A DNA stretch of 57,361 bases from contig JALETB010000022.1 in NCBI GenBank assembly GCA_022781715.1, positions 1-57,361 of the forward strand, given 5' to 3'. The position numbers were made by a program, and so were the translations under genes. Under the pieces are notes generated by a model. That model worked only from the letters and a program-made list of their open reading frames with translations. It made no database searches and was not told the DNA's origin. How positions within the stretch are numbered: the first letter of the stretch is position 1; the number at the start of each line of letters is the position of its first letter. The DNA comes from Clostridiales bacterium (GTDB lineage Bacteria; Bacillota; Clostridia; Christensenellales; Borkfalkiaceae). Shown here one piece after another: positions 1 through 57,361 of this stretch.

Positions 1-1042
1 AAGACTTGACGAGAACGGCTACACCGAAGCAACGATAACCAGACAGGATAACGGGCTCAGAGTAGAGATTCCGTCCATCGACAATCCGGACGACGTTATG
101 CAACTCATCGGCGATCAGGGCGAACTTCAGTTCAGAGATTCTAAGGGTAACGTCAAAGTAAGAGGCGAACACGTATCGGACGCGAGATCGGGTTACGATA
201 AGAATGGCGATCCCACCGTCTATCTCGAATTTACGACGGACGGCGCGAAACTTTTCGCAAGCGCGACCAAAGCGATCGCCGCAAAAGAGGACGGAGTGGA
301 CAACAAACTCTCCATTTATCTCGGCGACAGGCTTATTTCCTCGCCCACCGTTTCCGAAGAAATAGCAAACGGACAGGCTACTATAACCGGTATCGATTCC
401 ATCGACACCGCAAAGACGATAGCGTCGGTAATCAAGAGCGGCTCGCTCGAAATCGCTTTCGAAATAAGCGAATCGAGGGCTATAACCGCAACGCTCGGAG
501 ATAACGTTCTCGACGGAGCGATGCTTGCCGCAGCAATCGGTCTTGTGGTTGTTTTCATATTGATGATCACGTTTTACAAAGGAATGGGCGTTGCTTCTTC
601 GCTCGCCCTTATGATTTACGTAATTCTTTACGTCGCCATTCTTGCGATTTTCCCGGGCGTACAACTTACGTTCCCCGGCATCGCGGGTATCATTCTTTCG
701 ATAGGTATGGCGGTTGACGCCAACGTAGTTATTTTCGAAAGAATCAAGGACGAATACGGCAACGGTAAGAGAGTTAAAGCTGCTGTAGACGCAGGTTTCA
801 AGAGAGCGGTCATCACCGTCCTCGATTCCAACGTCACGATAATCATCGCGTCCATCGTTCTCTGGATTTTCTGTTCGGGTTCGATAAAAGGTTTCGCGAT
901 AACGCTTTTCCTCGGCGTAATCGTTTCGCTCTTCACGGCGATTTTCGTCACGAGATGGCTTATCAATGTCATGAAGCCGTTCGGCGGAACGGAAGATGAA
1001 GGCGTTGCAAAACTCTTCAATCTTAAAAGGAGGGATGCATAA
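1..1042 (+). CDS. secD: SecD, protein translocase subunit (5' partial)
   Basis: The reading frame is already open at base 2 (RLDENGYTEATITRQ) and continues upstream of the window, so the listed ATG at 98 is internal. About 346 residues remain, covering the end of the periplasmic P1 region and the C-terminal membrane domain. SecD works with SecF and uses the proton motive force to help the SecYEG channel release exported proteins on the outer face of the membrane. Visible hallmarks are the P1 stretch with LSIYLGDRLISSPTV and the RND-type transmembrane block with GIAGIILSIGMAVDANVVIFERIKDE. The stop codon shares a base with the secF start (TAATG), which indicates one operon and translational coupling. 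Identification is very secure; only the N-terminus is missing because of the window edge. Confidence 0.96.
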   Translation, partial: RLDENGYTEATITRQDNGLRVEIPSIDNPDDVMQLIGDQGELQFRDSKGNVKVRGEHVSDARSGYDKNGDPTVYLEFTTDGAKLFASATKAIAAKEDGVDNKLSIYLGDRLISSPTVSEEIANGQATITGIDSIDTAKTIASVIKSGSLEIAFEISESRAITATLGDNVLDGAMLAAAIGLVVVFILMITFYKGMGVASSLALMIYVILYVAILAIFPGVQLTFPGIAGIILSIGMAVDANVVIFERIKDEYGNGKRVKAAVDAGFKRAVITVLDSNVTIIIASIVLWIFCSGSIKGFAITLFLGVIVSLFTAIFVTRWLINVMKPFGGTEDEGVAKLFNLKRRDA

Positions 1043-2157
1043 TGGCTTCTTTGAGAAACAAAAACGTTAAAATCGTTGAAAAATTCGTTATTTTTCTTTG
1101 CGTAAGCATTCTCGTCATCGCTGCAGGCGTTGCGATGATATTCATAAAAGGAATGAACCTCGGCGTGGAATTCAAAGGCGGTATGACCTTTGAAGTTTCC
1201 GTTGAAGACGAAGTTGCTGCGACCAACCTTTCGGGCGCAAAAGAAGACGATTTCAAGTCCGACTTAAACGCATGGCTTGCTTCCGGAAACGTCAAACTCG
1301 GCGCGGACGCTTACACGTTCAATCCCGCGGCAAATGTTCAGAAAGCCGGCGCGGACACTTACGAATTCAGAGTTGACAGAGATGCAAAAAAGAACGGCGC
1401 CGATTATGTTCTTGACAGCAAGAGCGAGAATTTCACCGAAATCTTTGCGAAAGAATCGGGCGAAATGAGCGTTGCCGTTAAAGATTACGTTATCGATTGG
1501 TTCAAAACCAACATGAGCATAGAACTCGAAACGGACGACGTTTCGGTCAGAACTCACACGATCGGCAACGAAGTTATGCAGTCGATTATCAAAAACGCGG
1601 CTATCGCGGTTGCGGTTGCCGTTGCGGCTATCCTTGTTTATATCGCTATAAGGTTCACCTGGGTATCCGGTCTTGCGGCTATTCTCGCACTCGTTCACGA
1701 CGTACTCGTCATGACCGCGCTCACCGCGATTTTCCAGATTCCGGTCAACTCAACCTATATCGCGGCAATCATCACGATAATCGGTTATTCGATCAACGCG
1801 ACGATCGTTATTTTCGATCGCGTCAGAGAACTTGAAAAGACCCCGTCATATGCTGTTCTTTCCGATGCGGAGATCGCTAACAAAGCAATCGTGAACACGC
1901 TTTGGAGATCGATTCTCACCACCGTCACGACTTTGGTTATGATCATTTCGCTCGCGATTGTCGGAAACTCGACCATACGTGAATTTGCGTTCCCGATTAT
2001 TTTCGGACTTCTCGCAGGTGCGTACTCGTCGATACTTCTTTCGGCTCCGATCTGGGTATATTTGAGAAAGTTGTTCAGAATGTCCGGCAAAAGACCGACC
2101 CTGAAAACAAAAGCGGCAAAGACCGAAACCGTAGAAGCGGCAGAGGCTCAGGCTTAA
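1042..2157 (+). CDS. secF: SecF, protein translocase subunit
   Basis: 371 residues, partner of SecD in the SecDF export motor. An N-terminal transmembrane helix is followed by the SecF signature region (GMNLGVEFKGG), a periplasmic loop that is longer than usual and rich in Asp, Lys and Ala (about residues 50-150), and five C-terminal transmembrane helices. The second RND motif is IITIIGYSINATIVIFDRVRE. The start ATG overlaps the secD stop and has a strong Shine-Dalgarno AAAAGGAGGG about 8 bases upstream. A strong terminator follows the stop, so secDF is probably the end of its transcription unit. Separate SecD and SecF proteins rather than a fusion are common in Clostridia. Confidence 0.96.
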   Translation: MASLRNKNVKIVEKFVIFLCVSILVIAAGVAMIFIKGMNLGVEFKGGMTFEVSVEDEVAATNLSGAKEDDFKSDLNAWLASGNVKLGADAYTFNPAANVQKAGADTYEFRVDRDAKKNGADYVLDSKSENFTEIFAKESGEMSVAVKDYVIDWFKTNMSIELETDDVSVRTHTIGNEVMQSIIKNAAIAVAVAVAAILVYIAIRFTWVSGLAAILALVHDVLVMTALTAIFQIPVNSTYIAAIITIIGYSINATIVIFDRVRELEKTPSYAVLSDAEIANKAIVNTLWRSILTTVTTLVMIISLAIVGNSTIREFAFPIIFGLLAGAYSSILLSAPIWVYLRKLFRMSGKRPTLKTKAAKTETVEAAEAQA

Positions 2158-2171
2158 TAAAAAAACATTTT

Positions 2172-2199
2172 CGGGCGGATTTGTTATCCGCCCGTTTTT
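2172..2199 (+). terminator. Intrinsic terminator after secF
   Basis: Perfect 9-bp stem CGGGCGGAT / ATCCGCCCG with a 5-base loop followed by TTTTT. It lies 14 bases after the secF stop and separates secDF from recJ. Confidence 0.9.
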
Positions 2200-2250
2200 G
2201 CATTTAATGAAAAGGAATACGGAACGATAATAACGGAAAGATAAAACGGA

Positions 2251-4530
2251 ATGATAATTACTAAAACACCGCCGTCAGGCTCAGAAAACTTAATAAAAGA
2301 AATATCCGGACGATGCGGCGTTTCAACGGCTTTTGCAAAACTTTTGGTCACGCGTGGAATAAAATCCGCCGAAGAAGCCGAAAAATTTATCAGACCGGAC
2401 AAAAAATATCTCCACGATCCTTATCTTTTCGGCGGAATGAAAGCCGCAACTGAGCGCATAAAAGCCGCAAAGGAAAACGGCGAAACCGTAGTTATTTATG
2501 GCGATTACGACGCAGACGGAATAACCGCCACGGCGATTATGTACAGGGGGCTGAAAGTTTTCGGGATAGACGCATACGCAGTTGTTCCGGAAAGGGAGAA
2601 CGGCTACGGACTTACGGAAGGCGTGCTTGAAAGAGTACTCGAAGAATATTGCCCGGATCTTATCATAACGGTCGACTGCGGAATTTCGTCTTATGCGGAG
2701 ATAGAGGAGTTGAAAGACCTCGGCGTGGACGTAATCGTGACAGACCACCACGAAATTCCCGAGCAAATTCCCGATTGCACGGTCGTAAACTGCAAACTCG
2801 GCGACGGATATCCGTTCGACGGACTGTGCGGCGCGGGCGTTGCGTATAAGGTTATCAGCGCGCTTGTCGGCGAGGAGGCGGATAACTTTCTCGATCTCGT
2901 TGCCGTTGCTACGATTGCCGACAGCATGCCGCTCACGGACGAGAACAGAATTCTCGTGAGCGAAGGTTTAAAACTGATAAAAAGCGGCAGATGCTCGAAA
3001 GTTATCAGAGCGATATGCGAGTCGGGCGGGGCAAAAGAATTGGTTGCTTCCTCGCTTGCTTACACGGTCGCGCCGAGGGTGAACGCCGCCGGCAGAATGG
3101 GCGACGCGTATTCCGCGCTTGTCGCGTTCACTTCGGAGGATAATTTCGAGATTAAGATTCTCGCCGACAAACTCAACTCGTATAACGCGGCGCGGCAGAC
3201 GGAATGCGACGTTTTATATAAAGCCGCTAAGGAAAAACTCAGAACAAAATCGCCGCTGTCGCGGATTATCGTTCTCTATGACAAAGGTTGGAAATCGGGA
3301 ATTATAGGCATTGTCGCGGCGAAATTGATGGAAGAATACTCGAAGCCGGTCATACTTTTTTCCGAAAAAGACGGCGTTTTGCACGGCAGCGCACGCTCGC
3401 TCGGCGACATTAACATTTTCAAGTCTCTCACGGCGGTTCAGGACGTTCTTGAAGCGTTCGGCGGACACGCTCAGGCGGCAGGCGTTACGATAAAAAAGGA
3501 AAACATCGGCGTTTTCGAGGAGAAAATCAACGAATACATAGCGAAAACTTACGACGCGACAGCCTTTGCCAAGGATATCGAGGTGGACGGATTCATCACC
3601 GGTAAGTTCAAGGCGGAACTCGCCCGCGAACTCGAACTTTTTGAGCCTTGCGGGGTGGACAACCGTAGACCTGTTTTCGCTTTAAACGTTACGGAAGCGA
3701 ACGCCTCGCCGCTCAAATACGGCTCGCCGCACGTTTCGTTTTCCACGCCTTATATCGACCTTTTGTATTTCAACGGCTACGATTCGCTCGCGCTTTTGAA
3801 TTCCGCGAATGAAAAAACGGTCGTTTTCGAGCCGAGATTGTCCACTTTTAACGACAGAGAATCTCTCAAAGGCATTGTAAAATCCGTTTCGGCAGTTATC
3901 GGCGACGGTGAGGACGTTAAATTTTCGCTTTACCGGAACCAACTGTCAAACGCCGACGAGTTGGAAACTTACGAAAAAATCGACACGGCGCAGGCTCAGA
4001 AATTCATAGACGAAGCGACCAAAGAGATTTACGGTACGGTTTTCGTTGTCAACAATCCGGACTCGCTGAAAAAATACAAGAGGCTCGAAACGTTCGACCG
4101 TGAGTATCTGAAAAAGACGTGCAAGGGCAATTTAAACGTCCTTTGTTACGGAATTTCAACCGTAGATTTTGACGAATACGAGCGCGTTGTTTTTCTCGAT
4201 AAACCGCTCTATATGCCGATTATCGGCATAAAAACGTATGTCAACACCGAGTTGAACGGGTTTGATGCGGAGGGGTTGAAAACGGACAGAGACGCACTCG
4301 TCGGCGCATATCTCGAACTTAAAAATATCGCCGGCGGATTTACGGACGTTAAGGAAGCCTGCGAAAAGTGCGGAGAAAAAAACGCGAAGCAACTCGCGCT
4401 CGCCGTAAAGGTATTTGAAGAATTGGGTTTGCTCGTGCAAAAAAACGGAAAATATTTGGTCGTCGGCGGAAAAAAATGCGATATTAATTCGTCGGTGATA
4501 TTAAACAGAGTAAAAGATTATATAAAGTAA
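2251..4530 (+). CDS. recJ: RecJ, single-stranded-DNA-specific 5'-3' exonuclease
   Basis: 759 residues, the usual length of Firmicutes RecJ. RecJ degrades 5'-tailed single-stranded DNA in recombinational repair and mismatch repair. The DHH phosphoesterase core carries YGDYDADGITAT (about residues 83-94), VDCGIS (141-146) and the DHH triplet in VTDHHEIP (about 164-170). The DHHA1 part has NAAGRMGDA and a glycine-rich GGHAQAAG near residue 410. An OB-fold and a C-terminal extension follow. ATG 2251 is the first in-frame start; a weak GGAAAG lies about 10 bases upstream. It is followed after 75 bases by rel, as in many Clostridia, although apt, which often sits between recJ and rel, is absent here. 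Confidence 0.95.
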   Translation: MIITKTPPSGSENLIKEISGRCGVSTAFAKLLVTRGIKSAEEAEKFIRPDKKYLHDPYLFGGMKAATERIKAAKENGETVVIYGDYDADGITATAIMYRGLKVFGIDAYAVVPERENGYGLTEGVLERVLEEYCPDLIITVDCGISSYAEIEELKDLGVDVIVTDHHEIPEQIPDCTVVNCKLGDGYPFDGLCGAGVAYKVISALVGEEADNFLDLVAVATIADSMPLTDENRILVSEGLKLIKSGRCSKVIRAICESGGAKELVASSLAYTVAPRVNAAGRMGDAYSALVAFTSEDNFEIKILADKLNSYNAARQTECDVLYKAAKEKLRTKSPLSRIIVLYDKGWKSGIIGIVAAKLMEEYSKPVILFSEKDGVLHGSARSLGDINIFKSLTAVQDVLEAFGGHAQAAGVTIKKENIGVFEEKINEYIAKTYDATAFAKDIEVDGFITGKFKAELARELELFEPCGVDNRRPVFALNVTEANASPLKYGSPHVSFSTPYIDLLYFNGYDSLALLNSANEKTVVFEPRLSTFNDRESLKGIVKSVSAVIGDGEDVKFSLYRNQLSNADELETYEKIDTAQAQKFIDEATKEIYGTVFVVNNPDSLKKYKRLETFDREYLKKTCKGNLNVLCYGISTVDFDEYERVVFLDKPLYMPIIGIKTYVNTELNGFDAEGLKTDRDALVGAYLELKNIAGGFTDVKEACEKCGEKNAKQLALAVKVFEELGLLVQKNGKYLVVGGKKCDINSSVILNRVKDYIK

Positions 4531-4605
4531 AAGCAATCGTCGTTGCGCCGCAAAAGGTTGCAATCACTCGCGACTAAGGAAAGCGACGATAAACGTCGGA
4601 AAATT

Positions 4606-6741
4606 ATGTACGAAGAAATTGTTGAAAGCATCGAAAAAGGCGGCTATTCGGCAAGCGAACGCGAAGTTCTGAAAAAAGCGTTTCTTTTTGCACAGAAAGC
4701 CCACGAAGGACAAAAACGCGCCTCGGGCGAAGAGTATTTCACTCACCCCGTGGCAGTCGCGCAGATCCTTGTCGACCTCGGAATGGATTATTACACCGTT
4801 GCCGCGGCTTTTTTGCATGACGTAATCGAAGATACGCCCGTTTCGGAAGGCGATATAAAGGAAGAATTCGGCGAAGAAATTCTGGAACTTGTCGAAGGCG
4901 TTACGAAACTCGATAAAATCGAATTCAAATCCCACGAGGAAGAGCAGGCGGAAAACTTCAAAAAGATTTTCGTCTCGATGGCCAAGGACATCAGGGTCAT
5001 CATCATCAAACTTGCGGACAGGTTGCATAATATGCGTTCGCTCAACTTCCTTTCCAAGGAACGCCAACTGAGAATGGCTCGCGAAACGCTGGATATTTAC
5101 GCACCCATCGCGGGCAGACTCGGTATCTCGCAAATCAAATGCGAACTCGAGGATCTTTGCCTTAAATATCTCGACCCCGAGGCTTACGAATATCTCGCAG
5201 TCAACATCAACAGCCAGATCAGCGAAAGGAAAGAGTTCGTCAATTTTGTCGTTAACGAAATAAAGAAAATACTGAAAGAATCGAATATCGAGGGCGAAGT
5301 GTTCGGCAGAACCAAACACTTTTACAGTATCTATAAAAAGATGAAGCGACAAAACAAGACCCTCGACCAGATTTACGACCTCACGGCGGTGAGAATAATC
5401 GTCGACACGGTTGATCAGTGCTATGAACTTTTCGGGAAAATTCACCAGGAGTGGAAGCCTATCCCGGGCAGAATAAAGGATTATATCGCCACGCCGAAAG
5501 AGAATATGTACCAGAGTCTGCACACCACGGTCGTGACGAACATAGGTAAGATTTTCGAAATTCAGATCCGAACCAAGGAAATGAACCGCACGGCTGAATA
5601 CGGTATCGCCGCGCACTGGAAATATAAGGAAAACAAGGAAAACACGGACGCGTTCGATAAACGTCTGAGTTGGATAAGAGAAGTCATGGAGTGGCAGGGC
5701 GGCCTGAATAACTCCACGGAATTCCTCGAAAGCATCAAGGGCGACCTCTATAACAACGAGGTTCTCGTGTTCACGCCTAAGGGCGAGGTCATCAGCCTTG
5801 TCAAGGATGCGACGCCTATCGATTACGCTTATAAAATTCACACCGAAGTGGGCAACAAGTGCGTCGGGGCTAAGGTCAACGGCAAAATGGTACCCTTAAA
5901 CACCACGCTTCAGGTCGGCGACGTTATCGAGATAATCACGTCGAAAATCTCCAAAGGTCCGTCGTGGGACTGGCTCAGGATAGCCAAATCCTCGGGTGCG
6001 AAAGCGAAAATTAAAGCCTTCTATAAAAAGGCGATGCAGGTCGATAACGAAAGAGTGGGCAAAACGATGCTCGAAAACGAGGCGAAAAACCGCGGTTATA
6101 ATTTCGGAGATCTGCTTAATCCGATCAGTTTTGAAAGGCTCAGTCAGAAACTCTCCGTTTCGACGCCCGAGGAAATGTGCGCGGCGGTCGGCTGCGGCGC
6201 GATAACCATAAACAGCGTTCTTTTAAAACTTATCGATTTCCACAAAAAGGAAACACCCATTCCCGACAAAATTGCGGACAGTAAGGTCAAACGCAGTTCC
6301 GAAAACGTCGGCGGCGTAAAAATCAAGGGCATGAGCGGACTCCTGGTTCGCTTTGCCGGTTGCTGTAACCCGGTTCCCGGCGACGATATAGTCGGTTTTG
6401 TTTCTCGCGGGAGGGGCGTAACCGTTCACAGGCGCGATTGCCCGAATATGAAAAACGAAGACCCGGGCAGGCTTTTAGAGGCGGAATGGGTAGGCGATCA
6501 GGGTTCGTACAGCGTTTCAATAAGGGTTATCGGCGGCGAGGACGCGCCTATTCTCGTGTGTGTTTCAAACGCGTGTACCGAACTTGGGCTGATGATAGTT
6601 TCCGTTAACGGAAGAATCGACGCGAAGAACCATCAGTCTATCGTCGAGTTCACGATAAAACTCGGCAAGAAAAGCGATCTCGATTTGCTTATCAACAAAG
6701 TCGAGCAGAACAGTTGCATAACGGAAATATTCAGAATATGA
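4606..6741 (+). CDS. rel: Bifunctional (p)ppGpp synthetase/hydrolase (Rel)
   Basis: 711 residues from ATG 4606. The track start at 4543 is a TTG giving a poorly conserved basic leader (RRKRLQSLATKES), while MYEEIVESI matches the usual start of the family. Domains in order: HD hydrolase with THPVAVA and FLHDVIEDT (His-Asp at 71-72); RelA/SpoT synthetase with GRIKDYIATPKENMYQSLHT, whose RxKD loop is the form seen in bifunctional enzymes; TGS (NEVLVFTPKGEVISL); a conserved-Cys region (RFAGCCNPVPGD); and a C-terminal ACT domain. Rel makes and removes the stringent-response alarmone in the cytoplasm in response to uncharged tRNA at the ribosome. The stop overlaps the next ATG (ATGA), implying coupling to the MBL hydrolase. 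Confidence 0.95.
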   Translation: MYEEIVESIEKGGYSASEREVLKKAFLFAQKAHEGQKRASGEEYFTHPVAVAQILVDLGMDYYTVAAAFLHDVIEDTPVSEGDIKEEFGEEILELVEGVTKLDKIEFKSHEEEQAENFKKIFVSMAKDIRVIIIKLADRLHNMRSLNFLSKERQLRMARETLDIYAPIAGRLGISQIKCELEDLCLKYLDPEAYEYLAVNINSQISERKEFVNFVVNEIKKILKESNIEGEVFGRTKHFYSIYKKMKRQNKTLDQIYDLTAVRIIVDTVDQCYELFGKIHQEWKPIPGRIKDYIATPKENMYQSLHTTVVTNIGKIFEIQIRTKEMNRTAEYGIAAHWKYKENKENTDAFDKRLSWIREVMEWQGGLNNSTEFLESIKGDLYNNEVLVFTPKGEVISLVKDATPIDYAYKIHTEVGNKCVGAKVNGKMVPLNTTLQVGDVIEIITSKISKGPSWDWLRIAKSSGAKAKIKAFYKKAMQVDNERVGKTMLENEAKNRGYNFGDLLNPISFERLSQKLSVSTPEEMCAAVGCGAITINSVLLKLIDFHKKETPIPDKIADSKVKRSSENVGGVKIKGMSGLLVRFAGCCNPVPGDDIVGFVSRGRGVTVHRRDCPNMKNEDPGRLLEAEWVGDQGSYSVSIRVIGGEDAPILVCVSNACTELGLMIVSVNGRIDAKNHQSIVEFTIKLGKKSDLDLLINKVEQNSCITEIFRI

Positions 6742-7361
6742 TAAAAATTATTAAAAAGCCCGTCGCTCCGATCGACGCGAACTCGTATACGGTGATCGAT
6801 ACCGAAACTAAAAAGTGCCTGTTAATCGACTTCGGTGCGGACTTTTCACGTTTAATGAGGTCTTGCGACGACCTTGGATTGGTTGTTTGCGGCGCAATTT
6901 TAACGCACGGGCATTTCGACCATGCGATGAGCGGATACCTCGCAAAGGAGAGGGGAGTGAAGGTTTACGTTCCCGAGGGGGACGAAAAAATGCTTTACAC
7001 CGACGACAATCTCGCCAAAAAATTCGGCGTGAGCGCGCCGTTTTATCACGCGGACGAGGTGTTGAAAGAGGGCGAGACGGAAATCGGCGGGATAAAAATC
7101 AACGTCATTTCCACGCCCGGTCATACGAAAGGGTCGAGTTGTTTTCTTATCGACGGAAAACTTTTCACCGGCGACACGCTTTTTTACGGCTCTTACGGCA
7201 ACACGTCTTTTCCGGGCGGGAGTTTTGCCGAAATCAAGGATTCGATAACGAATAAACTCTTTAAACTTGACGGCGATTATGAGGTTTTTCCCGGTCACGG
7301 CGAAAACACTTATCTCGATTACGAAAGGAAATATAATTACATAAACGATGATAACTACTGA
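6738..7361 (+). CDS. MBL-fold hydrolase, glyoxalase-II-like
   Basis: 207 residues from ATG 6738, which overlaps the rel stop by four bases (ATGA); the TTG at 6714 in the track lies inside rel and is unnecessary. The metallo-beta-lactamase zinc motif THGHFDH is at residues 56-62, followed by STPGHTKGSSCF, FTGDTLF and FPGHGENT, which supply the remaining metal ligands. The protein has the compact form found next to rel and hemZ in many Firmicutes (YqgX-type), where a thioester hydrolase (hydroxyacylglutathione-hydrolase-like) activity is presumed. The real substrate is not evident from the sequence. It overlaps hemZ by 14 bases, so rel, this gene and hemZ are probably translated from one message. 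Confidence 0.88.
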   Translation: MIKIIKKPVAPIDANSYTVIDTETKKCLLIDFGADFSRLMRSCDDLGLVVCGAILTHGHFDHAMSGYLAKERGVKVYVPEGDEKMLYTDDNLAKKFGVSAPFYHADEVLKEGETEIGGIKINVISTPGHTKGSSCFLIDGKLFTGDTLFYGSYGNTSFPGGSFAEIKDSITNKLFKLDGDYEVFPGHGENTYLDYERKYNYINDDNY

Positions 7362-8715
7362 TATCCCCTGGCTAGAGGCCGAACTGCTCGAAGAGAGTAA
7401 ATTCTTTTCTTCGGTGACCGACAAAACGATAATTACTCATTCGTCGAGAGAAGAAAACGGTTTTTTTCTTAACGAAATAACCGTGAACGGTAAGGCTTAC
7501 GGCTATGCCGACCGCCACGAATATAACGGCGAACTCGAACATAAGCGTTATTTGAGGCGTTACGCAAAACTCGCGTTGTTTCTTGCGCTCACTGATTTTA
7601 CGGGCGAAAAATCGGAGTGGGGCGCGCTTACCGGCATAAGACCCGTCAAGTTCGCTTATTCCGAGGGCGAAAACTGGCGCGAAATCATGAGCGAAGAAAT
7701 GCGTGTTTCGCCCGAAAAACTCGATATGGTCGGACGGATAATCGAGGCGCAGAAAGGGATATATTCAAAGGAAAACGGCAACGCAGATTTTTTTGTCGGC
7801 ATACCCTTTTGTCCGTCGCGCTGCGCGTATTGTTCGTTCGTTTCAAACGAAATCGGCAAGGAAAAGCAAGTTCCGCAGTACGTCGACGCTCTCTGCCGCG
7901 AAATCGAGGCGACGAAACCGTTTTTTAAAAAATATCGTTCGTTTTATATCGGCGGAGGAACGCCCGTTTCGCTCCCGACCGACAGTCTCGAAAAAATTCT
8001 GAAAACCATCGGCAAGCCCGGTACGGAATATACCGTCGAGGCGGGCAGACCCGATTGCATTAACGACGAAACGCTCGCGCTGCTCAAAGAATACGGCGTT
8101 ACCAGAATCTGCGTGAATCCGCAGAGTTTCAACGATAAAACGCTTGTCGAAATCGGCAGAAAGCACACCGCAAAAGATATTTTCGATAAGTATGCTTTGG
8201 CGAAAAAATACGGTTTCGATATAAATATGGATCTGATCGCAGGGCTTCCCGGCGAGTCGCTCGGCGATTTTAAATACAGCATAGACGCCGCCGCAGAACT
8301 TTCGCCGGAGAACGTAACGGTGCATACTTTGTCGCTCAAAAAGGGGAGCATTCTGAAAGAAAAAGTCGAAAGACTCGCTCCGGGCGAAATAAAGAATATG
8401 ATCGATTACTCGGCCTATAAGTTGATTAACGAGGGTTTTTCGCCTTATTATATGTATCGTCAGAAGTATATGGCGGGCAATTTGGAGAATACCGGTTACG
8501 CAAAGCCCGGCAAGGCGTGCGTTTATAATATCGACGTTATGGAGGAGATCGCTTCTAACCCCGCATGCGGCGCAAACGCCGTATCCAAAAGACTTTACGC
8601 CGACGAGGACAGAATAGAGAGATACGGCGCGCCGAAGGATATAAAAACCTATATCGAAAAAAACGACAGAATCATTGCCGATAAAACGGCTTTTTTCGAC
8701 GGTTGCAACCGCTGA
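7348..8715 (+). CDS. hemZ: Coproporphyrinogen dehydrogenase HemZ (radical SAM)
   Basis: 455 residues. The radical-SAM cluster motif CPSRCAYC (Cys 155, 159, 162) is preceded by about 150 residues of the N-terminal domain typical of HemZ, including the conserved ALTGIRPVK. The glycine-rich SAM region FYIGGGTPVSL and the TVEAGRPDCI and INMDLIAGLPGE motifs follow, then a C-terminal YYMYRQKYMAGNLENTGYA typical of this family. HemZ and relatives are annotated as oxygen-independent coproporphyrinogen III oxidases. No other haem genes are in the window, and some HemN-like proteins have other roles, so the pathway role is less sure than the family. The ATG overlaps the preceding hydrolase gene. Confidence 0.88.
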   Translation: MITTDIPWLEAELLEESKFFSSVTDKTIITHSSREENGFFLNEITVNGKAYGYADRHEYNGELEHKRYLRRYAKLALFLALTDFTGEKSEWGALTGIRPVKFAYSEGENWREIMSEEMRVSPEKLDMVGRIIEAQKGIYSKENGNADFFVGIPFCPSRCAYCSFVSNEIGKEKQVPQYVDALCREIEATKPFFKKYRSFYIGGGTPVSLPTDSLEKILKTIGKPGTEYTVEAGRPDCINDETLALLKEYGVTRICVNPQSFNDKTLVEIGRKHTAKDIFDKYALAKKYGFDINMDLIAGLPGESLGDFKYSIDAAAELSPENVTVHTLSLKKGSILKEKVERLAPGEIKNMIDYSAYKLINEGFSPYYMYRQKYMAGNLENTGYAKPGKACVYNIDVMEEIASNPACGANAVSKRLYADEDRIERYGAPKDIKTYIEKNDRIIADKTAFFDGCNR

Positions 8716-8837
8716 CTCCTTGCGGCAGACTAAAAAGAAGCACTCAACACTAAAAACCAAGCCCTAAAACCGTGCGGCAGACAAAAGCATAACCTATAAA
8801 ATAATCATAATAAAATCGAGCAACCGCGTTAAAACGA

Positions 8838-8866
8838 TTGCTTTTTTTTATTATATATGGTAATAT
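8838..8866 (+). promoter_or_regulatory. Promoter of rpsO
   Basis: TTGCTT (8838-8843), 17-base spacer, TAATAT (8861-8866). It lies 88 bases upstream of the rpsO start, leaving a leader of about 80 bases. The 120 bases before it (8716-8837) are A-rich and show no gene. Confidence 0.65.
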
Positions 8867-8871
8867 ACTTG

Positions 8872-8954
8872 CAGATGCTCGTTGCGCAGTACGGCGAATA
8901 CTCGACGCCGCGCTTCGCTCTGAAGCGAAATTTCCATTCAGGAGGATAAACAAC
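8872..8954 (+). promoter_or_regulatory. rpsO mRNA leader with hairpin, candidate S15 autoregulatory site
   Basis: The leader contains a 6-bp hairpin TTCGCT-CTGA-AGCGAA (8914-8929) just before the Shine-Dalgarno AGGAGGA (8940-8946). S15 represses its own mRNA in several bacteria by binding structured leaders of this size. Here that role is inferred from position only. Confidence 0.35.
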
Positions 8955-9218
8955 ATGGAAAAAGAAAGAAAATCAGAAATCATCAACACTTACAAAAGAC
9001 ACGACGGAGACACCGGTTCCGCTGAAGTTCAGATCGCTCTTTTGACCGAGAGAATCAACCACCTCAACGAACACCTTAAACTCAACAACAACGACAAGCA
9101 TTCTCGTCGCGGACTTTTGAAAATGGTTGGTCGCAGAAAGGGTATGCTCGATTATCTTAAATCTGTCGATATCGAAAAGTACAGAGAGATCATCGCTAAA
9201 CTCGGACTCAGAAAGTAA
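8955..9218 (+). CDS. rpsO: 30S ribosomal protein S15
   Basis: 87 residues, close to the usual 88-89. The full S15 pattern is visible: [25 protein letters not shown], then [21 protein letters not shown], then [12 protein letters not shown]15 binds 16S rRNA early in assembly of the small-subunit platform. The ATG at 8955 has a strong Shine-Dalgarno (AGGAGGA, 8-base spacing). The longer frame starting at 8838 in the track begins inside the promoter -35 box and is rejected. A terminator follows immediately, and pnp comes next, the widely conserved rpsO-pnp order. Confidence 0.97.
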
Positions 9219-9224
9219 ACTTCG

Positions 9225-9249
9225 GGGAGTATTTCATACTCCCTTTTTT
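9225..9249 (+). terminator. Intrinsic terminator after rpsO
   Basis: Perfect 8-bp stem GGGAGTAT / ATACTCCC with a TTC loop and TTTTTT. It starts six bases after the rpsO stop. Confidence 0.92.
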
Positions 9250-9275
9250 GCTAAATACTCGTCTTAGTCATCTGT

Positions 9276-9354
9276 GCGGAAGAAAAGTCGCGGCAAAACC
9301 GTCCGTCGGGATAACCCGGCGAAACGAACGGAAAAGTTCCGCGGTTTTTTCTTT
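9276..9354 (+). ncRNA. Structured rpsO-pnp spacer ending in a T-run, candidate attenuator
   Basis: The 330-base gap between rpsO and pnp has no gene but much complementarity. GCGGAA (9276-9281) can pair with TTCCGC (9337-9342), or alternatively AAAACCG (9295-9301) with CGGTTTT (9342-9348). CGGG-ATAA-CCCG forms an inner hairpin near 9307-9318. A TTTTTT run follows at 9345-9350. Two mutually exclusive pairings before a T-run resemble an attenuator upstream of pnp. This is a by-eye fold without conservation evidence. Confidence 0.35.
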
Positions 9355-9360
9355 CGATGT

Positions 9361-9383
9361 CGGACAAGGTTCATCCTTGTCCG
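9361..9383 (+). other. Perfect 9-bp hairpin in the pnp leader
   Basis: CGGACAAGG-TTCAT-CCTTGTCCG with no T-run after it, so it is not a terminator. In enteric bacteria a leader hairpin is cut by RNase III and then used by PNPase to autoregulate. A comparable role here is only a suggestion. A further palindromic stretch, CGCTTTAAAGCG, lies near 9425-9436. Confidence 0.45.
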
Positions 9384-9548
9384 GCGCGCTGATTTTAAAA
9401 ATAAAAATTCGTTTTTCACAGCCGTCGCTTTAAAGCGATTAAAGCGTTTATCGCCTTTAAAGCATGCGGGCGGGGGAGAACGTTTCTGAGGCGAAGCGAA
9501 AAAAAGAAGGTGCGCTTCGGCTGTAAATCAGAGAAAAAGGAGAATAAA

Positions 9549-11651
9549 ATGTTAGAAAACCACAAAGAATTCAAAACTTTGGTCGGCGGACGCGAAGTTA
9601 CGGTAGACGTGGGCAAATACGCTCAGCAGGCTAACGGATCGTGTATCGTCAAATGTGGCGAAACCATGGTTATGGTCAACGTTACCATGGCTGCCGAACC
9701 AAGAGCGGGAATGGACTTCTTCCCCCTTTCCGTCGACTATGAAGAGAAAATGTATTCCGTCGGTAAAATCCCCGGCGGTTTCAAAAAGAGAGAGGGCAGA
9801 GCGAGCGATAAGGCTATTCTTGTATCAAGACTTATCGACAGACCCATCAGACCTCTTTTCCCCAAGGGGCTTTTCAATGACGTAACCGTCGTTGCCACCG
9901 CCCTTTCTGTAGATCCCGATATCGCTCCCGAACCGCTTGCGATGCTCGGCAGTTCCATCGCGCTCAGTATTTCCGATATCCCGTGGGCTGGTCCTACCGG
10001 TTCGGTAGTCGTGGGCATCGTCGACGGCGAATACGTTATCAACCCCACCGTCGCTCAGAAAGAGAAGAGTACGCTTGCTCTTAACCTTTCGGGAACGAAG
10101 GACGCTATAATGATGGTTGAAGCGGGCGCGAAGGAAATCGACGACGAAGCAATGGTCGGCGCGATTCTTTTCGGTCACGAAGAAATCAAAAAGCAATGCG
10201 CGTTCATCGAAGGTATCGTTGCCGAATGCGGTAAGAAGAAACTCGAAATGGAACTTTATCACGTTCCCGAAGATCTCGACGCGGCAGTTCGCGCTTACGC
10301 GAGCGAAAAACTCGATTACGCTCTCGACACGTTCGACAGAGTGGAAAGACAAAATCGTCAGGATGAAGTTGAAAAAGACTGTCTCGAACATTTCGCGGAG
10401 CAGTTCCCCGATATGGCGAGAGAAATCAAGGATTCGCTTTACTATATAACCAAGGAAAAAGTCAGAGCGAAGATCACCAACACAGGAGTAAGACCGGACG
10501 GAAGATCGCTCACCGAAATCAGACCTATCTGGTGCGAACACGGAATTCTCCCGAGAGTTCACGGCAGCGCGGTGTTCACGAGAGGAATGACCCAGGTTAT
10601 GACTACCTGTACTTTGGGAACTATTTCCGAAGTTCAGAAACTTGAAGGCCTCGACAACGAAGAATATAAGAGATATATCCACCATTACAACATGCCCGGT
10701 TACGCTTCGGGCGAGGCTAAGCCTTTGAGGAGCCCCGGCAGACGTGAAATCGGTCACGGTGCTTTGGCTGAAAGAGCTCTCGAACCTATGATTCCGTCCG
10801 AGGACGAATTCCCGTACGCAATCAGACTCGTATCCGAAGTTCTTTCCTCCAACGGCTCCACTTCACAGGCTTCCGTCTGCGGCTCCACGCTTGCCCTTAT
10901 GGATGCGGGCGTTCCCATCAAGCGTCCCGTTGCGGGTATCGCTATGGGTCTTATCAAGGATACCGAAAGCGGTAAAATCTCCGTTCTTTCAGATATTCAG
11001 GGCTTAGAGGACTTCCTCGGCGATATGGACTTCAAGGTTGCGGGTACGGTCAACGGTATCACCGCAATCCAGATGGATATTAAGATCAAAGGCATCAGCG
11101 AGGAAATTCTCAGAAAGGCTATCAGGCAGGCGAACGAAGGCAGACACTTCATTCTCGGCAAGATGCTCGAGTGCATTCCTGCTCCCAAAGCCGAACTTTC
11201 CAAATACGCTCCCAAGATTATCTCGTTCAACATCGCAACGGATAAAATCAAGGACGTTATCGGCAGCGGCGGAAAGACGATTAACAAGATTATCGACGAA
11301 ACCGGCGTTAAGATCGACATCAACGACGACGGCAAAGTGTGCATAGCGACTTACGGCGAGGATCTTTCCATGGCGGAAAAGGCTAAGGCTATGATTATGA
11401 GCATTGCGAGAGATCCCGAAGTAGGCGATATGTTTATATCCACGGTCGTGAGAATCCTTCCCAAAGTGGGCGCGTTCTGCGAACTCGCTCCCGGAAAGGA
11501 CGGAATGATTCACATTTCCAAGATGAGCGAAAAGAGAATCAACTCTGTCGACGAAGTTCTCGCTATCGGCGACACCGTTAAAGTCGAAATAATCAAAATC
11601 GGCGAAAAGGGTATCGACCTTAAACTTCTTGAAAAAGTAGTCGCAGAATAA
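9549..11651 (+). CDS. pnp: Polyribonucleotide nucleotidyltransferase (PNPase)
   Basis: 700 residues, the standard PNPase length. Two RNase PH-like cores are visible: the first with RLIDRPIRPLFP, the second with RGMTQVMTTCTLGT and EVLSSNGSTSQASVCG. They are joined by the alpha-helical linker and followed by a KH domain (IGSGGKTINKIIDETG) and an S1 domain (GAFCELAPGKDGMIHISKM). PNPase degrades RNA 3'-5' phosphorolytically and takes part in mRNA turnover. ATG 9549 is chosen over the GTG at 9510 because AAAAAGGAGA lies about 7 bases before it and the protein then begins like its homologues. A strong terminator follows the gene. Confidence 0.96.
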   Translation: MLENHKEFKTLVGGREVTVDVGKYAQQANGSCIVKCGETMVMVNVTMAAEPRAGMDFFPLSVDYEEKMYSVGKIPGGFKKREGRASDKAILVSRLIDRPIRPLFPKGLFNDVTVVATALSVDPDIAPEPLAMLGSSIALSISDIPWAGPTGSVVVGIVDGEYVINPTVAQKEKSTLALNLSGTKDAIMMVEAGAKEIDDEAMVGAILFGHEEIKKQCAFIEGIVAECGKKKLEMELYHVPEDLDAAVRAYASEKLDYALDTFDRVERQNRQDEVEKDCLEHFAEQFPDMAREIKDSLYYITKEKVRAKITNTGVRPDGRSLTEIRPIWCEHGILPRVHGSAVFTRGMTQVMTTCTLGTISEVQKLEGLDNEEYKRYIHHYNMPGYASGEAKPLRSPGRREIGHGALAERALEPMIPSEDEFPYAIRLVSEVLSSNGSTSQASVCGSTLALMDAGVPIKRPVAGIAMGLIKDTESGKISVLSDIQGLEDFLGDMDFKVAGTVNGITAIQMDIKIKGISEEILRKAIRQANEGRHFILGKMLECIPAPKAELSKYAPKIISFNIATDKIKDVIGSGGKTINKIIDETGVKIDINDDGKVCIATYGEDLSMAEKAKAMIMSIARDPEVGDMFISTVVRILPKVGAFCELAPGKDGMIHISKMSEKRINSVDEVLAIGDTVKVEIIKIGEKGIDLKLLEKVVAE

Positions 11652-11661
11652 TTACAAACCG

Positions 11662-11702
11662 TCGCCGCGGCTTATCCGAAATATGTCGCGGCGATTTTTT
11701 TT
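11662..11702 (+). terminator. Intrinsic terminator after pnp
   Basis: 8-bp stem TCGCCGCG / CGCGGCGA with a 17-base loop followed by eight T residues. Confidence 0.88.
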
Positions 11703-11718
11703 AACTTCGTTCCGGGGT

Positions 11719-11749
11719 TTGAATTCTGTGACGGGTTGCGGGTTATAAT
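11719..11749 (+). promoter_or_regulatory. Possible promoter upstream of uppP
   Basis: TTGAAT (11719-11724), 19-base spacer, perfect TATAAT (11744-11749). The spacing is long and the leader would be about 135 bases. The stretch between promoter and gene is AT-rich and contains a small ATCAAA-TCG-TTTGAT hairpin followed by TTTT (11807-11825). Confidence 0.35.
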
Positions 11750-11773
11750 GCGATAAAAAATATTAAAGTCGGT

Positions 11774-11788
11774 CTATAAGTCGATTAA
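11774..11788 (+). repeat. CTATAAGTCGATTAA repeat, copy 1 (intergenic)
   Basis: First of four exact 15-base copies in the window (others at 22258, 29443 minus and 34817 minus). It lies in the uppP upstream region. Its role is unknown. Confidence 0.7.
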
Positions 11789-11892
11789 CGCGAATATATA
11801 TAATTCATCAAATCGTTTGATTTTTAAAATCCGAGCGGAATTATTTAGAGCGACGTTACAACAAAAGCGGGATAATAAAGGAGGTTGGAATA

Positions 11893-12783
11893 ATGCATAT
11901 TATCGACGTTGTTTTGATTTCAATAATCGGGATAATCGAAGGGATAACCGAGTGGTTGCCCATATCGAGTACCGGACATATGATGATTTTCGAGCATTTT
12001 TTCGGCGGAGCGTTCACCGAAGGTTTCTTCACAAGCGACTTCAAAGATATGTTCGAATATCTTATTCAACTCGGAGCGATAATTGCCGTCGTCGTCGCTT
12101 TCTGGAAACGAGTTTTTCCTTTTACGCTTGAAAAACGCGAAAAAATCGGCGAAAACGGACAGACAATAACGAGGAACGCCGTCGCGAGTAAGCCCGAAGT
12201 GTGGCAAACCTGGCTCAAAGTCCTCGTCGCGTGCGTCCCGGCGGTCGTCGCGGTCGTTGCGGATAAATTGTTCGACAACCTCGGTGAAACGGGTAAAATC
12301 ATCGTGGTCGGAGCAATGCTCGCGCTTTACGGCGTCGCGTTCATAGTCGTCGAAAGGCTGCATAAAAACAAAGAGCCGAAAACTGGTACGGTCGGCGAGA
12401 TAACCCTGAAACAAGCATTTTTTATAGGCTGTTTTCAGGTTCTTGCGGCGGTTCCGGGGACGTCTCGTTCGGGCGTCACGATAATCGGCGCGTTGATTTT
12501 AGGTCTTTCGAGAACGGCAGCGGCGGAGTTCACGTTCTTCCTTGCCATTCCCACGATGATCGGCGCAAGCGGATATAAAATTCTGAAATTCATTCTTCGG
12601 GGAGGAGAAATCACCGTTCCGCAGATTTCCGCAATCGCGCTCGGAATGGTCATCGCGTTCGTCGTTTCGCTTTTCGTGATAAAATTCCTCACGGAATTCG
12701 TTAAAAAACACGATTTCGAGCCGTTCGGCTGGTATAGAATAGTTCTCGGTATACTCGTTATAGTTTTGTGTCTTGCGTTCTGA
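11893..12783 (+). CDS. uppP: Undecaprenyl-diphosphatase UppP/BacA
   Basis: 296 residues, slightly longer than the typical 265-285. The membrane enzyme dephosphorylates undecaprenyl diphosphate to recycle the lipid carrier of cell-wall synthesis. Both family signatures are present: EGITEWLPISSTGHM (residues 16-30) and VPGTSRSGVTI near residue 190, which together build the active site. Several hydrophobic helices follow. The extra length is a charged loop around residues 75-100 (EKREKIGENGQ). The Shine-Dalgarno AAGGAGG (11879-11885) is good. BacA activity gives some bacitracin tolerance in other species. A partial duplicate of the gene's last 23 bases follows the stop codon. Confidence 0.95.
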   Translation: MHIIDVVLISIIGIIEGITEWLPISSTGHMMIFEHFFGGAFTEGFFTSDFKDMFEYLIQLGAIIAVVVAFWKRVFPFTLEKREKIGENGQTITRNAVASKPEVWQTWLKVLVACVPAVVAVVADKLFDNLGETGKIIVVGAMLALYGVAFIVVERLHKNKEPKTGTVGEITLKQAFFIGCFQVLAAVPGTSRSGVTIIGALILGLSRTAAAEFTFFLAIPTMIGASGYKILKFILRGGEITVPQISAIALGMVIAFVVSLFVIKFLTEFVKKHDFEPFGWYRIVLGILVIVLCLAF

Positions 12784-12819
12784 CGTCCGGCAAAAATAGT
12801 TTTATAGCTTGCATTCTGA
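12761..12819 (+). repeat. Direct duplication of the uppP 3' end spanning the stop codon
   Basis: TAGTTTTGTGTCTTGCGTTCTGA (12761-12783, gene end with stop) is repeated at 12797-12819 with 19 of 23 bases identical. The period is 36 bases. The second copy is untranslated spacer. Confidence 0.7.
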
Positions 12820-12926
12820 AATCTGAATCGGTTTGTCTGCGTATCAATAACTTTAGAGTCACAACATAAGGGGAAATAGGAATAAAAAAGTAGAAAGTAA
12901 ACAAATAGATAAATCAGGTTTTACTT

Positions 12927-14390
12927 ATGAAGAAAAACTTTGAAATGAATATGTGCGAGGGCAAAATCTTCGGCAAACTGGTGGTTTATGCCCTTCCGTT
13001 AGTTCTGACGAACGTTCTTCAACTTCTGTTCAATGCCGCGGACGTTGCGGTGCTTGGAATTTTCGTCAGCGACGACGCCGTTGCGGCGGTCGGTGCGACG
13101 GGCGCGTTGATAAATCTCATAATCGGCTTATTCGTCGGTCTTTCAGTCGGCGCGAACGTGCTTGTGGCGAGGTTTTCGGGCGAGAAAAACGTCGATTCGG
13201 CGCACAAAACGGTCGGAACTTCGGTTATAGTCAGCCTTATCACGGGCGTAATTCTTGCTTTTATCGGATATTTCTTTGCAGGAACGTTTCTGGAGTGGAC
13301 TAATTGCGATCCGGACGTACTCGGTATGGCGACGAAATATCTGAAGATATACTTTATCGGCATGCCGATAATGATGCTTTACAACTTCTGCGCATCAATT
13401 CTGAGGGCAGTCGGCGACACTATGCGTCCGTTGATTTTCCTTATCATCGGCGGCGTTGTAAATATCGGGCTTAACATTTTTTTCATTCTTGTTCTCGATA
13501 AAACGGTGGAGGGCGTTGCTATAGCAACGGTCGTTTCGCAGGGTATATCGGCGGTTCTGTCGATCATCGTACTTTTAAAAGGTAAAGGCTACGCAAAACT
13601 CGATATGAAGAAGTTCAGAATATACATGTCCGAACTCAAAGAGATGATAAGAATCGGCTTGCCGGCAGGCTTGCAGGGCTGCGTGTTTTCCATTTCCAAC
13701 GTTCTCATTCAGTCCACGATCAACACGTTTTCAAAAACATATATGACGGCGAACACGGTCGCGGGGCAGTTCGACGGATTTATTTATAACGCCATGAATG
13801 CGGTCGCGCTCTCGTGCCTTGCGTTCGTCAGTCAGAATTACGGCGCGAGGAAGTTCGACAGAATAAGGACGGTCGTAAGGCAGTCCGTTCTGCTCGTAAC
13901 GGTGATAGGTCTTGTGATAGGCGGCGGGATAATTTTGTTCTCGGCGCAACTTTGCGGGCTTATAACCGACGACCCGGAAATAATAAGAATCGCTCAGAAC
14001 AGGCTTTATATTCTCGCTTCCACCTATTTCACGTGCGGCATAATGGACGTTTTGAGCAATTTTATGCGCGGACTGGGCAAATCGACCACGGCGATGATAG
14101 TCAGCCTTTCGGGCAGTTGTCTGTTCAGAATAATCTGGCTCAAAACGGTGTATCTGTTAAATCCGACGATCGAAATGGTTTACATCGTTTATCCGATAAG
14201 TTGGGTGCTGACGATAGGCGTTTATATGATAATGTATTTCCCGACGCTTAACCGCGCTAAAAGGGAAGTTGCAAAAGCAGAAGCGGAAGCCGGGAATAAA
14301 AAAACCGAAAAGACGGAACTTGAAAACAAAGAAATCGAGAACAGGGAACTCGAGGAGGCGGACGCTGTCGCGGAAGCGGAAAAATGTTAA
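12927..14390 (+). CDS. MATE-family multidrug/cation efflux transporter
   Basis: 487 residues with twelve predicted transmembrane segments in two MatE repeats. The N-terminal YALPLVLTNVLQLLFNAADVAVLG and VGATGALINLIIGLFVGLSVGANVLVAR segments are typical, as is the second-half GLPAGLQGCVFSISN. MATE proteins export drugs or metabolites using sodium or proton gradients. The substrate cannot be told from sequence. The C-terminus carries an unusual highly charged tail of about 45 residues made of Lys/Glu/Ala repeats (EAEAGNKKTEKTELENKEIE), probably a helical cytoplasmic extension. No good Shine-Dalgarno is seen before ATG 12927, so the exact start is uncertain. It stands between uppP and the frameshifted lipid-kinase gene. 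Confidence 0.9.
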   Translation: MKKNFEMNMCEGKIFGKLVVYALPLVLTNVLQLLFNAADVAVLGIFVSDDAVAAVGATGALINLIIGLFVGLSVGANVLVARFSGEKNVDSAHKTVGTSVIVSLITGVILAFIGYFFAGTFLEWTNCDPDVLGMATKYLKIYFIGMPIMMLYNFCASILRAVGDTMRPLIFLIIGGVVNIGLNIFFILVLDKTVEGVAIATVVSQGISAVLSIIVLLKGKGYAKLDMKKFRIYMSELKEMIRIGLPAGLQGCVFSISNVLIQSTINTFSKTYMTANTVAGQFDGFIYNAMNAVALSCLAFVSQNYGARKFDRIRTVVRQSVLLVTVIGLVIGGGIILFSAQLCGLITDDPEIIRIAQNRLYILASTYFTCGIMDVLSNFMRGLGKSTTAMIVSLSGSCLFRIIWLKTVYLLNPTIEMVYIVYPISWVLTIGVYMIMYFPTLNRAKREVAKAEAEAGNKKTEKTELENKEIENRELEEADAVAEAEKC

Positions 14391-14433
14391 AAAATTTGTA
14401 TAAAACGCAAAGTAAATACTGAAGAGGTTACAA

Positions 14434-15434
14434 ATGAAATATCAGGTTTTATACAATCCTAAAGCAGGAAACGGAACGGGCGAAACCAAAACCAAAAACA
14501 TCGAAAAATACCTTCCGGGCGGAGAAATCGTCTATTACGACCTTACGCAGAACAACACGGCGGAACTCATCGCCAAGTTTCCCTTATGCGACAAAATCGT
14601 CATTTCCGGCGGCGACGGAACGCTCAATCGCTTCATAAACGACACCGCGGATATGGAAATTTTGCACGACGTTTATTATTTCGCGACGGGTAGCGGAAAC
14701 GACTTTATACACGACCTCGGCGGCAACAAAGATGACGCGCCGGTGCTTATCAACGAGTACATAAAAGATTTGCCGAAGTTACGGTCAACGGCAAAACTTA
14801 TAAATTCCTTAACGGGGTAGGGTACGGAATCGACGGATACTGCTGCGAATTCGGCGATCAGTTGCGTGAAAAATCGGACAAACCCGTCAATTACGCGGGC
14901 ATCGCGATAAAGGGTTTGCTTTTCCATTTCAAACCGAGAAACGCCGAAATAGAAGTGGACGGCAAGAAGTATACCTTCAAAAAAGTGTGGCTCGCACCCA
15001 CCATGCACGGCAGATTTTACGGCGGCGGAATGAACATCACTCCCGCTCAGGACAGGCTTAAATGCGAAACGGAAACCTGCGGCGTGCTTCACGGCTCGGG
15101 CAAACTTAAAACGCTCATGGTTTTCCCGTCCATTTTCAAGGGCAAACACGTCAAACACACGGAAATGTTCACGCCCCTTTGCGGCAACAGAATAACCGTA
15201 AAGTTCGATAAACCCACGGCTGTGCAGATCGACGGCGAAACCATTCTCGGAGTAACCGAATATTCGATAGCGTCGAGGGCGGTCGTGAAAGCGGCGAAGG
15301 CGGAAAGCGACGTCGGCTGGCATCCCGAAAACCCGATTCGTACATTGTTTATCGGGATAAAAAGACGCAACGAAACAGACTGCAACGCGGAAATAAGACG
15401 AAAGTTGAGATTTTTGTTAAATTTTTCAAAATAA
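14434..15434 (+). pseudogene. Diacylglycerol/lipid kinase-like gene broken by a -1 frameshift
   Basis: Two consecutive frames read as one protein of about 332 residues of the diacylglycerol kinase/YegS-like family. The first part (from ATG 14434) has YNPKAGNG, ISGGDGTLNRFIND and FATGSGNDF, the nucleotide-binding signatures. It then runs out of frame after LINEYIKDLPK and stops at 14820. From base 14778 the next frame continues with VTVNGKTYKFLNGVGYGIDGY and the C-terminal half (AIKGLLFHFKPRN, APTMHGRFYGGGM). One missing base near 14777-14778 accounts for the break. It is not a homopolymer or a recognisable programmed slippery site. The enzyme would phosphorylate a lipid such as diacylglycerol or a sphingoid-like base. 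Either a genuine young pseudogene or an assembly error is possible, since the rest shows no decay. Confidence 0.85.
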
Positions 15435-15447
15435 TTGGCAAAACCCC

Positions 15448-15481
15448 TTGAAAAATTTCCGGTTATGGTTTAGAATATAAT
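15448..15481 (+). promoter_or_regulatory. Promoter of the small P-loop protein gene
   Basis: TTGAAA (15448-15453), 17-base spacer, TAGAAT (15471-15476), with an overlapping TATAAT at 15476-15481. Confidence 0.65.
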
Positions 15482-15506
15482 AAAGAAAAAACGGAGGAAC
15501 GTTTTA

Positions 15507-15905
15507 ATGATAAAACTTATTTATGGCCCGAAAGGCTTTGGCAAAACTAAAATCATAATGGACGATATCAACGTCGCCGCAGAAAAAGCGAAAGGCAACG
15601 TCGTTTTTATAACCGATAAATCTATTTGTTCGGTATCGATAAACATTAACGTAAGATGCGTATATACCGATGAATACGGAATTTCTTCCGTCGAAGCGTT
15701 GAAGGGCTTCATTATGGGCCTTATTGCGGGCAACAGCGATATCGAAGCGATTTTCATCGACGGTATCTTAAGAATTGCCGATTGTAAACTCGGCGACCTC
15801 GAAGATCTCTTCGCGGCGATCAAAAAGGTCGAAGGCGTTAAGTTCGAAATGACGGTCAGCGCGGAAAAGGCAGACCTTCCTAAGTTCATGCTCGAATATG
15901 TGTAA
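15507..15905 (+). CDS. Small P-loop (Walker A) ATPase-like protein of unknown function
   Basis: 132 residues. It begins MIKLIYGPKGFGKTK, where GPKGFGKT is a Walker A loop, and has a hydrophobic strand ending in Asp (AIFIDGI, about residues 83-89) as a Walker B candidate. There are no transmembrane segments or other domains, so this looks like a minimal RecA-like or adenylate-kinase-like half domain. I do not recognise a named family. The gene is monocistronic, with its own promoter and terminator and a good Shine-Dalgarno (ACGGAGGAACG). ATP binding is a reasonable inference; the cellular role is not known. Confidence 0.8.
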   Translation: MIKLIYGPKGFGKTKIIMDDINVAAEKAKGNVVFITDKSICSVSININVRCVYTDEYGISSVEALKGFIMGLIAGNSDIEAIFIDGILRIADCKLGDLEDLFAAIKKVEGVKFEMTVSAEKADLPKFMLEYV

Positions 15906-15936
15906 TAACCGGCGCGATAACAAATAAATAAAAGCG

Positions 15937-15970
15937 AGGCGGATTTCCGTAAAAGATTTCCGCCTTTTTT
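15937..15970 (+). terminator. Intrinsic terminator after the P-loop protein gene
   Basis: Stem AGGCGGA / TCCGCCT with a 15-base loop followed by TTTTTT. Confidence 0.85.
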
Positions 15971-15975
15971 ATTGT

Positions 15976-16004
15976 TTGACAAACAGTCGGAATTAATATA
16001 TAAT
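15976..16004 (+). promoter_or_regulatory. Consensus promoter of the 243-aa membrane protein gene
   Basis: Perfect TTGACA (15976-15981), 17 bases, perfect TATAAT (15999-16004). Transcription should start near 16011, which rules out the TTG start at 15972 given in the ORF track. Confidence 0.9.
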
Positions 16005-16034
16005 AAACGAAAACACGTTAGAAAGGAAAGAATT

Positions 16035-16766
16035 ATGAAGCAGGTAAAAACGCCGGCAACTTCCGAAGAAGTGAAGCCCGCAGAATTAAAAGAAGAGCAG
16101 CAAAGCGTAAAAATTTATCCGGACATCAATTATAACAGAAAAGAACGCCGCAAATCGCTTATTTACGGCGCGCTTCTGGTCGTTCTGATGGGCGGAATGG
16201 GCGCGAGTATATTTATTCAGGGCTTGAACAATCCCGAATCCGGCACCGTAGGTTATCTCATGGGCGCGATAATGCTCATTTTCGTGATTATATTTTTATC
16301 GATGATTCCGTCGTCGTTCAAACAGTACCCGGTAGACGGCAAGCCGCTTATCGAAATCACACCCAAGGCGATAACGATTAACGGCGAAACGAAGAAAATT
16401 TCGGATATTCTCGAGGTTCGTCTCACGATAACTCTCGCTCCCGTCGGGAATAAAGAGGAAAACGAAAAGTACGTTGAATCGCTTCTTGATAAAGAACCCG
16501 CAAAACACGTCACCGGCAACGTAGATTTCGCGGTTAAAGCAATCGGCAAAAAAGGCGAAACAACCAAAACGCTTTTCACCACGGTCGCCGATTCTTACGA
16601 AGCCCTCGTCGCGCTTTATCAGGCGGGCGTTAAGCATTACAGCATAGTGTATTCGCTCAAAAAAATAGCGAAAACCTCGCGTTACAATCTCGGTGAAACG
16701 GTTACGGAAGAGGGTGTGAAACTTTCCGAACTTTCCAAAAAGGACAGAATGAAACAACTGTTCTGA
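16035..16766 (+). CDS. Predicted two-helix membrane protein of unknown function
   Basis: 243 residues from ATG 16035, with GAAAGGAAAG just upstream. A charged cytoplasmic N-terminus of about 45 residues precedes two hydrophobic segments (SLIYGALLVVLMGGMGASIF and GYLMGAIMLIFVIIFLSMI). A soluble domain of about 140 residues follows, with beta-rich stretches such as LIEITPKAITINGETKKISDILEV. That arrangement resembles proteins with a PH-like or DUF-type sensor region after a membrane hairpin. No catalytic motif is seen and I do not recognise the family. The gene has its own strong promoter and terminator. Confidence 0.8.
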   Translation: MKQVKTPATSEEVKPAELKEEQQSVKIYPDINYNRKERRKSLIYGALLVVLMGGMGASIFIQGLNNPESGTVGYLMGAIMLIFVIIFLSMIPSSFKQYPVDGKPLIEITPKAITINGETKKISDILEVRLTITLAPVGNKEENEKYVESLLDKEPAKHVTGNVDFAVKAIGKKGETTKTLFTTVADSYEALVALYQAGVKHYSIVYSLKKIAKTSRYNLGETVTEEGVKLSELSKKDRMKQLF

Positions 16767-16789
16767 AAAAATTATCGAAAAACACTGAA

Positions 16790-16813
16790 AAGCGGCTTAA
16801 AACGCCGCTTTTT
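16790..16813 (+). terminator. Intrinsic terminator after the 243-aa membrane protein gene
   Basis: Stem AAGCGGC / GCCGCTT with a 7-base loop, followed by a short T-run. Confidence 0.85.
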
Positions 16814-16815
16814 GT

Positions 16816-16844
16816 TTGACTTTTTTTGCGTACAGCGGTATAAT
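16816..16844 (+). promoter_or_regulatory. Promoter of the AbrB-like gene
   Basis: TTGACT (16816-16821), 17-base spacer, TATAAT (16839-16844). Confidence 0.88.
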
Positions 16845-16898
16845 CGACGGGTATGAATAGTATGAAAAGTATAACGAAACTTACGCGGGGTGACGGAT

Positions 16899-17138
16899 AT
16901 GCCTAAGGGAAAACAAATTCTCGCTAAAAACGCGGAAAAAAGAGTTTTCGGCACGGCAAAAGTCGGCGAAAAAGGGCAGATAGTTATCCCTAAGGAAGCG
17001 AGAGAGGCTTTCGGGATAGAATCGGGCGACACAATGCTTATTTTCGGCGATATTTCGTGCGGAATAGTAATCACAAAACTCGACGTTTTAAACAAAACGG
17101 CGAACGAAATTATAGAAAAAATAAAGGAAAACAAATAG
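16899..17138 (+). CDS. AbrB/SpoVT-family swapped-hairpin DNA-binding protein
   Basis: 79 residues from ATG 16899, with GGGG 8 bases upstream; a GTG nine bases earlier (16890) is an alternative. The central region GTAKVGEKGQIVIPKEAREAFGIESGDTMLI is the AbrB/MazE swapped-hairpin fold, with the conserved GQIVIPKE[AV]R core. Such proteins act as dimeric or tetrameric transcription regulators, or as antitoxins when paired with a toxin gene. No toxin gene is adjacent. The next gene, two bases after the stop, is a PLP enzyme, so a regulator of that operon is the simplest reading. The C-terminus is a short amphipathic helix. Confidence 0.88.
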   Translation: MPKGKQILAKNAEKRVFGTAKVGEKGQIVIPKEAREAFGIESGDTMLIFGDISCGIVITKLDVLNKTANEIIEKIKENK

Positions 17139-17140
17139 AA

Positions 17141-18421
17141 ATGAGCATACTTAACGCTTATAAAGAACTGGGAATTTCAGACGAGGTTTATTCCTTTGGC
17201 GAAAAAATACTCGAATCGTTAAAGGATAGGTTCGATAAAATCGATAAAATAGCGGAGTACAATCAGTGCAAAGTGCTTGCCGCGATGAAGAAAAACAGAG
17301 TAGACGCGGCTTGCTTTGCCGCTTCCACGGGCTACGGCTACAACGACCTTGGCAGAGATAAAATAGAAAGGGTTTACGCCGATACGTTCCACACCGAAGC
17401 CGCGCTTGTCCGCCCGCAGATAGTTTGCGGCACGCACGCTTTAACCGTCGCGCTTTCGGCGAATCTGCTCCCCGGCGACGAGCTTTTGTCCCCCGTCGGC
17501 AAGCCTTACGACACGCTCGAAGAGGTTATCGGCATCAGAGAGAGCAAGTGTTCGCTCAAAGAATACGGCGTTACTTATAAGCAGGTGGACCTTTTGCCGG
17601 ACGGAACTTTCGATTACGACAATATTGCACTCGCGATAGGCGAAAAGACGAAACTCGTGACCATTCAACGCAGTAAAGGTTATCAGACACGCCCCACTTT
17701 TTCGGTTAAGCAGATAGGCGAACTTATCGCTTTCGTGAAGAAAATCAAACCGGACGTGATCGTTATGGTCGACAACTGCTACGGCGAATTCGTTGAGGAA
17801 ATCGAGCCGTCGGATGTCGGCGCGGATATGACGGTCGGCTCGCTCATCAAAAACCCGGGCGGCGGTTTAGCCCCCGTCGGCGGGTATATCTGCGGTACGC
17901 AGGAATGTGTGGACAGATGCGCATACAGGCTTTCCGCTCCGGGGTTGGGGCAGGAAGTAGGCGCGAGTCTCGGCGTTATGCAAAGTTTTTATCAGGGATT
18001 TTTCCTTGCGCCCACGGTTGTTTCGGGTGCGGAAAAGGGCGCGATTTTCGCCGCGGAAATTTACGAAAGGCTCGGATTCAAGGTCTTTCCGCCGGCAAGC
18101 GAAGAACGTCACGATATAATTCAGGCAATCGAACTCGGCAGCAAAGAGGGGATGATTGCTTTCTGCAAAGGAATTCAGGCTTCCGCGCCGGTTGACAGTT
18201 ACGTAACGCCTATTCCGTGGGAAATGCCGGGCTATGAAAGCGAAGTTATAATGGCGGCGGGCGCGTTCATTCAGGGTTCGTCCATCGAACTTTCCGCCGA
18301 CGGACCGATAAGAGAGCCTTATGCGGTGTTCTTTCAGGGCGGCTTGACCTGGTATCACGCAAAAATAGGTATTCTCACATCCTTGCAGGAAATGCTCAAT
18401 GCAGGGCTTGCAAAACTCTGA
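17141..18421 (+). CDS. Methionine gamma-lyase/aluminium-resistance family PLP enzyme
   Basis: 426 residues from ATG 17141; the longer frame of the track overlaps the AbrB gene and is discarded. The sequence matches the methionine gamma-lyase family (YnbB type): YGYNDLGRDKIERVYAD near the start, IVCGTHALTVALSANLLPGDELL, the cofactor-binding VMVDNCYGEF, and GSLIKNPGGGLAPVGGYI, whose Lys should form the PLP aldimine. Members are annotated as involved in aluminium resistance or as cystathionine-lyase-like, but the physiological reaction is not well settled. It is two bases from the AbrB gene, so they share a transcript. The last 14 bases are duplicated directly after the stop (CAAAACTCTGAG / CAAAACTTTGAG). 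Confidence 0.9.
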   Translation: MSILNAYKELGISDEVYSFGEKILESLKDRFDKIDKIAEYNQCKVLAAMKKNRVDAACFAASTGYGYNDLGRDKIERVYADTFHTEAALVRPQIVCGTHALTVALSANLLPGDELLSPVGKPYDTLEEVIGIRESKCSLKEYGVTYKQVDLLPDGTFDYDNIALAIGEKTKLVTIQRSKGYQTRPTFSVKQIGELIAFVKKIKPDVIVMVDNCYGEFVEEIEPSDVGADMTVGSLIKNPGGGLAPVGGYICGTQECVDRCAYRLSAPGLGQEVGASLGVMQSFYQGFFLAPTVVSGAEKGAIFAAEIYERLGFKVFPPASEERHDIIQAIELGSKEGMIAFCKGIQASAPVDSYVTPIPWEMPGYESEVIMAAGAFIQGSSIELSADGPIREPYAVFFQGGLTWYHAKIGILTSLQEMLNAGLAKL

Positions 18422-18438
18422 GGTCAAAACTTTGAGTG
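18411..18438 (+). repeat. 14-bp tandem duplication spanning a stop codon
   Basis: CAAAACTCTGAGGT followed directly by CAAAACTTTGAGTG. The first copy contains the TGA stop of the PLP enzyme gene. Confidence 0.55.
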
Positions 18439-18480
18439 TATTTAAAATCGAACAATTAAAATAATGGAGAACAAAAGATA

Positions 18481-19401
18481 ATGTGGTTTTTACTCGCGCT
18501 CATCGCGCTTGTTTGTTGGAGCGGATCCGATCTGTTTTCAAAAATCGGTTCCAAGCCGGACGATAAATTCAGCCAGTGGAAAATGGTCGTCGCAGTCGGT
18601 CTTGTAATGGGCATTCACGCAGGTATCGAAATAGTATTTTTTAAAGTGCCGTTTTCGCTTGAAGCAATGTGGACTTATCTGCCCGCGTCCTTATGTTATA
18701 TTTCCTCGATGTTTATCGGGTATATCGGGCTGAGGTATATCGAACTTTCCATTTCCTCGCCTATATGCAACACGTCGGGAGCGTTTGCATCGCTCTTCCT
18801 TATCATATTTTTTGCGGACAGAGCGGGCATCGAAAGCCAGACGCAACTCGTGATGACGATTGTGGGAATAATAGTGTGCGCGCTCGGCGTAACGGGTCTC
18901 GGTTTTGCCGAAATGAGCGAAGACGACGAAATAAGAGCGCGCAGACAGGAAACAGCGAACGTGAAATACAGCAAAAGTTGGCTCGCGCTCGCGATTCCCA
19001 TAATTTATTGTTTTATCGACGCGGCGGGAACGGTCGCCGATTCGTTTATTCTCGACGTACTTGACGAGGACGTGGCGAATGTCGCTTATGAACTCACGTT
19101 CCTTCTTTGCGGAATAGTCGCCGCGATTTACGCGTTTGCTATCAAAAAGGACAAGCCGACGGTAAAACGCGAAGCCCCGAAACTTATCGGAGCGATCAGC
19201 GAAACGGTGGGGCAATTTGCTTATATTTCCGCCATTGCGGCAAACACCGTGGCAGCAGCGCCGATAATTTCCTGTTATTGCGTGCTTTCGGTTGTGTGGA
19301 GCGCGATATTCCTCAAAGAAAGATTGTCGTGGAAGCATTACGCGGCGATTGCGATAACTGTCGTCGGAATTGCCGTTCTCGGTATATTCGGCGGGGAATA
19401 A
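18481..19401 (+). CDS. DMT-superfamily (EamA-like) transporter
   Basis: 306 residues with about ten transmembrane helices in two EamA-type repeats. The N-terminal helix WFLLALIALVCWSGSDLFSKIG and the second-repeat end VLSVVWSAIFLKERLSWKHYAAIAITVVGIAVLGI are characteristic: a repeat ends with an exporter-like LKERL motif before the last helix pair. A charged cytoplasmic loop (SEDDEIRARRQETANVKYSK) separates the repeats. Substrates of this superfamily range from amino acids to sugars, and nothing here narrows it. Shine-Dalgarno TGGAGA lies about 10 bases before ATG. A terminator shared with the convergent WYL regulator gene follows. Confidence 0.88.
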   Translation: MWFLLALIALVCWSGSDLFSKIGSKPDDKFSQWKMVVAVGLVMGIHAGIEIVFFKVPFSLEAMWTYLPASLCYISSMFIGYIGLRYIELSISSPICNTSGAFASLFLIIFFADRAGIESQTQLVMTIVGIIVCALGVTGLGFAEMSEDDEIRARRQETANVKYSKSWLALAIPIIYCFIDAAGTVADSFILDVLDEDVANVAYELTFLLCGIVAAIYAFAIKKDKPTVKREAPKLIGAISETVGQFAYISAIAANTVAAAPIISCYCVLSVVWSAIFLKERLSWKHYAAIAITVVGIAVLGIFGGE

Positions 19402-19424
19402 GCGGCAAAAGTTTATAATAATAG

Positions 19425-19462
19425 CGGCGGCGGATTGTCCAAAAGCAATCCGCCGCCGTTTT
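19425..19462. terminator. Bidirectional terminator between DMT transporter and WYL regulator
   Basis: Perfect 13-bp stem CGGCGGCGGATTG / CAATCCGCCGCCG with an 8-base loop and TTTT on the plus side. It sits between two convergent genes and can serve both, though the T-run is weak on the minus side. Confidence 0.88.
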
Positions 19463-19482
19463 AGCGTTACGGTTAAAATGAT

Positions 19483-20421
19483 TCAGTGTTTGTCGGAATA
19501 AAGATTAATCACGGCGTTCGCCGCGTTACAAACGTCGTAAATAAGTTTTTTCGGGTGTAAAATGCTCACCTTATCGCCGAAGCCGAGCAGTTTTGAGATG
19601 AGCCAGTCGTCGCACGGAATCGTCGCCGAAGCGTAAAGATTTCCGTCCGCACCCTTATAAACCGCGTCCACGCCCAGCCATTCTTCAACGTCCGCGCGGG
19701 CGGCTTCCGTAAGTTTCAGTTCTATGGTTTCACAAGGCAAGTCCTCGAACCATCTTTCCAGTTTAAGATTGCTTTTCGCGTCCTCGCGCGGGCTGTATTT
19801 TTTGTCGGTAAGGTTTGCGTAAACAATTCTCGATGTCTTGAAAATTCTGAAATCGTTCCTTAAAAGGCAGAACGCGTAAACGTACCAGAAACCTTGTTTC
19901 AGCAAAATAATCTGCGGCTCGATCTCGCGCATGGTTTCCTCGCCCGATTTGTCGCGGTAGCAGATTTCGAGCGTCGACTGATTTTCGATTGCTTTTTCCA
20001 CCGTATAAACGACGTTTTTAACGTTGTCGTTGCCGTACCAGTTCGAGCCGTCAATGATAAAGTGCGAGGCCGGCATACTTTCGCTTGCAAAATCCGAACG
20101 CTTGAGCGAGCAGAGTTTGTCCAGCGCGGATTCGATGTCGCTGCTGCCGAGTTGCTCGTTGCACGATTCGAGCGTCGAAACCACGGCGTTGAACTCGCTT
20201 TCGGTCATAACGCTCGCGGGCAGTCTGAACGATTCGGCAATGTAATAGCCCCCGTTTCTGCCCGGTTCGGAAATAAGCGGGATATCCGCAAGGCTTATCG
20301 CCGTGAGATAGCGGAACGCGGTGCGCGTGGAGATGTCGAACCTTCTCGCGATATACGCCGCGCTGACTTTCTTTTTGGAAAGCAGCAAAAACAAAATTTT
20401 AATCATCAATTCGTATTTCAT
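19483..20421 (-). CDS. HTH-WYL transcriptional regulator
   Basis: 312 residues. The N-terminal helix-turn-helix of the HTH_11 type (SAAYIARRFDISTRTAFRYLTAIS) is followed by a linker and a WYL domain (about residues 140-230) with RDKSGEETMREIEPQIILLKQGFWYVYAFCLLRNDFRIFKTSRI. A C-terminal WCX-like region (LKLTEAARADVEEWLG) ends the protein. WYL regulators sense ligands such as nucleotides or modified DNA and frequently control DNA-damage or defence genes. This one is divergent from the recombinase operon (130-base gap), making that operon a candidate target. Its own promoter holds a palindrome in the spacer, suggesting autoregulation. Confidence 0.92.
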   Translation of the reverse strand: MKYELMIKILFLLLSKKKVSAAYIARRFDISTRTAFRYLTAISLADIPLISEPGRNGGYYIAESFRLPASVMTESEFNAVVSTLESCNEQLGSSDIESALDKLCSLKRSDFASESMPASHFIIDGSNWYGNDNVKNVVYTVEKAIENQSTLEICYRDKSGEETMREIEPQIILLKQGFWYVYAFCLLRNDFRIFKTSRIVYANLTDKKYSPREDAKSNLKLERWFEDLPCETIELKLTEAARADVEEWLGVDAVYKGADGNLYASATIPCDDWLISKLLGFGDKVSILHPKKLIYDVCNAANAVINLYSDKH

Positions 20422-20437
20422 TTTTTTCGCCCGCTTG

Positions 20438-20456
20438 TTTACAGAAATTATGTAAA
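20438..20456. promoter_or_regulatory. Inverted repeat in the WYL regulator leader, possible operator
   Basis: TTTAC-N9-GTAAA (plus-strand reading) just downstream of the minus-strand promoter and 17 bases from the regulator start. Dimer-type symmetry in this position would suit autoregulation; this is inferred. Confidence 0.35.
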
Positions 20457-20457
20457 T

Positions 20458-20486
20458 ATTTTACTAAAGGATGTTCCTTTTGTCAA
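20458..20486 (-). promoter_or_regulatory. Promoter of the WYL regulator with a palindrome filling the spacer
   Basis: On the minus strand: TTGACA (20486-20481), 17-base spacer, TAAAAT (20463-20458). The spacer contains AAAGGA-ACA-TCCTTT, a perfect 6-bp inverted repeat (20466-20480), an ideal place for a repressor to block RNA polymerase. Confidence 0.75.
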
Positions 20487-20551
20487 GAAAATCTGTCCGC
20501 GATAGATAAAGCCGCGTTTATTTATTATCGGAAAATGCAATAATACGGTAT

Positions 20552-20710
20552 ATGAAAGTAAATATTTATCTTAATAACGAAAGACTTGAAAACGAAGACG
20601 TGAAAAAATACAAATGCGTGAGTTCTGTCGTAAAGGACGCGGTCAACGAGGCGTATTACAGATATCTCGACGAACAGACCGGATCGCGCGGCGGTAAAAA
20701 CGTCAAGTGA
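20552..20710 (+). CDS. 52-residue unknown protein coupled to the serine recombinase
   Basis: Too short for the ORF track. ATG 20552 opens a frame MKVNIYLNNERLENED... ending KNVK and stopping at TGA 20708-20710, which overlaps the GTG start of the recombinase (GTGA). The sequence is moderately charged, with a predicted beta strand then a helix (VVKDAVNEAYYRYLDEQ), and has coding-like codon use similar to neighbours. No clear Shine-Dalgarno precedes the ATG. The stop/start overlap and the common strand suggest it is translated with the recombinase and may modulate it. I do not recognise the family. Confidence 0.65.
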   Translation: MKVNIYLNNERLENEDVKKYKCVSSVVKDAVNEAYYRYLDEQTGSRGGKNVK

Positions 20711-22242
20711 AAGAAAAGAGCAAAAAAATCACATTCGATTATCCGTTATACGACGAGATAACCGACGAGGACGATGAGATAACAGCGGCGTATCTCCGCG
20801 TTTCCACGGATACGCAGGCGCAGGAAGGTTACGGCCTCGACGTTCAGTATGCCGCGATAAAAAGATACGTCGAGGCTTACGACGTCAAAAACGTTTTCAT
20901 TTTCGCCGACGACGGCTACACCGGAATGAACGAGGTTCGTCCGGCTTTTTCGGCTATGTCGAAGTTGATGAAAGAGGGCAGGGTTAAATTCGTCATCACG
21001 TACAGTCTCGACCGAATCGGAAGAACGCAGATGATTATTCTGCGTTTTTTAAAAGAGCAGTGCGAGGCGGCGAAATGTGATTTTTACGCCGTGAAAGACA
21101 ACGTCGATTCGAGGAGCAGGCAGACTTACGGCATATTGATTTCCATATTGTCAATTTTCGCGGAGTTCGACCACGATGCGATCATTTCCAAACTCACGAG
21201 CGGCAGAATTCAGCGTGCAAAAGAAGGATTCTGGAAGGGCGGGGGAAAGCCGCCGTATGGCTACAGATACTCAAAAAAAGAAGGAGAACTCGTCGTTTGC
21301 GAGGAAGAAGCGGAAAAGGTTAAAAAAGTTTTCGATATCTACACGACGAGCGGTTTTTCACCGAAAAAAATAGCGGATATCGTCGGGCTTTCGTCCGACA
21401 AAGCCGTGTTCAATATTTTGAAAAACAGAATCTACATCGGCGAGGTTTTTTATCGCGGCGAAAGTTATAAGGGGCGCCATAAGTCGATTATCGACTCTGA
21501 AACGTTTGAATCGGCGCAGGAAATACTGAGAGAAAAAAGCGTTAAAAGGAGCGGTTCGGTTTATCTTTTGTCATCGCTTTTGGAGTGCGGTGAATGCGGC
21601 GCGAAAATGCGCTATATGAAGTGGGGTAGAAAAGGCAGACAGATAAAAAACGGACGAGAAAAGAACGCAGCAAAGGGCGACGGCGAACTCAGAATTTTGT
21701 GTTATTCGTATTTCCCGAACAGCACCAAAAAGTATCTCGTAAAATCCGAAAATTGCCCGAACGTGATTTTCGACGCGGAGGCAATCGAAGCCGCGGTGAT
21801 TGAATCCGTTATGCGTTTCGCGGTGGAATACGGAGAAGAAAGAGAGAGAAAAGAGTTGTCCGCAGATGATATAACCGAGGGGTTGAAAGCGAAAAAAGAT
21901 AAATTGGCGGCGGAATATTCGCGGCTCGTGAACGCTTACAGAAAACTCGGCGACGAGGAACTTTTGGAACAGGCGGCGACGATAAAACGAAAAATTAGGA
22001 GACTCGAGAAGGATATCGCTGACGAAGCGGAAAAGAAAACTCTCCTGAAAAACGAACGAAAAAAGATCGAAATAATCCGCACTTTGCCCGACACGTGGGA
22101 TAAAATGGACGACAGAACGAAACAAAGAATTATCCGCGGACTTGTCGAAAAGGTCGTTGTGACTAAAGGCAAAATAGACGTACACCTGCGCAGTTCCGCA
22201 TATGACAAAATCCCTGAGGTTTCGGCCGAAAAAAAAGAATAA
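20707..22242 (+). CDS. Large serine recombinase (site-specific)
   Basis: 511 residues from GTG 20707. The resolvase/invertase catalytic domain has AYLRVSTDTQAQEGYGLD with nucleophile Ser at about residue 33, ADDGYTGMNEVRPAF, and ITYSLDRIGRTQ containing the catalytic arginines. The Recombinase domain (GKPPYGYRYSKKEGELVV, ILKNRIYIGEVFYRG, KGRHKSIIDSETFE), a zinc-ribbon with LLECGECGAKMRYM and later cysteines, and a long coiled-coil C-terminus follow. Large serine recombinases integrate or excise elements or invert DNA. Here no other element genes or att-like direct repeats were seen, so its target is unknown. It is longer at the N-terminus than many relatives (an acidic stretch of about 25 residues before the catalytic domain). 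Confidence 0.93.
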   Translation: MKEKSKKITFDYPLYDEITDEDDEITAAYLRVSTDTQAQEGYGLDVQYAAIKRYVEAYDVKNVFIFADDGYTGMNEVRPAFSAMSKLMKEGRVKFVITYSLDRIGRTQMIILRFLKEQCEAAKCDFYAVKDNVDSRSRQTYGILISILSIFAEFDHDAIISKLTSGRIQRAKEGFWKGGGKPPYGYRYSKKEGELVVCEEEAEKVKKVFDIYTTSGFSPKKIADIVGLSSDKAVFNILKNRIYIGEVFYRGESYKGRHKSIIDSETFESAQEILREKSVKRSGSVYLLSSLLECGECGAKMRYMKWGRKGRQIKNGREKNAAKGDGELRILCYSYFPNSTKKYLVKSENCPNVIFDAEAIEAAVIESVMRFAVEYGEERERKELSADDITEGLKAKKDKLAAEYSRLVNAYRKLGDEELLEQAATIKRKIRRLEKDIADEAEKKTLLKNERKKIEIIRTLPDTWDKMDDRTKQRIIRGLVEKVVVTKGKIDVHLRSSAYDKIPEVSAEKKE

Positions 22243-22257
22243 GCATTGAAAGACGGG

Positions 22258-22272
22258 CTATAAGTCGATTAA
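22258..22272 (+). repeat. CTATAAGTCGATTAA repeat, copy 2 (intergenic)
   Basis: Exact 15-base match to the copy at 11774, located 15 bases after the recombinase stop codon. Confidence 0.7.
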
Positions 22273-22291
22273 TTGAGTATTTTTAAGGAAA

Positions 22292-22321
22292 TTTGCCGCC
22301 CGCCTGCAGGCGAGCGGCAAA
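22292..22321. terminator. Strong hairpin between convergent recombinase and asd genes
   Basis: TTTGCCGC-C-CGCC-TGCA-GGCG-A-GCGGCAAA: an 8-bp stem, one mismatch, then 4 bp. It lacks a clean T-run on either strand. Its position between convergent genes suggests a bidirectional or factor-dependent terminator. Confidence 0.55.
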
Positions 22322-22328
22322 CAAAATA

Positions 22329-22354
22329 TTAGTGATGACGAATGGAATTCCTAA
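22329..22354. repeat. 26-bp dispersed repeat, copy A (overlaps asd stop codon)
   Basis: TTAGTGATGACGAATGGAAT then TCCTAA. It matches 37153-37178 at 25 of 26 bases. The asd stop codon (minus TAG, 22353-22351) lies inside it. Confidence 0.75.
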
Positions 22355-23337
22355 TGCGAGAATATGTGTTCCGCAATCTGGACGGCGTTCAACGCTGCGC
22401 CTTTGAGCGTGTTGTCGCCCGCGGCAAAATACGAAAAACCATTTTCGAAAACGCCGCTTTTGCGGATTCTGCCGAAGAGAATCTCATTCTTTCCGTCGGC
22501 GTCCGTAGCGTTCGGGAATGGCGAAAACAATGCGGCGGGATACTGCATCTCGTCGGTAAGCGTTGGATAATCGACCGGTTTTTCGGTTTCGACTTCCACG
22601 CTCACTCCGTGACAGTTTTCCACAGGCACGCGGACGCATGTGGCGGAAACTTTAACGTCAAGTCCCGTGATTTTCCTCGTTTCGTTCACCATTTTCAGTT
22701 CTTCCTCAGTGTGTCCGTCCGATAGGACTTCGCCGATTTGCGGGATGAACGTTTCGGAAATATTATAAGGATAAAATTTACCGGTGAAGCCCTGCCTCGT
22801 CAGCAAAAGGTCGGCTATGCCTTTCATTCCGCTGCCGCTCACAGCCTGATATGTCGAGAAAACGAGGCTTTTAACGCCGTATTTCTCGATAACGTTTTTT
22901 AATGGAACGAGCGCGATTATTGTGGAGCAGTTCGGGTTTGCCACGATGTTTTTCGGAATTTCTGTCATACTTGCCGCGTTGATTTCGGGGATTACGAGCG
23001 GAACGTCTTTATCTGATCTGAACGCGCTTGAATTATCGATGACGATCGCGCCGCTTTTCGCGAAAAGCGGCGCGTATTTTAACGAAACGTCCTTTCCCGC
23101 GGAGAAAAACACAAAATCGAATTTCCCGTCGATGTTTTCGTCCAGTTTTTCAACGGTCGGTCTTTTGCCGCCGAACAAAATCCTTTTGCCTTCGCTTTTT
23201 TCGGACGCGAAAACTCTTAATTCGCTTATCGGGAAACGCCTTTTATAAAGAGTTCCGAGAATTTTTCTGCCGATAAGTCCCGTCGCCCCGACGACCGCCA
23301 CGCTGTATTTTTTGTTTCCGTTTTGATTTTTATCCAT
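22351..23337 (-). CDS. asd: Aspartate-semialdehyde dehydrogenase
   Basis: 328 residues. It reduces aspartyl phosphate to aspartate semialdehyde, the branch point to lysine/diaminopimelate, threonine and methionine. The NADP-binding VAVVGATGLIGRKIL opens the protein, the catalytic cysteine is in NPNCSTI (Cys 137), and YQAVSGSGMKG and CVRVPVENCHGVSVEVE are conserved substrate-binding segments. Length is at the normal 330. ATG 23337 is the first usable start, though the Shine-Dalgarno is weak and distant. The aspartokinase is 14 kb away, not in an operon with it. Three 33-bp tandem repeats lie directly upstream instead of a lysine riboswitch. Confidence 0.94.
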   Translation of the reverse strand: MDKNQNGNKKYSVAVVGATGLIGRKILGTLYKRRFPISELRVFASEKSEGKRILFGGKRPTVEKLDENIDGKFDFVFFSAGKDVSLKYAPLFAKSGAIVIDNSSAFRSDKDVPLVIPEINAASMTEIPKNIVANPNCSTIIALVPLKNVIEKYGVKSLVFSTYQAVSGSGMKGIADLLLTRQGFTGKFYPYNISETFIPQIGEVLSDGHTEEELKMVNETRKITGLDVKVSATCVRVPVENCHGVSVEVETEKPVDYPTLTDEMQYPAALFSPFPNATDADGKNEILFGRIRKSGVFENGFSYFAAGDNTLKGAALNAVQIAEHIFSH

Positions 23338-23352
23338 AACACAGTGTATGCT

Positions 23353-23450
23353 TTTTCCGTGCCGGGCGTTACTTTTATTAAAAGTTTTCCTGTGTCGGGC
23401 GTTACTTTTATAAAAAATTTTTCTGCGCCGGATGTTGCTTTTATAAAAAC
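23353..23450. repeat. Three tandem 32-33-bp repeats upstream of asd
   Basis: Units 23353-23384, 23385-23417 and 23418-23450 follow TTTTYYTGYGYCGGRYGTTRCTTTTAT(A)AAAAA with about 80-90 percent identity. They lie between the RimK-like gene terminator and the asd start, 15 bases from the asd ATG. Role unknown; leader duplication is the simplest view. Confidence 0.85.
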
Positions 23451-23455
23451 AAAAG

Positions 23456-23486
23456 CCCCCGATAATCGGCTTATACGGGGGTTTTT
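23456..23486. terminator. Terminator after the RimK-like gene
   Basis: Stem CCCCCG / CGGGGG with a 14-base loop. T-rich runs occur on both sides (TTTTT plus; CTTTTGTTTTT minus), so it can end the minus-strand RimK-like transcript before asd. Confidence 0.8.
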
Positions 23487-23515
23487 ATGGTTTAATTAAG
23501 TTTTTGAATCGCCGC

Positions 23516-24400
23516 TTACGCCTTTAAATCTTTGACGGAGCGGATAATGTGCGCGGCGTATTTTTCGGCAACGTTAATCCCGGTGACTTTTTCAAATTCT
23601 TTGAAAAACGCGTTGGAGTTCACTTCGCAGAGGATAAGCCCGCTTTTACCGAAAAGAAAATCTATTCCGCAATAGTCGAGTTTGAGTATGCGGGCGATTT
23701 TTTCCGCGAGAGTCACGGTTTTTTCGTCTGCGTCGAACGCCTCGCCCCTTCCGCCCGCTGAAACGTTGGAGCGGAAATCTCCCGAGGACGTCCTTTTCAT
23801 TGCGCCGACGTATTTTCCGCCGACAACGATAACGCGCAGGTCCGTTCCCTTGCTTTCGGCGATAAATTTCTGATAAACGTGAGGGACGAATCTGAGTCGC
23901 TCCGCCGTATCCGCAAGTTCTGCCTTGTCGCGCACGATATGCACGCCTTTCCCGAGCGAGCCGTAACATTCCTTAACGATCATCGGAAATCCGAGTTTGC
24001 CGGCGAGAAAATCGATGGAATCGCCGTTTATCGAGCCGTAAGACGAATAACACAGCGACGCGGAATATGTTTCCGGCATAGGGATGCCGAACCCGGCAAG
24101 TTTGATATAAGTGAGCATTTTATCGTCGCAATCGGTCATCGCGGAATAGCAATTAAAGCATTTCAAACCGCTTTTTTCGAGTTGCAGAAGGGCGTGTTTG
24201 TCCTTGTCGTAAAAAACGCAGAAGTCGTAGCCCTTATATTTTACGGTGATGTCTCCGTCCGAAATTCCGCAGGCGGAAACATCGAGCGGGCGGACGTCGG
24301 TTTCGACCCCGATTTTCCGGAATTCTTCTTTCAGCCTGAGCGGCTGGTTGAGTTGGCTCGCCTCTTTCGCATAGGCGTTGACGATTATAAGACCTTTCAT
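23516..24400 (-). CDS. RimK-like ATP-grasp ligase
   Basis: 294 residues from ATG at 24400; the track start at 24559 adds a Phe-rich leader that would run through the upstream divergent promoter. The N-terminal preATP-grasp region (GLIIVNAYAKEA) is followed by the ATP-grasp core: FPMIVKECYGSLGKGVHIV, VYQKFIAESKGTDLRVIVVGG, then the metal site CGIDFLFGKSGLILCEVNSNAFF. RimK-like enzymes attach glutamate or another amino acid to a protein or small-molecule carboxylate using ATP. The acceptor is not evident; no partner substrate gene is adjacent except asd downstream. It sits alone with a terminator behind it. Confidence 0.9.
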   Translation of the reverse strand: MKGLIIVNAYAKEASQLNQPLRLKEEFRKIGVETDVRPLDVSACGISDGDITVKYKGYDFCVFYDKDKHALLQLEKSGLKCFNCYSAMTDCDDKMLTYIKLAGFGIPMPETYSASLCYSSYGSINGDSIDFLAGKLGFPMIVKECYGSLGKGVHIVRDKAELADTAERLRFVPHVYQKFIAESKGTDLRVIVVGGKYVGAMKRTSSGDFRSNVSAGGRGEAFDADEKTVTLAEKIARILKLDYCGIDFLFGKSGLILCEVNSNAFFKEFEKVTGINVAEKYAAHIIRSVKDLKA

Positions 24401-24552
24401 GACTTTTATTTTAAAATCAAAACTCTGAAAAGTCAAACGCTTGCGTGTAAACAGAGCAAAAACCCGAAAAAACCTTTTTTGAAAACGATAAAACGCTGCA
24501 AAAGCCGCAAATATGAAAGAATTGTGTAAAAAAATCGCCCGATTAAATATAA

Positions 24553-24584
24553 TTGACAAAAATCGCTTTATATTATATTATAAT
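24553..24584 (+). promoter_or_regulatory. Promoter of the DUF5685 operon
   Basis: TTGACA (24553-24558), 17 bases, TATTAT (24576-24581), with an overlapping TATAAT at 24579-24584. The track start at 24553 is this -35 box, so it is not the protein start. Confidence 0.85.
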
Positions 24585-24609
24585 ACATAAGTACTCAGGA
24601 GATTTTTGT

Positions 24610-25497
24610 ATGTTCGGCTACGTAAAACCCGACACGCCGTATCTGTATATAAAGGACGATACGCTTTATAAGTCGCTTTATTGTTCCGTATGCAAAAGCA
24701 TAGGGAAGATCTGCGGTCAGCGCGCGCGGCTCGGTTTGACGTACGACATAGCGTTTATGTCCGCGTTTATTCACAACGTTGCGGGCGTGGACGTTAAAAT
24801 CGAAAAAAAACACTGCGTCGCTCACCCCGTAACGCGCCGCCCGATTGCTAACCGCGACGATATAACCGATTTTTGCGCCTGCGCCAACGTCGCGCTTGCT
24901 TACTATAAAATCGAGGACGATATCGTGGACGGCAACGGCGGGCAGATAAAGAAGTTGTTTTTCTCCAAAGGCAATAAAAGAGTGGAGAAAAAGCACCCCG
25001 AAATAGGCGAGATTATCCGCAGAAGGTATTCCGAACTTCGCAACCTCGAAAAAAGCGAATGCGACAGCGCGGATATGGTCTGCGAGCCTTTCTCGCAGAT
25101 GATGGTGGAACTCGGAGGCGCCGCTCTTGCCGGAACAAAATACGGAAAAGACGACGAGAAGAAATTTAACGGCGTAGAGCAACTTTTGTATTATCTCGGC
25201 AAGTGGATATATCTCATCGACGCGCTCGACGATTACGATAAGGACATCAAAGAGAAAAACTACAATCCGTTTTATTTCTGTTTCGGGAAAGAACCCGATT
25301 TCAAATCGCTTCTCAAAAATCGCGGGCAGGACGTTTCGTTCGTGTTCTCGTCGGTTTTTTCGGGACTGAAAGAAGCGTTCGGCGAGTGTGAATTCAAATT
25401 CGATTCCGCGCTCATAGGCAATATAATTCTGAGAGGGATTCCCTCCGTAACATCAAAAACATTCAAAAAGGAAGAAAAAAAGAAAAATGGCAAATAA
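24610..25497 (+). CDS. DUF5685-like cysteine-containing protein, function unknown
   Basis: 295 residues from ATG 24610, with CAGGAGA just upstream. The N-terminal MFGYVKPDTPYLYIKDDTLYKSLYCSVCK places three cysteines (C25, C28, C35) that could bind metal. Predicted all-alpha segments follow, with a conserved acidic stretch IYLIDALDDYDKDIKEKNYNPF. The aspartate spacing recalls a DDxxD-like metal site, and conserved helices give the look of a trans-isoprenyl-synthase-like fold; this is only a resemblance. The protein appears to belong to the DUF5685 family seen in Clostridia. It overlaps the J-domain-like gene by 11 bases, forming a three-gene operon with it and a membrane protein. Confidence 0.75.
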   Translation: MFGYVKPDTPYLYIKDDTLYKSLYCSVCKSIGKICGQRARLGLTYDIAFMSAFIHNVAGVDVKIEKKHCVAHPVTRRPIANRDDITDFCACANVALAYYKIEDDIVDGNGGQIKKLFFSKGNKRVEKKHPEIGEIIRRRYSELRNLEKSECDSADMVCEPFSQMMVELGGAALAGTKYGKDDEKKFNGVEQLLYYLGKWIYLIDALDDYDKDIKEKNYNPFYFCFGKEPDFKSLLKNRGQDVSFVFSSVFSGLKEAFGECEFKFDSALIGNIILRGIPSVTSKTFKKEEKKKNGK

Positions 25498-26113
25498 TTT
25501 ATACGATTTATTCGGGCTTGACGAAACTTGTACCGACGCCGAACTCGACGCGGCATACGGTAATTTGCGTTCGAAGTACGCCGAGGACAGATTTTTAGAG
25601 GGCGAAGCGGGGAATATCGCCGCGAAAAAACTCACCGAAATCGACAACGCTTACCGCGACATAATCGCGATGCGCAGAGAGACGGCGAGCGGAAATTCTT
25701 CCGCGGGCAACGCTTTCGGCTCGGTTGAGGAAAAAATCAAGAACGGCGACCTTGCCGGGGCGCAGAGCGAACTCGATTCGTTCAACGAGCGCAACGCCGA
25801 ATGGCATTATCTGCAATCGGTTGTGTTCTATAAGAAAAAATGGACGAACGAGAGTAAAAAACAACTCGAAATCGCAATGCAGATGGATTCGTCCAACGAA
25901 AAATATAAAACCGCGTATAACAAACTCGTCGATAAAATCAAATCCGATTCGGATAAAAGTTTCTCGAGTTATTCCGGCGACAAAAACGGAAAGCATTATC
26001 GCGGCGACGAAACGGGCGCGCCCCAGATGGGCGGCGATTCCTGTATCGACTGGTGCTGCCAGATGGCTATCTGCAACATCGCTCTGAACTGCTGCTGCAA
26101 CAGTTGCCATTAA
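25487..26113 (+). CDS. J-domain-like protein with cysteine-rich tail
   Basis: 208 residues. The first 65 residues resemble a DnaJ J-domain (LYDLFGLDETCTDAELDAAYGNLRSKYAEDRF ... LTEIDNAYRDIIA), but the His-Pro-Asp loop needed to stimulate DnaK is absent (YAED in its place). The middle has a TPR-like helical pair (LDSFNERNAEWHYLQSVVFYKKKW...LEIAMQMDSSNEKY). The last 30 residues are unusually cysteine-rich (CIDWCCQMAICNIALNCCCN), a possible lipid-modified, metal-binding or membrane-associating tail. It overlaps DUF5685 upstream and is 24 bases from the membrane-protein gene. Probable role is scaffolding or adaptor for DUF5685, inferred from linkage only. Confidence 0.8.
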   Translation: MANNLYDLFGLDETCTDAELDAAYGNLRSKYAEDRFLEGEAGNIAAKKLTEIDNAYRDIIAMRRETASGNSSAGNAFGSVEEKIKNGDLAGAQSELDSFNERNAEWHYLQSVVFYKKKWTNESKKQLEIAMQMDSSNEKYKTAYNKLVDKIKSDSDKSFSSYSGDKNGKHYRGDETGAPQMGGDSCIDWCCQMAICNIALNCCCNSCH

Positions 26114-26137
26114 AGCGGCGAGACGGGCTAAATAACG

Positions 26138-26677
26138 ATGAAGCAATCCAGACTTATCGCGCTGTCCGCAATAGCGACGGCGTTTTCTGTGGTGTTTATG
26201 TCGCTCGGCGCGCTTATTCCCGCGCTCGATTATTCGGGGATATTCATGGCGAGCCTTTGCGTTATGATTCCGCTTGCAAAAAAGAGCGCGAAAGCGGGTT
26301 TATTGACCTATGCGGCTACTTTGTGTTTAAGTTGCCTGTTTGTCGGCGCCACCACGGGCAGGTGGGAAATGATCGTGATTTACGGCTTGTTTTTCGGACT
26401 GCATCCGACCGTGAATTACCTTTTCCGCGAAAAGAATTTCAATAAATATATCGCTTCTCTAATAAAAATCGCGTGGTTTGTCGGCGTGTTGATTCTGATT
26501 TACAACGTCTTCACCGACTTTTTGTTCGACGCGAGTTTTTTGCAGAAAGATTGGGTTAAAAAGTATATTTATCTGATTATAGTCGTCGGCGGCGGCGCGT
26601 TGTTTGTCGCTTACGATTTTCTGATGCTGAGATTTCAGCGCATCACGGACGCTCTGGTTGCAAAAATGAATTTTTAA
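26138..26677 (+). CDS. Predicted polytopic membrane protein (ECF S-component-like)
   Basis: 179 residues with five or six hydrophobic helices (LIALSAIATAFSVVFMSLGALIP at the start). The layout, short loops and small size resemble ECF-transporter substrate-binding (S) components or related vitamin-transporter-like proteins, but no specific S-component motif is clear. It is the third gene of the DUF5685/J-like operon, starting 24 bases after the previous stop. A CHase-type or permease role is not supported by any catalytic residue. Directly after its stop codon an 18-bp tandem repeat array begins. Confidence 0.75.
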   Translation: MKQSRLIALSAIATAFSVVFMSLGALIPALDYSGIFMASLCVMIPLAKKSAKAGLLTYAATLCLSCLFVGATTGRWEMIVIYGLFFGLHPTVNYLFREKNFNKYIASLIKIAWFVGVLILIYNVFTDFLFDASFLQKDWVKKYIYLIIVVGGGALFVAYDFLMLRFQRITDALVAKMNF

Positions 26678-26678
26678 C

Positions 26679-26790
26679 GCAACCGCTGAAATGAACGCAA
26701 CGCCTGAAATGAACGCGATACCTGAAATGAACGCGACACCTGAAATGAATGCGACGCCTGAAATGAACGTGATCGCGAAAATAAATTCGT
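26679..26790 (+). repeat. 18-bp tandem repeat array after a stop codon
   Basis: About six units of (C/G)CTGAAATGAACGCRAYRC with 85 percent or more identity begin two bases after the stop of the membrane-protein gene. The array leaves an open frame (26691-26792) encoding MNATPE repeated four times and then MNVIAKINS; its end resembles the preceding protein's C-terminus (VAKMNF). It is not CRISPR (no unique spacers). Confidence 0.85.
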
Positions 26791-26879
26791 AAATTATAAT
26801 CTCAAATGCCGGCGGAATTCCGCTCGACCGACAAACGGATTATCAAGATACATCAAAGGGGATTTACGTCGGAGGAAAG

Positions 26880-28283
26880 ATGGAAAAAAACGAGGAATAC
26901 GTCGGAATCGTCGAACGGATAGGTTCGGGCGGCGAGGGGATAATAAAAAACGGAGAATACACGGTTTTCGTTCCGTACGCTCTTCCGACGGAGAAAATCA
27001 AATACAGGGTTCTGAAGGTTAAAAAGAACGTGGTTTTCGGTAAGATGACCGAATTGTACGTTCCCGCGGAGGACAGGGTAAGACCGAAATGCTCCGTTTA
27101 CGAAAAGTGCGGCGGCTGTCAACTTCAGCACCTGAAATATAAGTTGCAACTTCAGTTGAAGAGAAAAACGGTTAAAGATTGCCTTTCCAAAATAGCGTTC
27201 ATCGACGAAAAGGTTTTATCCACCGTGCCGAGCGAACTCGAGTACGAATACAGAAACAAACTTCAACTGCCGATAAGAACGGAAAGATACGGCGTCGCGA
27301 TAGGCTTTTTTGCGCAGAACAGCCACAGAATTGTGCCGATAAACGATTGTCCGATTCAGCCGTCCTGGTGCAAAAAAATCATCAAAGCCGTGCGAAGATA
27401 CGTTTCGGAATGCGACGTTACGGCTTATAGCGAAGAGAGCAAGGTGGGGCTTTTAAAGCATGTCGTCGTAAGAGACGTCGACGGAAAACTGCTCATAACA
27501 TTCGTCATAAACGGCAACGAATTGCCGAAAAGAACCGAATTAATCGCGATTTTAAGCGAGGAATTCAAGAGTTTCAGTTTGTTCGAAAACATAAACAAAG
27601 ACGATACGAACGTGATTTTCGGCGAAAAGTTCAGGTGCGTTTACGGACCCGAGAAAATCAGTTCGTCCGATATGGGCGTCAAGTACGAAATCGGTCCCGA
27701 ATCGTTCATGCAGGTCAACGACCTCGTTCGCAGGAAGATTTATCACGATGCGGTCAAGGCGGCGGAGATTATCCCCGGAACGACCGTTATAGATGCTTAC
27801 AGCGGCGCAGGGCTTCTGACGGCGATATTTGCGAATCGCGCGCAAAAGGCGGTAGGCATAGAGATTGTCAAGGAGGCGGTCGATTGCGCCGACGAGTTGA
27901 AACGAATCAACGGTCTTGACGGCAGAATGGAGAATATCTGTGCGCCGTGCGAGGCTATGCTGCCGGTCGTTATGGAGCGGGAGAGGAAGTCGGGCGCGCG
28001 TTGCGTGCTGGTTCTCGATCCGCCGCGGCAGGGCGTTAACGAAAAACTCATCGAATCGATTAAAAAATCGCGTCCCGAGCGGATAATTTACATATCGTGT
28101 TCTCCGCAAACGCTTTCGAGGGATCTGGGATTGCTGACGGGTACGTTGGAGCGAGACGGGCAGGAATTGAAGAAAAGCGAAAATCCGGAGGGGTTATACA
28201 AAATCGAATCCATCCGTCCGTACGATATGTTTGCTCAGACAAAGCATGTGGAAACGTTGGTGGTATTATCCCGCAAAAGATAA
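26880..28283 (+). CDS. rlmD: 23S rRNA (uracil-C5)-methyltransferase, RlmD/TrmA family
   Basis: 467 residues. An N-terminal TRAM domain (residues 5-60) is followed by a [4Fe-4S] motif CSVYEKCGGC (Cys 71, 77, 80) with a distal Cys in NDCPIQ. The SAM methyltransferase core has VIDAYSGAGLLTAIFA, then VLDPPRQGVNEKL and the catalytic-cysteine segment IYISCSPQTLSRDL. Homologues methylate uridine 1939 or 747/1939 of 23S rRNA (RlmD, RlmCD), or tRNA U54 in RumA-like forms. The exact target cannot be settled from sequence, so the symbol is provisional. A good GGAGG lies 5 bases before ATG 26880. A terminator ends the gene. Confidence 0.9.
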   Translation: MEKNEEYVGIVERIGSGGEGIIKNGEYTVFVPYALPTEKIKYRVLKVKKNVVFGKMTELYVPAEDRVRPKCSVYEKCGGCQLQHLKYKLQLQLKRKTVKDCLSKIAFIDEKVLSTVPSELEYEYRNKLQLPIRTERYGVAIGFFAQNSHRIVPINDCPIQPSWCKKIIKAVRRYVSECDVTAYSEESKVGLLKHVVVRDVDGKLLITFVINGNELPKRTELIAILSEEFKSFSLFENINKDDTNVIFGEKFRCVYGPEKISSSDMGVKYEIGPESFMQVNDLVRRKIYHDAVKAAEIIPGTTVIDAYSGAGLLTAIFANRAQKAVGIEIVKEAVDCADELKRINGLDGRMENICAPCEAMLPVVMERERKSGARCVLVLDPPRQGVNEKLIESIKKSRPERIIYISCSPQTLSRDLGLLTGTLERDGQELKKSENPEGLYKIESIRPYDMFAQTKHVETLVVLSRKR

Positions 28284-28300
28284 TTGTATAATTATGAAAA

Positions 28301-28330
28301 AAGAGTCCGAGCGCGTCGGACTCTTTATTA
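28301..28330 (+). terminator. Intrinsic terminator after the rRNA methyltransferase
   Basis: Perfect 10-bp stem AAGAGTCCGA / TCGGACTCTT with a GCGCG loop, followed by a T-rich stretch. Confidence 0.88.
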
Positions 28331-28427
28331 TAAACGGCGTTTTGGCAAGGTTCGTTTTAATCTTGGCGGGCATAAGAGAAAATCGTTCGCGGCCATGACG
28401 GAAAATCCGAATTCGAGCCGTTTTAAT

Positions 28428-28472
28428 GTCGGTTCGGGCGTTAAAAATACGCTTGCCGACCCGAAAACCGAC
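28428..28472. other. Hairpin in the 300-bp gap before the RNase HI gene
   Basis: GTCGGTT-CGGG pairs with CCCG-AA-AACCGAC across a loop that contains GCG/CGC. No T-run follows. The rest of the gap (28331-28517) shows no gene; the 80-aa frame 28284-28526 crosses the terminator and looks spurious. Confidence 0.4.
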
Positions 28473-28517
28473 TCAAAATACGAAGTTATCGGAAAATCAG
28501 TTGTAAAAAGGCGTGTT

Positions 28518-28545
28518 TTGTGTTAAAATAAGAATGGTATATTAT
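28518..28545 (+). promoter_or_regulatory. Possible promoter of the RNase HI gene
   Basis: TTGTGT (28518-28523), 16 bases, TATTAT (28540-28545), 39 bases upstream of the start. Confidence 0.45.
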
Positions 28546-28583
28546 AGCAAACGCCGCGCATCAGCGAAAAAACAGGAGCCGTA

Positions 28584-29813
28584 TTGAGTAAATATTACGC
28601 CGTTAAGGGTAACGGAGAAAAACACCTTTTCACCGACTGGGACGCCTGCAAGGACTTCACCGCAGGCAAAAAAGGTTATAAATTCAAGAGTTTTTCAACG
28701 AAAGAGGAGGCGGAATTCTATCTCGAAGATAAGGATTACGCCGAAAACGCCGTGGCGGAAGATTTGAAAAACGGTTACGCCGTTGCTTACACGGACGGGA
28801 GTTTCGAAGAGTCTGCGGGTGTGTATTCTTTCGGTGCGCTCGTTTTTTCACCGGACGGCACCAAGGCTTCTTTCTGCGACAGCGGCAAAAATCCCGATTT
28901 CATCTCTTCGCGGAACGTTGCGGGCGAAGTTCTCGGCGTTATCGAATCGGTGAAGTGGGCGTTTTTGAACGGCTGCGATAAGTTAAAAATATATCACGAC
29001 TACGAAGGGTTGTCTGCCTGGGCGACGGGGCTTTGGCAGGCGAAAAGCGCGGTGTCGCTTTATTACGTCGAGCGGCTGAAAAAATATTCGGGCGCGGTGA
29101 AAATCACGTTCGAAAAAGTAAAAGGACACAGCAACAACAGTTATAACGAAGCGGTGGACAAACTCGCAAAAGCCGCCCTTTTCGACGGGAAGCGAGAGGT
29201 CGTTTCGGGGATAGGCTGCAAAGTAAGCGGCGTGGGCGACTACGAGGCTTTGTGCGAATATATTTATAAGCAGGTCAAAGGCGTAAAACCCGAACTCGGC
29301 GACGATTATTGCAAGTTTGAAAACAGAGGTAAAAAACTTGCCGTTTATCGAAAGCCCGGCTGCTTGTCGGTTTGCGGCGATAACGGATTGCTGTATCTCA
29401 CCGCTGCGGGTTATTTTTATCGATCATGTACAAAAAACGGCGTTAATCGACTTATAGAACGGTTTTTTGATGTTGAAACAAACGGAGAATTCGGTTCGGG
29501 AGCGGACGTTACGGAGTTTCTCGCAAAAAACGTCCGCACGCAGAATTACGCGCCGTATATCGTTTTCGCGCTTATCGATACGGAAATGAGAATAAGCGGA
29601 GTCCTCGCCTCAAAGGGTTTCACGGGCGAGAAGATTTCCCGTGCGTTCGTTAAAAAGGATGGCGAATTCAAAGTTATTCTTCCGTTCGGCGGCGCGGAAA
29701 AAATCGAAGAGAGTTATGCGTTCTTTTATAATTATCGGACAAAACTCGACGATCTGATTTTTTCGCAAAAGGAATGTCTTGATTTTTGCGCGGAAGCGAA
29801 AAAATATTATTAA
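28584..29813 (+). CDS. RNase HI with viroplasmin domain and long C-terminal extension
   Basis: 409 residues from TTG 28584, supported by AGGAG six bases upstream. Residues 1-50 form a Caulimovirus-viroplasmin-type RNA/DNA-hybrid-binding domain (YYAVKGNGEKHLFTDWDACKDF). Residues 66-200 are RNase HI with the carboxylates in AYTDGSF (Asp 71), GEVLGVIES, IYHDYEGL and NEAVDKLAK, so it should cut the RNA strand of hybrids. Residues 210-409 are an extra domain I do not recognise (GVGDYEALCEYIYKQVKG... VTEFLAKNVRTQNYAPYIVF). Typical viroplasmin-RNase HI proteins end near 210-260. The gene's last 25 bases are duplicated downstream of the stop. Confidence 0.85.
   Translation: MSKYYAVKGNGEKHLFTDWDACKDFTAGKKGYKFKSFSTKEEAEFYLEDKDYAENAVAEDLKNGYAVAYTDGSFEESAGVYSFGALVFSPDGTKASFCDSGKNPDFISSRNVAGEVLGVIESVKWAFLNGCDKLKIYHDYEGLSAWATGLWQAKSAVSLYYVERLKKYSGAVKITFEKVKGHSNNSYNEAVDKLAKAALFDGKREVVSGIGCKVSGVGDYEALCEYIYKQVKGVKPELGDDYCKFENRGKKLAVYRKPGCLSVCGDNGLLYLTAAGYFYRSCTKNGVNRLIERFFDVETNGEFGSGADVTEFLAKNVRTQNYAPYIVFALIDTEMRISGVLASKGFTGEKISRAFVKKDGEFKVILPFGGAEKIEESYAFFYNYRTKLDDLIFSQKECLDFCAEAKKYY
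29443..29457 (-). repeat. CTATAAGTCGATTAA repeat, copy 3 (inside the RNase HI gene)
   Basis: Exact 15-base copy on the minus strand, coding for NRLI on the plus strand. Confidence 0.65.
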
Positions 29814-29915
29814 TGCGCGGAAGCGAAAAATACTGATGCGTGAAGTAAAAAGTATCAACACGCGGAAGCGAAAAATACTGATGCGTGAAGTAAAAAGTAT
29901 CAACACGCGGAAGCC
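29788..29915 (+). repeat. Tandem array copied from the 3' end of the RNase HI gene
   Basis: GCGCGGAAGCGAAAAAATATTATTAATGC (gene end with stop) is followed by 45-bp units of GCGGAAGCGAAAAATACTGATGC-GTGAAGTAAAAAGTATCAACAC present 2.2 times. Each 45-bp unit is itself two diverged half-units of about 22 bp. The frame 29779-29985 reads through it but is repeat-derived. Confidence 0.85.
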
Positions 29916-29977
29916 TTCAGAAAATAATTACGAAAATACTTTAATTCTCCGATATCGGGGAAAAGGAATGAAATACG

Positions 29978-31030
29978 ATGGATAACGAAATAATTTCGCT
30001 TATCGATTCCGTCAAACAGCGGACGGGAATAAGCGTAAGGGTATATCTCGAAAACGGCGACGACAGTTATTCGCCGGTCGCGGGCGAGATGATCGAGCGC
30101 GCCGACGGAAAGGTGGACGGCATTAAAGACGTTGCCGAAAAAGGAAAAACTTATTTCAAGTTTCGCCACAAAGCGGACGAATACGTTGGGTATGTTAATT
30201 CCGAAAACGGCAACGGCGAAAGTATTGCCGGGGTTATTTCGGTCATGCTCGAAAACATCGGCGGCAAAGAGTTTTCAACAACCAAAAAGGAGTCGCTCAA
30301 AAACGTTCTTCTCGGCGAGTGTAACGCTTTGCAGGCTCAGAAGTTTGTCCGGAAGTTCGGTATTCCCGATATGCCTTGTTGCGTTTACGTCGTTTATTCG
30401 CAGGGCGGTTCCATCGACGACGTTATCGACTTTCTCGAAAATTTCAAGTCCAACACCCGCGATCTCGTCGTTGAGACCGACGAAATTTCCTGCGCTTACG
30501 TCAGATTTCAGGACGGCTCATCGCAGGAGAACGACTTCCAGTCGCTCACCGATTACGCCTATCTTATGGCGCAGAGCGTTGAGGAGGAGTTGGGCATAAA
30601 GGTTAAAATCGGCGTCGGCGGCACGTCCGGTTCTTTTTCGGACAGCGCGGTTTCGTATAAGCAGGCGATGATCGCCGTGAGAATGAGCGGCTTGTTCGAA
30701 ATAAAAACCGTCGTCGCGACGTATAAAGATTACGTTTTTATAAAAATGCTTGAGGATTTGCCAAAGTATAAACTGGAAGAGTTTCTGAACGTTTTGTCCG
30801 AACCGGAAACGAAGAGCGTGTTTGCCGACCCCGAAATGCTCGAAACGGCTTCGGAGTTTCTCAAAGCAAACCTGAACGTGTCCGAGGCTTCGCGCAATCT
30901 CTATATGCACCGGAACACTTTGATGTACAGGCTCGACAAAATCGAAAAGTCCACGGGACTCGATATCCGCAAGTTTCAGGACGCGATGACGTTCCGCCTT
31001 ATGACCATATTATATAAACTTCTTGGTTGA
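29978..31030 (+). CDS. PucR/CdaR-family transcriptional regulator
   Basis: 350 residues. The C-terminus has the PucR-type helix-turn-helix (HTH_30): FLKANLNVSEASRNLYMHRNTLMYRLDKIEKSTGLDIRKFQDAMTF, the most diagnostic part. Upstream is a GGDEF-like CdaR region (KVKIGVGGTSGSFSDSAVSYKQAMIAVRM). The N-terminal part (residues 1-110) looks like a sugar-diacid-recognition type sensor. Such regulators respond to small metabolites, but the ligand is unknown here and no catabolic operon is adjacent. It is separated from the S41 protease by 94 bases. The stop is followed by partially repeated sequence (GGTTGATGCGGACTGAT / GGTTGACTCAGACCGAT). Confidence 0.88.
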   Translation: MDNEIISLIDSVKQRTGISVRVYLENGDDSYSPVAGEMIERADGKVDGIKDVAEKGKTYFKFRHKADEYVGYVNSENGNGESIAGVISVMLENIGGKEFSTTKKESLKNVLLGECNALQAQKFVRKFGIPDMPCCVYVVYSQGGSIDDVIDFLENFKSNTRDLVVETDEISCAYVRFQDGSSQENDFQSLTDYAYLMAQSVEEELGIKVKIGVGGTSGSFSDSAVSYKQAMIAVRMSGLFEIKTVVATYKDYVFIKMLEDLPKYKLEEFLNVLSEPETKSVFADPEMLETASEFLKANLNVSEASRNLYMHRNTLMYRLDKIEKSTGLDIRKFQDAMTFRLMTILYKLLG

Positions 31031-31124
31031 TGCGGACTGATTGCCAAAGAACGGTTGACTCAGACCGATCGACGCGTTCCGCCTGCGGAAACTTTACACG
31101 AAAATATACCCGAGGGAGGCAGCA

Positions 31125-32474
31125 ATGAAAGACGAAAAAAAGGTTACAGAAGAAAATAAACCGAATAAATCCGCTAAAATATTCAAAAGAATTCTCATCG
31201 TTGTAATAAGCGCGATATGCCTTATCGGTTCGTTCTTTGCGGGGTTCGTCCTGCGCGACGTGAGCGACCCGGATATGGCTTCGCTTAAGTTTATCGTCGA
31301 AACGTATAAAAAATATTACCTCGAAGAATCCGACGATTTTGTTTCGATTATGGGCAACAGCATAATCGACAGATATTCGGAGTATATGACGAAAGAAGAG
31401 TACGAAGCGGTCGTCAAGGGTTCGGCAGGGAGAAGAAAGGGCATAGGTATCTCGTACGATAAAACCACGCTCAGAATTTCGTCGGTCAACGGCAATTCGC
31501 CCGCCCAGAAAGCGGGAATCAAAGAGGGCGACGTTATCAGGGCTGTGAAAAAACCGGGTGAAGAGAGTTTCACTGAAGTCGGCAATTCCGACGAACTTTC
31601 CGCCGTTTTTTCGGCGATATCGGACGACGAGGAGTTTTCTCTTAAACTCGATTCCTCGGGTGAGGAAAAAATCGTTACGGTTGCCCGCGCCGATTATCAG
31701 GAGGCTTACGTTTTTTATAAGGACAACTCAGGCGATTATCGATTTCAGGGTGAAAGCGGTAAGGATATGGCTCTTACCTCTTGCTTTGGCGGCTTGACGG
31801 AACTGGACGAAAAAACGGCATATATCAGATATTCGTCGTTCAACGGCAGGGGAGGTTCGGATGAAAAAGGCTCGTCGGCGTGGCAGATGAAAACTGCGCT
31901 CGCAAAGTTCAAGGCGGACGGAAGGAGCAAACTTATTCTCGATCTCAGAAGCAACGGCGGCGGATATATGGATATTTTAGAGAACGTCGCTTCGCACTTC
32001 ATCGGCGCGAAAAACGGCACGAAAAATCTTATTTCCAAGGCGGTTTATAAGGACGGGAGCGAGGACAGATTCGTTTCGTCTTCGGTCGATTACGCCGATT
32101 ACGGCTTTGAGAAGATCGTCATACTCGCCAATTCGGGAACGGCTTCCGCTTCTGAGGCTCTGATCGGAGCGATACTCGATTACGACGCGGAAAAGCGCGT
32201 GAGCGTTGTTTTGTCCGCAACCGAAATAAACGGCGGCTACGTTTACAGGTCTTACGGGAAGGGGATTATGCAGACGACTTTCCGCAACCCTGTTTTAGGC
32301 GATGCGATAAAACTCACCACCGCAAAAATTTATTGGCCGGTTTCGGGTGTGAGCATTCACGGCGTGGGTGTGGCGAAAAGTTCTTTGCCTGCTTACGCGG
32401 ACAGAATATACGAGCCTGCCGTCGATAAAACCGTCGATTACGAACTGAAAGAAGCGGTTGCCTTGCTCAGATAA
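31125..32474 (+). CDS. S41-family C-terminal processing peptidase, membrane anchored
   Basis: 449 residues. A cytoplasmic basic tail and one transmembrane helix (ILIVVISAICLIGSFFAGFVL) anchor the protease outside the membrane. A PDZ-type domain (about 105-190: GIGISYDKTTLRISSV, SPAQKAGIKEGDVI) is followed by the tail-specific protease core. The catalytic Ser lies in ANSGTASASEALIGA and the Lys in SYGKGIMQTTF. Homologues (CtpA/CtpB) trim exported proteins and act in signalling such as sporulation. No sporulation partner lies in the window, so the substrate is unknown. A clear GAGGGAGG site precedes ATG 31125. The gene ends before the 6S-like RNA on the other strand. Confidence 0.92.
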   Translation: MKDEKKVTEENKPNKSAKIFKRILIVVISAICLIGSFFAGFVLRDVSDPDMASLKFIVETYKKYYLEESDDFVSIMGNSIIDRYSEYMTKEEYEAVVKGSAGRRKGIGISYDKTTLRISSVNGNSPAQKAGIKEGDVIRAVKKPGEESFTEVGNSDELSAVFSAISDDEEFSLKLDSSGEEKIVTVARADYQEAYVFYKDNSGDYRFQGESGKDMALTSCFGGLTELDEKTAYIRYSSFNGRGGSDEKGSSAWQMKTALAKFKADGRSKLILDLRSNGGGYMDILENVASHFIGAKNGTKNLISKAVYKDGSEDRFVSSSVDYADYGFEKIVILANSGTASASEALIGAILDYDAEKRVSVVLSATEINGGYVYRSYGKGIMQTTFRNPVLGDAIKLTTAKIYWPVSGVSIHGVGVAKSSLPAYADRIYEPAVDKTVDYELKEAVALLR

Positions 32475-32480
32475 ACATCA

Positions 32481-32525
32481 CGCAAAATAAAAGCGATTTC
32501 GTCGCCGTTCCGGCAATGAAATCGC
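32481..32525. terminator. Hairpin terminator between the S41 gene and the minus-strand RNA
   Basis: GCGATTTC (32493-32500) pairs with GAAATCGC (32518-32525) with an inner GCCG-TTC-CGGC hairpin. On the minus strand it is followed by TTTTATTTT, so it can stop transcripts from the 6S-like promoter; it may also stop the S41 transcript less efficiently. Confidence 0.7.
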
Positions 32526-32561
32526 GGTTGTTTAAATTGTCTGCTTGCGCCGTACGCGAAG

Positions 32562-32738
32562 AAAAATCAACCCGTTTTCTAAAAACAGGTGGGTGTCTTG
32601 TCGAATAAATCCGTTTTTCCGTCGATATAGGCTCGGTTAACCGCAGCCGCGGGCATAACGTATTATTCAGAACGTTCAGGCTCCCTTATTTGATTTGTGG
32701 ATCTAATTAACTTCCGTTTCGAACGCCGCAGATTTTCT
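32562..32738 (-). ncRNA. ssrS: Probable 6S RNA
   Basis: A minus-strand transcription unit of about 177 bases with its own promoter and terminator and no ORF. Its 3' half aligns by eye with E. coli 6S RNA: GCCCGCGGCUGCGGUUAACCGAGCC parallels the E. coli GCUCCGCGGUU...GCUCGGUCC part, and CGACAAGACACCCACCUG parallels CGACGACACAUUCACCUU, followed by a hairpin then U-run. The 5' half has GGAGCCUGAACGUU resembling the CCUGAGC block. 6S RNA binds sigma-A RNA polymerase and mimics open promoter DNA. The gap 32475-32791 otherwise has no gene; the 190-aa minus ORF there is a shadow. The assignment rests on motif memory and length, not on a covariance search. Confidence 0.65.
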
Positions 32739-32744
32739 ACTATC

Positions 32745-32774
32745 ATTATATCATAATTTAAAAAATATATGCAA
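32745..32774 (-). promoter_or_regulatory. Promoter of the 6S-like RNA
   Basis: On the minus strand: TTGCAT (32774-32769), 18-base spacer, perfect TATAAT (32750-32745). A start near 32738 follows. It overlaps the upstream region of the MBL hydrolase gene on the plus strand. Confidence 0.8.
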
Positions 32775-32791
32775 ACGTTTGGAGAATAAAA

Positions 32792-33559
32792 ATGAAACTT
32801 ACCGTTCTCGGGAAATACGGTCCCTACCCGGCAGTCGGCGGCGCGACGAGCGGCTATCTGTTGGAAACCGAAAAAGCGTCGTTCGTTCTCGATATGGGTT
32901 CGGGCGTTTTTTCGCGGCTCGAGGGCAAAATCGCGCCTGAAAAAGTCGATTGTATCATAATTTCGCATTTTCACGCCGACCATTGCGCCGATTTGCCTAT
33001 TTTGGGCTACTATCTTCAACGGCTCGACAAGTCGGGGAAGATTAACGGAAAAATAAAGGTGTTCTGCCCGAAGTCCGACTGCGAAATCTGTTCGTCGATT
33101 TCCCGTTCGAAGTATTTCGACGTGACGTTTGTCGAGGAAAAGGAGTATGAATTCCGCGGGGTGAAACTCCGGTTTTTTAAAACGAATCATCCCGAAACGT
33201 GTTATGGCGTGAACATAACGGAAACAACGAATCAATCGGTTGCGACGGACAAAAACGGCATAACGGGCGGCGAAATGAGTTTTTCTTACACGGGCGATAC
33301 CAACGTCTGTCCCGCGGCGGAAGAACTTTTCAAACGCGCGAAAGTCGTCCTTGCAGACGGCGGACTTTTAGAGCGCGATCGCAGTGAATCATCGCCGCAT
33401 TTAAGCGTTGAAAAGTGCGTCGAGTACAGCAATAAGTGGGGCAATAAGTTGATTATCTCGCATATTTGCCCGTCATACGATAGTGAAGAAATTATTAAAT
33501 GCGCAGGAAGAAAAGGGGAATGGACGATAGCGGAAGAGGGGAAGTCTTACGATTTTTAA
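32792..33559 (+). CDS. MBL-fold hydrolase, RNase Z/PhnP-like
   Basis: 255 residues. The metal motif HFHADH is at residues 59-64; additional conserved residues are TNHPETCYGV, SYTGDTNVC and the C-terminal SHICPSYD. Sequence order and the absence of a linker to a second domain fit the RNase Z-like or phosphodiesterase branch rather than glyoxalase II. The substrate is unknown; possibilities include a nucleotide phosphodiester. The GGAG 7-8 bases before ATG 32792 supports the start. It overlaps the comEC start by 61 bases, so the two are probably co-translated. Confidence 0.88.
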   Translation: MKLTVLGKYGPYPAVGGATSGYLLETEKASFVLDMGSGVFSRLEGKIAPEKVDCIIISHFHADHCADLPILGYYLQRLDKSGKINGKIKVFCPKSDCEICSSISRSKYFDVTFVEEKEYEFRGVKLRFFKTNHPETCYGVNITETTNQSVATDKNGITGGEMSFSYTGDTNVCPAAEELFKRAKVVLADGGLLERDRSESSPHLSVEKCVEYSNKWGNKLIISHICPSYDSEEIIKCAGRKGEWTIAEEGKSYDF

Positions 33560-35058
33560 GAAAACCCGTTAATTTCAGACCGATACTTTTCTGTGCGATT
33601 TCGTTCGGCGTCGGAATTTTCTTTTTCGGCAAGTACGCAGCAAAAGGCGCACTCGCGGCGCTGTTTTCTTTCGCTGCGGTCCTTGCTTTTATATGCGTCG
33701 CTTTGCCGTTTTGTATCAAACGCAGAAGAAAGGTCTTTCTCATAACTTCGGCGTTCTGCCTTGCGTTCGTTGCGCTCGGTTTGCTCACCGCCGGGATTGC
33801 TTTCAACAAATATCTCGGAGGAAGATTCGAGGCGGACGGTTATTTCGTTTCGGGCGAAGTGGAGTCTGTTTACGAAAACGACGGAAAGTATTTCGCAACG
33901 CTTAAAAATTGTAAGTATAACGGCAAGAGCGGCGGCAAATTTTACTTCAGATACGCTCCGCCGGAACTTGAGAAGTACGATATAGTGGAGATTGTCTGCA
34001 ACGCGGTTCCCGCAGAGACGTTCAAGGGAAGCGGGCTTTCGTCCAACGCTATTTACGGCCGAGCGATGGTTTCCGCGAGAGTGAATCATTATCGCGTCGT
34101 CGGCAAAAGCGATAAAATTTACGCGCGCTTTGCCGTGTTTACCGACGGTATTTTGTCCAAGGGATTCGGCAAGGAGGAGTACGCCGTGGCGCGTGCGCTT
34201 CTTCGCGGCGACACCGACGAAATGGCGGAAACGATTGATTTTTATCGGCTCAGCGGAATCGCTCACGTCTTTGCCGTTTCGGGTATGCACGTCGGGCTTG
34301 TGTTTGCTGCTTTCACACTGATTTTCAAGCCTGTCCGCGTCAGAAAGATTTACAAAAGTCTCGCTATAAGTTGTTTATTGTTCATTTATGCTTATCTTTG
34401 CGGAATGACGGCTTCGTCCGTGAGAGCGGCTGTAATGTGTTCCGTCGCCGCGCTTGTCGGCAGCGTCGGCGAGAAGAAAGACAGAGTCAACGCGATTGCT
34501 TTAGCCTTTGTCGTTGTGCTTCTCATCAATCCGTTCGATTTGTTCCGCGCGGGCTTCGTCTTGTCGTTCGCGGTCAGTTTCGCGATAATTGTTTTCTCGC
34601 GGCAGATAAGCGACAAACTTTCTTTTTTGCCGAAGTTTCTCCGCGATTCGCTTGCGGTGATGATTTCCGCTTCGTCGGTTTCGATTCCGCTTTGCGTAAT
34701 TTATTTCGGAGCGTTCCCGCTTGTGTCGTTTATCACTAACCTTATCGTCGTTCCGCTCGTGAGCGTTTCGTTTTATATGCTTTGGCTCGGTCTTGTTGTT
34801 TCGGTGATTTTGCCGATTAATCGACTTATAGCCTTCTTTGTGCCGGGCAATCTTCTTCATCTCGCCACGGGGCTTTGCAAGGTTTTCGCTAATTTCCCGT
34901 TGTCGATATCGGGTTTCCCGGCGGTGTTTGCTGTCGTTTATTTCGTCGCTTTGCTCTCCGTCGCCGAAACGGTTAACACGGGCAAACGGCTCAGATTCGT
35001 TAACTGCGCTTACGTCGTTTTGTCGCTCGCGCTTCTTTCCTGTCTGTCGCTTGTCTGA
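33499..35058 (+). CDS. comEC: ComEC/Rec2-family competence membrane protein, short form
   Basis: 519 residues, beginning inside the MBL gene; a later ATG (33520) is an alternative start. It has a DUF4131-like N-terminal region with a soluble domain and the conserved Competence core with FAVSGMHVGLVFAAFTLIF and many helices. Full-length ComEC proteins (about 750 residues) end with a metallo-beta-lactamase nuclease domain; this protein stops before it, immediately after the membrane domain (TVNTGKRLRFVNCAYVV). ComEC forms the channel for incoming single-stranded DNA. Loss of the nuclease domain may leave that role to another protein. The separate upstream MBL is not an obvious substitute, since its subfamily looks different. 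Confidence 0.88.
   Translation: MRRKKRGMDDSGRGEVLRFLRKPVNFRPILFCAISFGVGIFFFGKYAAKGALAALFSFAAVLAFICVALPFCIKRRRKVFLITSAFCLAFVALGLLTAGIAFNKYLGGRFEADGYFVSGEVESVYENDGKYFATLKNCKYNGKSGGKFYFRYAPPELEKYDIVEIVCNAVPAETFKGSGLSSNAIYGRAMVSARVNHYRVVGKSDKIYARFAVFTDGILSKGFGKEEYAVARALLRGDTDEMAETIDFYRLSGIAHVFAVSGMHVGLVFAAFTLIFKPVRVRKIYKSLAISCLLFIYAYLCGMTASSVRAAVMCSVAALVGSVGEKKDRVNAIALAFVVVLLINPFDLFRAGFVLSFAVSFAIIVFSRQISDKLSFLPKFLRDSLAVMISASSVSIPLCVIYFGAFPLVSFITNLIVVPLVSVSFYMLWLGLVVSVILPINRLIAFFVPGNLLHLATGLCKVFANFPLSISGFPAVFAVVYFVALLSVAETVNTGKRLRFVNCAYVVLSLALLSCLSLV
34817..34831 (-). repeat. CTATAAGTCGATTAA repeat, copy 4 (inside comEC)
   Basis: Exact 15-base copy on the minus strand, coding for INRLIA in comEC. 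Confidence 0.65.
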
Positions 35059-35106
35059 TATTTTGACTCTGTAGCGACGGGATTCGCCGAAACGCCTTTT
35101 AAACTC

Positions 35107-35135
35107 TTGATTTTTCTTTTCGATAATGTTAAAAT
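35107..35135 (+). promoter_or_regulatory. Promoter of holA, leaderless arrangement
   Basis: TTGATT (35107-35112), 17 bases, TAAAAT (35130-35135). The expected start point falls at or next to the A of ATG 35143, and no Shine-Dalgarno is present. Confidence 0.65.
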
Positions 35136-35142
35136 ACATATT

Positions 35143-36105
35143 ATGAAATTCAAGGAACTCAAAAGAAGCCTTATAAACGGCGTTGAAAGAATTTATCTCG
35201 TCACGGGCGACGATGCTTTTTTCGTGTCGCATTCCGTAAAACTGATATGCGATAAATGCCTTTCTCAGCCCGAACTCAATCTGACTAATTTTGACGGACA
35301 GGACGTGAAGGGTAACCCCGATAAACTGATTTCCGCGCTCGTGAGTTATCCGTTCATGAGCGAAAAGCGGGTGGTTATCGTCAAAGAGTATTACCCCCTC
35401 GCGGCGGACATAAAGGCCCTTTCCGATTATTTTGCGAACCCTTGCGAAACGACGGTTCTCATCGTGTGCGATTCCGCCCCGGCGGACAACCTCGCCAAAC
35501 AGAAAAACGTGACGATTGTAGATTGTTCCAAAGGCGACAAACTTCTTCTCACGGCGTGGATAAACAACCGGGTGAAGGCAGACAACTGCACGATAACTTC
35601 GCTCGCGACGGATAAACTCATCGAATATTGCGACGGCGATATGACGAGGATAAACGGCGAAACCGAAAAACTCGTTTCTTATTGTGCGGGCGGCGAGATA
35701 ACCGACGCCGACGTGGACGCGTTGTGCGTTAAGGAAACCGATTACAAACTTTACGAGGTCGTCGACTTTATCGCCTCGAAGAGATACGACAAAGCCTACG
35801 AAACTTTCACCGAAATGGCGGAGTCGGCGGGCGACGGGCAGAAACTTTTTGTTTCGCTTTATTACCATTTTCGCAAACTTCTTTTCGTTTCGCTTTCCGC
35901 GGAGAGTGACGGCGCGCTGGCTTCTTATCTCGGCATAAAGGAATACGCCGTGAAAAAGGCGCGCGAGCAGGCGAGAAGGTTCTCTCCCAAACGCCTGAAA
36001 AGCGTTATGGACAAACTTTCCGAAGAAGATTCGCTTTTCAAACAGGGCAGAATCGAAGCGAATTCCGCCGTGTGGAACGGCATACTGAATGTTCTCGTCG
36101 GTTGA
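35143..36105 (+). CDS. holA: DNA polymerase III delta subunit HolA
   Basis: 320 residues from ATG 35143; the track's upstream TTG is the promoter -35 box. The family features are YLVTGDDAFFVSHSVKLI near the start, FMSEKRVVIVKEY, AWINNRVK and the C-terminal ARRFSPKRLKSVMDKLSEEDSLFKQG. HolA is the clamp-loader subunit that opens the beta ring at the replication fork. In many Firmicutes it lies next to comEC, as here. No Shine-Dalgarno is seen, so a leaderless transcript is likely. After the stop a series of TGAA-containing repeats begins. Confidence 0.92.
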   Translation: MKFKELKRSLINGVERIYLVTGDDAFFVSHSVKLICDKCLSQPELNLTNFDGQDVKGNPDKLISALVSYPFMSEKRVVIVKEYYPLAADIKALSDYFANPCETTVLIVCDSAPADNLAKQKNVTIVDCSKGDKLLLTAWINNRVKADNCTITSLATDKLIEYCDGDMTRINGETEKLVSYCAGGEITDADVDALCVKETDYKLYEVVDFIASKRYDKAYETFTEMAESAGDGQKLFVSLYYHFRKLLFVSLSAESDGALASYLGIKEYAVKKAREQARRFSPKRLKSVMDKLSEEDSLFKQGRIEANSAVWNGILNVLVG

Positions 36106-36164
36106 AATCGGCTGAAACGGACTGAAGAAAAATTCAGCGGTTGAAGAAAAATTCAGCGGATTTA
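36097..36164 (+). repeat. Tandem duplications following holA
   Basis: Starting in the last codons of holA: CGGTTGAAAT, CGGCTGAAA, CGGACTGAAGAAAAATTCAG, CGGTTGAAGAAAAATTCAG, CGGATT. The last two 19-20-base units differ only at the first bases. Confidence 0.7.
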
Positions 36165-36258
36165 ATAAGTAAAAAGCCCGAAAATACAAATTTACACGAA
36201 AGATAAAGATAAAAAGGTATATCGCTCGGCAATGCGGCAATATACTTTAGGAGTAGAT

Positions 36259-37080
36259 ATGAAAGATTTTTTTAACAAAGTAGCAAGCACGTTTTCCGCC
36301 GACGCGGCGACCACCGCGCTTACGATCATTCTTTTTTTCGCATTGTTTTTCTATCTGATCAATCTTTTGCAGAGAAACAACGCGCGATGGATGATTGCCG
36401 TTATGTTCGCTTACGTCGCGCTGACCGGCGTGATTTTTATGCTCGTCGAAGAAACGAACAAACAGCCGCTGACTTATTTTTTCGTGCTTGCGCTGCTGGT
36501 TCTGACGATATTCATTCTTTTCGCAACGGAAATCAAAAGGGATATCTGGGATCTCGGAACTAAAAAGGTCGCCGAAACGAAACACGTCATCAAAAACGGC
36601 GCGGCGACTCAGAACGTTAATCATTGTATCGACGAAATCGTCAAAGCCGTTCAGAATATGTCAAAGAACGACGTCGGCGCGATAATAATTCTCGCCAACG
36701 GAAACATGCCGAAAACGATTATCGACAGCGGCGTAATCATCGATTCCGAAATTTCGTCCGCGCTTATCGAAAGCATATTCTTCCCCAAAACGCCCCTTCA
36801 CGACGGTGCGATGGTAATCAACGGTTCAAAGGTTCACGCGGCGGGTTGCTTCCTTCCCCTTTCGCAGGAGGTGAATCTTCCAAAAGAACTCGGCACTCGT
36901 CACAGAGCAGGCATAGGCATAACGGAAACCATCAGCGTAACCTCTCTTATCGTATCGGAAGAAACGGGCATCATTTCGATTGCTCAGGGCGGAAAAATCA
37001 AACGTTACGTCGATTCCGAAATGCTTCGTCAGGTGCTTAAAGAGTACTACTGGCAGGAACTTCTGGAACAGAAAGACTGA
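36259..37080 (+). CDS. cdaA: Diadenylate cyclase CdaA (c-di-AMP synthase)
   Basis: 273 residues from ATG 36259, with TTTAGGAG 6 bases before; the track ATG at 36232 overlooks this site. Three N-terminal transmembrane helices (about residues 17-90) precede the DAC catalytic domain with SALIESIFFPKTPLHDGAMVI (DGA motif) and TRHRAGIGITE (RHR motif), the ATP-binding residues. CdaA makes c-di-AMP, which controls potassium uptake and osmolyte transport and is usually essential. The usual neighbours cdaR and glmM are absent; instead a 36-aa membrane peptide and aspartokinase follow. The stop is followed by a small duplication (GAAAGACT/GAAAGACC). Confidence 0.94.
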   Translation: MKDFFNKVASTFSADAATTALTIILFFALFFYLINLLQRNNARWMIAVMFAYVALTGVIFMLVEETNKQPLTYFFVLALLVLTIFILFATEIKRDIWDLGTKKVAETKHVIKNGAATQNVNHCIDEIVKAVQNMSKNDVGAIIILANGNMPKTIIDSGVIIDSEISSALIESIFFPKTPLHDGAMVINGSKVHAAGCFLPLSQEVNLPKELGTRHRAGIGITETISVTSLIVSEETGIISIAQGGKIKRYVDSEMLRQVLKEYYWQELLEQKD

Positions 37081-37086
37081 AAGACC
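37071..37086 (+). repeat. 8-bp tandem duplication spanning the cdaA stop
   Basis: GAAAGACT directly followed by GAAAGACC; the TGA stop lies across the junction. Confidence 0.4.
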
Positions 37087-37152
37087 GATTAATCGATGAT
37101 TTACCCGCGGCTTTGATCCGGCCGTCTTGGCTTTTACAAAAATATTAAAACG

Positions 37153-37178
37153 TTAGTGATGACGAATGGAATCCCTAA
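37153..37178. repeat. 26-bp dispersed repeat, copy B
   Basis: TTAGTGATGACGAATGGAAT then CCCTAA, one base different from the copy at 22329-22354. It lies in the leader of the 36-aa membrane peptide gene. The preceding bases also match partially (ACAAAAATATTA versus ACAAAATATTA), with an 8-base insertion. Confidence 0.75.
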
Positions 37179-37203
37179 AATACAGGAAATAAGGAGAACT
37201 CTT

Positions 37204-37314
37204 ATGAACGGAGAACGTAAAGATAAAACCTCGAAAACTGTTTTGAGAATAATCGTTTCGGCTGCGCTTGCCGCGGTTCTGGCGGTGTTTGTTTTTGTGG
37301 TGATGTATTATTGA
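37204..37314 (+). CDS. 36-residue single-helix membrane peptide
   Basis: Below the ORF-track size limit. ATG 37204 has AAGGAGA 9 bases upstream. The peptide has a basic N-terminus (MNGERKDKTSKTVLR) and one hydrophobic helix (IIVSAALAAVLAVFVFVVMYY). Its stop overlaps the TTG start of the aspartokinase gene (TTGA), so translation of the latter may depend on it. It could be a membrane regulatory peptide of a neighbour or a cdaR relic, but it has no recognisable domain. The strong Shine-Dalgarno and the overlap support expression. Confidence 0.65.
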   Translation: MNGERKDKTSKTVLRIIVSAALAAVLAVFVFVVMYY

Positions 37315-38483
37315 AAGTTGCTAAGTTCGGTGGAACTTCCATGGCGGACGCCTCGGCTATGCGTCGCGCGGCGGAATTGTCCGGCGCGACCGGGATCGGC
37401 CCGATAGCGGTTTCTGCGGGAGGTCGCGTTGCAAACGAAAAAAAAGTAACGGACGAACTTATCGCCGCTCATTCCTCTTTTTGCAGGGGCGAGGGCGAGC
37501 GAAAAATTTTTTCAAATCTATGTTCGAGGCTTTCCGCACTTGCGGAAGAACTCAGAATTAATTTCAACGTAACGGACGAACTTATGAAGATCGGGTGCGA
37601 GGAATCGAAGTCCTCGTCGCCCGATTTTTTGATATCGCGGGGAGAGTATCTATATTCGAAAATCTTCGCAAAACTCACCGCCCGTCCGTTTGTCGATTGC
37701 GCCGAAATTATCCGTTTTAACGACTCGGGCAAGCCCGACTACGAGTTTTCGCGCTATCTTATCAGGGAGAAAAACCGCGAACTCGGCGGGTTCGTCACGG
37801 GCGGGTTTTACGGCTGCGATCCGCGCGGAAAAATCAGGCTTTTTCCGCGCGGCGGGGGAGATATCACGGGTTCGCTGCTGGCTCTTGGAGTGAGCGCGGA
37901 CGAGTATCTGAACTTTACCGACGTGGACGGCGTTCTGAGTTTTTCGCCGTCCTTCGCGGCGCGGTTCGCCGAAAAAACAAGCGTTGCCGAGCCTGCGCCC
38001 GCGGTCGTTCCGCGTCCGTTAAAAGAAATTTCGTTCGGGCGCATGGAGCGGCTTTGCGATTTTTCCGTAAACGTTTTTCACCCCGAGGCGTTGAACGCGC
38101 TCAAAGGGTCGGGGATTCTCGTGAGAGTGAAAAACACGTTCAATAAGTACGCCGATGGCACGGCGATAACGGAAAAAAGCGAAACGCGCGACGAATTTTT
38201 TTTCGCGTCGGACAAATTCGGGGTGATAAAAAGCGTTCTGGCAAGCAAAAAAAACGACGTTTCGCTGTATGCAAAGTTTCTTTCGGAGGCGGGGAGTAAC
38301 GCCGACGACGATGATGAAATTTTTTATTTTTCGGATTGTGACAAATCTGCGGAATTGACCGAAATGTTGCAAATTAAGTTGAAATGTCCTGTTTTTTCGT
38401 CAAAAGAGGGTTATATCGCGCTTATTAAGAGATATAAATCGCCGTCCGAGATTAAAAAAATCTTTTATCGCTTTATCATATAG
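37311..38483 (+). CDS. Aspartokinase, with divergent C-terminal regulatory region
   Basis: 390 residues from TTG 37311. The amino acid kinase domain is clear: KVAKFGGTSMADASAM at the start, VTGGFYGCDPRGKIRLFPRGGGDITGSLLALG and YLNFTDVDGVLSFSP in the middle, and LCDFSVNVFHPEAL near residue 250. The enzyme phosphorylates aspartate in the first step to lysine, threonine and methionine. The C-terminal region normally holds paired ACT domains that bind lysine or threonine; here it is short and divergent (KFGVIKSVLASKKNDVSLYAKFL), so feedback control may be weak or altered. asd lies elsewhere in the window. A strong terminator follows. Confidence 0.88.
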   Translation: MKVAKFGGTSMADASAMRRAAELSGATGIGPIAVSAGGRVANEKKVTDELIAAHSSFCRGEGERKIFSNLCSRLSALAEELRINFNVTDELMKIGCEESKSSSPDFLISRGEYLYSKIFAKLTARPFVDCAEIIRFNDSGKPDYEFSRYLIREKNRELGGFVTGGFYGCDPRGKIRLFPRGGGDITGSLLALGVSADEYLNFTDVDGVLSFSPSFAARFAEKTSVAEPAPAVVPRPLKEISFGRMERLCDFSVNVFHPEALNALKGSGILVRVKNTFNKYADGTAITEKSETRDEFFFASDKFGVIKSVLASKKNDVSLYAKFLSEAGSNADDDDEIFYFSDCDKSAELTEMLQIKLKCPVFSSKEGYIALIKRYKSPSEIKKIFYRFII

Positions 38484-38580
38484 CCGTCACATATCGGTGG
38501 TATATTATAAGCGTAAGCCGAGGCGGGAATATCCCGATAAGGTTTTTAAATCGCTTACCCTAATCCCCCTTAAAATACAA

Positions 38581-38624
38581 ACGAAAAAGGCGGTCCGTCC
38601 GGATCGTCTTTTTCGTTTTTTTTT
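38581..38624 (+). terminator. Strong intrinsic terminator after the aspartokinase
   Basis: 16-bp stem ACGAAAAAGGCGGTCC / GGATCGTCTTTTTCGT (two G-U pairs) with a 4-base loop and a run of nine T residues. Confidence 0.92.
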
Positions 38625-38654
38625 CGTGAAGACAAACGAAACGCGTGGGCGAGC

Positions 38655-38696
38655 CGGCATTATCCGGCATTATCCGGGTAATGCCGGATAATGCCG
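38655..38696. repeat. Perfect inverted repeat with 18-bp arms
   Basis: CGGCATTATCCGGCATTA (38655-38672), loop TCCGGG, and the exact reverse complement (38679-38696). The arm is itself made of two direct copies of a 10-bp CGGCATTATC unit. No T-run follows. It lies between the aspartokinase terminator and the fakA promoter; the remainder of the 418-base gap is promoter and leader. Confidence 0.9.
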
Positions 38697-38725
38697 AATA
38701 AAAATGAATATATGATGAAATTCTG

Positions 38726-38754
38726 TTGACTTAGTTTTCGTTTTATTATATAAT
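38726..38754 (+). promoter_or_regulatory. Promoter of the fatty-acid kinase operon
   Basis: TTGACT (38726-38731), 17-base spacer, TATAAT (38749-38754), followed by a leader of about 140 bases before the GTG of fakA. No classical FapR operator was recognised. Confidence 0.88.
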
Positions 38755-38901
38755 GGTTTAGCGTGCGCAAGTGTCGTTATCCGATGTCAGACCACGATTC
38801 GTTTTATTCTTGGCTGGCATGCGGGTCGATTTTGAGCGGCGATTATTAAAGAATATAAACCAAAAAGGGTCGGCAGTTAAGGTCGATTCAGAGGAATAAA
38901 T

Positions 38902-40557
38902 GTGATTAACACTATTGGCGGAAAAGAATTTGCGAGCATGCTTTCGGGCGGGACTTTTAAACTCGCCGCATACAGGCAGAATATAAACGATCTTAACGTG
39001 TTTCCGATTCCCGACGGCGATACCGGCGACAATATGCTTATGACGTTCGGTTCGGGCGCAGACGCGGCAAAGCGCGCGGGAGGAGATCTCGGCGCGGTTG
39101 CAAAGGCTGCGGCGGATGGAATGCTTCTCGGCGCGAGAGGAAATTCGGGCGTAATTCTTTCGAGAATTTTCGCGGGGATAACCTCCGAATTCAACGGACT
39201 CGAGAGCGCGGATATCGACGATTTCAAAAGGGGAATGAAAACCGGCGTGGCTAAGGCTTACGGCGCGGTTTCCAACCCCGTGGAAGGAACTATTCTCACG
39301 GTGTTCAAAGACGCCGTGAACTATGCCGAGGGCAACGCGCCCGAGGGCGGGCTGGAAGAATACTTCAAAACTCTTCTGGATGAAATGGGTCGTTCGCTTG
39401 ACAGAACGCCCGAACTTTTACCGGTGCTTGCCGAGGCAGGTGTGGTAGATAGCGGCGGCGCGGGGCTTTATTACATATTCGAGGGAATGAAAGACGCTCT
39501 CGAAAAAGGCGAGAATTACGCCGAGGAAAAGAGAACCGAAGTCGCTAAAGCGGCTTCTGCGATAGATTTTTCGCTGTTCGACGAAAATTCCGTTCTCGAA
39601 TTCGGTTACTGCACGGAGTTTCTGCTTCGTCTGCAACGCGCCAAAACGGACGTGGAACAATTCGATGCGGAAGAACTCGCCGCGTATCTCAATTCCGTGG
39701 GCGATTCGGTCGTTTGTTTCAAGGACGGCAGCATAGTCAAAGTACACGTCCACACAAAAGACCCTGGCGGAATACTTCGTTATTGTCAGCAATACGGCGA
39801 ATTCCTTACGCTGAAGATTGAAAATATGACTCTTCAGCACAGCGAAGCGGTCAGCAAAGGGGATAACGCTCAGGCGAAACTTGCGAACCATAAGAAAAAG
39901 AAGACCGGCATAGTCGCCGTGGCGGCTGGCAAAGGGCTTAAAGAAACTTTCCTTTCGCTCGGCGTGGACGAGGTTGTGGACGGCGGGCAGAGCATGAATC
40001 CGTCGGCCGGCGATATGATTGCCGCGTTCGATAAGGTCAACGCGGAGCGCATATTCGTTTTCCCGAACAACGGCAACGTCATTCTCACCGCGGAACAAGC
40101 CGCCGGGCTTTACGACAAAACCGAAGTCATCGTTTTAAAAACCAAGACGATAGGCGAGGGTTACGCAGCTGTTTCGATGATGGAAACCGACGGGACAACC
40201 GAAGATATAGTAGGCGGCGTTTACGAGTCCGTCGCAGAAGTCGTCACGGCGTGCGTTTCGAAGGCTAACAGAAACGCAACCAAAAACGGAGTTTCCGTCA
40301 TAAACGGAGATTATATCGGTTTCGTCGGCGACGAAATTATTTCGGACGACGCCGATAAAAACGAAGCGGCTAAAAAACTTCTCGGCAAGATAAACGTCGC
40401 GGGGTACGGTCTTTTGCTTATGTTTATCGGCGAAGCCGTGACGGACGAAGAAGCCGAAAAATTAAAAAAAGAACTTGAAAAGTCTTACCCGGAAACGGAA
40501 GTAATCGTTATCAAAGGCGATCAGCCCGTTTACGATTACATGTTTGTTCTGGAGTAA
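38902..40557 (+). CDS. fakA: Fatty acid kinase subunit FakA (DhaL-domain)
   Basis: 551 residues from GTG 38902, with AGAGGAA upstream. The N-terminal DhaL/DAK2 ATP-binding domain has NVFPIPDGDTGDNM with the three Mg-binding aspartates (38, 40, 43), LLGARGNSGVILS and VVDSGGAGLYYI. A middle region and a C-terminal DegV-like domain follow (KKTGIVAVAAGKGLKETFLSLGVDEVVDGGQSMNPS). FakA phosphorylates fatty acids carried by a FakB (DegV) partner to give acyl-phosphate; the DegV gene is 19 bases downstream. The operon continues with an acyltransferase-like protein, plsX and acpP, supporting the assignment. Confidence 0.93.
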   Translation: MINTIGGKEFASMLSGGTFKLAAYRQNINDLNVFPIPDGDTGDNMLMTFGSGADAAKRAGGDLGAVAKAAADGMLLGARGNSGVILSRIFAGITSEFNGLESADIDDFKRGMKTGVAKAYGAVSNPVEGTILTVFKDAVNYAEGNAPEGGLEEYFKTLLDEMGRSLDRTPELLPVLAEAGVVDSGGAGLYYIFEGMKDALEKGENYAEEKRTEVAKAASAIDFSLFDENSVLEFGYCTEFLLRLQRAKTDVEQFDAEELAAYLNSVGDSVVCFKDGSIVKVHVHTKDPGGILRYCQQYGEFLTLKIENMTLQHSEAVSKGDNAQAKLANHKKKKTGIVAVAAGKGLKETFLSLGVDEVVDGGQSMNPSAGDMIAAFDKVNAERIFVFPNNGNVILTAEQAAGLYDKTEVIVLKTKTIGEGYAAVSMMETDGTTEDIVGGVYESVAEVVTACVSKANRNATKNGVSVINGDYIGFVGDEIISDDADKNEAAKKLLGKINVAGYGLLLMFIGEAVTDEEAEKLKKELEKSYPETEVIVIKGDQPVYDYMFVLE

Positions 40558-40576
40558 TAGGAGATAAGGAGAGAGT

Positions 40577-41446
40577 ATGTATACTATTTTTACGGATACG
40601 GATTGCGATTTTACACCTGAAACAGCAAGGGAATACGGCTATAAACTTATCAGCATGCCGTTTTCGATCGACGGAAAAACTTATTTTCCGTATGAAGATA
40701 GCGAAACGTTCGATATGCCGCCGTTTTACGCGAAACTTCGCGAGGGGGTTATCCCCACAACGAGCGGCGTTTCCGCAGAGAAATACAAAAATTATTTCCG
40801 TCCCGAATTCGAAAAGGGCAACGACGTGATGTACGTCCATTTTTCGAGGGCGATGAGCGGAACTTTCAACGCGATGGACGAAGCAGTCAAAGAACTCAAA
40901 GAGGAGTTCCCCGAGAGAAAGTTTTATGCCGTCGATACGAAAGGTATCACGATTATCAGTTATAACATCGCCAAGGAAATAGGCGATATGTATAAAAACG
41001 GCGCTTCGCCCGAAGAGATAATCGCGTGGGCGGACAAAGAAGTCCTTTGCTATTCGCAGTATTTCTTCGCCGACGACCTGAAATTTTTCCGCAGAAGCGG
41101 CAGAGTCAGCGGCTTTTCCGCCACAATGGGAACATTGCTCGGCATTCGTCCGATAATTTATATGGACGCCGAGGGCAAAATGCTCAGCATCGGCAAGGAA
41201 CGCGGAAGAATCAAGGCGATGGAAAGGGTTCTTGCGTATATGGACGAACTCGGCGACCGCGTTGCCGATTACAGAATCATCATCGGTCACACCGATTCTC
41301 CCGTAATCGCCGGCGAACTTGCCGAAAAAATCAGGGAAAAATACGGAAAGGACGTCAGACTCGAAGTGGTGACGACAAACCCCACTGCGGGCAGCCATTG
41401 CGGTCCGGACGGAGTCGGCGTGGCGTTCCATTCTAAACATCGTTAA
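40577..41446 (+). CDS. fakB: DegV-family fatty-acid-binding protein (FakB)
   Basis: 289 residues. DegV family hallmarks: TDTDCDFTPETAREYGY at the N-terminus, GVIPTTSGVSAEKYKNYF and ISYNIAKEIGD in the middle, RRSGRVSGFSATMGTLLGIRPIIYMDAEGKM in the C-terminal domain. DegV proteins bind one fatty acid in a buried cavity and present it to FakA for phosphorylation. Chain preference cannot be read from the sequence. Its gene starts 19 bases after fakA with GGAGATAAGGAGAG before the ATG. It is followed by the acyltransferase-like gene, so the same transcript probably feeds acyl-phosphate to PlsX. Confidence 0.92.
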   Translation: MYTIFTDTDCDFTPETAREYGYKLISMPFSIDGKTYFPYEDSETFDMPPFYAKLREGVIPTTSGVSAEKYKNYFRPEFEKGNDVMYVHFSRAMSGTFNAMDEAVKELKEEFPERKFYAVDTKGITIISYNIAKEIGDMYKNGASPEEIIAWADKEVLCYSQYFFADDLKFFRRSGRVSGFSATMGTLLGIRPIIYMDAEGKMLSIGKERGRIKAMERVLAYMDELGDRVADYRIIIGHTDSPVIAGELAEKIREKYGKDVRLEVVTTNPTAGSHCGPDGVGVAFHSKHR

Positions 41447-41464
41447 ATTCCGAGAAACATTAAT

Positions 41465-42601
41465 ATGATAGAGATTAAAAAAGTCGAAAGCAGAAAAGAC
41501 AGAAAAGAATTTCTCGATTTTCCGCTTAAAAAGTATAAAAACAATCCTAATTTCGTCCCGCCGCTCTATGCGGACGAGAAGAAGATTTTCAACGACGATT
41601 ACACTTATAACGACACTTGCGAAACCGCTTATTTCCTTGCAAAGAGAAACAAGGTGACGGTGGGGCGTATTTCGGCAATACTTCAGAAGGCGGCGAACGA
41701 AAAGAACAACGAAAAACGCGTCAGGTTCACGAGATTCGATTGCGAAAACGACGAGGAAGCGGCAAAGGCTCTTTTTAAAGCCGTAGAAGATTTCGCGCTC
41801 GAAAAGGGCATGGACACAGTCTGCGGTCCGCTCGGGTTTTCCGATCTGGAAAGAGAGGGGCTTCTCGTCGAGGGGTTCGATCAACTTTCAACGTTCGAAG
41901 AGCAGTATAACGCCGAGTATTACGGCGCGCTCATAGAGGCTTGCGGTTATAAAAAGGAAGTCGACTGGGTGGAATCGAAAGTTTACCTTCCCGACGAGGA
42001 AGAAATCGCGAAAATTAAAAAAATGTCCGAATTCGTCATGAAGCGTTATGGGCTTCATATGCCGAAGTGCAAATCGATCAACGAATTTCTCGATAAATAT
42101 AAGGACAATTTCTTCAATCTATTAGACGTCGCTTACGAGGGGCTTTACGGAACGGTTCCTTTCACTGACGCGATGAAGAAAACGATGATCGACAATTTCC
42201 GTCTTATCATCGACATAAACCACGTCACTGTTATACTGAACGAGCAGAACGAGGTCGTGTGCCTCGGGCTTTGCTTCCCGTCGCTTGCGAAGGCTTTGCA
42301 AAAATCCGGCGGAAAACTCACACCGATAGCCCTTTTAAAGGTGCTTAAAGCGATAAAAAAGCCGGAAATAATCGATCTCGGTCTTATCGCCGTCCGTCCG
42401 GACTACATAAACTGCGGAGTTACGGCAATAATCGCCGCCGGGCTTATCGATATTTTAAAGCAGGACGGCGTGAAGTACGCCGAAACAAACCTTAACCTCG
42501 AAGACAATTTCGCCATTCAGAATTTGTGGAAGAGGTTTAACGCGGAAAGGCACAAACGCCGCCGCTCTTACGTCAAAGTTCTGGAGAAAACGCAAATATG
42601 A
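41465..42601 (+). CDS. GNAT-like acyltransferase of unknown substrate
   Basis: 378 residues. The N-terminal segment IEIKKVESRKDRKEFLDFPLKKYKNNPNFVPP and the central GPLGFSDLEREGLLVEGFDQL belong to a GNAT-like family found in diverse bacteria next to lipid genes. The C-terminal PEIIDLGLIAVRPDYINCGVTAIIAAG resembles the acyl-CoA-binding signature. The protein probably transfers an acyl group, but the acceptor is not known. It is placed between fakB and plsX with its stop overlapping the plsX start, so it may use acyl-phosphate or acyl-ACP. Substrate assignment is inference. Confidence 0.75.
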   Translation: MIEIKKVESRKDRKEFLDFPLKKYKNNPNFVPPLYADEKKIFNDDYTYNDTCETAYFLAKRNKVTVGRISAILQKAANEKNNEKRVRFTRFDCENDEEAAKALFKAVEDFALEKGMDTVCGPLGFSDLEREGLLVEGFDQLSTFEEQYNAEYYGALIEACGYKKEVDWVESKVYLPDEEEIAKIKKMSEFVMKRYGLHMPKCKSINEFLDKYKDNFFNLLDVAYEGLYGTVPFTDAMKKTMIDNFRLIIDINHVTVILNEQNEVVCLGLCFPSLAKALQKSGGKLTPIALLKVLKAIKKPEIIDLGLIAVRPDYINCGVTAIIAAGLIDILKQDGVKYAETNLNLEDNFAIQNLWKRFNAERHKRRRSYVKVLEKTQI

Positions 42602-43572
42602 AAATAGCGATAGACTGTCTTGGCGGAGATCACAGTCCCGCCGCAAACGTCGAAGGCGCGCTTCTTGCGCTCGAAGATTTTTCCGATCTCGCCGTGGTAT
42701 TATACGGCGACGAAACGGCGATAAAAGCCGAACTTTCGGGGAAAACTTATCCTGCGGACAGGGTGGAGATAATCAACGCGCCCGAAGCGGTTGACGGAAA
42801 CGACAAACCTATCGACGCGATAAGGCTGAAAAAGGATTCTTCGATGATCAGGGCGGTTAAGGACCTTCGCGAAAACGAAGAGATAAAGGCTCTGGTTTCG
42901 TGCGGGGCGACGGGTATTCTCGTCGGCGCGTCTATTTTAAGAATAGGCAGGCTCGAGGGCGTGAGGCGTCCCGCGTTCTGCCCCGTTCTTCCCACGATGA
43001 ACGGCGGAATAGTCGGCGTATGCGACAGCGGAGCGAATATAGACGCTTCCGCGGAGCAACTCAAACAGAACGCGATTATGGGTTCGGCATATCTCAAGCA
43101 TGCTTACGGAATCGAAAATCCGAGGGTCGCACTTCTGAATGTCGGAACGGAAGAAGAAAAAGGTGACGACGTCCGCCGCGAAGCGTATAAACTTTTAAAA
43201 GAAGAAAAGTTGGTCAATTTCGTTGGAAACATGGAGAGCAGAGATTTGCTTTCGGGCAAGTACGATCTCGTCGTGTGCGACGGATTCTCGGGCAACGTTC
43301 TGATAAAAAGCACCGAGGGTGCGTGTCTTGAAATGCTAAAAAGGCTGAAAAAGGACATTATGTCGTCTTTCTGGAACAAAATCGGCGCGCTGTTCATGCT
43401 AAGAACGTTTAAAAAAGAAAAAGCGTTTATGGATTACAGAAATTACGGCGGGAGCGTGCTTTTAGGCTTGGAAAAAATAGTAGTCAAAGGTCATGGCTCG
43501 AGCAACGCCGCTGCAGTCCGGAAATGCATCGAACAGGCGTATAAAACGTCGAAAAACGGCAGCGTTATTTGA
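42598..43572 (+). CDS. plsX: Phosphate acyltransferase PlsX
   Basis: 324 residues. PlsX exchanges acyl groups between acyl-ACP and acyl-phosphate, the donor for PlsY in phospholipid synthesis. The start MKIAIDCLGGDHSPAANVEGALLAL and the segments VSCGATGILVGASILRIGRL, KHAYGIENPRVALLNVGTEEEKGD and VCDGFSGNVLIKSTEG are typical. The ATG overlaps the acyltransferase stop (ATGA). A neighbouring fakAB pair means acyl-phosphate can also come from exogenous fatty acids. The stop is followed by a tandem copy of 11 bases (AGCGTTATTTG / AGCGTGATTTA). Confidence 0.94.
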   Translation: MKIAIDCLGGDHSPAANVEGALLALEDFSDLAVVLYGDETAIKAELSGKTYPADRVEIINAPEAVDGNDKPIDAIRLKKDSSMIRAVKDLRENEEIKALVSCGATGILVGASILRIGRLEGVRRPAFCPVLPTMNGGIVGVCDSGANIDASAEQLKQNAIMGSAYLKHAYGIENPRVALLNVGTEEEKGDDVRREAYKLLKEEKLVNFVGNMESRDLLSGKYDLVVCDGFSGNVLIKSTEGACLEMLKRLKKDIMSSFWNKIGALFMLRTFKKEKAFMDYRNYGGSVLLGLEKIVVKGHGSSNAAAVRKCIEQAYKTSKNGSVI

Positions 43573-43582
43573 GCGTGATTTA
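43561..43582 (+). repeat. 11-bp tandem duplication spanning the plsX stop
   Basis: AGCGTTATTTG followed directly by AGCGTGATTTA (9 of 11 identical); the TGA stop is at the junction. Confidence 0.4.
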
Positions 43583-43636
43583 ATTACGAAAAACGCCGTC
43601 AAAACAAAAAACGCCACACAAAAAGGAGAAAATAAA

Positions 43637-43858
43637 ATGTTTGAAAAAGTAAAGAAAATACTTGTCGACGAACTTAACGTCGACGAAAGTCTCGTAACCC
43701 CGAATGCAACAATCAAAGGAGATCTCGGCGCAGATTCGATAGATATACTTCAACTTCTTATGACGCTTGAGGAAGAAAGCGGAATAACCATTCCCGATGA
43801 AAAACTTTCCACATTCCAGACGGTGGGAGATATAGTCAATTATCTCGAATCTCTTTAA
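43637..43858 (+). CDS. acpP: Acyl carrier protein
   Basis: 73 residues from ATG 43637 with AAAAGGAG upstream; the longer track frame starts inside plsX and is rejected. The phosphopantetheine-attachment site is in GDLGADSIDILQLL (Ser 34), with Ile in place of the usual Leu after the serine. Three acidic helices match the ACP fold. It carries growing fatty-acyl chains and is the partner of PlsX directly upstream, as in many Firmicutes. Slightly shorter than the usual 75-80 residues but complete. Confidence 0.94.
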   Translation: MFEKVKKILVDELNVDESLVTPNATIKGDLGADSIDILQLLMTLEEESGITIPDEKLSTFQTVGDIVNYLESL

Positions 43859-43879
43859 TTCCCGCTCAAATTGAACGCC

Positions 43880-43907
43880 GAGCCTTCCTTAACTACAGGG
43901 GAGGCTC
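43880..43907 (+). terminator. Hairpin after acpP, weak terminator or attenuator
   Basis: GAGCCTTCC pairs with GGGAGGCTC (one G-U). The following sequence CTTATGCGTTTT is not a clean T-run, so read-through into the MATE gene is likely. Confidence 0.45.
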
Positions 43908-43945
43908 TTATGCGTTTTCCGAAACAACGTCAGACAAAGGAAAAT

Positions 43946-45274
43946 ATGAACATAAAAATATCCGATCATTTTACTTATAAAAAATTGTTCACGTTTGTTC
44001 TGCCGCCTGTGTTTATGATGATTTTAACGTCGATTTACGGTGTTATAGACGGCTATTTCATCTCGAACTTCGTCGGAAAAACGCAGTTCGCGGCGATAAA
44101 CTTCATTTATCCGTTCATTATGATTCTCGGCGGAACGGGCTTCATGATAGGAACGGGCGGAACCGCTCTCGTTGCGAAAACCCTTGGCGAGGGTGATGAC
44201 AAAAGGGCGAACGAACTTTTCACCATAATTATAAGGTTCTGCATTCTGCTCGGCATAATCCTCACCGTTTCGGGTATTTTGCTCATTCGTCCTATCTGCA
44301 AACTTTTAAAAGCGACCGAAGAGATGACCGATTATTGCGTGATTTACGGCTCGATAGTCATCTCGTTCACAACGTTTTTCATCTTGCAGAGCAACTTTCA
44401 CAGTTTTTTTTCTGCGGCTGAAAAACAACGCATGGGGCTTATCGTCACGATAATCGCCGGCTGCACCAACGCCGCTCTGGACGCTCTTTTCATCGCCGTT
44501 TTCGATTGGGGCTTGATCGGCGCAGCTCTGGCGACGGGCATCGGACAGGTTATCGGCGGACTCGTTCCTCTCGTATACTTCGCAAGACCGAACACGAGCA
44601 GATTGAGATTTGTCAAAGCAAAACTCGAACTCAAGCCTATTCTGGCGGCGTGCGCCAACGGCTCGTCCGAACTTTTAACGAACGTTTCGTCGTCGATCGT
44701 CAGCATGCTTTACAACATGCAACTGATGAAGTTTTACGGCGAGGACGGCGTGTCGGCATACGGCGTGCTTATGTACGTTCAGTTCATTTTCCTTGCCATA
44801 GAAATAGGGTATTCTATCGGCGTTTCACCTATTGTTTCTTACAACTACGGCGCACAGAACACTAAAGAACTCAAAAACGTCTTTAAAAAGAGTATAATTT
44901 CTCTGAGCGTGTGCGGTCTTGTTCTCACGGCTCTGGCGGAGATTCTCGCGGTGCCGCTCGCCAAGTTTTTCGTCGGTTACGACAAAACGCTTTTCGACCT
45001 TACGGTGCATGCATTCAGGTTGTATTCGTTCGTGTTCGTATTTTCGGGCATAAACGTCTTTTCGTCGGGATTTTTCACCGCGCTCAACAACGGACTCGTT
45101 TCCGCGATACTTTCGTTTCTGCGCGCGCTTGTCTTTCAGACATTTTTCGTGTTTATTCTGCCCGCATTGTTCAAGGCCGAAGGAATATGGTTTGCAACGA
45201 TCGCAACCGAAGCGTTCGCATTCATGACGGCGGTTTTCTTCCTCGTCTTTATGCGTAAAAAATACAATTATTAG
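43946..45274 (+). CDS. MATE-family transporter (second copy)
   Basis: 442 residues from ATG 43946 (MNIKISDHFTYKKLF), with AAAGGA 4 bases before; the upstream track start reads through the post-acpP hairpin. Twelve membrane segments, with the MatE signatures FVLPPVFMMILTSIYGVIDGYFISNFVG and the second-half LLTNVSSSIVSMLYNMQLMKFYGEDGVSAYGVL. It differs from the other MATE protein (12927) and belongs to the DinF/NorM-like group with a TTGGTALVAK-type loop (GTGGTALVAKTLGEGDD). Substrate unknown. Its gene is followed after 12 bases by the ABC exporter pair, suggesting a shared export operon. Confidence 0.9.
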   Translation: MNIKISDHFTYKKLFTFVLPPVFMMILTSIYGVIDGYFISNFVGKTQFAAINFIYPFIMILGGTGFMIGTGGTALVAKTLGEGDDKRANELFTIIIRFCILLGIILTVSGILLIRPICKLLKATEEMTDYCVIYGSIVISFTTFFILQSNFHSFFSAAEKQRMGLIVTIIAGCTNAALDALFIAVFDWGLIGAALATGIGQVIGGLVPLVYFARPNTSRLRFVKAKLELKPILAACANGSSELLTNVSSSIVSMLYNMQLMKFYGEDGVSAYGVLMYVQFIFLAIEIGYSIGVSPIVSYNYGAQNTKELKNVFKKSIISLSVCGLVLTALAEILAVPLAKFFVGYDKTLFDLTVHAFRLYSFVFVFSGINVFSSGFFTALNNGLVSAILSFLRALVFQTFFVFILPALFKAEGIWFATIATEAFAFMTAVFFLVFMRKKYNY

Positions 45275-45286
45275 GAATAATATATT

Positions 45287-47077
45287 ATGATATTCGGAAA
45301 ATACATTAACAAATACTATCTTAAGTATTTATACATATTGCTGCTGGGACTTCTGTCTCTCGCCGCGGTGGACTACGCGCAACTGCTGATTCCCGAACTT
45401 TATAAATACATAATAAACGGAATCGGCAACGGTTTCAACACGATAAACGGGGTAGACGTTCCGTTCAATTTTGATTTCGTGCTTGATAAAATTTGTCTGC
45501 CGATGATAATCGTGATTCTCGTCATCGTTACGGGCAGATTTTTGTGGCGAATCTGCTTTTTCGGCGCGGGCGCGAAGGTGGAAGAGGATTTGCGCCTCAG
45601 AATGTTCGACCGCTGCAAAAACTTATCCGCGAGTTATTATCAGAAAAACAAAGTCGGCAACCTTATGTCGCTTTTCACGAACGACCTCGAGACTGTGCAG
45701 GATTGTTTCGGCTGGGGCGTTATGATGCTTTGCGACGCTCTGTTTCTCGGCGGAATGTCGTTTTACAAAATGGTTGCGTTAAAACCCTTGCTTGCGCTGT
45801 TTTCGCTTATTCCGCTCGCGTGCATGCTCGTCGCGGCGACGGTTATCGGCAATTATATGGAAAAGAAGTGGGAAACCCGTCAGGAAGCGTTTTCGCAACT
45901 TTCCGATTTCTCGCAGGAGAATTTCTCGGGAATAGCCGTAATCAAGGCGTTCGTAAAAGAGGGAAAAGAACTTTCGGCGTTCAAAAAACTCAACAAGCAC
46001 AACGAGGACGTAAACGTTGAATACGTTAAAGCGTCCACTATTCTTAATATCGCCATAACACTTTTCATCGAATCGGTCGTCTGCGTAATTCTCGGTTACG
46101 GCGGCTATCTCGTGTTCGCAGGCTCGTTCAATGCGGGCGAACTTATGGAATTCATCGGTTATTTCAATGCGATTATCTGGCCCGTTATGGCGATTTCGGA
46201 ACTTATCGGAATGAAATCCCGCGGTCAGGCCTCGCTCAGTCGAATCGGCGAGTTGCTTTCCGCCTTGCAGGACGTTAAGGACAGAGAGGGCGCGAAACCC
46301 CTCGGAAACGCGCGCGGCGAGATAGAGTTCAAAAATCTTACGTTCGCTTATCCGGACAGCGAAATTCCGTCCCTGAAGAACGTTTCTTTTAAAATCGAAG
46401 CGGGCGAAAACGTAGGAATCGTCGGAAGAACCGGTTCGGGCAAAACGACAATCGCCGACCTTATTTTAAGAACTTATAACGTTCCGGACGGCACGGTTTT
46501 CATCGACGGAAACGACGTGAACGACGTCACCATAGAATCGGTGAGAAAGAACGCGGCTTACGTTCCGCAGGATAACTTCCTTTTCAGCGACACGATCGAA
46601 AACAACATAGCGTTCGCTTCGGACGAGGTGAGTTTCGATGCGGTAGTCCGCTCGGCAAAACTCGCCGACGTGAACGGCAATATCATCGGATTCCGCGACG
46701 GATATCGTACGGTGCTCGGCGAAAGAGGCGTAACCGTTTCGGGCGGGCAGAAACAGAGAATTTCCATAGCGAGGGCGATGATGAAAAACGCGCCCGTGCT
46801 TATTCTCGACGACGCGGTTTCCGCAGTCGACACCGAAACCGAAAAGACCATTCTCGAAAACCTGCGCCTTACGAGAAAAGGCAAAACCACGATCTTAATC
46901 GCGCACAGAATATCCACGGTTAAAGGAATGGACAAAATAATTTATCTCGAGGACGGCGCAGTGGCGGCGGTCGGAACGCACGAGGAACTTATGAATACCT
47001 GCCCCGAATATAAAAGGACGGTCGAACTTCAGATTATCGAAGAGAAGAAAAAGAAGGAGGAAAACGAAAATGCGTGA
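45287..47077 (+). CDS. ABC exporter subunit, degenerate-site half (heterodimer A)
   Basis: 596 residues. A six-helix transmembrane domain (about 1-310) precedes an ATPase domain with Walker A GRTGSGKTT, signature VSGGQKQR and Walker B VLILDDAVSAVD. In the Walker B the normal catalytic Glu is Asp, the hallmark of the non-catalytic site in heterodimeric exporters such as BmrC or TM287. It therefore pairs with the next gene. An 8-base overlap (ATG inside the end of this gene) supports equal expression. Drug or peptide export is the usual role for this type. A MATE exporter gene sits directly upstream. Confidence 0.92.
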   Translation: MIFGKYINKYYLKYLYILLLGLLSLAAVDYAQLLIPELYKYIINGIGNGFNTINGVDVPFNFDFVLDKICLPMIIVILVIVTGRFLWRICFFGAGAKVEEDLRLRMFDRCKNLSASYYQKNKVGNLMSLFTNDLETVQDCFGWGVMMLCDALFLGGMSFYKMVALKPLLALFSLIPLACMLVAATVIGNYMEKKWETRQEAFSQLSDFSQENFSGIAVIKAFVKEGKELSAFKKLNKHNEDVNVEYVKASTILNIAITLFIESVVCVILGYGGYLVFAGSFNAGELMEFIGYFNAIIWPVMAISELIGMKSRGQASLSRIGELLSALQDVKDREGAKPLGNARGEIEFKNLTFAYPDSEIPSLKNVSFKIEAGENVGIVGRTGSGKTTIADLILRTYNVPDGTVFIDGNDVNDVTIESVRKNAAYVPQDNFLFSDTIENNIAFASDEVSFDAVVRSAKLADVNGNIIGFRDGYRTVLGERGVTVSGGQKQRISIARAMMKNAPVLILDDAVSAVDTETEKTILENLRLTRKGKTTILIAHRISTVKGMDKIIYLEDGAVAAVGTHEELMNTCPEYKRTVELQIIEEKKKKEENENA

Positions 47078-48932
47078 ATATTATCCTCTTCTTTTAACGG
47101 GCGCGATAATAGGCGTTTTGTCGATCGTTTTCATAGTGGCGTTTCTCTCCATAAAGGATAAGAAAACCGCTATCGGATTCGACAGAAAAATGAAAGATAA
47201 AGAACTTATAGGCAGACTTCTTGCTTATGCTAAGCCTTATTGGAAGAGTTTTCTGTTCGTGTCGGTTCTCATGTTTTTCACCGTGTCTTACGACATAGTT
47301 TCGCCCTACATAATTTCCAACATCGAGGAACTCGTTCAGCAGGGCGGTTTCACGCTGAGCGAATTGTTCCTTAAAGTCGCGCTGTATGCGAGCATACTCA
47401 TCGTTTCGCTTGCATGTTCTTATTTTCAGGCGATTATTCTCCAGAAAACGGGGCAGAAAATCGTTTCTAAGTTAAGGGAAGATTTGTTCAGTCATATCGA
47501 AAGTCTTTCTCACGCGCAACTCAACACGATTCCCGTCGGCACGCTCGTCACGAGGGTGACGAACGATACGAATGCCCTCTCGATGCTTTTCACGAGTACG
47601 ATAGTCAATCTCGCGAAGAACGTTTTCGTCATCATAGGCGTAGTCGTCGCGATGCTTCTTTTAAATTATGAACTCGCGCTGATGGTGCTTTGTTTTGCTC
47701 CGTTCATCGTGCTTTTCACGGTCATTTTCAGAAAGTTTTCGAGAATGTCATATCGCAAAATCAAGGACGGAACGACCTCTGTGAACACCTTCCTTTCGGA
47801 AAACCTTTCCGGAATAAAAATAATTCAGATTTTCAATCGTGAAGAACGTAAAAAGGAAGAATTCAAAAAGAAAAACTCCGCGCTTGCCAAGGCGAGATTT
47901 TCCGAGATTTTCGTTTTCGGAATTTTCCGCCCCACGGTTTATATGCTTTACGCATGCGCCCTTCTTTGCCTGTTCTATCTCGGCTCGAAGGGTTATCTCG
48001 ATAACGCCGAGTTTCTCGGGCAGAAGATGACCGCCCCCGTAATCGTCGCGTTTTATATGTACATTTCGAAGTTTTTCAACCCGATTCAGAACCTTGCGGA
48101 GCAGTTCAACTTCCTGCAGTCGGCTTTTGCTTCGGCGGAAAAAATCTTCACGATTATGGATATCGACCCCGAAGTCAAGGACGAGCCGGATGCTATCGAA
48201 CTGGACGAAGTGAAAGGCGAAATAGAGTTTAAGGACGTGTGGTTTTCTTATGTCGAAAACGAGTGGGTGCTTAAAGGCGTTTCTTTCAAGGTGAACGCCG
48301 GCGAAACGGTCGCTTTCGTCGGCGCTACGGGTTCCGGCAAAACGACGATTCTTTCGCTTATCTGCCGAAATTACGATATTCAGAAAGGCGAAATCCTGCT
48401 TGACGGAATAAATATCAGGCACATCAAAAAGTCGTCTTTGCGCAAGCATTTCGGGCAGATGTTGCAGGACGTTTTCCTGTTCTCCGGCACGATAAGGAGC
48501 AATATAGTTCTCCGCGAAGAATCTTTCACGGACGAGGAGATCAACGAGGCTTGCCGCTACGTTAACGCCGATAAATTCATCGATAAACTCCCCGCAAAAC
48601 TCGACGAGGAAGTCCGCGAGAGGGGCAACAACTTCTCTGCGGGACAGCGGCAGTTGCTTTCGTTCGCGAGAACGATAATTCATCGCCCGGAAGTTATGAT
48701 TCTGGACGAAGCGACGGCTAATATCGACACGGAAACGGAAATTCTCATTCAGGATTCGCTCGAAAAGATGATGAATATCGGCACGATGCTCATTGTCGCT
48801 CACAGGCTTTCCACGATCCGCAACGCCGACAAAATAATCGTCATCCACAAAGGCGTAATCGAGGAAGAGGGCAGCCACGAAGAACTTCTCGAAAAAAAAG
48901 GCAGATATTACGGTCTGTACGCAAATCAATAA
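47070..48932 (+). CDS. ABC exporter subunit, catalytic half (heterodimer B)
   Basis: 620 residues. The membrane domain is preceded by an extra N-terminal hydrophobic helix (PLLLTGAIIGVLSIVFIVAFL), unlike the first subunit. The ATPase domain has Walker A GATGSGKTT, signature FSAGQRQL and a normal Walker B VMILDEATANID. The catalytic site should be formed by these residues together with the VSGGQ signature of the partner, giving one active and one degenerate site. The pair is the last of the co-directional run that begins at fakA. Substrate unknown. Confidence 0.92.
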   Translation: MREYYPLLLTGAIIGVLSIVFIVAFLSIKDKKTAIGFDRKMKDKELIGRLLAYAKPYWKSFLFVSVLMFFTVSYDIVSPYIISNIEELVQQGGFTLSELFLKVALYASILIVSLACSYFQAIILQKTGQKIVSKLREDLFSHIESLSHAQLNTIPVGTLVTRVTNDTNALSMLFTSTIVNLAKNVFVIIGVVVAMLLLNYELALMVLCFAPFIVLFTVIFRKFSRMSYRKIKDGTTSVNTFLSENLSGIKIIQIFNREERKKEEFKKKNSALAKARFSEIFVFGIFRPTVYMLYACALLCLFYLGSKGYLDNAEFLGQKMTAPVIVAFYMYISKFFNPIQNLAEQFNFLQSAFASAEKIFTIMDIDPEVKDEPDAIELDEVKGEIEFKDVWFSYVENEWVLKGVSFKVNAGETVAFVGATGSGKTTILSLICRNYDIQKGEILLDGINIRHIKKSSLRKHFGQMLQDVFLFSGTIRSNIVLREESFTDEEINEACRYVNADKFIDKLPAKLDEEVRERGNNFSAGQRQLLSFARTIIHRPEVMILDEATANIDTETEILIQDSLEKMMNIGTMLIVAHRLSTIRNADKIIVIHKGVIEEEGSHEELLEKKGRYYGLYANQ

Positions 48933-48998
48933 CAAAACGGTAGATATTTTACCTCCATTGTGGTACAATATTGTTGAAATATAAAACAAGGTTTAAAT

Positions 48999-49715
48999 AT
49001 GAACGATTTTGAACAAAATAAATTCAGCGAAGTCGTTTCCGCCGACAACGAAGAGGCGGAACAACTCGAAATGTCTGAAGCGAAGGAAATTCCGCAAATA
49101 GACGTTCCGGCGGACGGCGAAGAAACCGAACCGACCGCAACGGCGGAAGAATCCGGAACGCCGGACGGCACGGAACAACTCGAAATCCCCATGGAAGAAT
49201 CCGCAAAGGAAACCGATAAGGAAGAATCCGCAAATGGAATCGATACGGATGAACTCGCGGACGGAATTTTCGCAGAGGAGCCTGCGAACGAAGTTCCCGC
49301 AGAACAACCGGCAAACGAAGTTCCCGCGGCAGAACCTGCGAATGGCACGAGCAGTTTCCGCACCGAAGAAGACGCTGCGTTCACGGCGGAATACGGAGAA
49401 TATCTGGCGAAGAGAAAATATAACAGAACGCCGCTTATTCTCGCGCTTTTCGGGCTTATGTTTTCCGTGTTTTACGGCGCGGGAATCGTTTTGGGAATAA
49501 TCGCGCTCGTTCTGGGCGCGATCAGATATCGCGTTCATAAGTCCGAGCCGTTGAAATGGGCGATCGTCTTGTCGATAGTCTGCATCGCTCTTTCTCTCGC
49601 GTTTATTTTCGCGGTGTCCGGTTCGGCGCTTATAGCCTTCATCAGGCAAATCGAGCAGGAAGAAAGTCAGCAAGGGCTGATAAGAGCGTTCGCACGGGAG
49701 TTATTTGGAAGATAA
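48999..49715 (+). CDS. Membrane protein with long acidic disordered N-terminus (DUF4190-like)
   Basis: 238 residues. The first 125 residues are low-complexity, rich in Glu, Ala, Pro and Thr, with short imperfect repeats (EEPANEVPAEQPANEVPAAEPANG). The C-terminus has two transmembrane helices in a DUF4190-like hairpin (LILALFGLMFSVFYGAGIVLGIIALVLG and WAIVLSIVCIALSLAFIFAV). No catalytic residues are evident. The gene begins a three-gene cluster of small proteins overlapping by a few bases, upstream of uvrB. Regulation and function unknown. Confidence 0.75.
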   Translation: MNDFEQNKFSEVVSADNEEAEQLEMSEAKEIPQIDVPADGEETEPTATAEESGTPDGTEQLEIPMEESAKETDKEESANGIDTDELADGIFAEEPANEVPAEQPANEVPAAEPANGTSSFRTEEDAAFTAEYGEYLAKRKYNRTPLILALFGLMFSVFYGAGIVLGIIALVLGAIRYRVHKSEPLKWAIVLSIVCIALSLAFIFAVSGSALIAFIRQIEQEESQQGLIRAFARELFGR

Positions 49716-50082
49716 TCTGTATAATTTGCTTTCGCACATAAGCGAGGAGTGCAAAGGGAAATACGTGTTGTTTCCGAAGAAAAAACTTCTCGGCGCGTGC
49801 GGCGGCGAAACTGTTACGGAAGAAGAATTAAACGTTTATATAGATTCGCTCGCGGCGGCGGGTTATCTCGACAAAAAGTACGCGGATAACGACGTCGTGC
49901 TATTAAAACCGCTCGGCAAAAGCCTTACGGCGAGCCGGGACGAAAGTCCTGCCCCGCATGAAGTTTTTCCCGCTCCGGACGGCGGCGGAACCGTAAGCGA
50001 ATTTTTAAGGTTTATAATAGCGTTTCTTGGCGGATTTTCGGGCGCGCTTGCGGGAATGGCGGTGTTTGCTTTGCTATGCTGA
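49705..50082 (+). CDS. Winged-helix-like protein with C-terminal membrane helix (paralog A)
   Basis: 125 residues from TTG 49705, supported by GGGAG four bases upstream and an 11-base overlap with the preceding gene. The N-terminal 70 residues look like a small winged helix (LYNLLSHISEECKGKYVLFPKKKLLGAC...LNVYIDSLAAAGYLDKKYA). A linker of about 25 residues leads to one hydrophobic C-terminal helix (FIIAFLGGFSGALAGMAVFAL), so the protein is probably tail-anchored. It resembles the next gene in layout and partly in sequence (FPKKKLLGAC versus IPEKSLLSAC). Function unknown. Confidence 0.72.
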   Translation: MEDNLYNLLSHISEECKGKYVLFPKKKLLGACGGETVTEEELNVYIDSLAAAGYLDKKYADNDVVLLKPLGKSLTASRDESPAPHEVFPAPDGGGTVSEFLRFIIAFLGGFSGALAGMAVFALLC

Positions 50083-50429
50083 CGAGAACGGAAAGAAAAG
50101 TCGTCAAAGCCGTCATCGCGGCGGGCGCGGAAAAAGAGAGTTTTCTCATTCCCGAAAAGAGTCTGTTATCTGCCTGCAAAATGGATAAAAAGGACTTGCC
50201 AAAACTGAGAAAAACGCTCAATTCGCTTTCGCTGGACGGTTATTTTGACCTTATAAGGTGTTTAAACGGCGGCGAGGAAACGCTATGCGTCGTTCCCCGG
50301 CACAAGTTGCTTTGTTACAAGCGCGAAAAACGCGAACTCGTCAACGGAATTGCGATAAAGATATTGCTTGCCGTCCTCGGCTCGATAACGGCGTTTATCG
50401 TCACGAGGATTCTTTACGGTTTGTTTTAA
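50076..50429 (+). CDS. Winged-helix-like protein with C-terminal membrane helix (paralog B)
   Basis: 117 residues. It begins inside the preceding gene (7-base overlap). N-terminal winged-helix-like region (VVKAVIAAGAEKESFLIPEKSLLSAC...LRKTLNSLSLDGYFDLIR) followed by VVPRHKLLCYKREKR and a C-terminal hydrophobic helix (IAIKILLAVLGSITAFIVTRILYGLF). The pair with the previous protein looks like an old duplication. The end TTTACGGTTTGTTTTAA including the stop is duplicated perfectly just before uvrB. Function unknown; a DNA-binding or ATPase role is not supported by residues. Confidence 0.7.
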   Translation: MLTRTERKVVKAVIAAGAEKESFLIPEKSLLSACKMDKKDLPKLRKTLNSLSLDGYFDLIRCLNGGEETLCVVPRHKLLCYKREKRELVNGIAIKILLAVLGSITAFIVTRILYGLF

Positions 50430-50451
50430 TGTGGTTTACGGTTTGTTTTAA
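50413..50451 (+). repeat. Perfect 17-bp duplication of a gene end including its stop codon
   Basis: TTTACGGTTTGTTTTAA at 50413-50429 and again at 50435-50451, period 22. The second copy ends two bases before the uvrB start and replaces any Shine-Dalgarno. Confidence 0.9.
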
Positions 50452-50453
50452 CG

Positions 50454-52424
50454 ATGGAAAAAAAGAAATTTATATTACATTCCGAATATAAGCCGACGGG
50501 CGACCAGCCCGAAGCGATAAAAAGCCTCACCGAAGGCATCGAGGACGGGCTTCGTTCGCAGGTGCTTGTCGGCGTAACGGGCAGCGGAAAAACGTTCACC
50601 ATGGCTAACGTAATTCAGAACGTTCAACGCCCCGCGCTCGTCATAGCGCACAACAAAACACTCGCGGCGCAACTCTGCAACGAGTTCCGCGAGTTTTTCC
50701 CCGAAAACAGAGTGGAATATTTTGTTTCCTATTACGATTATTATCAGCCGGAGTCGTATATTCCCTCAACGGATACTTATATAGAAAAAGACCTTTCGAT
50801 AAACGACGAGATCGATAAACTCCGCCATAGCGCGACTTGCAGTCTGGCGGAGCGTAACGACGTAATAGTCGTAGCGTCCGTTTCGTGCATTTACGGGCTC
50901 GGCGCGCCGGAAGAATATTTCGCCCTCGCCATTTCCGTGCGCGAAGGCGACACGCTCGACCGCGACGAACTCATGCGCAAACTTGTTTCCCGTCAGTACG
51001 AAAGGAAAGATATGGACTTCATGAGGGCGTCGTTCCGCGTTCGGGGCGACGTCGTCGAAATTTTTCCTGCTTCGTCGGATTCGGTTTACGTCCGCGTCGA
51101 ATTTTTCGGCGACGAGGTTGAAAAAATCAGCGAATGCGATTTCGTCACGGGCAAGGTGATTTCCCGCTTGTCGCACGTGGCGATTTTCCCCGCGAGCCAT
51201 TACGCCGTGGGCGACGAAAAAATGGAGGACTCCTTAAAGCGTATTGAAACGGATATGCGCGAAGAGGTGGAGGCTCTCAAAAAACAGGATAAACTTCTCG
51301 AGGCGCAAAGGCTTTTGCAGCGCACGAGTTACGATATCGAAATGATGCGGGAGATCGGTTATTGCAGCGGCGTTGAGAATTACAGCCGGTATTTCGACGG
51401 CAGAAAACCCGGCGACCCGCCTTTCACCCTTCTCGATTATTTCCCGAAGAACTTCATAACTTTCATCGACGAAAGTCATATGACCGTTCCGCAGATCCGT
51501 GCGATGTATAACGGCGACAGGTCGAGAAAGCAGAACCTTGTCGATTTCGGTTTCAGACTGAAGTCGGCTTACGACAACCGACCGCTCACGTTCGCGGAGT
51601 TCGATTCGAGAGTGGGGCAGACGATTTTCATTTCCGCCACGCCCGCGCAGTATGAACTTTCGGTTTCGGATAACAACGCGGAGCAGGTCATCCGCCCCAC
51701 GGGGCTTCTCGATCCGCTCGTGGAAGTCCGCCCGACGAAAGGACAGATAGACGACCTGCAGAGCGAAATCGGCAAGACAATCGCCGGAAAGGGCAGGATT
51801 CTCGTCACCACGCTCACCAAGAGAATGGCGGAAAGTCTTACCGACTTTTTGAAAGAACAGTCGATAAAAGTTCGTTATATGCACAGTGACGTGGACACGC
51901 TCGAAAGAATAGACATAATTCAGGAACTTCGCCGCGGCGACATCGACGTGCTTGTCGGGATAAACCTTTTAAGAGAGGGGTTGGACTTGCCGGAAGTGAA
52001 ACTCGTGGCTATTCTCGACGCGGATAAAGAGGGTTTTCTCCGAAGCGACACCGCGCTCATTCAGACGATAGGCAGAACGGCGCGAAACGCCGAGGGCAGA
52101 GTTATAATGTATGCGGACGTAATCACCGATTCGATGCGCCGCGCGATGGACGAAACGGCGAGAAGAAGAAAAATTCAGCAGGAATATAACGAAAAACACG
52201 GTATTGTTCCGAAAACGATAATCAAAAAAATAACCAACACGCTCGAAATATCGAAAAAAGTCGACCCTGCGAAGGAGATTGCGGCGAAGGATATCCCGGA
52301 AGAAATCGAAAAATTGCAGGCGATAATGAAAATCGCTTCCAAAAATCTCGATTTTGAAAAGTGCATCGAACTGCGCGATACGATAGCGAAACTCAAACAA
52401 AGGCTCAGAGCAAGCCTGAAATAA
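50454..52424 (+). CDS. uvrB: Excinuclease ABC subunit B
   Basis: 656 residues, standard length. UvrB binds damaged DNA and hands it to UvrC in nucleotide excision repair. Walker [11 protein letters not shown] (about 37-46), the beta-hairpin region [28 protein letters not shown] (DEAD-like motif), and [14 protein letters not shown] (motif VI) are all visible. The C-terminal UVR motif ([25 protein letters not shown]) is intact. No Shine-Dalgarno precedes ATG 50454 because the upstream duplication fills that position, so translation may be inefficient or coupled. The order uvrB-uvrA is typical. Confidence 0.96.
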
Positions 52425-52453
52425 CGAAATAACGTTAAAAAACGACAAATAAC
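52418..52453 (+). repeat. Short tandem duplication spanning the uvrB stop
   Basis: GAAATAACGAAATAACG: two 8-bp GAAATAAC copies, the first containing the stop; a third CAAATAAC ends at the uvrA start. Confidence 0.45.
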
Positions 52454-55282
52454 ATGTTGAATTACATCAGAATAAAAGGGGCTAAGGAAAACAACCTTAA
52501 AAACATCAGCCTCGACATACCGAGAGATAAACTCGTGGTTTTCACTGGGCTATCCGGCAGCGGAAAATCCACGCTGGCGTTCGACACCATTTTCGCCGAA
52601 GGACAGAGAAAGTATATGGAAAGCCTTTCGAGTTACGCGAGAATGTTCCTTGGGCAAATGGAAAAACCTGACGTGGAAAGCATAGAGGGCTTGTCCCCTG
52701 CTATTTCCATAGACCAGAAAACAACGTCCAACAACCCGCGTTCCACCGTGGGAACGGTCACGGAAATTTACGATTATTTAAGACTTTTATATGCGAGGGT
52801 AGGCGTTCCGCATTGCCCCAAGTGCGGCAGAGTGATCGAAAGAACCACGGTCGATTCGATAGCGGAAAAAGTCATGGCTATGGGCGAGGGGAAGAAAATT
52901 CTCGTCAACGCGCCCGTCGTCCGCGGAAGAAAGGGCGAATATTCCAAGCAGATCGAAAGTTACCGCAAAAGCGGCTACGCGAGAATAGAAATCGACGGCT
53001 CGGTTTTCGATTTGTCTGAGGAGATTAAACTCGAAAAAAACATTAAACACAACATTTCCGTCGTCGTGGACAGGCTTATCGTCAAGGACGGAATGAGAAA
53101 ACGCCTTACGGACAGCCTGGAAACGGCTCTCAGACTCGCCGAAGGGCTTGTCGCGATCGAGAGCGACGGCGTAACCACGCTGTATTCCACGAATTACAGT
53201 TGCCCCGATTGCGGAATCTCCATAGAAGAGATAGAGCCGAGATTATTCTCGTTCAACAACCCGTTCGGCGCGTGTCCTGAGTGTAAAGGGCTGGGTTACA
53301 CGCAGAGGATAGACGAAAAACTCGTCATCGGCGACCCGAACAGATCTCTCCGCGAGGGAGCGATGACGGTCACGGGCTGGAATCTCGACACCGGCAGAAT
53401 GACGGAAATGTATTTCCGCGCGCTTTCAAAGCATTACGGATTCAGTCTCGACACGCCCGTCAAAGACCTGCCGCAGGATATCGTGAATATTCTTTTATAC
53501 GGCACGAACGGCGAGAAAATAAGAACCACTTATTCGTCGCGGACGTTCAGTGGCAGTTACGAATCGGCTTACGAGGGCGTGATAAACAATCTCGCCAGAA
53601 GATACAGAGAAACCACGAGCGATTACACCAAGAGCGAAATAGAGAAGTATATGGTCAATTCGCCCTGCTCGGAGTGCCGCGGTTTAAGGCTCAAAAAGGA
53701 AGCGCTCGCCGTCACGGTGGGCAGCCTTAACATCGCTCGGCTTTGCGATTTGCCCGTCGTAAAAATCACGGATTTCATAGATGAACTCGTCCTTTCGGAA
53801 ACGGAGAGCATAATCGCCACGCCGATCGTGAAAGAGATAAAAGCGCGCCTTAAATTCCTCACGGACGTAGGGCTCGGATACCTTACCCTTTCGAGAAGCG
53901 CAGGAACTCTTTCGGGCGGCGAAGCGCAGCGAATAAGGCTCGCAACGCAGATCGGAAGCGGGCTTACGGGCGTGTTGTACATTCTCGACGAGCCGAGCAT
54001 AGGTTTGCACCAGCGCGATAACGAAAAACTCATAAAAACGCTCGAAAGGCTCCGCGATCTAGGGAATACCGTCATCGTCGTCGAACACGACGAAGACACC
54101 ATGCGGGCGGCGGATTATATCGTGGATATAGGTCCTAAGGCAGGCGTTCACGGAGGCGAAGTGGTCGCGACGGGCAGCGTTGAAGATATCTGCAAAGAGC
54201 CGAGGTCGATAACGGGCGATTATCTTTCCGGCAGACGGAAAATCGAAATACCGCTCGCAAGAAAACAGCCCGACGGCAGGTGGCTCAAAATTTTCGGCGC
54301 AAGGCAGAACAACCTTAAAAACGTAAACGTAAAATTCCCCGTCGGGTTATTCACGGCGGTCACGGGCGTTTCGGGCAGCGGCAAGAGTTCGCTCGTAAAC
54401 GAAGTCCTGTTGCCTATAACTTCCAACGAACTCAACGGTTCGAAGATTCGTTACGGCGATTGCGACAAAATCGAGGGTATAGAGTATTTCGATAAAGTCA
54501 TCGCGATCGATCAGTCGCCGATAGGTCGGACGCCGAGGTCGAACGCCGCCACTTACACGGGCGCATTCACCTATATCAGAGAACTTTTCGCCGCGTCGAA
54601 CGACGCTAAGGAAAGGGGTTATAAGGCGGGCAGATTCTCGTTCAACGTTGCCGGAGGCAGATGCGAAAAATGTCAGGGCGACGGCATAATCAAAATCGAA
54701 ATGCACTTCCTGCCGGACGTTTTCGTTCCGTGCGAGCAGTGCAAAGGCAAGAGATATAACCACGAAACTCTTGAAGTTAAATTCAAGGGCAAAAACATTG
54801 CCGACGTTCTCGATATGACGGTGGACGAGGCTGTGGAATATTTCGAAAATATCCCGAGGATTTACTCCAAAATCAAAACGTTGCAGGACGTAGGACTCGG
54901 TTATATAAAACTCGGTCAGCCGGCAACCACGCTTTCGGGCGGCGAGGCTCAAAGGGTTAAACTCGCAACCGAACTCGCAAAACGTTCCACGGGCAGAACG
55001 CTTTATATTCTCGACGAACCCACCACCGGGCTTCACAGTTACGACGTGGACAAACTTATCGGGATTTTAAACAGACTCCGCGATTCGGGCAATACGATAA
55101 TCGTCATCGAGCATAATCTCGACGTGATAAAAGTTGCCGATTACATCGTGGATTTAGGTCCCGAGGGCGGCGACGGCGGCGGAACGGTCATCGCGGAGGG
55201 CAGCCCGGAAAAAGTTGCCGAAAACGAAAAAAGTTATACGGGGCAATTCCTTAAAAAGATGCTCCGGGGGAGATACGAATGA
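52454..55282 (+). CDS. uvrA: Excinuclease ABC subunit A
   Basis: 942 residues, full length. UvrA detects helix distortions and loads UvrB. Both ATPase halves are present: N-terminal Walker [15 protein letters not shown] and signature [12 protein letters not shown] with [12 protein letters not shown], and the second half [32 protein letters not shown] and [11 protein letters not shown]. Zinc modules are [17 protein letters not shown] and [29 protein letters not shown]. The spacing to uvrB is 29 bases and no good Shine-Dalgarno is seen. It overlaps the next membrane-protein gene by four bases. Confidence 0.97.
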
Positions 55283-55794
55283 TAAGAGACGAATATAACA
55301 AAAAGAAGCAAACCACGGCAAAATTCAGCGCGAAGGAAGAGAGAAAAAAGAAGGAACTCGGCGAGCGGAATTATTACGCAATGCAAATCCCCAAAATCAC
55401 GGATATGTGCAAGGCTCTTTCAACGTCGTTTCTCATAACGATGATTTTTCTCGCCATCGCTTATGCAGTGATTCTCCTTTCGTTCATCGTTTTAAGAGGC
55501 ACCGAAACGCCTTACAGCACCACGAAATTTATCGTTTACACGTCGATTTTCGGCGCGCTTGTCGTATTTTTCGTCTTGTGGCATCTGGTCATCAAGCCCG
55601 CCGAACTCAGAAAAGTGGAGAGATATAAGGCGGAAATCGACAGAATAAACGCGGAAAACCTCAAAAAGATGAGTTATCGTTACGTGCCGACGCAGGCGGT
55701 AAACGTCGCCAAATCGACCGACGACGAAAAATGCGCGGCGGAAAACGCAATCAAAACAGCCGAAAATGATAAAAATACGGCGGGCAACGCTTAA
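55279..55794 (+). CDS. Predicted two-helix membrane protein
   Basis: 171 residues. The ATG overlaps the uvrA stop (ATGA). A basic N-terminus ([24 protein letters not shown]) leads into two transmembrane helices ([23 protein letters not shown] and [22 protein letters not shown]). A charged helical C-terminal tail of about 70 residues follows ([24 protein letters not shown]), then a low-complexity Ala/Asn/Lys-rich end. No domain is recognised. The overlap suggests co-expression with uvrA by read-through; a repair role is not supported by the sequence. Confidence 0.72.
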
Positions 55795-55830
55795 ATTCAA
55801 GAAAAAAGACGCTTTAAGCATTAAAAATTA

Positions 55831-55859
55831 TTGACTGAAAAGGATAAAAGTGTTAAAAT
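55831..55859 (+). promoter_or_regulatory. Promoter of the M24B peptidase gene
   Basis: TTGACT (55831-55836), 17-base spacer, TAAAAT (55854-55859). The track start at 55831 is the -35 box. Confidence 0.8.
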
Positions 55860-55881
55860 AAATAAACAAATGAGGCGTGAT

Positions 55882-56946
55882 ATGAATTTTAAAAACTATG
55901 ACGTCGCCCTTATAACGGACGAAAAACAGAGAATGTACTTTCTCGGATTTCACAGCACGGCAGGATATGTCCTTATAACCAAGGAAAAAACTTATTTCGT
56001 CGTCGATAACAGATATCTCAAAGCGGCGGAAAAGGCTTTGAAACCCAAGGGAATCGAAGTCGCTCTCGGCGCTGATTATTCTTTCCTTACGCGCCTTGCG
56101 GAAGAAAAGGGTTATAAAACCGTCGCTATAGATTACGGCGTAGTCACTCTTGCCGGGTTCGAAGCGTTAAAGGCTCTGGGTTTCGCTTATGTGGACGCGT
56201 CGGCGGAAATTCGCGACCTTATGTCCGTAAAGACTGAAGAAGAGATAAAATATATCAAAAAGGCTTGCGATATTGCCGAAAAGGCGTGGCTCGACACCCT
56301 TCCTTTCATAAAAGAAGGCGTAACCGAAAGGCAGGTCGCCAACGAACTGGAATATAATTTCAAAAAGAGAGGCGCGTCCGGAACGTCGTTCGATACGATA
56401 GTCGCGTTCGGCAAAAACGCCGCCGTTCCCCACCACGAAACGGGCGACACGAAACTTAAATACGGCGAGTGTGTTCTTATGGACTTCGGCTGCCTTTACA
56501 AAGGTTATTGTTCGGATATGACGAGAACCATGTTCTACGGCGAGCCGACCGAACCTTTCAAAAAAGCCTATCTTGCCGTTCTCACCGCACATATGAAAGC
56601 CGCTGAAGGAATCAAAGAAGGAATGACGGGCAAGGAAGCGGACGGAATCGCGAGAGATGTTCTTTCTTCGCTCGGTTACGGCAAATATTTCACTCACTCG
56701 TTAGGTCACGGCATCGGCGTGAATATTCACGAATATCCGTATCTTTCGCCGAAGGGTGAAGCCGCTCTTAAAAACAACATGGTTTTTTCCAACGAACCGG
56801 GCGTGTATCTCGACGGTAAGTTCGGTATAAGAATAGAGGATAGTTGTCACCTCGAAAACGGAAAGTACAAAACGTTTATGAAAGACGACAAGTCGCTTAT
56901 AATTCTCGGCGGCGACAAAATCAAAAGAGAAAAACTTTACAAATAA
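55882..56946 (+). CDS. Xaa-Pro aminopeptidase (M24B family)
   Basis: 354 residues from ATG 55882, with GAGG 6 bases before; ATG 55870 is an alternative. The N-terminal creatinase-like domain ([24 protein letters not shown]) is followed by the pita-bread metallopeptidase domain. Metal ligands are visible: Asp in [10 protein letters not shown], Asp in [11 protein letters not shown], His in [16 protein letters not shown], Glu in [12 protein letters not shown] and Glu in IRIEDSCH. The enzyme removes an N-terminal residue before proline. It lies 20 bases before efp, an order frequently seen in Firmicutes. Confidence 0.94.
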
Positions 56947-56966
56947 GAAGTTTAAGGAGATTATTT

Positions 56967-57361
56967 ATGGTACTTGCAGGCGATTTAAGAAAAGGCGTAA
57001 CGATCGAATACGAGGGAAAGGTTTACACCGTTGTGGACTTTCTTCACGTTAAACCCGGTAAGGGTGCGGCGTTCGTCAGAACCACGCTTAAAAACGTTGT
57101 CGAAGGCAAAACTTTGCAGATAACGTTCAACCCCACCGAAAAATTCGAAAACGCCATTATCGAAACGAAGAAGATGACGTATTCGTATAACGACGGCGAA
57201 TTTTATTACTTTATGGACGAAGAATATAACATGGAGCCGCTCACTTACGATCAGGTCGAAGAGGCTTTGAAGTGGATTAAGGAAAACGATCCCGTTACCG
57301 TGAAATTCTACAAGGGTAAAGCCTTTTCCGTCGATTGCGAAAACTTCGTCGAACTTCTCGT
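56967..57361 (+). CDS. efp: Elongation factor P (3' partial)
   Basis: The first 131 residues are in the window; the C-terminal OB domain is cut off by the edge. ATG 56967 has AAGGAGA upstream. The KOW-like N-domain [38 protein letters not shown] contains the Lys of the PGKGAAF loop (about residue 32), the modified site in other species. The next part with [18 protein letters not shown] is typical. EF-P relieves ribosome stalling at polyproline stretches. It directly follows the proline peptidase gene, a conserved pair. Confidence 0.95.

Follow-up and report, generated by a model that had tools for sequence, protein, structure and literature searches.

A serine recombinase and its conserved small upstream ORF as candidates for the reassembly of a split sigG gene

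What does a large serine recombinase act on when it stands among housekeeping genes? The question is raised by a locus in the window, the 57,361-nucleotide stretch of DNA analysed here, in which the recombinase gene follows a small open reading frame (ORF) and lies divergent from a gene for a WYL/WCX-domain transcription regulator (Table 1). An earlier note on this DNA had read the three genes as one controlled recombination module. The coordinates that it gave for them are right to the base, as are the 130 bases between the start codons of the WYL gene (ATG, 20421) and the small ORF (ATG, 20552) and the GTGA overlap, in which the GTG start of the recombinase lies on the stop of the small ORF.

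Table 1. Features of the recombinase locus (positions in the window)
Feature	Coordinates	Strand	Evidence
WYL/WCX-domain transcription regulator gene	19483..20421	(-)	Pfam WYL E=5.5e-18, with HTH_11 and WCX
Perfect 6-3-6 inverted repeat AAAGGATGTTCCTTT between the -35 and -10 elements of the WYL promoter	20466..20480		Sequence
52-aa ORF, conserved small-protein family, candidate directionality factor	20552..20710	(+)	Ortholog comparison, AlphaFold model
Large serine recombinase, 511 aa, GTG start	20707..22242	(+)	Pfam, orthologs, tree, sigG co-occurrence

The recombinase locus and its neighbours

By scanning 37 window proteins for domains, chromosomal functions were found (e.g., secDF, recJ, relA, pnp, asd and uvrAB) and no mobile-element domain other than those of the recombinase, in agreement with the earlier description of a recombinase without other mobile-element genes. 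In addition, the window holds no tRNA or Rfam match. A MazE/AbrB-type DNA-binding protein (Pfam E=1.4e-09) is encoded at 16890-17138 (+), directly 5' of a methionine gamma-lyase gene, with no toxin partner recognised.

The promoter of the WYL gene consists of TTGACA at 20486-20481 (-35) and TAAAAT at 20463-20458 (-10), separated by a 17-base spacer. The palindrome noted earlier in this spacer was confirmed as a perfect repeat that takes up 15 of the 17 bases; it is a possible, non-conserved operator of the WYL gene, since none of nine WYL orthologs carries it in its promoter. In the WYL promoters of relatives (L156, L158, L159, L160), a dyad of the form TGACA-N5-TGTCA lies just after the -10 element, where the window has TTACATAATTTCTGTAA, and this dyad may be the real WYL operator. 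No sigma-A-type match was found for a promoter of the small ORF, and inspection by eye for sporulation-sigma promoters identified none for the recombinase.

WYL orthologs occur in 9 of 14 genus relatives, in different neighbourhoods, in genomes with or without the recombinase, and in no case beside it. Furthermore, the WYL gene was not found in the recombinase-bearing genomes G012 and G013. This neighbourhood comparison across nine genus relatives speaks against the WYL gene as a partner of the recombinase, and the regulator is probably a neighbour, not a member of the system. What survives of the three-gene module is a domesticated recombinase paired with a conserved small ORF; the trio as such is unique to this genome.

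The recombinase itself has the domains of a large serine recombinase, with a Resolvase catalytic domain carrying the serine motif RVSTD (as YLRVSTD in the translation), a Recombinase domain and a zinc ribbon (Pfam Zn_ribbon_recom). Its nearest solved sequences are the A118 and TP901-1 integrases and TnpX, which share its domain order and sit in mobile elements, whereas the window recombinase is solitary, with housekeeping genes around it, and its contig carries neither half of a split sigG gene, each of which lies on a contig of its own. A public-genome scan returned ten orthologs (52-58% identity) in Clostridia metagenome genomes, and 15 of 398 genomes of the family, the window's own counted, are carriers. 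Most orthologs have the sigG 3' half downstream; the window recombinase is divergent, on a long tree branch, and unlinked to either half. The recombinase tree intermixes three other genera, and the association with sigG therefore does not depend on a single event. Outside the window's genus, near-identical recombinases are found in different genera and the elements contain a conjugation-type ATPase and TnpV; there, the recombinase evidently moves horizontally. A second, distant serine recombinase of the window's genome (G000:C116:293-1123, L002; 26% identity) has an open frame of 370 aa near a contig end. In G005 (C77) and G013 (C31/C133), contigs stop within the recombinase gene at a near-identical codon (~236-237; L006, L005, L134), a coincidence that may reflect either an artefact of assembly or true variation.

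A small ORF of the same family lies directly upstream in 16 of the 16 recombinase orthologs examined, namely those with the start available, and encodes 43-58 aa depending on the start chosen. This conservation upholds the coupling of small ORF and recombinase that the earlier note had proposed and had made dependent on it. The alignment consensus is MIxxVxVxMGxxxLxxEDxKxYICxSxxVxxIVNxVYxR, in which a Cys and a Tyr are invariant, and among near relatives synonymous changes are favoured (dN/dS ~0.13-0.4). The AlphaFold model (mean pLDDT 82) comprises a hairpin and a long helix; it found no match in a fold search against the PDB, and the sequence gave nothing significant in Pfam, NCBIfam or PHROG. 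As a small protein encoded with the recombinase, it is probably a recombination directionality factor, judged by its conservation and position. For the mobile elements, the gene at their left end is an alternative candidate, because the recombinase and factor genes of SPbeta lie on either side of attP (PMC8270828).

The split sigG gene and its putative attachment sites

The earlier note had also considered a switch, and a local one at this place is not borne out by the window. No copies of the att arms described below were found near the recombinase locus, nor inverted att sites of the kind that a local invertible switch would have; the one match with four mismatches, at 33146, was rejected, as it lies inside coding sequence and is without the core. 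The likely target is instead the sporulation gene sigG, which lies split on other contigs.

The cut in the sigG gene of the window's genome falls at the Pro95 codon, between sigma regions. Its 5' half (C100:15048-15377, -) lies behind spoIIGA-sigE, and its 3' half (C67:14694-15257, +) precedes mrnC-rlmB-sigH-dnaX, a set of genes that in intact genus relatives comes after sigG. Core genes are found near both breaks, with pgk on the 5'-half contig and V-ATPase genes on the 3'-half contig; the names mrnC, pgk and V-ATPase subunit are presumed from reading the sequences, not from searches. When joined in silico, the two halves yield a complete in-frame SigG, and as in skin-type systems a sporulation gene is cut in frame such that its halves are predicted to rejoin precisely. 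The draft assembly of this genome contains no full-length sigG, joined junction or attP.

Full-length sigG is present in none of the 15 recombinase carriers compared with ~334 of the 383 other genomes of the family (Fisher P=2.7e-13, with no correction for relatedness; all genomes compared are drafts). Two carriers pass the E-value limit of the sigG search through the 3' half alone, and only one half was found in three carriers (the 5' half in G005, the 3' half in G104 and G201). At one locus (L044), both halves and the recombinase share a contig, the halves flanking a compact 9.2-kb element with the recombinase inside; in the window's genome, the recombinase is not inside such an element. In G240 (C1; L135, L163, L164, L136), both halves lie on one contig and strand, 43 kb apart and in permuted order. 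If the assembly is right, this layout would fit resolution rather than inversion, and joining the halves would yield a circle of 43 kb that carries sigG.

In most elements, the left-end gene adjoins the 5' half. G005 retains only a remnant of it, and in the window's genome it was not seen next to the 5' half, which suggests an old insertion whose remaining parts have been lost. The hypothesis that the genus acquired the split once gave p-AU values of 0.08 (sigG tree) and 0.39 (recombinase tree). The same left-end gene accompanies split or half sigG in G032 (C17, L116) and G045 (C282 and C209; L119, L111), and no close recombinase ortholog was found in these two drafts. In G252 (L142, 6524-7741, -) and G109 (L144, 471-1721, -), the sigG 5' half is fused in frame to the left-end gene, giving a single ORF of ~405-416 aa.

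In the window's genus, the mean pN/pS of split genomes is 0.19 for the 5' half and 0.16 for the 3' half, compared with 0.22 and 0.16 for the corresponding parts of intact sigG. Between genomes that are both split and whose recombinases are close relatives, dN/dS is ~0.03 for the 3' half (G012/G013) and ~0.1 for the 5' half (G005/G014), with synonymous sites near saturation. Both halves are evidently under purifying selection while split and are not decaying. In addition, the window's own genome retains spoVA homologs.

The ends of the halves carry a further signature. In the 13 genomes with both halves, including the window's, the sequences to the left of the 3' half and to the right of the 5' half form 22-base inverted-repeat arms. 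Their centre is CC, which makes up positions 1 and 2 of the Pro95 codon, and 14-21 of the 22 arm positions are complementary (17 of 22 in the window's genome, chance 4e-7). The arms vary from genome to genome but match within each, and the summed arm score is 217 within genomes versus 172 +/- 6.6 with genomes swapped (P ~5e-6). In G013, the predicted attP would have two copies of an 18-bp repeat in inverted orientation, with CC in the middle and 4 bases between it and each copy. With 22-base inverted-repeat arms and a shared central dinucleotide, as in the att sites of about 50 bp used by large serine recombinases, the sigG break points look like the attL and attR sites of this recombinase family. 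A phage contig (L168) offers an independent check. There, a 32%-identical recombinase precedes a perfect 22-2-22 inverted repeat, after which comes a homolog of the left-end gene. The centre of the repeat is GG (CC on the other strand), and the repeat sits where an unintegrated attP should lie by this reading. No att-like palindromes were found downstream of the integrase in two more distant phages.

Proposed reassembly of sigG and competing explanations

We consider it likely that a domesticated recombinase and its probable directionality factor (20552-22242) reassemble sigG for sporulation; the recombination, its timing and the role of the small ORF are what we infer from the comparisons above. 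Under the rules that govern serine integrases, the recombinase alone would act on attP and attB and keep sigG split, and together with the directionality factor it would recombine attL with attR at the CC dinucleotide, thereby restoring in-frame sigG. Such a unit would descend from phages or integrative elements inserting into sigG, and in the window's genome the recombinase would have moved to a housekeeping locus from which it acts in trans.

Sporulation genes reported to be split include sigK, spsM, spoVFB, gerE and yabG, to which sigG would be new as far as the open-access literature goes, where no report of a split sigG was found. Those five are mother-cell genes, and the DNA of the mother cell is discarded. 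The forespore, in which sigma-G acts, passes its DNA on to the next generation; a rearrangement of sigG would therefore have to be reversible or harmless, and reversibility is what we expect. Since core genes lie beside both breaks, one-way excision could lose essential genes. Such a loss would not arise with a reversible inversion or if, within the spore, the chromosome were reversibly resolved into two circles. A bolder version holds that the trans-acting recombinase and factor reassemble the far-apart halves by inversion or as two circles and split them again after germination, in a programmed, reversible and inherited rearrangement on the scale of the chromosome. This version is offered tentatively, as possible though in our judgement somewhat doubtful.

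The horizontal spread seen outside the genus, on elements with a conjugation-type ATPase and TnpV, would also arise if sigG were a mere insertion site of mobile elements, carriers could not sporulate with the element in place, and the recombinase and halves of the window's genome were functionless leftovers. This appears unlikely, given that in the window's genus both halves have stayed intact, with a rate of evolution as low as that of the unbroken gene, that the att arms still match within each genome, and that neither the recombinase nor the small ORF is broken or lacks conservation. A local role, in which the WYL regulator would control the small ORF and the recombinase and the unit would switch something nearby, agrees with the divergent arrangement and the promoter palindrome in the window's genome. 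It is nevertheless very improbable: the WYL gene adjoins the recombinase in no other genome, is not found in G012 or G013, and its palindrome is not conserved, although local WYL control may have been gained in this genome alone.

The halves might also be two polypeptides that assemble into a sigma factor with no joining of DNA, in the manner of SigO-RsoA, the two-part sigma-factor system of Bacillus subtilis. Here, the cut between sigma regions and an in-frame ATG that starts the 3' half right after the junction are as expected, but this ATG lies in an att arm and has no evident ribosome-binding site before it, and the explanation would account neither for the match between the arms nor for the strict link with the recombinase. 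We regard this as the least probable of the explanations. Under the preferred reading, reassembly of sigG by recombination, a reversible and inherited DNA rearrangement in bacterial development becomes directly testable. Gene surveys would misread split-sigG genomes as lacking sigG and hence as unable to sporulate, and the matched att sites together with the small ORF define a new pair of recombinase and candidate factor.

Comparison with known intervening elements

In Clostridioides difficile, the skin element interrupts sigK; its recombinase CD1231 alone carries out insertion, and excision needs the 72-aa directionality factor CD1234 (PMC5025042). As here, a sporulation sigma-factor gene lies in two in-frame halves, and a large serine recombinase of the same domain order is accompanied by a small partner, of 52 aa in the window. 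In contrast, the site of action is the mother cell for sigK and the forespore for sigG, skin itself contains the genes for CD1231 and CD1234 whereas the window pair occupies a separate locus, and excision has been demonstrated for skin whereas the present system is known from sequence alone. Other intervening elements include SPbeta in spsM, vfbin in spoVFB, gin in gerE and yin in yabG (PMC5595907, PMC10747680, PMC8270828). These likewise combine a serine recombinase, att sites within a sporulation gene and a separate directionality factor, and gin shows that non-phage elements can interrupt sporulation genes. They differ in their target genes and in being compact, with the recombinase inside, whereas the element of the window's genome is broken up.

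Outside the family, in Oscillospiraceae and others, recombinases of ~30% identity also adjoin a sigG half (L054, L055, L056, L057), and sigG is cut at the same codon as in the window's genome. None of these four loci has a small ORF directly upstream of the recombinase. With halves lying beside such distant relatives, sigG seems to have been targeted by serine recombinases more than once in Clostridia.
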